DNA from: Plasmopara viticola
Lineage: Eukaryota; Oomycota; Peronosporomycetes; Peronosporales; Peronosporaceae
Length of the DNA: 64,000 nt
NCBI GenBank assembly: GCA_001695595.3
Contig: MBPM02000004.1
Location: 2,201,696-2,265,695, forward strand
Direction: 5' to 3'
The position numbers and the translations under genes were made by a program. A model generated the notes under the pieces. It ran no database searches, was not told the origin of the DNA, and saw nothing but the letters and a program-made list of their open reading frames with translations. Shown here in pieces: positions 1-64,000 of the stretch (within the stretch, counting starts at the first letter, position 1; each line of letters starts with the position of its first letter).

Positions 1-138
1 GGTATCCTCACAGGACAAGTATTACCAGATGCAAGAGTGTGTTTCTTTGAGAACGGACATTACCTGATTGACGCCGAATCAAAGTCGGTTGTCAGGATTC
101 CCATAGAAAAAATTCCCTTGACATCGAGTGAAGATTAG
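1..138 (+). CDS. 3' end of an unidentified protein-coding gene (partial)
   Basis: Reading frame 1 is open from the first base and gives 45 residues before a TAG at 136-138. The peptide has ordinary composition (LTGQVLPDARVCFFENGHYL near its start, ending PLTSSED) and reads like the C-terminus of a folded protein. The 5' part lies outside the window. I do not recognise the family. Being open for only 45 codons, it could also be a chance frame in decayed DNA. Confidence 0.35.
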   Translation, partial: GILTGQVLPDARVCFFENGHYLIDAESKSVVRIPIEKIPLTSSED

Positions 139-3100
139 TTAGTCTCACCTTAAGCGCTTAACTTCACGCCCTTATGATCCATTAGCCTTGGTGACCCCAG
201 CATTGAAGGCTCCGCGCGCAATTCAGTTTATCATGTTTGTTGAAGCCGCAGCCACACCAAGTGAGGGCCACGTAGAGGTATAAGTCAGTTCAAGACTTTG
301 GAGGATTAGATAAACGACGTCTGACGAGACCATCAATTGTAATTGTAGCACCACCAGAGGAAGAAGACAAAATAAATAAGGCAGGGAATGTAGAGTTATT
401 TTAATAGTCGTCTCCATTGGACAATGATGTGGTAGTGCTGTATGAAATGGATTGAGCAGCATCGGAGTATAGAAATGAGCACCGTCTTTTTAAGCATACT
501 GAGATCTGAAGCTTGTCTGTGCTCGGACAATGTTCCAGAGCAGTTTGTAGTCAACCTTTAAGAAATTGTATTTTTGTCAACCTACAGAGACGTACTGTCG
601 AAAAACTTTTAAATTTAGTGTAGTGCAGAAACAATTGGCAGCTGTTTGAACAATGCGCCATTCCTCATCGAAAACTCGAGTACACGTATGATGTATGCTT
701 CGCGCAGGCACGCAGATTACTACTTTTACACTGAAGAATTAGTTGTGATAACAGCATTCTGGTTTGATCCATGGTCAAGGTTGATGATAAAAAGAACGCG
801 TTTGCCCGAAGACATCTTGAACTCCGGATACCTTCAAAGCGAGCTCTGGTATCAGTACTGATCAGATAGTTGAGTCTCGCTCATGGTTGATGTCGAAGAA
901 GTGATAAAAAACACAGACATGAGTGCAATTTAAACTACGGAGCTTCTCTCCGAAAAAGTTCAAATCTACTGTTAAGGGGGACACCCCTTGTTATAAAAAG
1001 GCTTTTTCGAATGATTGGTCTTGGTGTGGAAAGAACAACATCTGTATGTGCATCTTCAACCATTCTGTCCACGAATTTACCATCTCGCGATTACTGATTG
1101 TAATCCACACTAGGAGCTCAATGAGTATCTCCGAGATGAGTTTGCAGATTTTGTAAAGTCGACCAGGTGTGACATACTCCCATGAGCTCCATCATTTAAG
1201 ATTATAATGATAGGTGGCTTCACAACAATTAAGCTACTCTAAAGAAACATCTCCTAGAACTATATGACAAGGGAGCAAAATTAAAGTTGCGCATCGTTTT
1301 TCTATTCTACAGCTTTTTTGCAGCCGTTCAGATGATCATAATGATCTCTAAGTATGTTGCGATTCTAAAAGCTACTTCAAAGCGAGATTTACAGATAGTC
1401 GTAAGAGACCTTCGTATGAATGGAGTGGATGATCGACCGATTGTCTATTGGTACAAAAAAGCCACGGAGAAGAAAGGCTAGATGTTGCTTATCGACTCTG
1501 TCAAGAGCAAATCAGTTCGATAAGCCAATATCTAACGAAAATTATAGAAAAAAATCTTTGGTGATCATATAGCTATTGCGCAAGTTTTTTACGATCGATA
1601 GCACGAAGTTTGTTGCAGTTAAATGCAATTCCTCTGGAAAATAACAGATTCCGCTTTTGGCAAATAAATTTCGTGATGTTGTTTGCGCAATTCAGTCATT
1701 TACTCTAAAAAACTCTGAATGCAACATCGATGATTTTATTACTAGAAAACATCTTTTTCAGTCTAATGTTTCGACGGCTGCAACCACTTCAACACTCAGC
1801 ACAAACATTTTATTGAAAGAATATAGCTTTGATGATATCGACAAAAGAATTCATACAGCTCGGGTCAATGCTGGAGCTTATCTCATCGATGCACCCAAAA
1901 CAGATTTTCTTTATACAGTCAACTAAAAATAGCGTTTATTATGCAGCCCAAATCGAAGTCTCACCGACTCCTCCAAAAATTATAGCCGAAAAAATGAGAC
2001 CAGCAACTGGCCTTTACTAATGCGGCAGATTAGTATAATATCTAATAATTACTGTCTACCCTGCTGCATCAACGACAGTTGCGAGTGCTTAACTATTTAT
2101 CATTCATTAGAATCATATAATCAGCTCATACATTGTTCAGGGCAGTCTCATCAAAAACGAGTTCGTTGCTTCTGGCGATATGCTATCTGCTTTTGAAAAG
2201 GGGTGATGCCAGCTCATGAATAACAAACCATCGCAATATGCATGGATGAAATGCCAAGTTAGACCGCGCAATACAATTGCAATCAGTTTCGATAAGCACA
2301 ATGACAGAAGATTGAGTCATGCCATGCATTCATTTCGATCGTACTCTTGCTACGATAATTCATTTTGACAAAATGTGTTTGTTTCTTTTTCAAATATAAT
2401 GTTTGAAAATTTCCTCTTGTCACTTATATCGATCTTACATTGGACATGTAATATTTGCCTCTCAGGAAGCCTTCACGAATGTCTTGGACTTTAGCTTTGT
2501 CGCTAGGTTGGATACTTTTACTCCTTATGGTCGTCGAACCTCACTACGAATCGTCTTGATCAAAATACTGTGTTATGCTTTGATAGCCAAATTTTTCCAG
2601 CATCTGCCAAATCTGCGAGGCTACTCTAAACTTTATATGTTGGCGAGGGCACGTTTCGCTTTACTTTTTCAAATTCAGTCATATTTAATCGATCCCATCC
2701 TTAAATTCACTGTCGCTGTCGTAAACCCCGACACGAGTCATCAAAAGATCGCAGCTCTTGCTGGAAGAGCTCCAATGGTGCTGCAAGAGCTGTTGCAAGA
2801 GTGCAAGCAGCGGGGCTGGCAACGCGAGACAAGATGCTCGAGTCTTTTGCGAGATTGATACCGAATTTGGCCCCTTCCCAAATCTTTCTGAAAACTGAAT
2901 CCCCATACGTGCCTCCAACTTGCATATGCTTGAACAGATAGGACTTTTTTGTGAGTGATAGGTAAACGTGTCTACCAGCTTTTTGAGCTCAAAGAACCTT
3001 TGCGTAAGATTAAGGGTGAAGATGGAGCATTGCATCATTTTGATTAAGCTGCGCTGAGTAATAAATAGCCTATTTTTAATGCTCTTTTGAATTTGTATCT

Positions 3101-3780
3101 GGAACAGACGCTAAATTTGCTAATTCTATGTACAACACTGATTGAATATGATCAAACAAAAGCATTATCGCTGAAAAAATTGTTAAATTAAGGTCTTTGA
3201 ATCTTTCTGATACATTTTTTTTCTTTTTTGTTGGTATATTGTTTCGCGATTCCGTACTTGGTCGGAGCGGCCTCATCCATAGAATCGAAGTACTATCCGC
3301 TATCGATACATGTACAGTGTCCAATGTCTTGGTTAGGGGCTCTCGATAATATCAGATAAGTCCCTGTTCCAGAAATTGGTTTCACAATTTTATTCGATTG
3401 AAATTATCAATCCAGATGTTCTCAAATTTAATCAACAAGCTTGATATGATCGTAGTCGCTGGTGAACGGTTCAATAAGTCCGATCATAATATTTTGTTCC
3501 ACGAAAGTGTATTTTAATCCGAGATAAATACAAAGAATTTGAGCCTATAATCCGCGTGTTTTCAATCAATATCTAGATCACATATTTTCAAGTCATTCTT
3601 CTACCCAACGCTAGACACTTGTGGGTATCTCACATATAGTATGTGCAAACACAATATTATAGCAGGAAAATCGTCCGACGTACATCACAGAGATCGTTCC
3701 TGGAGCTCTTCAAGCGTTTTTCTTTGTGTCAGGAACTAAAAATAATATTAGCAAAATCGGGCCTGGAATAGCTACGCAAG
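139..3780. other. Gene-free, AT-rich decayed sequence
   Basis: No recognisable gene. Several open frames of 60-150 codons exist on both strands, the longest at 2403-2858 (+) with an equally long antisense frame at 2685-3038. Their translations show no family signature, and overlapping frames on both strands suggest chance openness. I see no RNA gene and no clear repeat. Confidence 0.5.
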
Positions 3781-3837
3781 ACTAGCTCTTGTTCTCAACA
3801 CTACACGATCTTCGACGAATGTCTACAGCATGACCTT

Positions 3838-4870
3838 TGACTGTGGAGGTACGAAGCTGAAGATGCCTACTTTGAGTCTCGAAGACATTACATTCAACCA
3901 AAAGCTATATCTCAATATCACAAGGGTCAGCGACTGCTTTTGGAGAAGTAATTGTCAATGCTTTTGGGGACATGAATGGTCCGCGGTCCGTTTCTGAAGA
4001 TACGATCACTGGAAATACATTGGTCTCAGGGACGGCAGGGGATGTTCGCTTCCTGTCGATAAGTGAAGCTCAGGTGTAATCATCCGCAAGGAAGATTTTA
4101 GGATTTGGTGCAGTATCAGCTACCGATCTTAACAAATCGACTAGTACCACGAGCGGTCAGTCGTTAGCAGTGAAAACGGTACTTCGTCTTTTGCGTTGTG
4201 TTATTTCAATAAGGGCGCAGCGTATATTGTAATAACCTCAAATCATGCTCCTATTTTCCGAAAGCACTTAAGTTGCTGGTAGTCTCACGGCTACAAATTT
4301 GGGGGCGCTCTTAACGTATGGAAGCAAATCACCGTAGGACCCTTGACATGGCTTGGGGTCAATTGAACCAAGTCATCCGCATATCTTGAAATAAAAGGCT
4401 CCGGTTTTAGCTATTTAGATGATAGCCGTTCGGCTTTGACATCTTCTCTGATTGAGTGCCAACTCTTTATCACTTCAACATTGAGATGCATAATGGCTCG
4501 AACTGGACTTCGACTAATGCAACCTGAATAGGGAACATTAGCTCACCAATCTTTGCTTTAAAACCTAAAACTCAACTACAATAATTTTGACAGCCGGTGG
4601 CTCTCGCATTCGATACTTTTACACCAAACTCCATCCTGACCGTTCGCAATGCTGTCAAAACCACATTCAGATCTAGCTCAAGTTCGGTTGTGGACTACGG
4701 ATCGAATTTGGGGTGACCAAAACACACTTGGTCCGACCGTTTCTTCAGTCGCTGCTATTTTTTGGGTCTACATTATCTGCACTGCCATGGCTGTGGTCGC
4801 CGATAGAAGACTGAAAAGCGGTACTATCCCCGCGCCTCTCGATCACATCAAAGACTATACGATATTTTGA
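3838..4870 (+). pseudogene. Possible decayed coding region, unidentified
   Basis: A Gly/Ser/Thr-rich stretch around 3950-4200 translates as peptide with regular beta-like spacing (NAFGDMNGPRSVSEDTITGN, then TAGDVRFLSISEAQ), interrupted by a TAA at 4077-4079 and then continuing in the same frame (KILGFGAVSATDLNKSTSTT). The repetitive pattern recalls secreted or adhesin-like beta-repeat proteins, but I cannot assign a family. An open frame at 4649-4870 ends with one hydrophobic segment (VAAIFWVYIICTAMAVVA) that could be a C-terminal membrane anchor of the same dead gene. That the two parts belong together is a guess. Confidence 0.28.
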
Positions 4871-7800
4871 TTACAAAGTTCACAAATGAATGAATCAAAG
4901 AATCGACAAGATGAAGAAAAAGAATTCTTCGCTCGGGGCTTCATACGTGCTCATCTCACAGATCTAACATTTGGTTTTTGTGGAAATGATTCTAAAGAAC
5001 GAAAGGATCCATCGCTTGATTCAGCAAACAGCAGCTAAATGTCATTTATAGTAGGATATCTGCATACAATACGAAGATGGTACAGCATCAATTGAATAAA
5101 ATAGCAGATTTTAAGCTCGACTACAAAGACATAAAAGCATGAAAAAGTTAAGCTACGCATTCAGAGTGTCAGACGAACGAGTGAAAAAACCGACGCTTTA
5201 TTTAGTGATGGCCTTGCTATACCATTTGGATGTTTTCGCAGCTATAATTAGCCTTACGATCATTACAGACATACATTCCCGATAAAAACTTCCAGTGCAT
5301 TTGATAATTACAATGTGCATCATCGAGATAGAAATCATAAGAGGCACTACTTAATCAATAACGAGCGCCTATATTCAGCTACTTCGATCTCGGAGAAATT
5401 GCTTTGGTGATATATATATATATGAGTCATGGGATGCATACCAGTCCTCTCTGACTTCAAATAAACCAAATCGAATAATTGCATCGACGATTCGGAAACC
5501 ATTATCAGAGACAGAAATATTCTTCTTTTAGAATGCACATCATCGCCAGATTGAGGGTAGCTATGGTGATAACGCCGATCTCAACGTCTCAGAGGTTTAG
5601 GCGATGAAGAAAAGCCTTATCATCAGTGAACGACCTCAGAAAACTCGAGCAGAATAATATCTTTAAATGTTTTCTGTCGAGCAGAATAATATCTTTAAAT
5701 GTTTTCTGTCATCTATGGTGAACTTACCAAATCGTTTTGGTCTATGTTCTGTTTATAGACCGAGGTCGTGATTATAACTTGAAGACTATCCTTTTTACAT
5801 CGATAAGACCGTCCAATACAAGTGTCTCAACGCTAAGGTCCGGCAAACAAATGTACTTGCTGCCCAGTTGTCGACAAACGTACGCCGGCGATGTAATTAA
5901 GCACTGAATAGGATTCGGGAAAAAGGTTTCACCACATCTGACTACTTTTTTCATTGGAACGACACTATGCTGACGCCTAGGCAAGCTAGTTTGCGGGCCA
6001 AAGGGTCTTTGATTTTCGCTCGAACCGGATCCTCTCAAAACACGACATTGTAATCAAAGTCGGGCATCTGAATATATTTTGCTTCGGACTGATAAACAGG
6101 CTTCTTAGCAATAAGAGCTGAATGGGCTGTCTTTAGAGCGACTTTCGCTGCTTTTGAGCTAAATACTTCGACAGCCAGCTTGGACGCTACAGATCGTTAA
6201 AAAGCCTCGCTATACGGCTATAATGAAGCTCTGGCATCATGTTGTGTTTTTCGAAGATCTTTGTCATTAAATTCTCAATACTTTGTCGCGTGATATCGTG
6301 TGCAGTCCCTATAATGACCTTGTTTGGGACGTCATATTGATATTAAGACAAGCAATTTTTAAGATATTTCAGACTTGCAAACAAATTTTATGTAAATGAG
6401 ATTAATCTGCCTTTGAATCAATACGTAAACGTAAAATTTGCAATTTCCGGCTCGTCCTAATTTCTAGCTGAGCGAACATTTGCTTTAATAACTTTTTAGC
6501 ACTATCAGGCAAGATGACCTTGGTGCTTGGTGGAATTGTAGCGGAGAATTAAATTCTGAGGCTCTTTTATCAGGGGCTTGCCGGCCTCGCTAATCTTTTC
6601 CAAGCTTTAACACTCAATTAAATATCGGCCGGACAAAAGGTATTTATGTTGAACAACAAGCAACTCAGCCATATATGGTTTAGGGTCTACCGTTAATGAC
6701 ACGGTAGACACAATGAATTTATATAAAAGAGAGAAAGGGACGATTTCTTGTATTGCGACATCGAGTAACTACGCTCGAGATTAGGTCTTAGCTAAAAAAA
6801 CGAATCCATCGCAAAGAATGGCTTCTAGCAGGATGCATCTGCCCATTACGACCGATTTTTCATATGTGATGATCCACTTTACGTAATACATGACAGAAAG
6901 CTAAACTCCACTCGTACACGTAAAGCCACGACTTCTTCCTCGACGCCTTTTTGACCACAGACTTTTCATGTCTTTTTTGGAATCATCTTTTTTTTGTAAA
7001 GGATGAAAGATATGTCAAACACTTTTAAGCTGTGTACATTGCCTTACGAAACACTTCTTCATGCCTGGCAATGGTCAATCTCAAACCGCACTCCTCTATA
7101 CGGTGAGAAGGTTACTGCTGGTCCTGTGGACATCGATTAAAGAGTCTGTTACATCCTGGAATTTCTCAAAAAATCTCTGAGCTCAGGTGAAACGTACGCT
7201 AATTATATTGCTTATTTAAGACATCTCGGCCTATTATAGAATACAATCGTGCACCGACAGAGAGGTATCCATTTTTGGAACCTTGACTCTGACCTCTGAG
7301 ATCTAAAAGACTTTTAGAAAACTCACTCGCTTCAGCTTCTTCGAGGCTGGATGAATTCTAAACTGGCGATGACTTCGATTAAAAGAACCTGCCATGTCCT
7401 GACGACTAGTTGAGCTATTTATTACCTCTATGAAAAAGCTCTTTTTGCTAATGAATCTATGAGTCTATTTTGTATCGCATCCCAAATTTTTCTCTAGCGG
7501 AGCTATGCTAATCGCACTTAATGGTAACTCGCTACCAACTGTTGACCTGTATTATTCATTCTGTGTTGCGAACCTATTTCGATAGTTTGCGGAGCCTTTG
7601 TATCACAATTGGTGGTGGTTAGTTATTCATCTATGAGATTGTGATATTCACAGTGTCTTGCTGACCTTTGTTACCCGCTTGTAGAATTTTGTTGCCTCTA
7701 GCTGTTGACAATAAATTTCTCACATTTAAATACTGTTTTTAGCGCCTTTGCTGCCAGTACCTGCTCTGCACTACCGGATCATTCGACCTGGAAATATAGC

Positions 7801-10800
7801 AAGAAGACTCCAAGTGGCTCAACATGAAGGCTACAATCATTGCAAAGTTGCAGCTTTTCTCTGGCATGATGTGATTGGAAGTATGCAAGAATACTTAACA
7901 ATTCAACATATAAGTGATTATTTTGCCGAAATAGCCGAGAACGGATATCCCGCGCTGGAGACATTAGACTTTACACATTGATTTAGGATTTTTTCTGGTT
8001 CGAACTCGCCGATTGTAACCAAGACAATCCCTTTAGCCTTTTTCAGCGCATGCAGATAGTAACGGCTTTATCGCTATCCAAGCTACCATGAAACTGTTTA
8101 TCTCTGGGATCATTGATGAAAAATTATCTTATAGCTGGATTACGTAAATGAGAAAACAAGATTACGACTTGCGTGTGTAAAGTGCAAAATTCTCTAGATA
8201 GATGTGTGCAAGCTAATACATGCGATGTCCGCTGTACCATGGCTCGCCCTCCGTGCTTGTTTATCAGGTGTTGCAAAGCTTCAATTGTTATTCAAGAAAT
8301 TTATGCTGACTGTATGTTATGGAAAGTGATTACGCGGCAAAAATACTGCGGTCAATTACAAATTCGAGCGAGGTCGGCATCAGGTATATAGGTTGGCTTC
8401 AGGTCTTAGAAATTGTCGGAGTTGTAAATAAATTTGATGTCTTTCCAGCAAAAAATCGAATAACTCACATACTTGTCGATGAGTACAAGTCTTTTCTGCA
8501 AAAAGTTATCAAACCTACAGTTTGACAGGTACGACACTTCAGGAGACATTCTTGAGTGCTCCAAGACGTCGAATGCAGACCTAGCATTTTACGCCGTTGC
8601 TACTGACTCTAAAATAAAGATCTATGCGGGTATATACGAACACCTGATCATGTGTGATCTCGGCCGACTTAGCAACTACCTTTATTAGATTGAAGTAAAA
8701 GAGAAACAACATGATCAGAACTGTAGCACCGATCGAAGGTCTTTATTACTCTCACGCACATAATAAATTTATATCTCAAATGCTTGGTGCGCAAGCACCC
8801 ATGCCTTGTACTCAAGTCTATGTATTATTGATAGCGACGACGGAACAGGCGGTTCAGATCATTTTTTTGTAATCGAGTACTGCCGTATGCAGACTTATTC
8901 CTTTATAATTTCGCGGATCTGTTCTATATGACCCCGAATGGTTGTGGGTCCGCTGACTCGAGCTCCGTTTTAATGCACTAAAGCGCTTGCCGAGCAGTAT
9001 AACAAGCGCTTCTTTGGCTACAGCACATGACACTATATTGTTACGAAATAGCCTTTGAAGTGTTACTGACAGCCATTGGAAGAGAAGAGACCTACTAGGG
9101 AAGGCCCTAAGGCATCTTGATTGATGTATAAAAAGAGAGTACTACACACGAGTCAGTTTTAGTTCGACTCGTAAATTGAAATGTTCAGGACGCTTTTTTA
9201 AAATTAAAAAGAATCTAGCAACAGACGTCATTCATCGTTAATTTCTGCATCTAGTTGTTGATACATCGAAAGGGGTAACGCTTTGAATTTTAAATGTAGT
9301 CTTTAAATTGATAGATTCGAAACCTGGCTTCGAATCATAATAAAATTGACATTTCTCGATCCTGACATGGAAAAATATGACTTTATTGTAGGTGCTTTAA
9401 TAAAATAGGAGTTCTGAGTCAATTGGCAGGGCAATGCCATATACAAATCCGTGCAATAAAGTTTTCATAAGTACGATCCCTCCCTACTGACATCTTCACG
9501 ACGATACGTGTTCTGCGGGAGTGCCCTGGCACATCATCCGCTCGTTGGGAGGAAAGAGCTCGTATTGATACTTGCAACTATAAACTTTGGCTGGCGTAAT
9601 CGGGACATTTTAACTAAGTAGCATTTGTGGCCCAAGTAAATCGATGAAATGACGAGTATCCTCATAGTTGCTTTCGTATTGATGTATGGTGAACAATGCT
9701 GCAAATTGTCGATGAGGCTTTTAGATGATCACAAACTATATCGAGTAGTGTCGAACGTTCAGATGGCAATGGTCAGATACTCGAATTCTGGTCCTGCCAA
9801 GTATGACTTGGTCATTGCGACACCACCAGTTTTACTAGCCAGGTTAGTGTGTTTTGTGCGTACTGCGTCACGCAAGGCGCTCTTGTTGTCACTGACGCAA
9901 CAGCAACAGCGTAAACTTTCTCTTCTCGCTCACGCATAGTACGTCATGCGTAGCCTTCATGTTGTTACGAACTTTGTTATGGACAAACCATCTTTCCAAA
10001 ATAATAATCAAGTTCTTTGTTGCCTGGTCAGGCTTATGTGTACTTGTACCTAAGCAAGCGGGATTGAAGACTGAAACTGCGATGAGAGCCCAGCCGTAAC
10101 TTTTCTGTAATAAAAGAAGAATTCTTCTCTGATAGCTAGACTATATATGCATATCGCAAAACAAGAGTTTATTAAAGGCATATCCTCAACAGCTACTATA
10201 TATTTGGTCCCTTTGCTGGGACGAGGTCACGCACACGAATTCAGGCACAAATTCTTATGCACAGATACCTAATATAGCATCTAGCAAACAGTCAAGCAAG
10301 CAATCAGCCAGCGAGTGGTCTAGCCCACACTTCACACAAGCAATTAGCAAAATTTCGAGCAAGCAGCTCGATGTAGCATCCTATAGTGTACTTGAGCCAG
10401 CAACCTACGACTGATTGTATGAGTTGTTCGAAAACGGCCGAGACGTTAAAAACGTGAGGAGATTGCTTGCGTAAAAGAAGATGAACCTCCGAATGCAAAG
10501 CCTTTACGCGGATTCTCTGGTGAGGCAAATGATAAGGCTACATAACATCTTCTATGGTACCTGACCACACATGTATTGGGCCGCCAATCCTTTGAGATAA
10601 TAGCTAGAATCTTTTCATAGGGAGTTTTAAAAGAATGGTGGCAGCTAATTTACAGGAGGCACCTTTTTTAATATTTATAACAGATTGAATGTGTATGGTA
10701 TTTTGCCCAAAATTACAGATTTTTTTAGCATAAAGACAAACTGGATTCTATTGAACACGTGAAGATCCGTAAAACCGAGGATAGTGTACGGTCGTCCTCT

Positions 10801-11582
10801 GAATGATTGTAATTCTCCTGCTCTGCAAAGGCCGTCACCCCTGGTTAAATTTGTAGACAATCCTACTTACATTCGGGGAAATTAATTATTTGAATCTTGC
10901 AAAGGATGGGGGGTTTAACGGCTCCAATAGCAAAACATACCCCTTGTCAAGCTATATTGAGAAGAATGGCCCAATGAAAAGAAAACAGTCTTTTTGCATC
11001 CATCGTACTTTTCATAGTCAATTACAGCCAAACTTTGCGCCGTGATGAAATCAGTGTGATCAAAAGAATGATTCACACAACAAAATTCCAGCTCGTTCAT
11101 TGCGAAACAATTCAAGTCTGACTCACGGAAGCCACCGCTAGATGTACAACGATTGCGACTGTACCATCACAGCTCCATTTGGGCTCATACGACGATTATG
11201 ATCAAATCCACCGCATGTACGAAAAATGTTTTTTTTGGGGGGGTTCTTTAGAGGCACCTTGAAATTCTTTTCGTCATTTTTTCTTTGGTCGCCCTCTTTT
11301 CCTTGTAAAACTTGACGCAAAACACAATATTTCGACAAGATCCAGTCGAATATTTAGTGGTGTAAAATCTGGCGTTGTATGTCAGCGCGGATGTATTTTC
11401 TTTCCATGTTGAGTTAAGTACTTCGTTTAATATTAGATATTTTGTCAGCTCTACACTGTGGCAATCACGATTACTTTGATTAGGTATACATTAAATGGAT
11501 GGGTATATTTTTCCAATTTTTAAAGAAGAGGCATTAATATGGATTAGTCTTTACACTTACTCTTTCTTTTATTAGCGATGTG
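4871..11582. other. Gene-free decayed sequence
   Basis: Almost 7 kb without a recognisable gene. It contains a short (TA)n microsatellite near 5410-5423 and a perfect 32-bp tandem duplication at 5645-5708. Open frames such as 5772-6038 (-), 7748-7981 (+), 8319-8688 (+, two overlapping frames) and 9649-9939 (+) are short, lack a family signature, and are not joined by convincing splice sites. Some may be remnants of transposons or dead genes. Confidence 0.5.
5645..5708. repeat. Perfect 32-bp tandem duplication
   Basis: Two adjacent identical 32-bp units start at 5645 and 5677 (each begins TCGAGCAGAATAATATC). The identity inside otherwise eroded sequence suggests a recent local slippage or repair event. 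Confidence 0.85.
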
Positions 11583-11590
11583 TTCATTTT
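11583..11590 (+). promoter_or_regulatory. Candidate oomycete initiator (Inr) of VPS45
   Basis: TTCATTTT fits the oomycete initiator consensus YTCANTYY and is followed by GTTTTTAAAA. It lies 107 bp upstream of the VPS45 ATG, a usual distance for an oomycete transcription start. The motif is short and occurs by chance in AT-rich DNA, so this is a positional inference only. Confidence 0.3.
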
Positions 11591-11696
11591 GTTTTTAAAA
11601 CTGCGTTTGAACTATTACTTAAGCCAGTGATATAGCCGAAACAGGATCTATTTTTGTGAGCTTTTAGTCCGCGCGTGGAAAAGTCCGACCTCGGCG

Positions 11697-13568
11697 ATGG
11701 ACGCGATCAACGGCGTAAAGATTTATCTGGAGAAAATCATTTCCGACCCGCAACTGGAGGGGATGAAGGCACTGCTACTTGATGCCGATACTAAGAGCGT
11801 CATCAGTATGGTCATGTATCAGTCGCATATTCTTCAGCGCGAAGTTTTTCTCGTGGAGCAGCTGGACGCAGCGCACGAGCCCATGTTGCATCTCAAGGCC
11901 GCTGTTTTTGTGCGGCCTACAGCACGTAACGTGGAGCTATTACGACAAGAGCTGAAGGCACCCAAATATGGAAGCTATCATCTTTTCTTTTCTAACATTT
12001 TACCGGTCGAGTCGCTTGAGAAAATTGCGGAGGCCGACGATAAGGAAGTCGTGGTGCAGATCCAAGAGTATTACGCCGATTATCTAGCGGTCAATGACTC
12101 TCTTTTCGAATTTGGTCTTCATAACACCATTCAACTTAGTGCCAAAATGCCGATGGCTTTACCCGGAGGAAATTTGTTATCTACTGCGACGGCGGGAGTT
12201 CTTACCACAGACCCGATAGATAAGGCCAATATGACGCCACCGCAGCTTTTTCAGCGAAGTGTCGAAGGGCTGCTATCCGTTCTACTTTCAATGAAAAAAA
12301 AACCGACAATACGTTATGCTAAAGGATCAGAAGTGGCCGAGAAATTAGCACGTGAGGTGTCGGCGAGGATGCAGCTCGAACAGGATGGATTGTTTGATTT
12401 TAGACGACCGGAGGTTACACCGCTCGTTTATGTGCTCGACCGCAAGGACGATCCCGTGACGCCATTGTTGACCCAGTGGTGCTACCAAGCTATGGTGCAT
12501 GAACTGCTCGGGCTGCACGAAAATCGTGTGAACCTTCGCGATGCACCGAATGTGCGAAAAGATATGTCGGAGCTTGTGTTATCAACGACTTCAGACGAAT
12601 TCTTTGCACAGCATGTCCACGCGAACTTCGGTGATCTTGGCATGGCAGTTAAGCAGCTTGTGGACAAGTATCAATCGCAAACTCAGACTAATGAAAATAT
12701 TCAGTCAATTGATGACATGCAGCGATTTTTGGAGAACTACCCAGCTTTCAGATCACAGTCAGTTACCGTCTCAAAGCACGTGACTTTAATGGGTGAATTG
12801 GCACGCCGTGTCGAAGTGGATGGGCTTATGGATGTAAGCCAACTGGAGCAAGAGCTCGCATGTGGAGACGATCACAATGCGCATTTTCGTGACGTGGTGG
12901 TAAAGCTCAAAGATGCGCAAGTTAAACCATTGAACAAATTGCGCTTAGCAATTTTGTATGCTTTGCGATATGAAACGCATAGCTCCGTGCAACTAAAGAC
13001 AGTCAAAGAACTGCTGGCTGCTCCTTATGGAGGCGGATTGTCTTCTAATTGCGTGGCATTAATTGACGTCTTTATCAAGTATGGAGGCCAAAAGGCCCGT
13101 CAGGGTGATTTATATGGCGACCGTGCTGGCCTGAAGAAATTTATGCGTGCTGTTACTCAGGGTGTACAAGGTGTTCCGAATGTGTATGCACAGCACGTGC
13201 CACCTTTAGCCAAGAAGCTAGAACTCATTTTGAAAGGCCAGCTGCTGGATCAAGAGTTTGGCGTTGTCAATGGAGGCGCAAGCTCAGGAGCGTCGACTGA
13301 TCTTAGCGGTAATAACGGATTTAAACGAGTACGTAATGTCATTATGTTCGTGTGTGGTGGTGTCACGTTTGAGGAAGCTATGAAGGTGGCTGAGCTAAAT
13401 CAAAAAGCAGCTTCGTCGAATTCCGGCCAACGCGTTCTGCTAGGCGGATCGTGCATTCAGAACTCGACAAGCTTTCTCGAGGAGGTAGCTGCAGCGTACA
13501 ACTTGACACCTCTCTTTGCACACGGCAGTGGGAAGACCCATTTGAATCATGATGGAAAGGAATTGTAA
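11697..13568 (+). CDS. VPS45: Vacuolar protein sorting-associated protein 45 (Sec1/Munc18 family)
   Basis: A single uninterrupted 623-codon frame. The product is an SM protein that binds a Tlg2/syntaxin-16-type SNARE and promotes vesicle fusion at the trans-Golgi/endosome. The N-terminus MDAINGVKIYLEKII and GMKALLLDADT match the syntaxin-binding domain 1 of VPS45. The middle has the SM-family stretch DRKDDPVTPLLTQW (about residue 250), and the C-terminus has FVCGGVTFEEA and LLGGSCIQNSTSFLEEV, typical of the last Sec1 segment. At 623 aa it is somewhat longer than the roughly 570-580 aa of yeast and human VPS45, partly through a Ser/Gly insert near residue 530. The ATG at 11697 begins the conserved N-terminus directly. 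The frame is GC-richer than its surroundings and a nine-A run (about 12296) is intact, so the gene looks functional. It converges on the DUF4833-like gene. Confidence 0.93.
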   Translation: MDAINGVKIYLEKIISDPQLEGMKALLLDADTKSVISMVMYQSHILQREVFLVEQLDAAHEPMLHLKAAVFVRPTARNVELLRQELKAPKYGSYHLFFSNILPVESLEKIAEADDKEVVVQIQEYYADYLAVNDSLFEFGLHNTIQLSAKMPMALPGGNLLSTATAGVLTTDPIDKANMTPPQLFQRSVEGLLSVLLSMKKKPTIRYAKGSEVAEKLAREVSARMQLEQDGLFDFRRPEVTPLVYVLDRKDDPVTPLLTQWCYQAMVHELLGLHENRVNLRDAPNVRKDMSELVLSTTSDEFFAQHVHANFGDLGMAVKQLVDKYQSQTQTNENIQSIDDMQRFLENYPAFRSQSVTVSKHVTLMGELARRVEVDGLMDVSQLEQELACGDDHNAHFRDVVVKLKDAQVKPLNKLRLAILYALRYETHSSVQLKTVKELLAAPYGGGLSSNCVALIDVFIKYGGQKARQGDLYGDRAGLKKFMRAVTQGVQGVPNVYAQHVPPLAKKLELILKGQLLDQEFGVVNGGASSGASTDLSGNNGFKRVRNVIMFVCGGVTFEEAMKVAELNQKAASSNSGQRVLLGGSCIQNSTSFLEEVAAAYNLTPLFAHGSGKTHLNHDGKEL

Positions 13569-13723
13569 GGGATGATGGCAGCTGCATCAAAAGATTGGCG
13601 ACAGAATAAGTCATAAATTACTTACCTTGAGAGTACGAGAAAAAAATGTGATTTTTATTAGATACTTTTAGCGGCGCGCGTCTTCGTCTCATCTAGATGA
13701 AGAGTTTGACTTTATTAGTAAAG

Positions 13724-14033
13724 GTGCAAGATCAGGAGCGTTGACTAGTTTCAACGAGAAAATGTTTCTGTAAGGTAAAAACGCTCGTGTGTGGTGGTTT
13801 TACGTTTGAGGACGCTATGAAGGTGGCCGAGTCGAGTCAAAAGTCTCGTCGAAATAAGCTTAGCGCGTTCTGCTAGGGGATTGTGTACCCAGAACTCGAC
13901 AAGCGTTCTCGAGGAGGTAGCTGCGGCGTACAATTTGGGTCCTCTCCATTCACAAGGATGTGGGAAGACTCATTGGAAAACGACGGAAAAAAATTACAAG
14001 ACTTGTAGCAAAAAGATCGGCGACAAAGTAAGA
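13724..14033 (+). pseudogene. Degenerate tandem copy of the VPS45 3' end
   Basis: This stretch aligns along its length with 13275-13609, the last ~100 codons plus 3' flank of VPS45. Shared anchors include TGTGTGGTGGT, GCTATGAAGGTGGC, CGTTCTGCTAGG, CAGAACTCGACAAGC and CTCGAGGAGGTAGCTGC. It begins at the TCAGGAGCG segment and ends with the downstream GGCGACA...AAGT. It has several substitutions, small deletions and frame breaks, so it encodes nothing intact. It lies about 150 bp after the VPS45 stop, in direct orientation, and fills the space before the convergent neighbour. Confidence 0.85.
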
Positions 14034-14082
14034 GAACATTGTGATACCTCTTAGGGGCACTAACATTACCCTACATTATTTC

Positions 14083-14673
14083 TTAAGAAAAAGTAATTCG
14101 CTCGTAGGTTGTTTGGTCATCGTCTATTCTAGTTCCATAGAGATCCACGTATAGCACCTTCGGGATGAAAGCAACAATGTCAGCAGTTTTCACGTAAATT
14201 TTACAGAGACGCGACGGGGCACCATTGATTGCAGTTTGCAAAATTACCTGTCCTTTAGCATCAACGAAAAGAAGGGCAGGACGATTAGGCAGCGCATTCA
14301 ATGTCACGGAATAAAAAGTACCGAGGGCTTCAGCTAATTTAACAGCCTTGTGGGTGTAGACCCAAGCCAGTCTACGTTCGACCATACCAATCGGGTTCGT
14401 ACTAGGGTTGGCGGTCCAGCCAAAACTCCGCCAATTGATGTCCAAGGGCCATTTAGCGTCCAGCACGCGGCGTTCCTTGTCGAAGAAATTGGCCGAGTAC
14501 ACAACAAGTTGAGCGTTTTTGCTGCGTTCTAAAATGATAACTCGGTCTTGGTCCACTGGGAGGTAGGTCGGCCAAAGTGGAGATTGCGGATGAGCAGACT
14601 TTGTCGTGCATTGATAATCATTGTCAGGAAATTCTTTGGTAAAGTATCGCTTTTCGCGGTCCTTTCCAAGCAT
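14083..14673 (-). CDS. DUF4833-like protein
   Basis: A 196-residue frame with ATG at 14673 and TAA at 14083. The core (residues ~45-180) carries RSKNAQLVVYSANF, then PLDINWRSFGW, then ERRLAWVYTHK, and ends with KVLYVDLYGTRID. This order of a RSKNA strand, an xDxxW strand and an ERxLAxxY helix is the pattern I associate with the DUF4833 family, whose function is unknown to me. There is no clear signal peptide or membrane segment. The frame has no break and normal codon use. It is transcribed convergently with VPS45. The family call is from memory of the pattern; the coding call is firmer. Confidence 0.6.
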   Translation of the reverse strand: MLGKDREKRYFTKEFPDNDYQCTTKSAHPQSPLWPTYLPVDQDRVIILERSKNAQLVVYSANFFDKERRVLDAKWPLDINWRSFGWTANPSTNPIGMVERRLAWVYTHKAVKLAEALGTFYSVTLNALPNRPALLFVDAKGQVILQTAINGAPSRLCKIYVKTADIVAFIPKVLYVDLYGTRIDDDQTTYERITFS

Positions 14674-14882
14674 ACTGCTTAATTGGGAATTGCTTCACGG
14701 GCTCAATTATTTCATGTAGCAATTATAGAACGTCAGGCTAGTGCAAATGAAAAGAATTTATATAGAATGCACGGCAAGAAGGTTTTGACTTCTTTAGACT
14801 GAAGAAATGGATTATTCACGTAACGGATGCTTCAAAATCTGTTTCTTTTTTACGCATAATTCATATTACCTATAATTTATAT
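14674..14882. other. Spacer upstream of the DUF4833-like gene
   Basis: AT-rich spacer between the start of the minus-strand gene and the left inverted repeat of the next element. It probably holds the minus-strand promoter, but I see no distinct motif. Confidence 0.4.
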
Positions 14883-14928
14883 AGGGAGCGCCTATAGCTA
14901 CACCCCCCCTGCCTAGAGCTACACCCCC
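14883..14928 (+). repeat. Left terminal inverted repeat
   Basis: Begins AGGGAGCGCCTATAGCTACA, continues with a C7 run, TGCCTAG and a second AGCTACACCCCC. Pairs as an inverted repeat with 16909-16954. Confidence 0.8.
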
Positions 14929-14965
14929 GTATTTATGCTGAGCAATCAAAGTACAGCCTCATATC

Positions 14966-16300
14966 TTCAGCCAGTTATGCAACAATTGGGTTGCTGATGG
15001 ATATGGGCAGGTGGACCGCATGTACGTGTTTGATGGCCATTGTGGTGTGAATGTGGAGTCTCGCTCGAACGTACGCATTATTACTGAGCTAGCGTGGCAA
15101 CACCACTTTGTCACGAACATGTTTATCCGCTCCAAGTTTGCTCGTGTAGCCAAGAATTTCGAGGCTGACTTTACGCTTATTAATGCGTGCAACATTGTCG
15201 ATGAAGATTGGTAGGAAGGACTTCATTCGGAAGTATTTGTGCTTTTTAAAATAAAAAAACACTTGGGCATTATTGGCGGCACGTTTTACAGTGGCGAAAT
15301 GAAGAAGGCGATCTTTAGTATGATAATTTACTATTTGCCTTTGATTGATGTGATGACCGTGCAGGCTTCAGCCAACTTTGGCGGGTTAGGACACACAGCT
15401 CTCTTTTTTGGGCTCTCTGGCACGGGCAAGACGACGCTATCGGCTGATTTGAAGCGCGAGCTCATTGGTGACGACGAACTCGGCTGGGATGACGAGTATA
15501 TATATAATTTTGAAGGCGGCTGCTATGTCTGGACGATTAATTTGAGTAAAGAGACGAAGTCCGAATCTTTAATGCGAATTGCCCGGATGCCTTGCTTGAA
15601 AATATGTGGATTGACGCTAATAATGAACCCGACTATTACAACTCAAGAAAGACGGAATATGGTCGCGTATCGTATCCAATTTCCCACCTTCTCCGCCATC
15701 AGCCTCAATCTCGTGACATTCATCCGAGTGTCATCAATTTTTTCATGGCGATATGTACGGCGTGCTTCTTCCTGTATCAAAGTTGTCAACAGGTCAGGCG
15801 CGGTTCCATTCCTTGTCGGATTACTCTGCCTATGTGGCGGGTTCGGAACGCGGCATTACGGAGCCACAAGCGACGTTCTCGACGGGCTTTGGATCTGCGT
15901 TTATGACGCTGCACCCAATTAAGTATGCAACTCTATTCGATTTGAATCTAGAGGGACGCAATACGAACGTGTATATGATTAATACGGGCTGGACTGGTGG
16001 CGTGTATGGGGTGGGGAAATGCATAGAGCTGCAGTACACGCGTAAGTGTGTTGATGCAGTGCTTGACGGCAGTATCAAGAAGGGCAGCGTTTGTTAAAGA
16101 TCTTGTGTTTGGCTTAAAAATTCCCACATTCGTGGAAGGCGTGCCATCTGAGATGTTAAATCCAAGAGACGCGTGAACGGACAAGGGTGCGTTCAGCGAT
16201 ATTGCTCAAAATTTGGCTGCCTCGTTTAAACAAAACTACAGGCAGTTTATTCTGCCAGGCAAGGACGTATCATGTTACGGCCCGGTGATGTGTTAGTTGC
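14966..16300 (+). pseudogene. Phosphoenolpyruvate carboxykinase (ATP) pseudogene, 5'-truncated
   Basis: Translations in three frames reproduce most of an ATP-type PEPCK (oxaloacetate + ATP to PEP + CO2, gluconeogenesis). In order: RMYVFDGHCGV, HHFVTNMFIRS, FTLINACNIV, the [16 protein letters not shown] segment, the kinase-1a P-loop [13 protein letters not shown], kinase-2 [56 protein letters not shown] and EGVPSEMLNPRDA. Roughly the first 100 residues are missing. There is an in-frame TAG at 15212-15214, frame changes near 15590, 15740 and 16095, and a TGA at 16174-16176. Conserved motifs remain readable, so the loss is not ancient. It lies wholly inside the inverted-repeat element. No intact copy is in the window. 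Confidence 0.9.
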
Positions 16301-16908
16301 ATGCATAATTTTAATATGAAAGAATTGATACCAAGATTGGTACCCTTTGTCTTGCGTTGCCGATATCCTTCCTGAGTACAAGACAGGCAGGATCCCTTTG
16401 ACGAAGTGCGGCAAGGATAGTACGAAAGGGTGCGCCAGCTTTGGTCCGATTGACTACATAGGCTGCGGGGTCAGAGGCGGCCTCATGTCCAGAATGCTCG
16501 CCACACATCAACTTCATGTCCCATAAGTAGTTACCAGATTGCTGCAAGACGCGTTTCACAATAGCCGGTCATTGACAGCTTGTTTTTACGTAGATGTGTT
16601 CCGTATGTTATTACCCTTTTTCTTGTTACAATTACTGTGAACACATCCGAGCTAATCCTTCCTTGATTCACCTGTTTTGCTCTTTTTGGTACGATTGAGT
16701 CTCACAACAAAGCCGTTCAATTTGGCAAAAGCCTTTTCAAAAGTAGGAAAAGTGGCATTTTCGAGGTTCGACATAGTGGTTACGTGGTAAAGCAATGACA
16801 AATAATCTAAGGAATTGGTTTGGCAGGAATATCTGCCGGCGCCTGTAAATTTGTGAAAAAGCGGTGGCTGAAGCTATGAAGCTGTACTCGATTGGTCAGC
16901 ATTAAGAG

Positions 16909-16954
16909 GGGGGTGTAGCTCTAGGCAGGGGGGGGTTAGCTTTGGGCGCTCCCT
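16909..16954 (-). repeat. Right terminal inverted repeat
   Basis: Reverse complement of the left TIR with four mismatches; ends GGGCGCTCCCT. Confidence 0.8.
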
Positions 16955-17898
16955 TCATATGTTTCGCAACACATCAACGTGCAAACCGGTAACGATACCG
17001 GTAGGGTGCCCAAGAGCTACCCATTTTAAGAGGGTTTTCGAAATGAAAGCTAGCTTTAACCACAAAAGCTCAATTTTTTGTTAGTTGCTCCAATATACAT
17101 GATCAATGTTTTTAAAACCTTTAATGAAAGCACAAAAGCTAAGCCAATTAAGTTATTAAGTGTTGCACACGTCGATCCGAAAATATTGAATAATTGTATC
17201 TTGTATCGTCCCACTGCGCAAGGTGCTGCGGGACCTCATCGCACTAGATATCACTTATAAAAAAACCCACAGCCACGATAGTAGAATGACTACCCGACTA
17301 CCTGAACCCTACCATAGGTTCCGAAAACCATCTTCTCGCATCTGTCGAACGAGCACTTCGCAATTCTTAGACGAGTTGCTGGCTTCTATGAGCCTAGATA
17401 GGCCGCGACGTTCTAAATTTTCCAAGCTGGGACGCATTATGGCATTCGAGCTTTACAATCAAAGTCTATGCTTGAGAATATATACAGGAAGTCCCAGCAG
17501 TAGTGACTAAACTGCGGTGCAAGAAAATAAAGCTAATGGCTCTCACCTTTGAACAGACGGAAATTCAGAGCATTTTCTACACGCTGAAGGAGATACTGAG
17601 GCGGCCAAACGACAGCACTTTAGTCGTGGAAAGACATGTGTAGCATAACGCCAGTAGCTTAGATATGCAAGCGAATAGCGAAGGTCCGCAAGACACAGTA
17701 GAAAATAAAGGTCAACATGTGGTTAGCATAAAGCAACTATGTATGGGTAACATAGGCTCGCAAAACAAAGTGGATAATTAAGGACCAGATGTGGCTAATG
17801 AAGTAAAATCAGGGGCGAGTAGCACAGTCCCGTTCTGAGAGAGTAAAAAAACAATACAAATTTGATTTTTTGGTATCCTGTGACAGACAAAGAGAGCG
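16955..17898. other. Gene-free spacer
   Basis: No recognisable gene. A 95-codon frame at 17223-17510 (+) includes LDELLASMSLDRPRRSKF but has no partner exons or family signature. Confidence 0.45.
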
Positions 17899-18217
17899 TA
17901 TTGTATTGTATTACGTTATCGCGTTGCCAAGTTATGCACGTGCTAGGCTCAGTCTGGCTAGTCCACGGCATAGAGTGGTGTCCGCATACGTCGGGTCTCG
18001 TTCGGCGGGCGGTGCAGCCAGCACCGAGGTCGCTGCACCGCCCGTTATTTTGTTTATTTCTCACTTGGTAAGAGCCCAGGTGGCGCCCTGGTGCTGGAGA
18101 CCGTCGCGTCGAGGGTGAGACTCGTTAGAGACCTGCAGATGCCCGAGAGCACCTGCCAGAAGCGCGCGAGCATTTAGCCCCCGCGCTTGGAAGGAGGGCG
18201 CCTCCCCAATTTTTTCC
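17899..18217 (-). mobile_element. Deletion derivative of a LINE (copy A)
   Basis: Three blocks match the larger LINE copy at 42-43 kb: the 3' end (17905-18020, matching about 42009-42126), a short piece around 18062-18084 (matching 42507-42532), and the 5' end (18083-18213, matching about 43020-43150). The element runs on the minus strand. Its 3' tail consists of AATAC-type pentamers (TAATACAATACAATAC on the minus strand). It encodes nothing itself; nearly all endonuclease and RT sequence is deleted. Confidence 0.78.
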
Positions 18218-19149
18218 CTGATAAGAGAGCGTAATCATAAGACATTCTGACGGTATAGCAGGCCATTGTGTGCGCTCCAGCTAAAGAGGGGCCATAATTA
18301 CTGGAATTTGAACATCTTGGAACTTTCGACTTTGAAGTACATGATGTGGTTTCCTTTCGAATCATGCCGTTGTCAAGCGTCAACCTGGCCTACCACCGAT
18401 ATACTTGGAACAGAGTGAAGGCCAATGTTCGACATAATCAAAGATAGATATCGACTTTTTCTGGCCTGACTAAGCTGAAAATGTCTCAGAGATGGCGCTC
18501 TAAAAGATAAATACCCCTCTTAGGAATACAATTACATTATTTGTTCAGGACATTTTTTTAGGTCAGTCCTATAAGCAGCGTAAGGTGGCTTAGAAATTCT
18601 TGGCGATCCCAAAGATTTTAAAAATAGTTTATGAAAGCACTCAGGTGGTGTCAAGGAATCACCTTTTAAACTTACACTTGATAGCAGATTTGGGCACGTC
18701 ATTTCCTTAAAAAATTGCTTGGAACAAGAGCTCATTAACTGCTACATCGACGGAAATGCAAAGGGTGGTATGCTGAATATGTCGAAATCCTCGCACTCGT
18801 CACCGACCTTATGTGAGAAAAACAGTAAGCGGCGGCGACTTCATATACGGTGCACTTGTTTCGGTAGATAGCGGATATCATCCGAATGAGGCGAAAAATT
18901 TCTTAGGGTGGTTAGTATGTTTATCGGTATGCTTTAAGAGTCTCTCACAAGTTACCAAATTGTTTTTGAACGGCTATTTTATCCATTTCGATTTTATTTA
19001 GACATAACATGGCGATAAATTCGTGCCAAGCCGCTCTGAAGGCAGTCAGTTGGTACCGAAGACCCATCCAGGTCAGCAGAAGCAATTATTGTTAGATACA
19101 ATAAGCCATATGATTTCATCGAAAAATGCGTCTATTCGGCGGAGGAAAT

Positions 19150-19510
19150 TTAAGCGCCCGTGTAATTTGTGAACAGCCATGGAGCTTGAGCAACCTCCCC
19201 ATCCAAAAGTAAGACCTTTTCTGCTTGGCTTACACTCTGTTGTCTAAAAAAGTCATAAAATGGTTCGGTCCAGCCACTTGTCTCTCGAAGTCTGGGTCCG
19301 ATCTCTTTAAGAAGTGCATAAAAAGTTGCTAGAATTTTATCACCAGGATGCAATGGTAGTATCCAACTTGAAAGCTCACGAGATAATATTTTCTTCTCAA
19401 GCGAACCGAGACAGCTCTGGAGAAGCCAGAGACTTGTTATCAGGATTGATCTTTATCACTATCTTTAGCGCGAGCTCGTGGTCGCGTATAAACTTCTGCG
19501 CCTTGTGTAG
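19150..19510 (-). pseudogene. Remnant of an unidentified coding region
   Basis: On the minus strand one frame reads ILPLHPGDKILATFYALLKE, then WTEPFYDFFRQQ, then AEKVLLLDGEVAQAPW, and stops at 19150. Just upstream a different frame reads FIRDHELALKIVIKINPDNK and ASPELSRF. The composition looks like real protein, and joining the two pieces would need one frame change near 19400. I do not recognise the family. Confidence 0.3.
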
Positions 19511-22500
19511 GAGGAATAAAGCCAATGTGAAAGCCGCCACTTTTGGCGCTACATGACTGCCAAGGTCAGGTAAACTTCTTCGTGGAATGCAAAGTGAAGA
19601 AGAGGTGCCCTCACGGGTGGCGAAAGCTCTCTGAGTAAAACCACAGTTTTCTGCTTTACCAAAGCCGTAAAATTTACTGGAACTGCTTTATTACGATCGA
19701 TCGAAGGCCGGCAAAAGTGTAAATCAGAAGCAATAAGTGCTTAGTTTGTAAGCCGCCGTATTTTATAGTGTATCGGGAATGGTCGAAACAACTTTATAGT
19801 TGCGGTGGGAACGCTACCTTCCAGCAGTTGACTTTGCATTTAGCTAGAGCCGGTATATATCGCAGGAAATTTGCCTTTGACCCACCAGAGAAATACATTG
19901 CGCTCAAAACTTACGGACGCAAACTACTTACTATAGGGTGCTTGAGTTGAGAGTTGCAAAACTTTAAAAAAATACTCAGTATCAATGCTTGCAACAACTT
20001 CCAAAACGTGGCAATAAATGGTGAGATCGTAGTTACGGTTTAAAGTTACAGACACGTAGTGGTGACAGCTCTGAAGAGTTCATCTAGCTTTTCCTGTCCT
20101 GGGTACAGGCCACCACTTTTAAAAGCTTTGAGTAGGATCGGACACTGTGATTGAAGTATGCCGAATTTATCGTGAGGACACGCTGGAGCCAATGCTTTCT
20201 TTTTAGCTAAGTTGAAGTTACTTTCACAAATAGAAGCGGTCCTCAAAGCAGGCATGGCCCAGCATCGACGAGAAATACCCATCCGGAAGATTCTTTTCTT
20301 TTTCTAAACCCGATGCTCAGAGGGAGAGAGGAAAATCTACGGCTTTATGGCTTACGTCGCATCCTATTTTAATTAAAAATGTCATGTATAGATCTTCCTC
20401 TATTTCTTTTGGTACAATAATAATGACCGCATCAACTAGAGCAGCTTAGTTTTAGTTGTGATCTTTTTCATGGCCGATAAGTGTGACGCTAAGCGTTGGG
20501 CTACTACCTTCTTCAAAAAATTTTTATTTGCCTAAGCAGCTCCCTGGTGGGTCACCATTTTAACACTCGCCACACACTTTACAAGGGCAACCTTGAAGGC
20601 ATAACGCTTGCTGGCACCTACTCACTTGTAAGCTAAGGCTTTGCAGACACAGCCTCTGTTCTGGCGCTCACCAAGAAATCTTAAATCTTCCTAGACCTCC
20701 TTTGTTTATGATGCCGTGTGACTGCATCATGTCTACTGTTTCTTATCACATGGTGTAGAAATTTGATCTCGCTTAAAGCTTCGGATTTATTTAAGACCAG
20801 CGCCGTTTTGAGTCGATTCTTGCAGAAGCAGTACTGAAAATTAAACCGGGATCGACGTCCAGGCAGAAAAGCGTGGTGCTATCATACAAAGGATTAATGT
20901 GTACAGAGAGCTAGATCTTGTTTGAAACGGTGCAATCGTTCAATTTACAATAGCGGCATAGTACGATCATTTACCACTGCTCTAATATCAAGTGAGGCTC
21001 ACAGCGTGGCGGACGGATTGATAAGTCACATTTGCGATATCGACATTGTTTCTTCGTGAACAGGCAGCTAACCATCGGATACAATCGAGTCATAAATCTG
21101 CGAAAAGGAATTTTTTAATGCGCGTACGAAAGTGATTAGCCCTGTCATCAGGGTGAAAAGTTTCATGGGCAAGATGCTTCTAAGGGTTATAAAGCGAGCA
21201 TACCTTTAAATATTGGTTTAAAATAAAATATGAGACAGGATTTGTTCTGAGAATCTAAAACTGAAGTGGTAATGATTTTCGGAAAAATCCTCATGCATAA
21301 TAGCTTTATTTTCCTTTGACTCTAAACGAGCACTCAATTTGATTTGATAAGTTGCTCGAACGAAATTTGCAAAAAGGCGTAAAAGTCTTTACAGAGCCGA
21401 AAGTATGGATTTATCAGTATCATTAGCCATGGACCTTGTGCGGCGATTTGTTTTAGTCATTAAAGATTGCCAAGTTACTTAATAGATATCACGATGCTGA
21501 ATAAGAATATCAGAAGCATTTTTAGTGTATTGTAAAGCAATGTGCACAAAAGAGGCCATTGACCTAATACTTTTCATTGCGAGACATAGTCAGATTTTAC
21601 ATAAATAATTTCGAGCTTAATTTACCTACGCTCCTTCGTCGAGATTTTAAAGGTATATAATGCTTCTGCGAAATCGAATCTCGGAACAAGCTTGAACTTG
21701 TCACAAACAGGCATATAATATACATCACAGCTTACACACATCTATACATCTGTGCTAGACCTCGACTAGAAATAAGACATTTACATTACTGGTGGTAATA
21801 CTGGTGAAATGTCTGTTGGACACCAAGCGCCATCTTTGTCTTATGGCCTCGCCATAAACTCGGACTTCATATACGGCGTTGTATAAACAAGTCAGTCATC
21901 GATCGACATTAGCACGCTCGCCTTCTAAGTGAGCGATAGCTGTTGCAAGAAAACTCGTTAAGAAGCAATTAAAATTATAGAAATGCGCAAAAAAATCTGC
22001 TCTGATGATTTTTTCTGAGGCACTAAATTCTACTATCACTTTCTATTGTATACTATCAAGACAACTTGTTATTGTCGCGACCATCGTCAAATTAACCATC
22101 GATCCACTCTTTAAGTCATTTTGAAGAAAGGTAGCAGATCATGGTCATAGCGGCAACAGAGGCATCTATCACAATCAAGGCACCTAAATATCCGTATCGG
22201 GAGCTTAACCTGTAATTTTACTTTCCTGGATAGTTCTTTATTTATAATGCGGGATTCTTATATAGTTACACAAGCATGACTGCAGATGCACACTATTTGA
22301 CCAGTCTAATTTCAGCCAGCGATAAAAATTAGCTGTACAAATTGTATGACTGAATCTCTGCAGCAAATATTTTGCTGGCGGGTATCGGTTTGTAGATGCC
22401 ATAATGCACAAACTTAAGAACATCAACAAGCCTAACTAATTAACTATAAAGGAAATGGAAAATCTGTACGATCAATATATTCCCGCCGCCAATGCACCTG

Positions 22501-23780
22501 TATTAATCAGGGTATATTAATAGGTATAGAAATAAATATAACATGTTAATGTCGGGCGTTGGAGCTAACGCAATCGCTTGTCAGCTCGTAGGTGAGACAA
22601 TAAGATTTTTCATTGCCCATTCCTTGAGAAATGCACCGATTATGTGTTCTTGCTACAATAGCATAATAGCGAAAGATGTCTTGATCGGCAGTGCTATAGA
22701 TTTGTTATGAGATTCGGTCCAGCGGGCTTAAGGGTGCCACTACTGGGTGGTTCCTGTACGCCAGATTGTAGTCCATCTACGTCATTCTTGAGGTGAAAGC
22801 CTGTTTGCAAACAAGCGGCTTAGATCGTTATTTTGACGTTGCTATCTCCACTTTATATTGTTTCGCGCGAGATGGGCCGACGTTTAGGCCATTGACGAAT
22901 ACAATTACTTGACTTGTTGGAGGAGTGGTGAAATTGTAAAGAAAATCACCAAATTTTAATTTATGGACAAATTAATAAAGCTTTTGAATTTCTAGTTTAC
23001 AATACACGGACGGTGAGCGCTAGCAAAGCCCAGGTTCGACGAAAGGAACGCTGTGCACTTACATTTATTTGTGGTGTAGCCATTAGAGGAATGGAGAGTT
23101 AAGTTGACGAAAAGCTTGTGTTTCCGAGCGTATTATTTGGTGATATTGTCGGCTTACTGGTGATGAGCGAAATTGGATTGATAATAATATTTATCCTTGT
23201 GATTTAAAGTGTTATACCAAAACAATTTCTAAGGATAGTGCTCCATGGTGCGTGGTCGAATTCTGTCCTATTCGCCTTTATTTAACCGCGTGATAACTTT
23301 AACGTAGAAAATCAAAATGGCTAAATCGGTGACCCGATCTACTCAAATGACCTTAAGTATTAAGGGAGAAAAATTGTGCACCACAATCCGATCGGCTGCG
23401 TAAAACCTAATCCACTACGCAAAACACCAAAAACACTAAATAGTCATTAACATCTCACGTACCACATCGACAATTTACGTACGCACCGATCATTTGCGAT
23501 CTAATAGTAGGAGCAGAAAGATACAAGTAGTATATTATAGTTAGATATAGTTAAACGACTAGACGTCACACATCACGTCCCACTCATAGCTGTCACGACC
23601 TGATTTTGATCCGATAAATAAAGTTTTCTGCGAATGAGTAATTTCGGTTCATCAAAATAAACAAAGACTATGAGCTCTGTATGGGAAGCTGGTCAAACTT
23701 CTCGCAAATGAAGTTTGGTCTCAAAGCACGTTTGTAAATGATCATGAGATTGAAGAGTACGGACTGCTTTTCTTCTAATC

Positions 23781-24200
23781 TTGTGTGAAAAAGCCAACGA
23801 AGAGCGAAATCTGGTCATGACAAGAATGATCTGTATTAAATATCTGCATTATCATCTTGCAAGGCTCGACGAACGGACTAAGTCGGGGTTGAGGACGTTT
23901 ATGTCGGCACGCCTATTCAAAAGCGTGCGTGGGTATGTAAGACAATGTATGAACTGCAAAATTGAGCATGGACATTAAGAGCTTCAAGTTATTTTGCTAG
24001 ATACTAAACAAAAGACAGCAAAAGGGCATATGGAGCTTTGAGAAAGGATGTTGGAAAATACACAAGCTACTGTCCTTTTCTAGCTCATTACGATGGACCG
24101 TTTTCGTATCGGTTTCAAATTACCTGGGTTATACACATTTTTTTACTTGTAGAGACCACGACGAGTAGATCGAGCACCGCCCGAACGACTTAAACCTAAA
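23781..24200 (+). pseudogene. Decayed retroelement integrase zinc-binding region
   Basis: The frame 23781-23978 contains two spaced histidine-bearing segments (YLHYHLARLDE) and then FKSVRGYVRQCMNCKIEHGH. This resembles the H2C2 zinc-binding module at the start of Ty3/gypsy integrases, where a 'YVRxCxxC' pair follows an H-H pair. Sequence to about 24200 continues with many stops. No LTR is visible nearby. It is an isolated relic. Confidence 0.45.
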
Positions 24201-27200
24201 TACGAAACGTATCGTTCTCTTTTTTAATATATAGCGGAGCTACCCGGCTCAGTGTGCTTTGCACCTATAAGTGGCACTACCATATCGTGTGACACGGGTT
24301 TGAAAACGCAGTATATAATATTGAGCAGTTTACAGAAAACTATATAGCTTAATGTTTACTAGTCAATGCAGTTTTGCAGTATTTGCTATGCCAGCTCGCA
24401 ATTATCGATAGATTTAGATGAAGCTCAGCACAATTGTTTTTGGTAAGGTCATGTCGGTGTACGATAAATATTACTTTTCGAGTCAAACAAATACTTTCCT
24501 GCGACACGTATCTAGATTGAAGTAGAGGAGAAAATATGGAGACTTAGGATCATGACTATTTATAAGCAAATGGCTTTAACAGCATTGCTATACTTGGAAA
24601 AACTCGTAGCTGATCAACACATTAAATTATACAAATGATAGTCTATGTAAATAAAGCAAGAAGCTCAATTTCCATAAACATGTTGAAAGATTGAATACGC
24701 TGATTCTGAAGGATGCATTATAAAGCTGCAAAGGGATTTGAAGCGATATGTTTGAGTAGAGAGTAGGTCTTCAGCGCTAACATTGCTCTGTTGAGGCCTC
24801 TTCGACAAAAAGTAAAAAAAAATCGTTGAAAGAGCCGACTTCTACGGCGAAAGTCCCACGTAAATTGGAGCCACCCGCAGTAAGTACGAAGAGGAGGGGG
24901 ATCTAATTGCTATGATATTCGTTTGTTGTGATCAGAACAGCAAAGAAAATGGGCTTTAATGTGTTATAACCCAGATTTCGCGCCTGGAAAGAAAATGCTG
25001 AATTGTCAGCTTGTACAGGTCTTCAAGCCCCTCAACTTGAAGTCACGTTTCCCTGTAAACTGTCAGTCTGAAATAAAGTTTTATGTGAATTTAGCCCTTC
25101 TGGCAGATACAGCGAAAAATCTCTAGTTAATGGTAATTTGGCTACGATATTAATGGGAAGGACTGCATACGGTGACCCGAGCAAAACACCCGATGATTTA
25201 CTACGGCGTGGTAACGAATTAATAATTTGATCATAAACAGTATGGGCGGGAGGAAATCGAAAAGTTTATGACCTCCGGTCAACATGAATTCTAGCTATGC
25301 TGACAAATGTGAGGTGGACTTTCGAGTTATTAGTCAACATATGAACATCTGTCGGTGCTTCCTCTGTAGCGATACCCGCTATTGCGATCACGTTTCCCCT
25401 GCACCAAAGAACGCCATGGTACCAAGAGCTGAAATACCACGACCAGCAACTGCGTTCTGTAGAGTTCCAAAGAGAATCAGAAATGTCAACAAGGCTTTTG
25501 ACTGAATAAATTCGGCTATATTGAACAGATCTTGCTTAATCATGACTAAATTGCTACCTAGATGGCTGTAAAACATTTCAATGAATCATGGATGGTCCTT
25601 GTCGACCCTGAAGCGTGAGGCAATACGCTCGACGGTCCACTATCAAAGAATACAAGCCATTTGCCGAGGCTTTATGAGCACCTTTACTTTACGTTGTCTT
25701 CGTCCATTGAGCGGCAAGGACGCTCATGAGCCGAGTTGGCCAGCATGATGGTCATTAAATACCAGAAAAGAATATTGATTGTGGCAAGGACAGGAGTTCG
25801 ATTTTGGAGGGAGACGAATTTGCGGAGAGGTACTCGCAATTTGGGTGACATTGTCAGCTTTCGACCAAAGCCAATTGGGCAAGGCTCTACAGAAGAGATT
25901 TTTATATATACGCAAGTGCCTTCAATAAAGGAAGTACGATCGAGCCCCTACCACTGTTTGCCAGAAAGCGTAAGTGAAACAGCTAACTGTAAAGTTTGGA
26001 AGTATAGAGCGAGGTCAGACAAATCCGTGTAAAGTGCCACGTAAGCCACTGAGCGATGATCACAAGACATAGCCCTTGCTGATTGTCATGAGTGATATGG
26101 ATACGACGGACGAGGCTATATTACTGCACGTGATATGGCACGTTGAGCATTCACTGCGTTCCGGTGCTTATGTGACTGGCATAAAGGCAAGCCAATAAAG
26201 GCAAGTTTGTGTCACTCTGCGTAAGGTGGCGCCAAATCATTGAGTACCTTCCATATATCTTCAAGGGTGTAATTGGCTTCTGCAATGTATCGAGAGTGAG
26301 GCTCTCTCGGGCTCTACGATTTTTCCGAGCATTGCTCATCCTGAGCAGTGCTCTTTCTATTCTCGTGATGGTAGTTGGCCGCAGGCCGTTGCATCAAAGG
26401 CAAAAATCATACCATTTTATAAGCAATAATCATTGGGAACATGCCGCATACCATAACAGGTCTGATTGACGGTAGGCAAGAAATTGCAGACAAGACCATA
26501 AAATTAAACGTGGACAGATACGTAATCCACTTAGCAACGCGTGTCGTGGACAGTATTCGCTGCGATCTAATCGTCGAGAGGGTGAGGCAAACGAGTGCTT
26601 CACTATTGGTGCATGTGGGGCGGCATATAAATCGGTGACAGTTCGCCCTGATGAGCAAAATCTTTGATGGACGTCAATGTGAGCGTCGGTGCATCAGTGC
26701 AAAATCTTGTCGACACAAGTATTACGCGTACCACCTTCAAAGACGGCCTATTTTGTCGAGAAAATAGATGACGCAGCAATCACTGGAAAGTGCAGACCAA
26801 GAGGGAGTTATGCCAGACAACTCGGTATATGATGACGGCGCTTGGATATGTTCCCAGATATACGTACAGTCGAAAAAGGAATAATCCTGAAGTAATACCT
26901 TCTGTGACCGCTTCAGGTTAGCTCGAATAGAAGTCCATGGCAAATATTGAATAGACTTAGAAATCCTTTAGGACGTACAGTTTTATGCTTTATAGAGACC
27001 AACTTCACATCTTTATTGTACAAAGCAGTCTTAGAAAAAAGACTATGTTCACGAAATAGATGCGTGACCGGATGTGGTCTCACGAGGCCTACCCTTCTCG
27101 TTTCCAATTTACAGAGGTGTGCATCACTAAGTTGGCTTAAGCCCCGCAACCAAATACTGCTTGCCACGACAGTGGCTCAGTGCTCTCGATTGAGTCGACG

Positions 27201-28619
27201 AATATCTTTAGCTGCTTATGTATGAGAGTGGCATATCCTTTACTGAGGTCAACCTACCAAAAAGTGTGATTTAAGAGTCTGCTAATAGCTGCCAATTCTT
27301 CAGTCTATCCGGACTCCAGTCTTCACTATTACGTTTGAAGTGGACTTCTTGAAAATTGACACAAGTTAAGTGTGGACCTCGCCAAACGTGCTACGTTCCC
27401 TTGTAGGTAGGCTTCGCAAAAGTCAAGAACACCAAACTACAACTGATATGTAAGTCTCCGCGGATTATTCTCAATCTGGATGGACACCTCACAAACATTA
27501 CTGCTGCTAAGTTTCCCAAAAAAACGTTCTATCAAAGTTGCTATAACATAATAATGCGGCAATATGAGGTTTTGAAGAGCAAAGTCGTGCAAAGTTGCCG
27601 CGGTCGGCAAGAAATCTAAAACTCTGAGAAGTTTAGCTTAAGATTTTGCTATAGCAAGATCGTCACAATCAATTCACACGGTCTGGAGTCGCGGTGCGAC
27701 AAGAAAGCGATGCATTTCAATAGCCTACCCGCGTGGGTAGTTTTGTTATCTAATTACGGATAGAGGCTAGAACATTAGTAACGGGAATTATTAACTAGCC
27801 ATGTGGCTAGTTTTTTCAAAAAAACAACCAGAGAGCCGCCAGAAATGATTGACTGCCTGCACGAGCACTTTGATCACAGTATTTTCAGTCTAGCGGTTTC
27901 TACTGAGAGGGTGACTTGAGCAAGATTAAGCTGCTGTGGCCTTTGATTCTCCATGCGCTACAGAATCGGATCGATCGGCTGCAAGCCGACCTCTTCGTTA
28001 ACTTTGATTAATTACACTGAACCACAAACTTAACATTATCGCGCTCATCATTACTTACCAATGCATTTGATCTCGATCTCATTTTGCTTTCAGCACTCAT
28101 TTTGCGTTTAACAGAGGCATGTTGAGCTTTGGCCTTAAATTAAGTCGCATATCCCGAGAAGCCTTTGGAAACCCCAATAATTTTCGGCATAAGAAGTCAT
28201 CAATTTAAAACACTCGAAATGCCTATCAGTTTGACTTTTAGAGCTCCAAAGTCAGCGATACACTCTGATCAGCTCGACTAGTCGCGGCCTTTTTTACGGT
28301 AAGTAGGAGTGTTATGCGCGAGGTAATCTCGTTAGCATAACTGCTCCATCTTCTTCACAGCGAGAACAAGTAGCGCGAAACAAGTGTTCTCGATTAATCG
28401 TATTGATTGCCCTGGAAGCTCAATCTGGATGACAAGTAATTTTGCATAAAGCCAAAAATACCTGAACAGATCGGAAAACGATTCAGGGGGTAGATAGAGC
28501 TGATAAATCACAACATTTAGGGGATACTAAGGCTGTCCAATCTAATAGCTTCCATAAGAAATACATTTGTTTAGCCGCCGCGAAGCCGTCACAAAGAATA
28601 TCCGATCTATATGATTGGC

Positions 28620-31560
28620 AGTAATGCTAAGAAAGCTTACCTTATTCAGACACCCAATTCGCGATACATGATAATGGCTGCAATTTTAACTCGTATCGCT
28701 TCTTTTTCAACCATTTTAAGCGGCTTTTACAAAGTACAAACAGACAAGCAACGATTTGCGAATCCTTCTCAATTACTGCTGTTGAATTTATTGGATTCTG
28801 GAGCTTTTTAAGTTATGATAGACTGTGTACACGAAATTTTCTTGTGTTAAGGATTGCGCTACGATCGCGGTAGACTCGAACCTTCATGAGATTGTCAAAA
28901 GCAATTTTAAAGGTCATTTATGAGAGATGTCAAGCGTTAAATTTCTCGCATCATTTTTTGAAAAAAAGGTATCGAGCTTATGGCACATATTGCAAGAAAC
29001 GGCCAGTAATTGCTTGTCATTTCGCTGTTGCTAGATATAAAGAAAGTTGGAGCACTTCCAAGCGTGGAGGACTATTTACACTTTTCCGCCCGTACCAGAT
29101 CGCTCTACGATCTCGGTAAACCGAACTCGTGATGGGTTTGCCAAAAGTTACTTTGACGCTCTTTTTACAGTGCTAGAAGTCGAGCAGCTAACTGACGATA
29201 TCAAACTATTGCAAAGCTCTCCCCTTTTCAACTCTGTGAGTGAGAGCACAATGAGAAGCTTGGTGAGCATGGTGTTGAGCATGGATGAAACTTATACTAC
29301 AAATACAGCTCAGACGTAGAAGATGCCAGCAACTGTTGAAGCGACACATGAGACCTACCCCAATTTCAAGGCGTAACATATTTTTCCTTTTTCAATGGAC
29401 TTGCACGATTATTGTAATAGCAAAGCAGGTTAACAACAAAGACTGGCAAGTAATTGCTGAATATTTTCCGTTGATCACCCGCTGTGTTCGACATAAAAGA
29501 TTGTAGAGTCTTTTCAAATACGTTGGACTGCATACACGATTTTGCGAACACTCATATCGCACTAACTTCGCGATAGACCGGAAACATTTTGGATTTGGCA
29601 ATAGAAACTTGGACGCGCTCTTAGTAGTGATGCAGCAAAAAGCGTTAATCAAAACCAAAAGCCAATGGTAGCATAGAATAGACAAGGCTTAGCCGAAATG
29701 AGGCCTCGTGTCTCTCGAATCCAAACCGAGACATCAGAGGACCAGAAACACAGCTCAGGCGTGGATTCAGCGATGAATTCCGCACAACTAATCCGCGATA
29801 CTCTCAATTTTAACGCGTTCAAACTACTCCTTTCAAATGTCCGTTTACAGTGTTATGTGATTTAGATCTCGATTGTCGGCAACAGATGGGCAAGCAATGC
29901 CAGGCTATTGCTCGTTACATTGCTATTGCTAGTTGGAATAAGCTATCCAGCTATTTGGCCCGTGATAGACTATATACGCTCATCTTTTTAACCACTAAGA
30001 TCGCATCACGGTCACAATCAACCGAGGCCATCATGAAGTTGTCAAAAAATACCGCTGACGAAGATTTGAAGTGAGGTACCAAAAGTTCATGCTTTCCATC
30101 GCATACAACATTTGTCTGTATTAGAGCTTTTTGTACTAAAAGTTGCAGATTCGAGCGCAAGAAAAGGCTTCAAGAGAAATAATGTCGAGACTGAAAAGGT
30201 CTTACTAAAAATTGAGCCTGGTATTTCTTGCACCCAATTACCATCAGATCACAGATACAGCTCAGATGTAAAAGATGCCAGCACTTTCTAAAAAGCTCCG
30301 TTTCTTCGCACAACCAACGTGCGGTACATGACAATTGTCGCAAATACATTGCGAATTATAAAAAATTTTTCGCAGTGAGCTCACGCAGTTTATGAAAAAA
30401 ATACAAATTTTCGGAACAGACTGGCAAGTAATGACCGGTGATAGCTTGCTTTTGGCTGGTGCTGCTAACTTTGATCAATTGTAGAGCTTTCTAAAATGTG
30501 ACAGACGGTATACATTATCTTTGAGTATTTAGATCACAATCCGGTCGCGGTAGACCAAAGCATGAGTTTGCCAAAAGTAAGCGTTTGAGCTGTTTCATCA
30601 GTGATGCAGCATATAGTCAAGCGTTATACTCAGAACGGTGGTTGACCAAAGCAAAGCTCTTTTTAGTTTGTTTTTTGCGGATACGAGCGCAGAAATAGGC
30701 TTCAAACGTGATTATGGTCAAAATAGACGAGAATTTTCTGGAAATTAAGCCCGATGTCTTTCACACTCAAAGCGAGAATCGTACCACGAATGCGGATCAG
30801 ACGTAGCAAATGTCAGCTGTTGTCGTAGGTCCTTTGTTTTTTGCAAATATAAAACGATTTCGTGCTATAGATGACAACTGCCGCAATCTCAAAGCGTACT
30901 ACATCCTTCCTCTCGCAGTGGCCGTAGACGTCACACTGCAATAAAGAAAAATGCTATCGGTACAGACTGTCAAGCAATAGCTGGCTGTTGTTTTCACTCA
31001 CCCTCTGTTATTGCAGAGCATTTCAAGCGGCGGAGGACTGTATACACCATCTGTATTATATGTAGGTTTGAAGTAGCATAGACTCAGGCATTAATAAGAA
31101 ACATTTCTTTTTGAAACACATGGTAAATTCCAAAAGAATATCATGTTGCGAAAAGCATTGGCTGGCTATGTTGCTAAACGTCTTCGCTGTACTAAGGTGC
31201 AAGGAATTGTTGGGCATTCAAAACTGGTATGAGATGTGCAAAATCGTTTTTAGCATTTAGTTATACTTTATTTGTGGTAAGACAAGACTGTCACGATGTC
31301 TCTAAGAACTTAATTTCGTTTCTCTGAAGTAACCAAAAATACAATCCACTTTCGAATACAGCTTGGACGTGGCAGATGTCAAAAATTCTACGAGGGTTTT
31401 GTTTGTTTAAGCACAACCAAAGCGCGAGATATACTAATTGCCGCGATTTCAACGCATCTTATTCCTTATGCAATGATCTCACACAAATTATTGCAATAAT
31501 AGAGAAAATTGTTGTCATAGATTGACAAGCGATCGCGTGTCATTTTTATGCAGCCACCCG
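28620..31560. repeat. Diverged tandem repeat array, unit about 0.5 kb (locus 1)
   Basis: A landmark resembling GCGATACATGACAACTGCCG recurs at about 28661, 29341, 29812, 30321, 30864 and 31424, 470-680 bp apart. Each is followed by a segment like CAGACTGGCAAGCAATTGCT. Further shared landmarks in some units are GAGTTTGCCAAAAGT and GTGATGCAGCA followed by AGTCAAGCGTTATACT. Units are strongly diverged and encode no conserved protein; short open frames here are by-products. The same family recurs near 47 kb. Confidence 0.65.
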
Positions 31561-32612
31561 CTTTCGCTAAGCTTTCAAAGCTTGTATAGGCTACAAAATT
31601 TATTTCTGCTGGTATTACAAATGCCTTGCAATTGTTATTAGTCAAACCTGTCATGAAAACCAAAGTTGCATTTACCTGCAGAACTTTTCTTGTAGTGCAC
31701 ACGAACAAGCACGGCTCACAAGTGGACAATGTAAATTTCACGTTTGTCGCTCCTCTTTCGCATGACCTCGGACAAAAATGTCACTTAATTTACGCCCAGT
31801 GAGGCTTAAACCATTAAGTTACCAGATTGTAAATGTCGCAAAGGCATTCGGGAGGCCTCGGAGGGCGACAACCACCCTTATAGCGTACCGCTCGTAGTAC
31901 TGACCAGAAAGTACTCTTTCTTCAGGTCAAATGATCATTACCTCGGATACGCTATCAGCTTAACATTCACTTGAAGCTTTGCCATGGACATATGGTCCAA
32001 CTCAAGCAGAGCATCCGCTGACAAATTAGATCATTAACCGTATATGTTTCCCTAATTACGACAGTAGAAGTCGCCAATGTCCGATGTGTCTACCTCAAAC
32101 TCTTAACGTTGAAAAAGCGACGCTCTACATTGCTCGATAATTGTCATGTGTTGCCAAATTCCCCTTGAAGAGGCGAACGATCTCGAAGTGCCGTTCCTTC
32201 TCATACTCGCGTCAACACGATCGTGCATAGACCCACCGACGTCTAAATTGATGTCCGGCGAAAAGCATGTTCATCAAAGGCCCAGCAGCGAAATATTTGC
32301 CAGTCTACTTGCATTATCTAGGCTGCGTCCCGGATGTCCCGACCTCTGGTCTACTAAGTCACGCCGGATATAAAGCACATGCTGTCCACGAAAAGCATTT
32401 TTCAGTAATGTCATGCCACTTTGAACCCGTCTTCTTACCTACTGCTGGCCATACCTTGCGCGGTATGCATCGGACGCCCTTCTCTTTAGTGAATTACGCG
32501 CCATAAGACGTACGTCGGCTGTAGCATATTCTTGCGTCTTTGAATAAAAGCCAACAACATCGCTCACAAATGCAGCAAGTGCTGTTCTCTGACAGCACTG
32601 CTGTGACTTTAC
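31561..32612. other. Gene-free spacer before the LTR element
   Basis: No gene recognised. Two overlapping plus-strand frames (32146-32373 and 32267-32506) have coding-like composition but no family signature. Confidence 0.45.
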
Positions 32613-33040
32613 TGTGGTCACCGGCACTCTTGCCGGTTACGGCTTTTACGCAAAACAGTGAGAACATCGCCAAAACTCATATGCAGTAAAGTATTATCGA
32701 TAGGTATAGGCGATTATATAGTCTCCGACCAGAAGACAGTTCTAGATGTCTCATAATCACTGACAATAAAGAGACCTAATTGGCAAAAAGACATCTAGGA
32801 TGTGTAAAAAGTCAGATGGAATATAATAGCTTTTAGGATGGTAGCAAAAGATAGCAAAGAGCCAACAGTCTAGCTATAGCAAGAAAATGAGTCTTGTGAG
32901 CTCTCTATTCGATATCACTTCTCATTTGCTTTGAGCAACAAACACCCCTCCTCTTCCACGACTTCACTTCGCCCGCGCTCCAGCATCGTCCGGCGGCCGG
33001 CTTCAATCAGCTTCTTCCACGACTGTGGTACATAGTAGCA
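32613..33040 (+). repeat. 5' LTR
   Basis: Begins TGTGGTCACC and ends near TAGTAGCA, with a stem-loop just inside the start (ACCGGCACTCTTGCCGGT). Shared with the 3' LTR: ACGGCTTTTACGCAAA, AGATAGCAAAGAGCCA, GCAAGAAAATGAGTC, CGACTTCACTTCGCCCG. Confidence 0.8.
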
Positions 33041-33388
33041 CTTGTCGTGTCAAGTTAGTAAGCTCAAGGCAAGAGTGCTCGTGGTCACATAGTCAGAAGC
33101 GAGTCATCCTGTAATTATAGGTACGAGCCACATAGTGGGAAGTAATATATAACAAAGGGTTGTCTTATAGATCGAACTTGACGTTCAGTGGTTGGTCAAT
33201 GTGGTTGCGCGCTAGTGTGGTTAATACATCTGAAACTTCTTCAGTTGGTCTGTGGCTTTGTGATTTTTTCTTTTAATGATTCCCTGTCCTGCCTCGTAAA
33301 CACGGAAAACGACTTCCAAATAAGTTACCCACTTGGCTTTGCTTGATCTACTGCAATACTTCTGAGCTGTTTCGTTTGGCTTCGTTAT

Positions 33389-34147
33389 ATGGAAAAAAGA
33401 AAACCCCGTGAACCCACAAACCCGTTCATCAATACCACCAAGGTCTCAACAAGTCGTAATGAGGAGATCGACAAGCTGCAGAAAGACTTGCGGTCATCAA
33501 CGGTAAAGCAGCTAAAGCTTGTCTAACTTCTCCGGAACGAAATCCGTTCTCTAAGGACTCAAATACCAGGAATTTAGTGCACAATATCCCTGAAAACCTA
33601 AAGCGCCGTATTCAGCAAACCCAAGAGCTTTTGGAAGGTTCATTGGACCACTCTGTCTATTTGTACAAAAATCGTGGAGTGTAATACAAAACTTAATCTG
33701 TTTCATTTTTTTCTTGAGGTTTTATTAAGGTCTAGAAGATTATACAAAGAGCGCTGAAAAGTTCAGTAAGTATGGCCCAACATAGAAACCGTGCGGCTGA
33801 GCGCCCATCCTTAAAGCTAAGACCTCGTTAACAAAGCCGAATAAGTGCTCCTGACGATAACAAAACTTTCCGGCAAACTTCGCGCTCAAGATTGCAAGCG
33901 CCGACTCCGCAAGATGCGGCAAGTGCCAATGGCCAAGCTGAATCAACTGCTCAATGTTGCTCCCTCTGTAGTGACAGGACAAGACACACTGTCCTTGCAG
34001 CAACTATTGTTATATCTCGCTCAGCAGGTGCAAGCTGAAATGCAAGCCGAAATGCAGCAGGCTAATGAGCACTTCGAGGTTCTCGTTGCATCAACAGGCG
34101 AGCAAAAGAAAAAAGATTTTACTGTTTATGAAGGGAGGTTTGGCTAA
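33389..34147 (+). pseudogene. gag-like region of the LTR element
   Basis: An ATG at 33389 opens MEKRKPREPTNPFIN and continues EEIDKLQKDLRSST before a stop. A later open stretch (33845-34147) gives a Gln/Glu-rich, probably helical segment (QQVQAEMQAEMQQANEHFEV). The position between the 5' LTR and RT, plus the coiled-coil-like composition, fits a degraded Gag. No zinc knuckle is visible. Confidence 0.55.
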
Positions 34148-35519
34148 GAAATAAAATACTGGATCTTTGCAACGGAACAGTACTGAGCCAACAAGCGCCA
34201 CTTGATGGCATCAAAGTCGTCCGACTTTGTGACGCTTGTCTCAAGAATTTAGGCAAATCCGTATCAAATTGGTAGCGTGCCTTTATCGCCGACTGCGAGA
34301 ACATGAACGTGCACGACACATGAACACTGTTTGAGACCTCAATTGCGCACACGCTTTTGGCCTAAGGATTTCGAGCATGATCTTTGAGTACGGAAGTTTT
34401 ACTTGAAACAAAGATAAACTATCCATTAATATGTCTTTAAATTCCAGGATTGCTGTCCCAAAATGAATTTGAAATTAGAGAGTTGGAACAGCGGTTCTTT
34501 TTCCAGTATAAATTACGGTAAAAAATCGCAAAGAAGAGAGTCCCAGTACTTTCCAGGAGGCCATTGTAGTTGCCTCTAATTTCGAGTTTGCCTATTAGTC
34601 GGGCAGTCCGAATCGTATCTCGACCAGGTCGTTTAAAATGGTACCTTTAGAATCAGGCTATCGTGCGAACTCGTCACGACCTCAAAAGCAAAAGCGTTTG
34701 AAAAGAGAAAGGACAAGAACAACAATTGTGGTGTTTTCGACCACATATCGCCGCAATGAACCGCTCTCAAACGCAAGAAGCGAATCGTTATATTAGAAGT
34801 GCACTTTGTGCTATCTTTGAAGCTGAGCTCAGGCTTTAAAAGACGTTGGATAAGAGAGACCCGTCAATGTCTTCATCGACAATGAGTGTTATCTTAACGG
34901 CGTATCCGAAGATCTGCCGAAGCGACTGAGCCCGAAGAATCCAAGGGTGAGATGATCAAGTCGACCTCGGTTGCGACCTGGTTGTCCACCGCCTTCGACG
35001 AACGGTGCACATGAACTTGAGATACCTAGTTTTCGTATTACATCTGGAACGTTCCAAGTCATACCTTCTCTAAAAATAAGGACGTTATTATTGGCATGAT
35101 GTGGCTTCGTGAGCAAAATCCAGACATCGACTGGATTACAGTGAGCATGTCTCCTCGCGTTAACACAAAGCACCCAATGGCATTTCGACTAAATTCATAT
35201 TCAATGTCTGTCCAGATGAACTATTGGACAATGAAAGGCTTGAATAATTAGAGCCACGAGATTTTCGATTACTTTCGGCAACAAGGTCACCATTGCCGTC
35301 AAGGAATCACGCAGCTAATTTCTTCTCACCTGTTTTTGATAATGTTGCGTCATGAGAAGGACATTAAAGCTGTCTTTGTCACCAACCTTCATGAGTCCGA
35401 AATAGCTAAGCGCTTCAAGAATCAAGGATGGGAATCGATTTAGGAGAATCCGGCGCATGAAACGCTACGCAAGTATGCAAACACAGTCTTTCGCACGGAC
35501 CTTCAAAGCGAGATACCTC

Positions 35520-38120
35520 TAGTACAGGAAGGAATTAAGTACAAAAAATTTGCTACCAAATCGATATCCGTTAAACAATGGCGCCAAAGGGCTGAACAGC
35601 GCAGGACGATCCAAGAATGGACCAAAGAGATCATTCAAGCAGGCGTTATTCGGCCAAATACGTCCGCCTTTTTGGCACCAATGTTTGTGTCAAGTAGCGT
35701 GTACATCGGCAAATTGTGCACAATCATCGTCAGCAAAATGTAGCGACATCTTGCCGGCGATACCAATGTCGCGTAAGGAAGACACCTTTGACGCCATGTT
35801 CGTGCATGGACTAACTTTGGGGTCACTATCAGATTTAATTGCGTGAAGCGGAAATCTCATTCACCGCATTTTCGACCCAAAATGTCTATTTGAATATCTA
35901 TTCACTTCCATGGGACTAAGCGGAAGTCCGGAAACCATTACCGACTTTTGCAAAAAGTCTTTCGAGACTTTAGGGATGTAATAAGAATCTACTTTGACGA
36001 CATCTTCATAAAGAAGATGTCGCAGACCACGTAACGGCTTTAGATAGTGTACTTAAACGATTTGAAGAGCAGCAACTTTTATTGAATTGCCAAAGTGCCG
36101 GTTCTGCGGGGATGAGATCCCAAGCCTAGAAGACTCTGTCGGACGAAATAGCGTCAGAATGGACAAACTAACAATCATCGCAGAATGAAGTTTTCCTAAG
36201 ACAAAGAAACGAATGGAGTGCTTTTTAGGCGCTTTAGTGTATGTCTCAAAGTTCCGCAAGGACTTCGCGCAATTTTGCAGGACCACTCCACGATAGTATC
36301 AAGCAAAACGTCCTCGATAAGTGGTTGAGCTCTTGGAGGAACCGTTTCGCTGAACTCAAGCGTTGCTTGACCATTCCACCGGTTTTAAGTCTTCCGTACG
36401 TTTTGATACCATTTGGTACACGAAAGGTTGCCTCCAATTCTGCGATAGGGGGGGTCTTGTTTTAGAAGGAAGGAGAGCAAGAGCATCCAATTTCTTTTAC
36501 TAGTCGGAAGATGAAGCCAGCCGAGTTAGACTATCCTGTTCGTGAGCAAGAGCTACTTGCAGATGTGTATGCGCTAAAAGTATGGCATGTGTATCTCCTC
36601 GATCGACCATTCACGGTCGAAACGGATCACAAAAGTACTGATACGATCCTGACGCAGAAGACTACGAATCGCAGAAAAAAATAACTCAATGATTTGATGA
36701 GCTTGCCAGACTTCAGCCTTTGTTCAAGTGAATCCCCGGTGAAGCTTACATCGTGGCTGATATATTGTCACCCAATTCGAAATTCGGGAGTTAAGCTGCC
36801 CAAATTAGCTTGCAAAAGCTTCTGAAAGCGGCTAAGAATTGCGAGATCGTGGCGACAACCAGGGCGAACAAGGTCAAAGTTGCTCAATCTGCAAATACGA
36901 GGTGTGCGTGGAATAAAGACTTACAGCACATCATCAAGAAAGTATAAAAAATTCAATGCGCCAAACTACTCATTGCAAAATAGTATTTTGTATTGCCGAA
37001 CTGGCGAAGGTGAGACGCCACGATGTATATTATAGACGACGAAGATCTTAAAAACCGCTTCATCTGTGAAACCCATGATTGTATCGGTAATCCACCCAGG
37101 ATTTCACAAGACGAATCTGGCCGTGCGTCAAAAGTACTACTGGCCAAAAACGACGAAGTACATCCAGCGTTATGTCAACAGATGCAAAATGTTTCGGCGA
37201 AACAAGGCAAGGCAGACCAAACTGCCAGTATTACTTCAGTCCTTGGGTATCTTAAGAGGCAGATAAGTCATCATTCCTATGAAAATATCGTGTCCTTACC
37301 GGAAACCAAAAGTGCTTAAATACCGTCATGGTAATTGTTGATCGCTTGACAAAAAGAGCCATAACCATCGCTACGAAGACAACGGACGATTCTTTTTTCA
37401 TAAAGAAATATGTGAAGGACAATGCATACCAAAGATCATTGTGTCCGACCGAGACAATAAGTTCACATTCAAGTTATGGCAAGCCATCGTGTCTGCTGTG
37501 GGAACGAAATACAATTTTGCTTCGGTTTTTAGGCCACAAATGGATAGACAAACCGAACGAGCTAATCATTTTACTTGGGATTTACCTCAGAGGTGCCGTC
37601 AGTCCAACACAGAATTATTCAGATGACTTTTTGCATTTGGCCTATAATTGACGCGTACATGCTTCGATTGAATTGCCATCGTTCGAAGTGGACGTAGGGT
37701 TGTTCCTTATATGCCGGATGATGCGGCATCAGATCCAAAATTTCACAAATTGACAAATCAGGACAAGAGTTAAAACTCTATCTTAAGGTGGCGCAGGACC
37801 GGATGAGCTAAGCACACGAGTGCGTGAAGTACTATTATATCAAGAATAGACTTGTTCACGACTTTTAAGTTGGAGATTCGGTGCTTTTGAAATTTGGATG
37901 TCCATCACAAGGGTTTTGCCCAATCGAAGGAACTCGCGCCAAGATATATTGATCCATTCCCGATCGTGATAAGAGTTTCGCGAGATTCCTATGCGTCAGG
38001 ATTATCGATGGAATTAAAGCTCTACCTTGTGTTTCAAACTTTACTGTTAAAGCCTTATCGCAAGGACCCCATGCGTCGACAAAAGATGAATAAAGTCATG
38101 TTGGTATATGGACATCGTTG
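35520..38120 (+). pseudogene. pol remnants: RT, RNase H, integrase
   Basis: RT: KEIIQAGVIRPNTSAFLAPM (about 35.6 kb) and a catalytic box IRIYFDDIFI (about 35.99 kb), standing for Y-x-DD. RNase H: ELKRCLTIPPVLSLP, then EHPISFTSRKMKPAELDYPV, then REQELLADVYALKVW and FTVETDHKS (36.35-36.64 kb). Integrase zinc-binding region: HPGFHKTNLAVRQKYYWP (about 37.1 kb). Integrase core: VMVIVDRLTKRAI (37.33 kb) and SDRDNKF followed by FRPQMDRQTERANH (37.4-37.56 kb). The pieces lie in different frames with multiple stops, so no functional polyprotein exists. Confidence 0.85.
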
Positions 38121-38313
38121 AAGCCGTAATTCGACATCGTAGTACAAGGGAAGCTTACAGTATCTTGAGGAAACCAAGAAGGAATCCACTAAGAAGCCCG
38201 TGGAGAATCTGAAGCACATTTCCGGACTATTTGAACACTATTGGAGATCCAAAAAAGATGAACCCTACCATTTAAAGTAGGCATCCTTTCGAAGGGAGGT
38301 CATGTGACGTGAA

Positions 38314-38725
38314 TGTCGTCACCGGCAGTTTTGCCGGCAACGGCTTTTACGCAAATTGGTAAAAATATTTCCAAAACACATATACATTAGTACTATCCAT
38401 AGGTATAGGCAAATTTACAGAAGACAACCCAGATATTGGAAACCAAGAGGCATTATTGGCTTAAAGAAATCTAGGATGGGTACAAAGTCAGATGGAATAA
38501 AGAAGAATGATAGCTTTCAAGATGGTAGCAGTAGATAGCAAAGAGCCACCAGTTAGGCTGTAGCAAGAAAATGAGTCGTAAGAGCTCTCTATCTGATATC
38601 ACTTCTCAATTTGCTCTAAGCAACAAACACTCCTCCACTTCTACGACTTCACTTCGCCCGTGCCTCAGCTTCGTCCGACGGCCGACTTCAATCAGCTTCC
38701 TCCGCGACTGTGTTTCAACTACTCA
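38314..38725 (+). repeat. 3' LTR
   Basis: Begins TGTCGTCACCGG and ends near CAACTACTCA. It is preceded by a purine-rich GAAGGGAGG that could be the polypurine tract. It carries the same internal stem-loop as the 5' LTR (ACCGGCA/TGCCGG) and visibly differs from it throughout. Confidence 0.8.
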
Positions 38726-39490
38726 GTGCGTAATGTGCCACTTTACATTTAAGCGTACGGCCTCGTCTACATTGCCACAACTCGAAGATTTCCGTGACAT
38801 GCAGTGGGCGATGTGTCTTACGAGCACCGCTTATTAATTCTCATGTCACTTCACGCGCAGTGGTAGGGCTCATCCATCTTGTTTTGGCATAATGCCGTCA
38901 ATGCCAACACTTGCATGCGAAAAGCTAATTCCTACGAGCATAGCTCAGTGATTAACTTGCCACTCCACTCTCTAAATTTTTGCTTTCGACAGCATCAGCG
39001 TCTAACTCCGATATCTCAATGTTATACGTATGACTAACTCGGTTTAGTGTCGATGTAAATTGATCGATTGGACGTGGGTTGATGACTCGACATAGCTCCA
39101 CTAAAAAGGGAAGTGGGTGGCACAAAAGGCCTTTGACTTTAATCCAGCCACGCCATACCAAGGATGCAATTGTACCTCGCTCCCGGATCCACGGCTGATC
39201 AGCATTCGACGCTATCAAGTTTGAGAAATTTGGCATCTAGCTCGTGGACCTTGCTCCTGTCGCTTAGCAAGCAGTAACACTGTTGAAGTACTCATAGAGC
39301 TTTATCGTTTGGATGACTCCCCTGGAACATCGATAACAGATCGTAATATACTAAAACTCTCATCGGTCGCCTCAATCAACAAGTTAGGCTTAGATCACGT
39401 TCCCTGGTCGAAACCCTATTCGTGCAGCTCTGCGTATCACATGTACCAAGGAAGTATTTTCTATTGACCAAACTTTACTTAATTTGTGCT
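38726..39490. other. Spacer between LTR element and transporter gene
   Basis: No gene recognised. At 38937-38950 ATAGCTCAGTGATT resembles a pol III A box (TRGCNNAGYNGG); the following 50 bp lacks a good B box. Confidence 0.4.
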
Positions 39491-41026
39491 CTAACACTCC
39501 ACGATTACAGCAAGACTCCAACACGCAGTGACTATAGCAACCATGCTTATCAATATGGAGGCGACGCAGTCCGTGCGCGTGGCATCTTCGCTGCACAGTA
39601 GCCAATAAAAGACGCATGGCAACACGAGCGCCAGAAGTGCAGTTGGTATTAACATCCACGCGAAGATATCGATCGTACTCGGTGCAGTAAAGTAGCCTAA
39701 GAGTAGCGTGGTAAGCACCAGAATGCTTCGACAGAACACGCGTGCAGCAATCTCAACGCCTTCACGCTGTCCTTGATGGGCACACTGGGACGCGGGATTG
39801 GAATTCACAAAAGGCAACGCCCCAGCGGCAGCCGCTACTTCTACTGGACTATGAAGATTGCTTTTACTTGGAGGCTGCACAATCCAAGTCTCGAATGCAC
39901 GCTGGACAGGAAATAAGGTAATGGTATACGACATTAGCAAGTGAATGCTATACAACACGATGGCCACATTGCGCACGACGGCATTGCGCATATTAAAAAA
40001 GACCGGTGCCTGAAGCGTCGCGCCATACACGGCGTACGTGACGCAGCAAATGGGAAGGTACAATAAAGCTGTGGTTCCCAACTTTGTCCAAGCCACCACC
40101 GAATTACACTGGTTTGAATCTTCCATGGCGTCATATAACGTAGGAATAATTGAATGGCCGAAAAGCCCACCAAGAAGCAACGAAAAAGTGTACGAGAGCT
40201 TTCCCATCACCGTCACGTCTGAGAGATCGGGCGTCACGAAAACGAAGTCAGAATGCTCCAATGCGATCTGCTTGAGAGGGTACATGGCATCGCCCAGAAT
40301 GACCGACTCAATCCAAAAGCTGATGGCCACATTCACCGCTGACAAAATTGCTAGCGCCTTAAGCGATGGTACGAGTACTTGAAACCACACGCACACTGCC
40401 ACTAAAACCATGACAGTACCATAGTGTAGTCCTAAGACATCCACAAGGCAGGACGATGTCAGCGCTAAGTATCCGGTGGACAAAATTAAAAGTGAGGAGT
40501 GCACCAGCACACTCGTCACCACTTTGCCAACTGCACCAAAACACTCGTGCCCAAGGTCGCTATACGATACGCTGGTGCCTCTTAGCCAGCGCACCGCCTC
40601 CAACGCATCAATCAACAATTTGGACGTGTAAGCGCTCACAGCCGCGGCTGCAACGAGCAATAAGACACCGTACCAATTAATTTCCACGAGGGCTAGTGGC
40701 AGACACAGCATGCCTGTGCCTGTTATAAAGGACAGCAAGTGGTAGAACGTCTGCCAATTTGAAAGTTTGTTATAAGTTGACGCCATCAAAGGATCTGCCA
40801 CCGAAGGGGTCCAAGAAGACGCTAGGTGTTCCATTTCTTTAAAGTTGTGGCTGGACATAGCACCGTAGTCGGCTCGGCCATTGCCCTTCGATGAGAAGGC
40901 CACGACAGCAGCCTCGTGGCCGTCAAAACTGCCTTTTAAAACTTCGCAAGTCCTCGCGTGGTGCTGTTGCGCCGGTGGCACCAGGCGTTGCAATTTGCAG
41001 CCATGGCCCATGCGCTCTCCAGCCAT
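39491..41026 (-). CDS. Amino-acid transporter, AAAP (Aa_trans) family
   Basis: A single frame with ATG at 41026, TAG at the 3' end, 511 residues. A hydrophilic N-terminus of about 75 residues precedes about ten or eleven predicted membrane segments. The first begins NWQTFYHLLSFITGTGMLCL, matching the helix-1 signature of amino-acid/auxin permeases (a GxGxLxLP-type motif). Other landmarks: SYSDLGHECFGAVGK after helix 2-3, GGLFGHSIIPTLYDAMED in the middle, FPVQRAFETWI late. Members are proton- or cation-coupled amino-acid carriers of plasma membrane, vacuole or vesicles; substrate cannot be read here. A GTG 12 bp further upstream is in frame but not a credible start, and a TGA closes the frame beyond it. 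The gene is intact. The start may lie further in, for example before SSHNFKEMEHL. Confidence 0.88.
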   Translation of the reverse strand: MAGERMGHGCKLQRLVPPAQQHHARTCEVLKGSFDGHEAAVVAFSSKGNGRADYGAMSSHNFKEMEHLASSWTPSVADPLMASTYNKLSNWQTFYHLLSFITGTGMLCLPLALVEINWYGVLLLVAAAAVSAYTSKLLIDALEAVRWLRGTSVSYSDLGHECFGAVGKVVTSVLVHSSLLILSTGYLALTSSCLVDVLGLHYGTVMVLVAVCVWFQVLVPSLKALAILSAVNVAISFWIESVILGDAMYPLKQIALEHSDFVFVTPDLSDVTVMGKLSYTFSLLLGGLFGHSIIPTLYDAMEDSNQCNSVVAWTKLGTTALLYLPICCVTYAVYGATLQAPVFFNMRNAVVRNVAIVLYSIHLLMSYTITLFPVQRAFETWIVQPPSKSNLHSPVEVAAAAGALPFVNSNPASQCAHQGQREGVEIAARVFCRSILVLTTLLLGYFTAPSTIDIFAWMLIPTALLALVLPCVFYWLLCSEDATRTDCVASILISMVAIVTACWSLAVIVEC

Positions 41027-41241
41027 GTCAAGTCCCACTATGCACCGCTTTGTTCAGGTGACGGCTGCAGCTGTATCTTGCTGAGGATTCAGATTAGGTT
41101 TTCGGATTGATTATGTTGTTCACACATTAAAGCAACACCCGAGCAACAATATATGCTCATCTATCAGACGCGAAAAAGATGCTCAATTTAAGCAGATGAA
41201 GCCCAGTAGCAACGCCGATTTCGTTAACAAAACTTAACAGG

Positions 41242-41556
41242 ATGCTGCGTGCTTTAAAAGCGTATCGGGAAATGCGTTCTTTACCACAAAAGCCGGTTGT
41301 CGGCAGCAATGCCAATGCAAACGTGGCGCACACCGGCAAGAATTTTGTGCATCAGGAAGACTCCAGCATTCAAAAACGTCAGAACTACAAACAAGTTTTT
41401 AAAGTATGTGAAAATAGTGGTGAAACGAGGTGCACTCAAGGCTGGCCAAAGACGTGCGCTGACGGGTTGACAGGTGTTACAAATTTTGGATTAAAACGTG
41501 AGAGCCCAAGAAGAAATTTTCGTCGTGCAGACGGATGTGCTGGTATATTGCGATAA
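41242..41556 (+). CDS. Hypothetical small protein
   Basis: An ATG-started 104-codon frame (MLRALKAYREMRSLPQKP at the start), divergent from the transporter gene. It is basic, contains four Cys in the second half (VCENSGETRC, GWPKTC, GCAGI) and no membrane segment. GC content and balanced composition are more gene-like than the neighbouring spacers. A possible splice donor (AAAGTATGTG, about 41400) raises the chance that the second half is intronic. I do not recognise a family. Confidence 0.35.
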   Translation: MLRALKAYREMRSLPQKPVVGSNANANVAHTGKNFVHQEDSSIQKRQNYKQVFKVCENSGETRCTQGWPKTCADGLTGVTNFGLKRESPRRNFRRADGCAGILR

Positions 41557-41994
41557 CCATCATAGCAATAGCGCTTAGAAACCTTTCCTCTTTAAATAAG
41601 TGAGTTGCATAGCGTTCACTGTGTGGAAGCCAAATCAAACTGATTTCGAGATGTGATTATTATTTGATGTTGCAATGCGGCTTTCACGTATGCGGGCTCA
41701 AGTTTGAAATTATCAAGCTAGCCCCAAAGCTCAACTAAACGATAGCCACAATTACGGCCTTGCTGGTAATGGATATAATGGTTGTCAGCGCTAAAACTTC
41801 TACAATAGCCACCATGGTATACTCACAGCATGAGTTTGCTCATTTGGAATCTAATCAGCGATTGCCACGGCTTCATCTGTTGACCGGTACATTGGAGCGC
41901 AGCGCCAAATTTGAGTAAAATCACTGGCGAAGAAAATTGCTGCGCGAACTGGAATTTTTGCTGTTGCGCGGTACATATGGAAAGAAAGTTCGAT
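41557..41994. other. Gene-free spacer
   Basis: Nothing recognised between the small ORF and the 3' tail of the LINE derivative. Confidence 0.45.
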
Positions 41995-43156
41995 GTAATG
42001 TAATGTATTACGTTATCGCGTTGCCAAATTATGCACGTGCTAGGCTCAGTCTGGCTAGTCCACGGCATAGAGTGATGTCCGCATACGTCGGGTCTCGTTC
42101 GGCGGGCAGTGCATCCAGCACCGAGGTGTGAGGGTCTTCCATTTCTTTCGGTCTTGTGCAAGGGTACGTACCACTTCGAGGTCTTGTGCTATCCAGAGTC
42201 GAGAGCCGGGGCCACGGGAAACAAGGTTGTGGTCGAGTGTTGAGGGGAGCGTGGTGCGGGGACGTCCGCGCCATTTTGCTGCGGTGGAGAAGAAGTAGGC
42301 ACGCATCTGGAGGTTAGCTGGAATGTCAGGATTGGGGCGAAGTACATGGCCAAACAGGCGCCAGCGAGCTTGTGTCAGTCGTAGTCTCAGCGGCCGCTCA
42401 TCGCAGAGGTCGTAGAGTCTTGCATTCGAAATGTGTCGGGGGTAGCGATAGCCAAGAGCGTAGCGAAGCTGGCGGCGATGGAAACTCTCGAGACCGTGGA
42501 GCTCTGACTTGGTAAGAGCCCAGGTGGCGCAGTTGTACAGCAGAATCGGTAGAACGTAGGTGTTGTACAATCGAATGCGGGTCTAGGGTGAGATGAGCGT
42601 GGGGCGGAGTCAGACGGACCAGAGGCGGTGGAGCGCGAGGGTGGCCAGACACTTGCGTCGGGATAGATATTAATATCGCCGAGGAGTGTTCCGAGCTTCT
42701 TAGTGTGGCGCCAGGTTTCTTCTCCGGATCGGGCGTGTCGAGTGGCGCCCGACGGGTTGCAGTGGCGGCGGATTTCGGTGACTTCGGTCTTGGCTTCGTT
42801 TTTTTTTTTTTTTTTTTCAGGGTTAGAAGGAAGTCATCAATGCGGTGCTCACCTCTATCGTAGATCTTGGTTTCTCGGAGGCCAAGGATATCGACGCGGT
42901 AGCGCCGGAGATCTTCGGGGAGTGTTTCGTGCTTCTTGCGCTTCGAACATAGAGAATTCACATTTAAAGGAGCCAATCCGGATGCGGTTGGCGCGGTTAA
43001 GGACGCGGAAGGGGGTTTGGCCTGGTGCTGGAGACCGTCGCGTCGAGGGTGAGACTCGTTAGAGACCTGAAGATGCCCGAGAGCACCTGCCCGAAGCGCG
43101 GGAGCATTTAGCCCCCGCGCTTGGAAGGAGGGCGTCACCCCAACCTTTTCCGAAAA
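41995..43156 (-). mobile_element. Deletion derivative of a LINE-type retrotransposon (copy B)
   Basis: Minus-strand element. The 5' part (about 42985-42830) encodes the start of an apurinic-type endonuclease (LNVNSLCSKRKKHETL, then YRVDILGLRETKIYDR). A run of about 20 T on the plus strand (42799-42821) marks an internal junction. Then come the C-terminal RT-connection and tail (TWRHTKKLGTLLGD; 42055-42570 gives NTYVLPILLYNCATWALTK, FHRRQLRYALGYRYPR, RWRLFGHVLRP). The catalytic RT domain and most of the endonuclease are deleted, so the copy is defective. The 3' tail has ATTAC-type pentamers. Copy A near 18 kb shares both ends. It inserted upstream of the transporter gene and downstream of RPN2. 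Confidence 0.85.
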
Positions 43157-43302
43157 AAAGTTCGATATTCCGTAAATTATACAACGGTTTTCGTACCTAC
43201 GTACCTAACCTGTTAGAAATATAGAAGCTGCAACTACTTGATTTGAAATTTATATTTCGAGCCGGCTGACTGCATGCTAAGACCTTTCGTCTTAAAAACA
43301 AC
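43157..43302. other. 3' flank of RPN2
   Basis: Short spacer between the 5' end of LINE copy B and the RPN2 stop codon; no feature seen. Confidence 0.4.
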
Positions 43303-46300
43303 CTACTCTGGTGGCTCCCACTCAAATGGCTCAGGTGGGTCAGCCTCATTTTCCGCGCCTGCGGCAGCGGGCGCCTTGATGACCTCGACATCCTCAGCCT
43401 CATCAGGCGTTGTGTCAAGGAGCATGATAACTCCTGCCAGCCTCTGTGCCGGGTGCATCACCGGTACGTACCTCTGCGCCGTATCTAGAGAGATGACAGA
43501 CTCCTGTGCGAGCGTTACACGTGCGGGTGTCGTAAAGGAAAACACACTAGGCTCTTTAGTCACCGCTGTCTTCTTACTCGCTGTTTGCTTTGATCCCTCA
43601 GTATCTACATCCATCCCATCGCCACTCCCTTTTTTTTCTTCATCAGCTGCAGCAGAAACATACTTCCCCTCCATCAATATATCTCCACCGGCGTCAACAG
43701 GCTTCGACAATTTCTCCTTCGCATCTTGCTTTGCCTGGCGCGCACGCGCTTTCGCAGTTGTGGACAGCACCGCCGTGGCAACAAGCTCTTTTTTTTCCTC
43801 CTTTTTCTCCTCCATGCGCTTTGGAGTGGCAAAAGCTGACTTCTTTGCGTTGCATGTGAGATTAAAGCTTCGCGGGAGCTTCAAGTCTTTGTTGAGACCA
43901 ACAACCATTGTCGTCTGAAAGGACAGCTCCAAAAAGTTAAAAAGAGGGTACCAGAACCAATGCTGTGCCCAAATTGCCAGTCCAACCACAGCGGCCATCT
44001 TAGTGAATCCTGCGTGAGACTGCAGCGAAATTACTACATTGCGACCACCGGCATCCAAAATGCCTTGAGCTAGAATAGCACCCATCTTAGTCATCGTCGT
44101 CACGTGCTTGTCGGTTATAAGCTTAAATATCTTCGCACGTATAACAGCCACTTTCGGGTTGCGACCTTCAGACTCCTGCATTACAACCATTGCCAAGGCA
44201 AGCAGCGCACCTTGACGAACGTAGTCTACAGCATCGTCAAGCAGCGGCTCCAACAGCTGAATAGCCTCGTTCTTTGCAGTGCCGGCGCATGCAATACCTA
44301 CAGCTACGCAAGCTCCATAGCGAACATGAGGGTTGAAGCTTTCAGCCAACAGCGACACCAGCTTTGGCACCTGAACAGGGGTGCGAAACAAGATGAAGCC
44401 CAAACAAGTGACGGCAGCGCGACGCACATCGTCGGACACATCGCTTACAGCAATGTGTAGCAATCTCCGAATGGCAGTATTGTTGGCAGTGCCTGCGTAC
44501 GCCATGGCGACAGTGTACATCCCTCCGTAACGAATCAGTGGGTCCTTGTCGCGGGTCAGCTGCTCGATCAACGTGTCAGCCTGCTCTTCGCGCTCGTACA
44601 TCATTAGTGCAATACCCATCACGCAGCCACGAATAATCTTTTCGTGCTTTGTGTCGTGTGCATAGGACAGCAAATCCTTAACAATCTCACCATTGCGATC
44701 GTCACCCCCAGCACCAAGAAGAAGTAGACCGATCGCTATACCTGCACCCTCGCCCGCAATGGCTGAATCAGTAAACAGCACAGCCTTCAGCTCCTCGTAT
44801 ACTTCGTAGTCTTGTGAAGCCAGCCCACATAGACCGATGCCCAAACACGCGCCATGCTGGACGGTCTCATCGGATCCAGCATTTTTGAGCGCATTACGCA
44901 AATATTCCATCGTCGTCTTGCTGCCCGAGTCTGCATACCCCTTATTGGCGTGAATCAAGCCCATTGCATACAGAGCACCACCTTCAGAGTATGGAGAAGT
45001 TGTCACGTTACCACCTTGAGGCAAGTAGGGAGCGAGAAGGTTCATGCTTTCACGAACGTGGCCCTTGTGCACAACACCCAAACTAGCAGTGGCTGTAAAC
45101 TTTGCCCAGTTCGTCGCTTTGCCTAACCACTCCAAATTCTCACGCAAAAACGTATCAGAAGTCGTACCGCAATTCAAATAGGCGTGAGCTATTACAGCGG
45201 CGTGGTGTAGCACTGAGTTGCGGTTTTCCACAGCAGCCTTGATTGTCTTCATAACAAGTGGATCCGAATCGCTGCGGCTGTATAGGAAATCTAGCTTCAA
45301 ATCCACAAAAATTCGCCAGACAAAATTCGCTTTAATTTTGCCAACTTATCCCAGTAATCAGCACAAGCACCGGCAAATGCGGGAGGGGTAGCAGGTACAG
45401 TTAGGGTCGTAGCAGCGGGCAAAGTTGCTTCAATCTTGCTTCTTCGGCCGTACTGGTTAAGCTCGTGGCTGCTGGCTCGGCAATGGATGTCGGAGGACTT
45501 GGCAGTGCGTGGTAGACGTTCATTAGAAACTTCTGGTTCTCGTTCTCATTGAGATCGAATGCAACTTGAAAAGCAATGAGGCTGTCACGGTCGCTGCCGC
45601 GTATCAGCTGGTCCAGAATTTTACTCACTTCATCATGGTCGTCCAGCATTTGCAATATTTGACATATACTGGCATACTCTTGGGTCGAACGCGAGCGATA
45701 CACTTCCAACATAACCTTAAAAACCTTGAGACGGAAGTGACGGTTTACAACCACCGTCTTGCAAATCTCAAAGCAGTACGATAGAGCTGCTGACACGTCG
45801 TTTGAGCGAGCAAGGCACTCTTTCACCTGGTCTAGTCTTCGAGCTTCCAAGGCAATGCCCAAAGCCTGACGAAACTCGCCTGCTGCATAGCAGCGCTCAA
45901 ACATGTGTTCCACTACCTGCGTGAGTCGTGGGTCCAGCGCCTTTTCGGCTTCCGTGTCCTCCTTGACACGCACAGCCACGTAGTTATCGATGCACGTGGC
46001 GATGATAGTGTCGGTGTATTGCGAGCGCGTGTTCAGATCAAGGTATTTCCCTGCACCAAGCGCCAGCCGCAACGCGTCCTCGTACTCTTCCAGATGAAAG
46101 AAACACTTAGAGGCAACATAGGCCGCAAGGTCGCGGTCCGGAAAATTTTTTCTTCCGAAAGCTCCTCAATAAGTGGAATAGCGTCTGCGATCTCGGCCCA
46201 GTAATGGTCGACCACTTGATTAAGTTTCTGGAGGGCATGAGTCTGTGCAAATTGCGATCAAAGAAACGGTATATTTACTCTTGTAAGTAGGGTAAGTTCA

Positions 46301-46552
46301 ACTTCGCAATGTTATCGACGCCCCACCTTAAGAACATTGTCTTCTTCTTCTAGAAGCGCAAGAACACCAGCAGCTAAGGAGAAATGGACAAAAGATCCAC
46401 ACCAGTACGTTAAAATTAAAATGTTTACAGTGGACGGCAAGAGGCCCGACTCGAATAGCGTCAAGCGAAGTACGGGAACACCCCAAGCAATAAGGAGGGG
46501 GAATGCTGCAAATGTCAGCTTACGTACCGGAAGTGCCGATCGCGACGGTCAT
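43303..46552 (-). CDS. RPN2: 26S proteasome regulatory subunit RPN2 (PSMD1), with three apparent frameshifts
   Basis: Rpn2 is the large scaffold of the 19S base; it binds Rpn13 and other base subunits. I reconstruct three exons: 46552-46528 (ATG, MTVAIGTS), 46373-46327 (AAGVLALLEEEDNVLK) and 46242-43303. Introns are GT-AG. The N-terminal helices include VVDHYWAEIADAIPLIEEL, LGAGKYLDLNTRSQYTDTII and EYASICQILQMLDDHDEV. The PC repeats follow (GGALYAMGLIHANKGY, ACVAVGIACAGT, GALLALAMVVMQ, GAILAQGILDAGGRN). A Lys/Glu-rich linker (MEEKKEEKKE) precedes the end. The C-terminus DPPEPFEWEPPE keeps the PPEPFE Rpn13-binding motif known from human PSMD1. Reading through requires restoring one base at about 46145, 45429 and 45312. 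Each site is a 1-nt loss in or beside an A or T run. Total length would be about 1000 aa, usual for the family. Sequencing under-calls seem likelier than loss of an essential gene, but a pseudogene is not excluded. Confidence 0.9.
46243..46326 (-). other. RPN2 intron 2 (84 nt)
   Basis: Donor AAG|GTGGGG at 46326 and acceptor TTTGCACAG| at 46243 on the minus strand. The join is phase 0, linking ...EEDNVLK to THALQKLNQVVD. The intron contains an in-frame TGA, so it must be removed. Confidence 0.75.
46374..46527 (-). other. RPN2 intron 1 (154 nt)
   Basis: Donor TTCCG|GTACGTAAG at 46527 and acceptor TTTCTCCTTAG| at 46374 on the minus strand. It joins an 8-codon first exon plus one base to exon 2 and restores GTSAAGVLALLEE, a typical RPN2 N-terminus. 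No ATG is available in frame in exon 2 itself. Confidence 0.72.
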
Positions 46553-47039
46553 GCTATCTTCGTGTTGCTTTACTAGATGAAAATCTTCTCATCACTCCCC
46601 TGTAATCGTACCTTGCCGAGACAATAGTGTGCTGACTGAATAAATTATTTACATGTTAAACTCGCCAATCAAAGTTAGTATTTTGCTGATTAATTCTATG
46701 CGGAAAATTGCTTCATCTAAGCTGTACTTGTGGTCCGCTAAAATGTTTTTTGATTCGTACGCAAGAGATTGCGGGCCATATTTCCGGTGAAGCATCGTTT
46801 ATGCTCAACAAAAGTGCTCGGGCAGACTTCCTTCGCTATCGCATGTACAAAATTCTCACCAAAAGGGATCGACTATCGTTAAGTATTGTATTTGGTATCA
46901 TGCTTAATTTGTTGTTGCAATACTATCAAGAGATTGTCAATGTTTAATTTTGGCGATCTCATGACGACTTGGCTAATCGCGATAGAAGCGCGATCGTAAT
47001 ATTCGCAAAAAAAACATATACAGTTTGAAATGTCCTACA
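46553..47039. other. Upstream flank of RPN2
   Basis: Contains the RPN2 promoter by position; I see no distinct Inr or TATA motif I would defend. No other gene. Confidence 0.4.
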
Positions 47040-47860
47040 ATATTATCTCAAGCAGGTGCCGGCAATAATTTCAGAGCTTTGCTTGTTTGTGAACCCAGCG
47101 CACGATGAATGACAGCTGCCGCAATTATGGCACATATGCTTTCATTTGTTAAGACTCAATACTGTTCATTATAACAATAATTCAAACTACCGACACAGAC
47201 CGACAAACTATTTTCGCTGAGCTGTCTAGCGTGCACACATAGTATTTATCATATTTTTATGCTACCTATTGCTTACGACTTAGAAAAACCAACGCGCGAT
47301 ACATGACATCCGCCACAATCGCAACATTAACTCCTACAGTCGCAATGACCTCATACGGTTTTTAGTAGCACAATAAACAATTATTGGCACAAACTGGCAA
47401 GCTATTGTTGGCTATTTTCTGCTGTCGCCGGTATTGGCAGGTATAAGAAACTCTACGATCTATCAAACCGTGATGTGCTGTGTAATTGATATAAGAAGTG
47501 CACGACTATCTCACGTAGGTCATAAGGGAAACGCGGATAATCTTTGACGTTCTTTGTTAGCGAAGCAGCAATAAGTCAAGCGTTATACTAAAGCAATAGT
47601 CGGTCATAGTATAGCCCTTTCGGTTACAAATGCGGCCACAAAGAAAAGCCTGCTACCGAGATTATACCGAAAAGTAAGCGTCGCATCCAAAGCAGAAGAA
47701 ATATGACATCTCGGGCGCAGCAGATACCAGTCATTGCTCGGCAGCTTTGTTTAATTTGCACAGCCATGCACGATGCATGGCAACTGCCACAACCGCAACG
47801 CCTAGCTCCTAGATTTTAAAGACACAACTTAATGGCCTAAATGGGTCTACAGAGTCGATT
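47040..47860. repeat. Diverged repeat units of the ~0.5-kb family (locus 2)
   Basis: The landmark seen in locus 1 recurs at about 47101, 47296 and 47769 (for example GCGATACATGACATCCGCCA), followed at about 47389 by CACAAACTGGCAAGCTATTG. The shared AGTCAAGCGTTATACT occurs at about 47577. Same orientation as locus 1, 16 kb away and on the other side of the second gene island. Confidence 0.65.
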
Positions 47861-50800
47861 GATCTCCTACAGGCTTCAAATGAATATACCATCGAACTAT
47901 GTCGTGGCGGAAGACCGCTGCCAATGGGTCAAACACTGCTAGGACTCACGATAGGTCTCATAGCATTACTGAGTAGTCCCATAGCATGACACTAGACGTG
48001 CTAAGTGAAGTGCGGGCCATGTTATACTGCACCTTTTTTTTAATAAGTGTTTTCTATAACGAAAACCCAAACATATTGCAAAACCGTACTTCCCTAAGAA
48101 GGGTGGTTGTTCAGGGACCAAGTTTCGTTTTTTTAAAGCATGAGATAGCTGCCACTTTCCGTTCAGGCTTCGAACACAATAGATAACTGACGCATACGGA
48201 GTTTTCATAAACCGCATTGGATCATTTCTTGACTATCAAGCGAAGAAGTTATCAATAAACTGACACTGCTCTTGTGGCAGTGGCCAGTGTCTGGTACCAA
48301 AAAGCTTCGTTATTGCCACGAGATCAACTTTGCATCTCAATCCTTTATCCAGTTGGAGCTCTGTCTGGTGAATTTTATGATGGTGGATCTCTTAGCGCTG
48401 GTCCTTAATAAAGGATATACCGGATCCCAATTTTGAGCCAAGATACCACGAAAAAGACGATGAAAGGCAGTTTTGTTTAAATGAAAGGGCGTATCGATAT
48501 TGTATCTATCTTAGAAACGCACGTTTCTGATCTATTTGGCTTTCACGTCAGCTAAGAACCCAGTAGCTATAAGAATCTCGAGGCTCAATACTTCGGACAT
48601 ACTTTGTAGTGCCTCACGTGGTGTGTATAACGAAGAAAAATGCATTGTTTGCTCCTCTCTTAAGAGCGATCAAGATTCGAAAGGCAAAAATCCCATGGTT
48701 TAAACAATCTTGCACACATTATGAGGAAAATTTATTCTCTCAATAGGATGCCTCGCTTATTGGCGATAATCGTCTCCCTGTCTCGGAGAGTGCGCCCGCT
48801 GCTTGCGATCTTATAAAGCCCTCAGGAAAAAAAAATTACCAATAAGACAAGAGCGGAGTTTAACCCTACTATAAAAATCCGCTATGGGTCATTTTTGACT
48901 CTCTTCTACCACACCCTGACGTAGTTACAAGTAGATGAGACACTTTAAAGCTTGGGGGGATACATTGTTGTCTAAGACATGCAGCGCCAAATAGAGCGGC
49001 AAAAGACACCTTTGCTGATCTTGATCCTGTTATTTCGATGAATATTGAAAGCATGCACAATCCTTCTTCTATACTTTTTCTATTGTTTGAAGATTGGATT
49101 TGAGTGAGCAGTACGAATGAAGCATTTATTCAGGCTTGCAAACAAATTTTGCACGCCAAGCGCATGTGACCTTCTAAAGTAAGGAAGACAATAATCTAAG
49201 ACGGCACTTTCTCACGTAAAAGTTAAGTTCCTGGATTAACACCCACACGTAAACTTTTACCAAAAGAATCATTTAACACTGTGACTTTCTATAATAGATC
49301 TTCGTGAAACTCTCTGTAGTGTTCTCTGCTTCTAATACGTCGTGATACGAATATGTATATAGGCTGAGCTAAGCGCACAGAAAACAAGAAGGTTCGCAAC
49401 GCAAACACGTTGCGCACCAAAAGTATTAAAGCAATATTGATCAGTCGGCTCTACGCTACGACTTTTGCTTCTTTTAGCAATACTTTGTAGATCAAAGAAT
49501 CAAGTGCAAGCAAGAGCAGCTGCACTAGGCTTCTAATCATATCAAAATGCAAGCTATGTCTACAATCGCGACCAAAATTTTCTGCATCGTGCAACAATTG
49601 AAGATATTTCTGATGTCTTACTTGAGGTGTTTGAGCCAATTATACAGATCATACCACGACTCTATGGCTAATGACCGAGTGTATGGGATATTAAAAGTGT
49701 TAGTATCGATGATGTGCAATCCTATATAGATTACAACTACCAAGATATTATCGACACAAATAAAAAAGCATAAGACTGCTCTGACATCGTTAGAACGAAA
49801 ACTTGAAAGAAATTTGTAGGGAGACATTGTGGGTTGCAATTCAGCCTGGTCTTTGCGGTAAATTTTAATATGTATGCTTCTGCATGTTCCCACGTTAATA
49901 CAATCTCGAAATTTTTGTGTCAATTGATCTGCTAGGCGCCAAAAGTAGCGTGAACCATAATGTCATGACGTCCTTGATTCATGGCTCTTGTGGTGCTGTA
50001 AGCAAATCGTTGTTGCGTTGAAAGTAGAATAGATGCCTCAGAGGCACCCTTAGCCTTTAATAGAGATCAAGCACGCATTTGTCGATTTGTATCCGCTGTA
50101 TGAGCGACGATATTTGTCTAAAATAAGAGTAGCTCAAAGGACCAGGATACGAAACATGACTGTATTGAATTTTGATGTCGCACAAGCCTTACCTGGCTCA
50201 AATTTACAACTGTTACATCGATAACATTTAGTTTGTACCGCAATCATAGCTGTCAGGTATATGTAACGTATCTGCTCAAAAGAGGGGTAAGGACATATCA
50301 ACTGTAAAGCTGTTCGCGGTGAAATAAAGGGCGATTTGCTCGAGATTTTGATCGGTTGTTACTATGAGCCGAGCTTTTCTGCTTCCTGATTACTGTAGTT
50401 TTTCGTAAATGCGTCCGACAAAAATGACCGTGTGTATCTCATGTCCAAACTGTAAACCATTAAAAATGATTTTCGAAATTTAGAGCCGATAAGATCGAAG
50501 TAATTGATTACTGCTTGATTTGCTTGACTTAAGTAATTAGAGCATACAAACATTTGAAAGATTGCCAAGACAAGAGTCCAAATGTTAAGCACATATTTTG
50601 TTTTTGAAAGCTGAGCCTTATCGAATGCTAACTCCGGGAGCGCAACATACACCTTATCAATGTGTTTACTTATTTTATACTCATATGTCTCGCAGGATAC
50701 CGAAAGAAATGTGTCTCCTGTCTAAACTCCAGAAATTGATTTACATCAAGAATTAAAGATAAAACGTTCGCAATTCTTTGATTGTAAGCTAATGCATCAT

Positions 50801-52848
50801 CCTTTTTTGTCAAGAACTGAAATAGTGAGCAGTTAGTCATCGGAAGATCGCATGTCTTCATGGCTGTCTCCTTTGTCCAAGGTGCTGTGTGACCCCCTGA
50901 CAATTTCTCCTAATCGATCATATTTGAACATGTTCCACAAAGCTTTACTAAATTTATCAATTTAAATACAGCGCTCAACGCATGGAACTTGCGTGCATAT
51001 GAACGTCACATTTTTTTAAAAGATATAGTCCTGAGATATGACAAAGTCTTATAGCAGGGTACTGTATGATTTGGTATCAAGAAATTTAACTGTTACAAAA
51101 AAATTTTATAATGATAATGATGATACTGTTATTTTTGAGCTTTAAAGCTAATCTTTACCAAGAGCTGTCTTTTGCGTCAACGAGCACGTCTGTAATTATT
51201 CTTTCGATATAACTTACACCGAAGTCTGCACTTTCGTGCTTGGTCAAGTCCGTGTAGATAAAGTATGAACTTGACATGCGTTTTCTTTCCCGACTCGAAG
51301 AGTTTGTGTTCTTTCTCTCTGCCGGAAGAAAAGGCTAGATTTAATCAGCTAAGCTTTCTGGATTGAGACCTCGAAGTCACTACCTGCTTTTTGGCTTTCC
51401 AATCGCACATCTTGTATCTCATTGTGTTAAGATTGACTAAATGCCCTGATCAATGTATATAAGCTAATTTCTATTTTAATTCTGAAAATTTATTTGCAAA
51501 AGGCAGATCGGCTTATAGAAGTATGTCGCCAGTAAAACTTGTCGATTAAAGCTGTAAAGAATTATATGCTACACCACAAGGAAAAGTGCTTGAAAACAAC
51601 GCGTGTCAATCGACGAGCTCAAAGCTTTGTCGAGGAATCTTAAAACGTTTCCAAGTTCGAACGATAAGTACCATCCTTTTTAGGCAACTTCTTTACTGTA
51701 GTAGATTGACGAAAGACTACGCAGCCTATGCGGCGTTCCTTTATGAGCTAAACGAATTTAGTGTTTTACAATGTATATAAAAGAAAGGATTGTGGGCCCA
51801 CCAATACTATATTTATGCAAAGAGCAGAAAGTTTTGAGCTCCAAGAGGTCGATCCGCGTCGTTGTTAAAGGTGGTGCGTAAAGTACATTTGTATAAAATC
51901 CACCAAAATTAAAGATTATAGCAAAGCCTAGTTATATACCCGATCTACCCAATCCGCGTTGTATTTGGTCCCAAGCGACCTCCAATGTCAATGATTGGAT
52001 ATTAACCCTCGATATACCCCCGTTTTGGCTTAAACCTCGTCTTAAGTTGGCCATTTAACTCTCCAAGCTAAGTGACATAGCTATATAATATTGACAATTA
52101 AGCAGCCGTAACTTCGGGCGCGTGTACGGCACATACATCGCTATTGCATGCCAATTGCTTACGCGTGACGAAATCTTTAGCACTCATTTGCAGGCCCAAT
52201 CACTTGTCTCACTGTCGCATCGCTTCGCGATGGTGGTTTTCTGAAAAGATTTCTTGGGCCGACCCTCAAAAAGGCAGCGCGCCGTGGCTTGCATTTAGAC
52301 ATAAATTGGCAGATATATTCGAGCAAAGAGCAATTGATAGACTGTAGTGACTCCATCTTAGTGATCAGGCAGATGTATATCAAGATTGAGTGCAAAGCTC
52401 TGCTCTAACAACGTAAAATAGATGAGCCAAGAGCATGCTTAAATTAAAAAAATAAGATGTTGAAATGGAGTGGAGCTAAAGCACTGACAAATTATTTAGT
52501 ACATAATTACAGAAACCCACCTGCTTGATAAAAGCTTCCAAAGAAGACAAAGCGGGCCTGATCATATTTCTTTCGTAATCAAAGTTTTGTTTTCAACGAG
52601 AATTGATCAGGCCCAACATATATTTAGTGTGGACGTGATATAACGCACCTAGATGGAGTGTGTACCTCTCGCTCAAGATAAGAAACGATGCGTTAGTGAG
52701 GCTTAAAGCATACAGCTAGGAAGGCTCAGTACCAGTGAGGCTTGGTCGCTTAGTAAGGTTGCGAACAACGTAAGGCTAACGGATAATCAATGCCTGCAGG
52801 TGAACGATCACTACTGAGAGTGATTGTTACACTAGTTCTCTTTGAGGC
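47861..52848. other. Gene-free decayed sequence
   Basis: About 5 kb with no recognisable gene. Minus-strand open frames at 49451-49639 (KYLQLLHDAENFGRDCRHSL), 50362-50652 and 50670-50903 have plausible amino-acid composition but are short, in different frames, and match no family I know. Confidence 0.45.
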
Positions 52849-53510
52849 TTGACAACAATACGTACTGTATCATCCTTCATACGTTTGCATCATTGTCTTA
52901 TGGCAAGAAGGCAGCTTGCTATTGTGTCAAGCAGGCTCAGGGTTAAGCTGGGGCGCACTTTTCCCATCATGACCTGTTTAGGGTACGCAAGAAAGGTAAG
53001 ACAATGTCTTAAGACACAAAGAAGTCAACCAGATGTTCAAGGCAGATTGCCAGGTGATTTAAAGCCGAAGGTTGCAACTCAGTATATTGCGCTGATCTTA
53101 TAAGAAAATACAAAACTGGTTAGATGGGTCAATGCGATAACATAATATGTAATGTTCGAGGCAAGTGAATCCGAAACCTCCCAGACGATCGCCGGAAGCT
53201 ACAAGAAATGTGTCTTTTTGTCGTTTTGAAGTCAGCGAAGCAATTCGACACGATCAAGGACCAAATTTCATGCTGACGTTTTGGGCAATGCACCGCCTGA
53301 TAACGAAATTGCGCGCTGCCATAGCGATCTTAAGGCAATAAAACAGCAGATTGTATGCTGCCAATTTAGACTCGAGCACTAAAATAACTTTGCAGTAAAC
53401 TTAAAACATATCTAACACATATCTCACATACTGCATATAATCGCACTCAGGGTGAGACTCTATTTTATGGCGTATAAATAAGTGTTCGATCTAAGCTAAC
53501 GCTCGTGATC
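52849..53510 (+). pseudogene. Decayed Ty3/gypsy integrase remnant
   Basis: Plus-strand pieces in changing frames follow the order of an oomycete-type gypsy integrase: GYARKVRQCLKTQRSQP and VQGRLPGDLKP (end of the zinc-binding module and linker), then SESETSQTIAGSYKKCVF, then FEVSEAIRHDQGPNFM (second catalytic Asp region, normally IRHDRxPxFM), then FWAMHRLITKLRAAIA, and near 53450 GETLFYG. Several stops and indels interrupt it. No LTRs were found around it. Confidence 0.65.
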
Positions 53511-56500
53511 GTGAGGTTCTGACTCGCACCGATAGTGATACCGTTTATAACGGCAGCATTAGTATATTTGTGATCAAGGCAAGTAGGCGGTTTAACAAGA
53601 GATAAAAGCCTAAGCCACCACCAGCACAATAAAACTTAAGAGCAACAATCGCTATCAGCTGGATGTGTAGCATTTTATGTATGTATGGAAGCTGGATAAT
53701 ATGTATCGGAGTGATAAAATTGGTGGACCTGCATGCGGCACAGCTCGAGGCTGCAGGAATAGAATACTTTTTCTCTCGCTTATCTTCAAGATTAAACTTG
53801 TGAAAACCTTCCCAGGTTGACACTTATGATTGACGAGATAAGGCTTTGTTGAATAAAAAGCTGAGAGCGAAAGGTAAACATAGTACGCTTGAGATTGATT
53901 AGACCGCTGATGTAAGATTGGGCTGTGCGTACTCGCCTGATACGAGTACCTAGTTTGTGAAAAGGGTTATGATGAGCCAATAAAGATCGATTAAGTAAAT
54001 CAAAATTGATTTGATCCGATAATTTGAGCAAAAAAGGTTTTGATTCGGTGTGTTGAGGCCATGCGATTGCATGTAGAGCAAAGCAACTATCATTTGTGGT
54101 GGGTTGGCCATCATAAGGATAACGCATTTGCAGACTGGCTGCTAGTCATATGGCTTTTTTTGGTAAGTAATAAAGCGTATATTTTAATCACGTTATGATT
54201 CGAGTAATTGGTTTAGACCTAGTCAATCAAGATATTAAGCAGAACTAGTGCACTGAACCCCTCTATAGAAATAATTGAGACAACATTGTAAAGAATGTGT
54301 GATGAGCTATGAGCAAATGATTGATCTATCACCAGGGACATCGATAATCAAAACGCAAGAAGAAAAGCTTAATATACAATAAGGAGACCATTAAATGAAA
54401 GGCATAAGCGTACGAGAGAAACGCGGCTTGCGACGAGTTGTATGCACGTGAGTGGTGTCGCAAATAGATTGCGCTATGAATCGTTTCGCTCGGCCTATTT
54501 TAAAGCGTCAAAAGAGGTCATGGAGATCGCCAAACTTTTGATGCCAGAGTACCGAATATGGCACCCTCCCTTTGCAAAGAACTGAGGAAGGACGGATTTA
54601 CACAAAATCACACATTGCTTTTTTTTAAAGCATACTCATAAAAGGCAGCTGAAAGAAGACTTTTGGCTGGGTTCTCCGCTGGATCGATGTTGCGTCTTAA
54701 TTATTAAAAGACCATATACACGCGGCGAGGTGACGTTGAGTCGAGGTTATCAATAAGAGAATCGTGAGCTCTTAATACGACCAAAGGTCTTTCCTGATGT
54801 AGCCATATAACCGAAGGGTCTAAGAGAAGCATCTGCAGCTTACGAAAGCGAAGAGGAGGGCCTATTTTCAACAAGTCACTTGCTAGTCGTCTAAAGTCTT
54901 GCTAATTTCTTGATGGTAAAATATACGGCTCACTTGTCACAAAGAATAGCAACATGACTGTCTTCTTTGCAAAAAAAGTTTCCGGTTTAAAAACAAACCG
55001 AACAATTTCAATATATTGGTCGATGCGCTTAAGCGCAGGCCGAAGTTTGATCAGGCCCTTTCTTGCATTGTCAAAAGCTCTGCTGATGAACGAACTTGTC
55101 AGGTATACAAAAATACCGCTGATGGCATAGTCCTGTGCGTCGCAAGTGCCTTCGTCTCGCCCAACGACACCAGAGCAGCAGCCCAACAAAGGTTGTTCTA
55201 TGGGATAATGTACTTTTATGCTAGATCTTCAAGTATCATTCAATATTGACTTATATCAATCGAACAAAGGCTTTGCGAGACCCGCACTACTAGCACTGTA
55301 CGTACGCCAAAAGAGGATTCGGCATGAGCGCTTTCTCATATTGATATGGGAGCGTGGCAAGGCTAAGCCTAAACGGCTTCCACTTTCTCGGACAAACACG
55401 CAATTCACTATCTCCTTTAAATTTCTTTGCCGCAAAGGCATATTTGTTGCTTCTCTCGATAAGCTCGATGGTTCTTTGTGACCTACATTTTTTTGACTTG
55501 GCGGCTTAACAAACGTCCAGCGACTGATCTCTTTTAAAGTTAAACTGGACGAATATACCGTCAAAGTGCTCGCAAGCAAAAACCTACAGAAGTTTAAAAT
55601 GTGGCTGGGCGCTCGATAGTCATTAAACGCTATAGCATGCTTCTTGTTGTATCGAAGTCTTTTAGAGGCATATCATTCTCCCATTCAAATTTGAAAGTAA
55701 CTAGCGTTTAACTACAGTGCACAACACCGAGAAAATAAGAGCACTTTTTAACAATTGGTCTGGTCTGTGGAAGAATGGCGCTTGCAGAATGTGCAAGATT
55801 CCAATCACACATTACTGCCCCGACTGCCATTTAACGAAGCGCTACTCCAAAATTCATACAGTTGCTACAGTCTTATCCCGTGTGTCTGCTAGGAGCTGGC
55901 TACATCTATTTCGTGGCTTTTGCGTTCAAAGAGCTTGTGCAATCGGTCAAGTTCATTTCACGGGGACTAAAGGCGTGCTCGAAAATCTTTGAACTGCGTT
56001 CCGGATACGCGGCTGGGCTAGTCGGCAACTTTTTGTGGTGTGTGAACTTTAAATCTTGCGTGAGAATAACCTCTTTGTCGATTCTTGACAGCAACGTATG
56101 TTGACCGGAGACTCGCGTGTGGTCTGATCACGCTTAACCCTAAGACAACGTGGTTTGGAATACATGAAGTAATCTCCGTGTATAAAATCACTTGAGCACG
56201 AGCATCGTATTTAGTTGACAATAAATTGTATGCTACTGTTTGCTTAATCCCTTCCTCCCATAGATACCTTTTATAGTGAGTGCAAATTGAATTTTTCCGG
56301 ATTGGCACTTTAGAATGTAGCACCTGCTCGACACGCTTGAACAGAACGCCCGTCCACCTGATCAGGCTTTAGATCCTAATATTCTATCGTCAAAGAGAGC
56401 AGCTGCTGAGCCAATTGCATAAAAACCAGTCATCGCGGTCTGAAAGGCTTAATTTAACTCGACAAACGGCGCAATCGTTTGCTACAAAACATTAATATTT

Positions 56501-59397
56501 TACGAGATCAATACAGATTGATCTTAACTTTTTTGAGTTTTCAGATGACCTTATGGTAATGCCAAAAACGCCACCAATCGATCCTTTTTCAGCTTCTCTT
56601 TTTCATACCAAATGCGCTACCGATCTCACCAATCATTGATCTTCGATACCACATCGATCCATATAGCCAAACTCTGAATCCGCTAGCTGCCCGTGTTCTG
56701 CCTGTATGCCTTGGATACCATTGTCGAGCGGTAGACATCGTCTTCAGCTCCAATATTCCACGACTATCGTATCGTCGTTTAAGTACAACGACAATTGTCC
56801 TTATCTTCCCCAACCCGATCTGATCCAGGCTTTGGCCATTGCCTCCACTCTTCGATGGAAATGTATTGTACTAGCTCGACAGAATCGCATGCTTTGTCGT
56901 TTTTTAAAGGAAGACATTTGGGTATCTGCAGCGACTTTAAGCTTTTCAAGTGAAACGCAGGGCTCCTCAGCAAACCTACTACAAAATCTGGCTAGGAGCC
57001 TCGACTGAGGCTGTCAGCTAAGGAACTTTACTTCGGACTCTTCTGTGTCTACCGCTTTCTCTCTGTGATGTCGAAACCAAAAAGTGCGGCACTCGAAAGC
57101 ACGCGGAACTTCGGGGCGGAGTGACAATGTAACTTTAGAATCGCGTGCAAAAATTAAAGCAAAGCCGTCATCATTATCGTAATTCGAAATTTGCTACTAG
57201 AAAATGTATACAAATTACGGTCATCTACTCGCACAACTGAAAATAAAAATTGTCACCGAGAATTAGTTGGAAAGACTATCTTGACCAGCGACTCGAAATA
57301 CCATGCAACTCAATTTACTAGATGGATTAGCAAACCATATTGACCTACCATATTCGAGCTATTCGTTGATACACATGAGTTAGTTAGGATCAGAAAGCCT
57401 TTCAGACTCAAGTGAACCCTCAGTACAAGCGGTGGCCGAAAAGTATTTGCATGCCCGGGAGCTTTAAGGTACCTTCGAGCTTCAACAGAAATTTGCTGCC
57501 TCGGCATCTCATTCTTTTCATGCTAATTACACTTCACATCAAATATTATATATATGCTTCAATCCACGTGCTCGATAGGGTGCGGATTCAATCTGTGCGT
57601 GCTAAGCTTATAGCTTTTCGTTATTGACGATTTGCATAAACTGACATTGTAGTTAGAGCGTAAGCGTAGAAAAATACTTGGTAAATGCTGTGGCTTAGCG
57701 GTACAATAAAAAAGATCAAAATGCTTTTCGATTCGAGTTGTCTGCAGTACAAGTGTATCGAAACATGGTTTATTACCAGCTCTTCAAATGAGCAACCTAT
57801 TTGTCTTGCCAAACCTTTTTTTATTTTGTCTGCAACTATAATTCAAACCCGGCGAGCCTTTTAAGGGCTTGGTGTTTTTCGAGTTTGCTAGATCGAGGTC
57901 CCAGCGGGTGGAACCTCTTCTTCGCTTCGAGAATTTGGTCGATCTTCCTGACTTGCGATCGTGAGAGCCCTTATGGTCGCCGTTGGCTGTACCTTGCCGC
58001 AGATGCGGCATATTGTGAGCGCCATAGTATAGTGAAATTATCACCATCAGCCACTGCTACAGCCAATTTGCAGTAGAGTCATATAGTTCTGTTAAAAGAA
58101 CAAGTTCAAATGACACTCGACTATTGTTCAGGGATGATTAGCAGACCGAATTTTTGTAGCATTTGCTGTGTGTGTTGTTCAGCTTCTTGTCTAGGGAATA
58201 CGTAATAAAATATTGAGCCCATAATCTAATTTTTAATAGCCATATTTGATGACAGCGGTTTTGCAAATTATTTAGATCAACAACGAGTATGATTTTACAA
58301 GTAGATGTTTTCAAATATAAAAAATTACTTGACATCGTTACGGACAGCAAGTGAGCGCTAATCTCGCCGCACGCTCTATTGGCAGCTTTCACCGCCTAAC
58401 TTATCCGTTGTTTTAACAGCATTTGTCATATTTTTTGTGTACGGCAATTACTAAATTTACGTGCTCTTTGTTAATATAGCAATTGTACTATACAAGCAAA
58501 CGTGAGCTTTTGATATTTTAAAAGGTGAAATGACTTTCGTACAATCCAGGGTCGAGGTAAGATAACATTTTGCATCGCTAGTTATTCTATCAATTACTTG
58601 AATCGTAAGCTTGAGGTCGCATAGATGGTATTGCGTTGCGATAAATATGCAAGAAGCATAGATATTAGGTTATAGAGTCACTTTAAGCACCTTTTTTTCT
58701 TTGTCTTGTAAATTGTCATGCCAAAAGCCGGCTGCACGAAAATGATTAGGACTAATGGATACACGATGGAAACTTTGCGACGAAGACAGAACGGAAATTC
58801 ACGCGAATCTTCACCAAAGATGGCGCAATTTGTGTATTCAGCACCAGTCGTTACTGGAGTTACGACTTCTTTGTCTTGATAGCTGAGTGGATCACTCGAG
58901 ACTAGAGCTTAACCACACGAAACTTTGTTCCTATACCAAGTCCCAGATCTGTGTATAAACTTCGCATTCTCACTGCTAGAGCCTTCTTCTTGAATTCCAG
59001 CTTTTGAGGCTGAGCTTCGTTGAGATTAACGATATGCATATGCGTATCGATTCCATCTTTCAAAGAGCTAAAAGATACGATTCTGACTCTTCAATTATTT
59101 ATTGCACCACATCACCGCTATCGTGACACATCAGCGTCGTGATTTTTGTCAATATGGTGTACATTAATCCGTTCTTTTACCTATTTAGTATAAGCACGTT
59201 TGATGCAAGCATTTCTTCTGCAGTGCCCTGCAGTGCTTCAGACTGCATAAAAAAATTTCTGCAAGCTGCTTGCCCACAAATGAGAGGACTTCTAGCAAAT
59301 CAGGATACTTTCCATAATTCGGCTTTAAGCATCTACTTGAAATTATCCAATACCACTAATAAATTTTCTCCGAAGGGATTTCCGTCTGTATCTGTAT
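53511..59397. other. Gene-free subtelomeric sequence
   Basis: About 5.9 kb between the integrase remnant and the telomere tract with no recognisable gene. Minus-strand frames at 53792-54127 and 57784-58047, and plus-strand frames at 55717-55992, 55862-56104 and 56706-57008, are short and unassigned. Near 57.87-58.07 kb two minus-strand frames give protein-like pieces (YAASAARYSQRR, RSQVRKIDQILEAKKRFHPL) separated by a stop, possibly an old coding relic. Confidence 0.45.
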
Positions 59398-59690
59398 TTT
59401 AGGGTTTAGGGTTTAAGGTTTAGGGTTTAGGGTTTAGGGTTTAGGGTTTAGGGTTTAGGGTTTAGGGTTTAGGGTTTAGGGTTTAGGGTTTAGGGTTTAG
59501 GGTTTAGGGTTTAGGGTTTAGGGTTTAGGGTTTAGGGTTTAGGGTTTAGGGTTTAGGGTTTAGGGTTTAGGGTTTAGGGTTTAGGGTTTAGGGTTTAGGG
59601 TTTAGGGTTTAGGGTTTAGGGTTTAGGGTTTAGGGTTTAGGGTTTAGGGTTTAGGGTTTAGGGTTTAGGGTTTAGGGTTTAGGGTTTAGG
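59398..59690 (+). repeat. Internal telomere tract (TTTAGGG)n
   Basis: About 42 consecutive TTTAGGG units, with one variant TTTAAGG at 59412-59418. The G-rich strand runs left to right, as at a right chromosome end. It marks an earlier chromosome terminus onto which the retroelement was added. Confidence 0.97.
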
Positions 59691-59971
59691 ATTTATTAAA
59701 TTATGCAAGTTACTACACAAACTTAATTATTCCTAAAGAATAGTCCGAAATGATCCGATTGACTAATTCTTTCGCTGGTTTGCTTCTTCAGTAGGACTTG
59801 TTATTCTATAGTTGGACTTGGACCTTACGGACATCTTACCAAAACTCTAACTTGAAATTCATACTTGAAATTCATACTTGAAACTCATACTTGAATTTCA
59901 TACTTGAATTTCATACTTGAATTTCATACTTGAATTTCATACTTGAAATTTGTACTAGGGTTTAGGGTTTA
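59683..59971. repeat. Left copy of 289-bp direct repeat (element 3' side)
   Basis: Identical by eye to 63469-63757, offset 3786 bp. It starts GGTTTAGGATTTATTAAA and ends CTAGGGTTTAGGGTTTA. It contains eight 13-bp tandem units (ACTTGAAATTCAT and variants, 59850-59953). For the minus-strand element it is the 3' UTR, and the RT stop codon (59969-59971) is its last three bases. Confidence 0.92.
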
Positions 59972-61870
59972 CTCCCCATCGGCTGTACAATCTTGTATTA
60001 AGGCTGCAGTCGACGGGGCAGTTTTCGGAAGTCGCGAAGGACACAGAAGCGTCTTGAGAGTTGGAGGCTTGAGGTAGCAGATTTTAACTTGCGGTCCGAG
60101 TGCCTTTTCCAGCTCATCGGTCAGTAGTATAGACCGTAGTCTGCTTCTTGAAAGTCCATTTGGGTCGTATTGGAGCTTGAAAACTATAGGTGCTGTAGAT
60201 GACGTGTTGCGTGATGACGTAGTGTCGTCGAGCGCCTGTCTGAACAGCGGTTGCAGTATTCTCGGAGTATATCCTCGGTCAAGTAGCCGCGCATAGAGTT
60301 GTTTGACGATTCGTTTAAAGTCACGATATCGAACATTCTGTTTGCGGTATTTACGGACTTGGCCAATGATTAGTCCTTTTAGAACACCAGGTGGATGAGC
60401 GCTATTAGCAGGAATATACAGGTACAAATTCAGACTTTTCTGATATGTTCTTGTGTATATCCTTTGTTTGTCCCGAATGATTCGTAGGTCTAGAAACACA
60501 GCTTCATCTTTGTCGATAGAGCTTGTGAATCGTAGCTTAGACCGCCGGGTAAATGTTGCTAACATGCGCTGGAAGCTATATGGCTCGGTGCTCGGACTCC
60601 ACAATGTGAAGATGTCATCGATGTAGCGTTTGTAGTAAACTACATGTCGCGAGAATTCTGTAAGTAGAATCTCTTCGATGTGAGCCACGTAGAGGGAAGC
60701 GAATGCCGGTGCCACCGGTGTTCCCATAGCCGTTCCACGCAATTGGCGCCAGCATGAGTCTCCAAAGGTAAAGTAATTGTTGTGCATTACTACTTGGAGA
60801 CCAGACAGAATTGCGTTTTCCCATGGATGACCCCGTATACGTTCCGCGATTGCTTTGATAGCGTTGATAATCGGAATATTGGTGTAGAGAGATTCTACGT
60901 CGATTGTGATCAACAGCGTATCAGGCGGGAGTATCAGGTCCGGGAGGTCTGTCAATAGCTGGTCTGAGTCGCGTATATAGGATTTAGTGGATCTATAAAA
61001 GGGTTGAAGTTGAAAATCTAACCACTTTGAAAGTCCTTCCAGTATACTTGCGCTATTGGATACAATGGGTCGAATACAGAGTTTAGGTTTGTGTATTTTT
61101 GCTAATGCGTAAAACACATTCAACCTTGACTCTTCTAGTTTCGCAACAATGATCCGTGTTGTGTCCCAGTCAGTACGATAGGCATATGTCTTTGCCACGT
61201 TTCTGTACCAAGTGCGAACTTTTGTCCGCACAAGCCGGGTTAATGCTTCGACTGGAGCGCATTGCAGCTCGTATATTGACTTATCTGAAAGATGGTCAAT
61301 ACACAGTCTAACATAATGCTCCGTTGTAAAAAGAGCCGGCCCTAAGTTCTTATCAGTAAGGACTACTTTAAGATCTGGGCGGCTTCTTAGGAGCTGAAAC
61401 GTGTTCCATTGTCTCGAGTTAAGGTTCCTGAGTTTCCTCGGTTCCCATGTCTCGCGACTAATGTTGTCTTGAACACGTGTGAGTATCGTTTCGATTGAAG
61501 CCGGTGCTGGTTTCGGTTGAAACGATGGGTTCGGAACATAAATCTTGCGATTATATGATCCTTGATGGTTCCCAAACTGTGCGGAGAGGCGAACTTTCCG
61601 TATGAAGTCTGGGAGTGCAGCATGAAGATCGGGCGGTCGGATAGGTCGAGGGGTCGGGCAGAATCTTAGGTTAAGACCCAGTAAGCGGTTCAGAGCAGGG
61701 GGAGTAGCAACTGCAGAAGGAACAAAGTTATGAAAAGCTAAGTTCTTTGCATAGCTATTAATCTCCCTAGTACTGCGACTAGCAAATAGTGCCAGCGCAT
61801 TCCTACTATCTGACCTATCTACTTGGATCGGGTCTTGCCTTTCGCGTTCCGCGCGCCTTTCTGCTTGTTG
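59969..61870 (-). CDS. Penelope-like reverse transcriptase (ORF2, expressed by -1 frameshift)
   Basis: About 633 codons from the frameshift site to TAA at 59969-59971. The N-terminal PLE motifs are present: LLGLNLRFCPTPRPIRPP, DFIRKVRL and TDKNLGPALFTTEHYV. The RT core follows: FYALAKIHKPKLCIRPIVSN, motif A TIDVESLYTNIPI, motif B RGTAMGTPVAPAFASLY and motif C YKRYIDDIFTLW with the DD pair. The thumb reads FLDLRIIRDKQRIYTRTYQK and HPPGVLKGLIIGQVRKYR, a PLE hallmark. No GIY-YIG domain follows. There is no ATG between the slippery site and residue ~350; the frame overlaps the end of ORF1 in the -1 phase, so synthesis as an ORF1-RT fusion (about 924 aa) is likely. A GTG at 61231 lies inside the conserved region and cannot be the true start. 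Confidence 0.92.
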   Translation of the reverse strand, partial: QQAERRAERERQDPIQVDRSDSRNALALFASRSTREINSYAKNLAFHNFVPSAVATPPALNRLLGLNLRFCPTPRPIRPPDLHAALPDFIRKVRLSAQFGNHQGSYNRKIYVPNPSFQPKPAPASIETILTRVQDNISRETWEPRKLRNLNSRQWNTFQLLRSRPDLKVVLTDKNLGPALFTTEHYVRLCIDHLSDKSIYELQCAPVEALTRLVRTKVRTWYRNVAKTYAYRTDWDTTRIIVAKLEESRLNVFYALAKIHKPKLCIRPIVSNSASILEGLSKWLDFQLQPFYRSTKSYIRDSDQLLTDLPDLILPPDTLLITIDVESLYTNIPIINAIKAIAERIRGHPWENAILSGLQVVMHNNYFTFGDSCWRQLRGTAMGTPVAPAFASLYVAHIEEILLTEFSRHVVYYKRYIDDIFTLWSPSTEPYSFQRMLATFTRRSKLRFTSSIDKDEAVFLDLRIIRDKQRIYTRTYQKSLNLYLYIPANSAHPPGVLKGLIIGQVRKYRKQNVRYRDFKRIVKQLYARLLDRGYTPRILQPLFRQALDDTTSSRNTSSTAPIVFKLQYDPNGLSRSRLRSILLTDELEKALGPQVKICYLKPPTLKTLLCPSRLPKTAPSTAALIQDCTADGE

Positions 61871-62742
61871 TTTTTTCCTGAATTCGACTTGGTGGGCGGC
61901 TTTCCGGACTTGGCGAGACCGGTAGCGCCCGCTTTTCCGTTTGCGCGTAGCCCTTCCTTTTGAGGCTTTGCCGATTTCTTCTGCTGCTGGGGCTTTGCAG
62001 TCTTCGTTATGCGCCGATCGGTGCCCCTTTGACGACCGGCGCTGTCGTTTAACGCTTCCTTGAGCCGCGACACTTGATTTTTCAGTGGTCGCAACTCCTG
62101 TTGGATGCGCTTGTTGACGAGCTCCTGGACAGAGGTTGCCATGGGCGTTTCTGATTCGATGTCCATGGCTGTCGCTCGTTTGGCTTCCTTAGCGGCTTTG
62201 GCCCGTTCCTTAATGACTTGTTCAATCGCTAAGTCGTAGCGAAGTTGAGTCAGTCGTGTGTTAAGGAGAGCCTTGGCCATTAGGAAGTCAGTGACCGCCA
62301 TCGAGTTTTGTCCATTAGGAGAAGTAATTGCACTTTCCCATGGCGGACCCGATGGCATGAAAAGGGTGTGAACATCGCAATAAAAAGAACTTATCTCTTT
62401 AATTGCATTGACCGATAATGTCTCAAGTTCAGTCTGAAGTAAATTCAGTTCAGCCGTCGTTGCAGTCTTAATGATTTCTGCCAACGACTTTTCGTTTTCA
62501 ACGAGTTGCTGATTGAACTGGGCGCGCAAAGATGCAGCGCTATCGGTATTTTCGAGCTCTTTAGACACGGTCAAGGAAATCTTAGTCTTCACAGAGCGGG
62601 GCGGACCCTGCTCAAGGCGTTGAAGAGCTAGCTGCTTAGATTTGATTCTAGCAGTAAGATTCCTGTAGCGTTTGACCGTGGAGTCGATGATGCTCAACAC
62701 GTTTTGCGGCGGACTGCTGCGAGTCGGGTTACTCGGGTCCAT
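61819..62742 (-). CDS. ORF1 of the telomeric PLE: basic coiled-coil protein
   Basis: A 307-codon frame from ATG at 62742 (context AGGATGG) to TAG at 61819. Residues ~10-60 and ~70-125 are helical and charged, including LRAQFNQQLVENEKSLAEII and LNLLQTELETLSV. Residues ~155-245 contain two further likely coiled-coil stretches (RLTQLRYDLAIEQVIKERAK and QELVNKRIQQELRPLKNQVS). The last ~65 residues are Lys/Arg/Gly-rich and disordered (TAKPQQQKKSAKPQKEGLRA, KNNKQKGARNAKGK), as expected of an RNA-binding tail. Coiled-coil ORF1 proteins precede RT in several PLE lineages. The function, probably RNA chaperone or particle assembly, is inferred. The slippery A AAA AAC lies 16 codons before its stop. Confidence 0.85.
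   Translation of the reverse strand: MDPSNPTRSSPPQNVLSIIDSTVKRYRNLTARIKSKQLALQRLEQGPPRSVKTKISLTVSKELENTDSAASLRAQFNQQLVENEKSLAEIIKTATTAELNLLQTELETLSVNAIKEISSFYCDVHTLFMPSGPPWESAITSPNGQNSMAVTDFLMAKALLNTRLTQLRYDLAIEQVIKERAKAAKEAKRATAMDIESETPMATSVQELVNKRIQQELRPLKNQVSRLKEALNDSAGRQRGTDRRITKTAKPQQQKKSAKPQKEGLRANGKAGATGLAKSGKPPTKSNSGKNNKQKGARNAKGKTRSK
61870..61876 (-). promoter_or_regulatory. Predicted -1 ribosomal frameshift site (A AAA AAC)
   Basis: On the minus strand ORF1 reads gga aaa aac; the last A of gga plus the next two codons form the canonical slippery heptamer A AAA AAC in the correct phase. After a -1 slip the frame continues CAA CAA GCA GAA AGG into ORF2 without a stop. A short GC hairpin (CGCG-GAA-CGCG) starts about 16 nt downstream; its role as stimulator is uncertain. 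Confidence 0.82.
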
Positions 62743-63468
62743 CCTTAAGTGTAGTAACCTAGTTGTAATCAGGCTAGGTCGGATGTTGAGTGGCGTAACA
62801 GCCGGCTGTTTCGAGCACGGTCTGTTGTTCGTCGCGGTCGGCCGGTCGGCTCAGTCGGACGCTGGTCGTGGATCTTGTCGACTTAGGACCAAGGCTTGAA
62901 GCCGGCCGTTTTTTGGTCGGCCAGCTGGCTTGAGGGTAGGACTTGAGACCGGTCGGTTTGTTGGTCGACCGGTGACTTGATCGTGTCCGGATCTTGAACT
63001 TCGCACTTGGTCGGGTCCTTGGTCGGGTCCTAAGTCGGGTCTTGGTCGGGTCCTTGGTCGTCCTTTGGATCTTGGCCGTCGGATACCAACAATCTTTTGA
63101 CGTATTGCCCTACTTATGTTCCGTTTTATGTTGAATATGGGTAGCACTAACGGATAGGTTGATATCGAGAACTAGCGCAAGGCTTATGGGAAAAAGCCAG
63201 GTCTAGGGGATTATAACTTCTCCGCCTACCTCCCCGGTCACACTTTCAGGTTTTACGTAAACCACGGCACTATTTCTGTTCGATACGGAGACGCACTAGG
63301 CTCACGTATCCAGGGTGCTGCTCACTCACACTCCTGTGTGCCCGCAGAGTCAAAAATCCCTTATGGGATAGACTTCTCCGCAAATGAGAACTCCGATAAG
63401 CGTTACAATAAATTGCAAGCACGGTGCTCAAGGGCACGGGTTTTTCTAACCTAATTAAAATATAAAAA
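62743..63468 (-). other. PLE 5' leader with GGTCGGGTCC-type repeats
   Basis: Between ORF1 and the right direct repeat. The part 62820-63090 is rich in short GGTCGG / GGTCGGGTCC motifs on the plus strand, repeated irregularly. A minus-strand frame (63147-62851) through it gives Arg/Pro-rich low-complexity peptide (PDLGPDQGPDQ) and could be an upstream ORF or merely a product of the repeats. The part 63148-63468 has no clear feature except TATAAAAA at 63461-63468 next to the repeat. Confidence 0.5.
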
Positions 63469-63757
63469 GGTTTAGGATTTATTAAATTATGCAAGTTACT
63501 ACACAAACTTAATTATTCCTAAAGAATAGTCCGAAATGATCCGATTGACTAATTCTTTCGCTGGTTTGCTTCTTCAGTAGGACTTGTTATTCTATAGTTG
63601 GACTTGGACCTTACGGACATCTTACCAAAACTCTAACTTGAAATTCATACTTGAAATTCATACTTGAAACTCATACTTGAATTTCATACTTGAATTTCAT
63701 ACTTGAATTTCATACTTGAATTTCATACTTGAAATTTGTACTAGGGTTTAGGGTTTA
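63469..63757. repeat. Right copy of 289-bp direct repeat (element 5' side)
   Basis: Apparently identical to 59683-59971. Its telomere-like end (CTAGGGTTTAGGGTTTA) merges into the terminal telomere tract. It is either a pseudo-LTR of the element or the 3' UTR of a second, almost wholly 5'-truncated copy added later. Confidence 0.92.
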
Positions 63758-64000
63758 GGGTTTAGGGTTTAGGGTTTAGGGTTTAGGGTTTAGGGTTTAG
63801 GGTTTAGGGTTTAGGGTTTAGGGTTTAGGGTTTTTTTAGGGTTTAGGGTTTAGGGTTTAGGGTTTAGGGTTTAGGGTTTAGGGTTTAGGGTTTAGGGTTT
63901 AGGGTTTAGGGTTTAGGGTTTAGGGTTTAGGGTTTAGGGTTTAGGGTTTAGGGTTTAGGGTTTAGGGTTTAGGGTTAGGGTTTAGGGTTTAGGGTTTAGG
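63744..64000 (+). repeat. Terminal telomere tract (TTTAGGG)n
   Basis: TTTAGGG units from 63744 to the window end, with a T7 expansion at 63831-63837 and one TTAGGG unit at 63975-63980. The orientation is that of a right chromosome end; whether the physical chromosome ends here cannot be seen. Confidence 0.97.

What the first reader, a model, noticed from the sequence alone, without database searches (positions are those of the whole stretch)
59398..64000. Endonuclease-deficient Penelope-like element inserted into a chromosome end, in telomere-primed orientation
The element lies between two TTTAGGG tracts. Its coding strand is minus, so the RNA 3' end is the edge next to the older, internal tract. 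If the G-rich 3' overhang primed reverse transcription, the cDNA would be appended exactly in this orientation and telomerase would later re-seed repeats on the far side. The RT has PLE motifs but no GIY-YIG domain. The element class is established in other eukaryotes; the full architecture here (ORF1, frameshifted RT, telomere-ended direct repeats) may be undescribed for this group.
Basis: partly seen in the sequence, partly recalled or inferred. Interest (0 to 1): 0.92.

Follow-up and report, generated by a model that had tools for sequence, protein, structure and literature searches.

The report
Telomere-attaching retroelement of grapevine downy mildew
The end of this downy-mildew chromosome carries a retroelement that lacks a DNA-cutting enzyme and seems to copy itself straight onto telomere ends, and the joints between element and telomere appear to record how each copying event started.

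Summary
Confirmed, and broader than reported. The window ends at a contig end of what is almost certainly the Plasmopara viticola assembly. The ~4.05-kb element (ORF1; overlapping -1-frame reverse transcriptase without GIY-YIG; identical terminal repeats) lies between an internal and a terminal TTTAGGG tract. Of the RT matches scored in this genome, 73 of 73 (and 46 of 46 with an endonuclease-bearing query) have their 5' side toward the telomeric contig end, within 25.4 kb, on 26 contig ends. Three families (A = window, B, C) alternate there with TTTAGGG tracts. Kind: endonuclease-deficient telomere-associated Penelope-like element, known from other eukaryotes. Details that look new: (1) the 3' joint is re-made at insertion: the never-primed internal copy of that edge is constant (24 of 24, one with a point change), while 22 telomere joints fall into six classes that do not follow element phylogeny, favouring telomere priming over recombination. 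(2) 5' ends are mostly not random truncations: 23 of 30 A ends stop at one edge bearing an encoded telomere seed. (3) All three families carry a hammerhead-like ribozyme (not called by Rfam) in the terminal repeats and a -1 ORF overlap. A ribozyme-processed dimeric or circular RNA template is plausible but unproven.

The parts
59398..59695 (+). Internal TTTAGGG tract, about 42.6 units: the presumed former telomere onto which the element was added
59683..59971 (-). 3' terminal repeat (pLTR) with its telomere-like edges; identical to the 5' copy. Base 59691 is the one that differs between joint classes (A here, as in the encoded copy)
59731..59796 (-). Hammerhead-like ribozyme in the 3' repeat; predicted cut between 59736 and 59735
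   Evidence: not called by Rfam
59956..59971 (+). Encoded telomere seed TAGGGTTTAGGGTTTA; also supplies the RT stop codon
59969..62188 (-). Reverse transcriptase frame, 739 codons, PLE/telomerase-like, no GIY-YIG
61870..61876 (-). Slippery heptamer A AAA AAC in the ORF1 frame within the overlap (candidate -1 frameshift site)
   Evidence: weak: chance probability 0.32
61819..62742 (-). ORF1, 307 aa, basic C-terminal tail, no Pfam family
62743..63481 (-). Leader of 739 nt without ATG, beginning with the encoded telomere-complementary edge
63469..63757 (-). 5' terminal repeat (pLTR), identical to the 3' copy
63517..63582 (-). Hammerhead-like ribozyme in the 5' repeat
63742..64000 (+). Terminal TTTAGGG tract, ends at the end of the contig

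Best explanation
An endonuclease-deficient, telomere-associated Penelope-like element. Its RNA carries near-perfect C-strand telomere complement at the 3' edge of the terminal repeat (5'-UAAAUCCUAAACC). The chromosome's TTTAGGG 3' overhang pairs with it and primes cDNA synthesis, so the element is added with its 5' end outward. The cDNA usually ends at an encoded two-unit telomere seed beyond the second terminal repeat, which telomerase then extends. Repeated cycles build arrays of element - TTTAGGG - element. Shown here: anatomy, location, orientation, 3' joints that vary independently of phylogeny, purifying selection on the RT. Inferred: the priming chemistry, telomerase taking over at the seed, -1 frameshifting as the way the RT is made.
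Against: A few joints lack a tract (C22 next to non-telomeric DNA, C130 next to an inverted B piece). Two of the six joint classes differ only in homopolymer length and could be sequencing errors. Family B joints (6 of 6 as encoded) are uninformative and family C gives only two. Near-identical copies on different contigs (C46 and C79 internal regions are identical, with the same joint class) could reflect recombination. Only part of the candidates was scored, so decayed internal copies are not excluded. No RNA or read data were seen.
Confidence: 0.85

Rival explanations
1. Spread mainly by recombination between telomere tracts (break-induced replication, as I recall for yeast Y' elements), with the RT of little current importance.
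For: Tracts between elements and near-identical copies on different ends offer the substrate; outward orientation follows automatically.
Against: Recombination would carry the 3' joint along, but joint class is unrelated to phylogeny, and sister copies C4 and C117_9872 have different joints. The RT is under purifying selection.
Confidence: 0.1
2. Assembly artefact: contig ends collapsed or joined through repeats.
For: Contig ends are where assemblies fail; the assembly is pseudo-haploid (PMC6660063, passages).
Against: One grammar on 26 contig ends and in three families; intact frames in many copies; 0 of 20 other left contig ends sampled carry a telomere tract, so tracts are not scattered at random.
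Confidence: 0.02
3. Insertion into existing telomere repeats by an endonuclease supplied in trans, like the TRAS/SART non-LTR elements.
For: Element flanked by telomere repeats on both sides; 8 GIY-YIG matches exist elsewhere in the genome (not examined further).
Against: Joint register variation at one side with a seed-bearing fixed edge at the other fits addition at an end better; no RT-linked GIY-YIG was found.
Confidence: 0.03

Closest known systems
Endonuclease-deficient telomere-associated PLEs (Athena in bdelloid rotifers, Coprina in fungi; Gladyshev and Arkhipova 2007, not held; known here from recall and from passages in PMC3846280 and PMC6431247)
   Same: PLE-type RT without GIY-YIG, an upstream ORF, 4-6 kb, 5' end toward the chromosome end, telomere repeats beyond it, short reverse-complement telomere repeats at the 3' end.
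   Different: Most 5' ends here are a fixed, repeat-bearing, seed-ended edge rather than truncations; terminal repeat at both ends; three families alternating with TTTAGGG tracts; -1 ORF overlap.
Terminons (Arkhipova et al. 2017, not held; passage in PMC6431247)
   Same: Telomere attachment, hammerhead motif near the 3' end followed by reverse-complement telomere repeats, head-to-tail arrays.
   Different: About 4 kb instead of up to 40 kb, no accessory ORFs seen beyond ORF1; about 45 nt lie between the predicted cut and the telomere-like edge.
MoTeR, GilM/GilT, TRAS/SART non-LTR elements (listed in PMC10088271, passages) and yeast Y' elements (recalled)
   Same: Elements interspersed with telomere repeats.
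   Different: The first are LINE-type elements; Y' elements spread by recombination.

Membership tests
EN-deficient telomere-associated PLE | PLE/telomerase-type RT | tested here: met
   RT tree with EN+ PLE-like rows (quick method, SH-aLRT only; no named Athena or Coprina row); fold closest to telomerases; PDB sequence search gives only TERT, at E 0.77
EN-deficient telomere-associated PLE | No GIY-YIG endonuclease | tested here: met
   not listed in the 67 database rows of its clade
EN-deficient telomere-associated PLE | Located at telomeres, 5' end outward | tested here: met
   73 of 73 and 46 of 46 scored matches
EN-deficient telomere-associated PLE | Telomere-complementary repeats at the 3' end | tested here: met
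   families A, B and C
EN-deficient telomere-associated PLE | Mostly 5'-truncated copies capped by telomere repeats | tested here: not met
   Capped, but mostly not truncated: fixed edge in 23 of 30 A, 16 of 21 B, 2 of 2 C ends (the rest sorted by eye). This feature is typical in the reviews read, not strictly defining
PLE/Terminon hammerhead | Minimal type I hammerhead in the terminal repeat | tested here: inconclusive
   Post hoc descriptor: 2 hits in the window, 100 shuffles mean 0.02; same layout in B and C; Rfam negative; cleavage not tested
Y'-like recombining subtelomeric repeat | Joints carried along unchanged by copies | tested here: not met

The most novel reading that the evidence does not exclude
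The template is a hammerhead-processed dimeric or circular RNA. The overhang primes inside it at the UAAAUCCUAAACC edge; the RT copies the terminal repeat, both ORFs and the same repeat again, and the product is closed at the telomere seed. This one scheme accounts for a terminal repeat at both ends, repeats that match better within a copy than between copies, an invariant internal edge beside variable outer joints, a solo repeat between tracts (C59) and a 45-nt fragment at C7 capped exactly at the predicted ribozyme cut, like retroviral strong-stop DNA.
Probability: 0.35. Interest if true: 0.82.

Novelty: new variant of a known kind. Interest (0 to 1): 0.62.

Why it matters
PLEs are the retroelements closest to telomerase. 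As far as the reviews that I could read show, telomere priming by their endonuclease-deficient members is inferred from location, orientation and end structure. Here one base at the joint, a G:U wobble position, seems to report for each copy whether the primer ended before or after it, so natural insertions can be scored. If the dimeric or circular template reading holds, it would also explain how the terminal repeats and their ribozymes are used. For oomycetes it means that the assembled telomeres of this species are largely PLE arrays; the main text of the assembly paper mentions neither telomeres nor Penelope. A 2025 paper states that PLEs had not been reported in this supergroup before (PMC12477816, passage), although the 2007 abstract, as I recall it, lists stramenopiles.

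Tried and rejected
Rfam for ribozymes: no hammerhead call, only miRNA models on the 13-bp repeats and other weak matches. Structure downstream of the frameshift site: weak (z -1.63 and -0.33). The slippery heptamer is weak evidence: codon shuffling gives at least one in-frame canonical heptamer in the overlap with probability 0.32 (A), 0.43 (C) and 0.50 (B), and 5 of 20 A copies have G AAA AAC instead. Folding z-scores of the hammerhead stretches are unremarkable (-1.21, -0.70, 0.08). Among solved structures, rows below the telomerases (group II intron RT, R2, viral polymerases) follow closely in Z; absence of other folds from the list proves nothing. Five papers were not held: PMC1890498, PMC5850863, PMC4209133, PMC8557442, PMC5785218. 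A genome-wide count of fragments capped at the ribozyme cut could not be run.

Rows dropped or set apart: 5 of 51 A 3' edges were in neither the telomere nor the internal class (C7:308, C130:1159, C319:4580, C22:1224, C28:8984; four GGATTTA, one GGGGTTTA); edges with a changed 13-nt motif were not found by that script. In one search, 5 of 25 pairings (internal length over 3,900) were false or incomplete pairs and were left out from then on, leaving 20 elements, which are not all A copies. In one search, C130_1159 counts as GGATTTA though it has no tract. One search kept 13 of the 20, one per cluster. In one search, of 19 tracts without a fixed edge I sorted by eye 7 as truncated A, 5 as truncated or off-edge B (one old), 6 as other flanks, 1 as a continuation of a C14 tract; a further A fragment at C7 is capped by only two units and is not counted.

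Full report
What is there. The window is bases 2,201,696-2,265,695 of contig C4 (2,265,695 bp) of a genome of 92,937,831 bp in 358 contigs. These figures match the Plasmopara viticola PacBio assembly (92.94 Mb, 358 scaffolds; PMC6660063, passages); the identification rests on that match. The right end of the window is the end of the contig and is telomeric.

Genome-wide. The RT finds 73 matches (61 of 164 candidates scored): the window family A (about 82-100%, plus decayed pieces), family C at 48% (contig C329) and family B at 35-38%. An RT+GIY-YIG query finds 46 (46 of 92 scored), on the same 26 contig ends, aligned to residues 127-835 of 994; its endonuclease lies at 897-977. Each match has its 5' side toward the telomeric contig end, at most 25.4 kb away. 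Unscored candidates remain, so decayed internal copies are not excluded. Of the 26 contig ends, 24 finish in a TTTAGGG tract; C28 ends in a terminal repeat and C146 in RT. 35 more tracts lie further in. 1,214 of the 1,681 genomic four-unit matches lie in the stretches fetched up, all outward. Of 20 other contig left ends sampled, none has a tract. So most of the assembled telomere repeat is interleaved with PLEs, with families mixed, for example A-tract-C-tract-C-tract on C329. A telomerase RNA-binding domain matches at C25. Eight GIY-YIG matches lie elsewhere, none within these arrays (not examined further).

The 3' joint. Beside the leader, where the repeat was never a priming edge, family A reads GGATTTA|TTAAATTATG in 23 of 24 and GGATCTA in one. 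At telomere tracts 22 joints read GGATTTA (7), GGGTTTA (11), and GGGT, GGG, GGGGGTTTA, GGGTTTTA (1 each). The RNA segment 5'-UAAAUCCUAAACC can pair with the overhang 5'-GGTTTAGGGTTTA over 13 positions with one G:U wobble, at the very base that varies (inference from sequence). If the primer ends before that base, RT writes A; if it reaches beyond, the primer's own G stays. Two of the single classes differ by homopolymer length and may be errors. On the tree of 20 A elements (internal region only), three joint groups need 9 changes, shuffled mean 8.8, and well-supported branches force at least 4 for each group; sister copies C4 and C117_9872 differ. So the joint does not travel with the element. 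In family C one of two joints departs from the encoded edge; B is uninformative, 6 of 6 as encoded. The window's own joint is of the GGATTTA class.

The 5' joint. In all fetched arrays, 60 tracts of at least three units were found: 23 follow the A edge TTGTAC|TAGGG, 16 the B edge, 2 the C edge, 19 something else. Sorted by eye, the 19 are 7 truncated A copies (for example C203 in the RT, C319 inside the repeat), 5 truncated or off-edge B copies, 6 other flanks and one continuation. One of the 23 is a repeat standing alone between tracts at C59. In all three families the same edge beside the RT carries an encoded two-unit telomere seed. I infer that telomerase takes over there.

Ribozyme. A descriptor of a type I hammerhead (CUGANGA, optional extra A, helices II and III, matching helix I around the cut) gives 2 hits in the whole window on both strands, in the two repeats on the coding strand; 100 dinucleotide shuffles give a mean of 0.02 and at most 1. 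In the fetched stretches every hit printed is on the coding strand of an element, with one layout per family; helix I differs between families while staying paired. Rfam does not call the motif. Hammerheads in PLEs and Terminons are known (PMC7229834 and PMC6431247, passages).

Template. The two repeats of one element differ less from each other than from those of other elements: 0.95 against 1.96 substitutions, 2 of 10,000 shuffles as low (20 elements); with one element per cluster 1.08 against 2.11, 17 of 20,000 (13 elements); for the unique part alone 359 of 20,000. That suggests that both are copied from one RNA repeat, as a dimeric or circular template would allow; gene conversion is an alternative. 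A 45-nt A fragment at C7 is capped exactly at the predicted cut. As TA also begins the telomere unit the end is uncertain by two bases, a neighbouring fragment ends a few bases further on, and only one such case was seen in the stretches held.

Expression. The -1 overlap recurs in B and C, each with an in-frame canonical heptamer (A AAA AAC in A and B, U UUA AAC in C), but chance gives one fairly often. The RT frame beyond the overlap is under purifying selection (pN/pS 0.18-0.21, 9 copies); within the overlap the RT frame has pN/pS 2.2, as expected if most of it is read only in the ORF1 frame.

Relatives. In a quick tree of 116 RTs, A, B and C lie in a 70-row clade without listed GIY-YIG (support 100), with 6 EN+ rows on the other side. 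ORF1 has 8 hits including itself; the three named ones are two from Peronosclerospora sorghi and one from Plasmopara halstedii.

Known or new. The kind is established (passages in PMC3846280 and PMC6431247). Library searches combining PLE terms with telomere and oomycete, Phytophthora, stramenopiles, or downy mildew listed no paper that I recognised, from titles, abstract starts and the passages opened, as describing these elements; subscription papers are not covered. I rate it a new variant: mostly full-length, seed-ended, with a readable priming register.

Noticed in passing
59850-59950 and 63636-63736: 13-bp minisatellite inside each terminal repeat; the unit changes from ACTTGAAATTCAT to ACTTGAATTTCAT half-way, so the two halves can pair as a long hairpin (miRNA models of Rfam hit it). 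Copy number varies between elements (terminal repeat 259-377 nt).
   Followed up: partly
42055-42570: Minus-strand ORF that looks by eye like the C-terminal part of a LINE-type retrotransposon protein; no Pfam match.
   Followed up: no
11697-13568, 14083-14673, 15239-15922, 39491-41038, 43303-46072: Ordinary host genes by Pfam: Sec1 family, DUF4833, part of ATP-type PEP carboxykinase, amino acid transporter, 26S proteasome subunit RPN2 in two pieces.
   Followed up: no
L002 (C22:5177-10393) and L023 (C130:122130-126383): A copies whose 3' edge is joined directly to non-telomeric DNA (C22, looks Copia-like by eye) or to an inverted B repeat piece (C130), without a tract: possible capture of broken ends.
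   Followed up: partly
L058 (C7:1-5400): Three short or truncated A pieces in a row, each followed by telomere units, one of them ending exactly at the predicted ribozyme cut.
   Followed up: partly
5645-5710: Perfect 32-bp tandem repeat, 2.1 copies.
   Followed up: no
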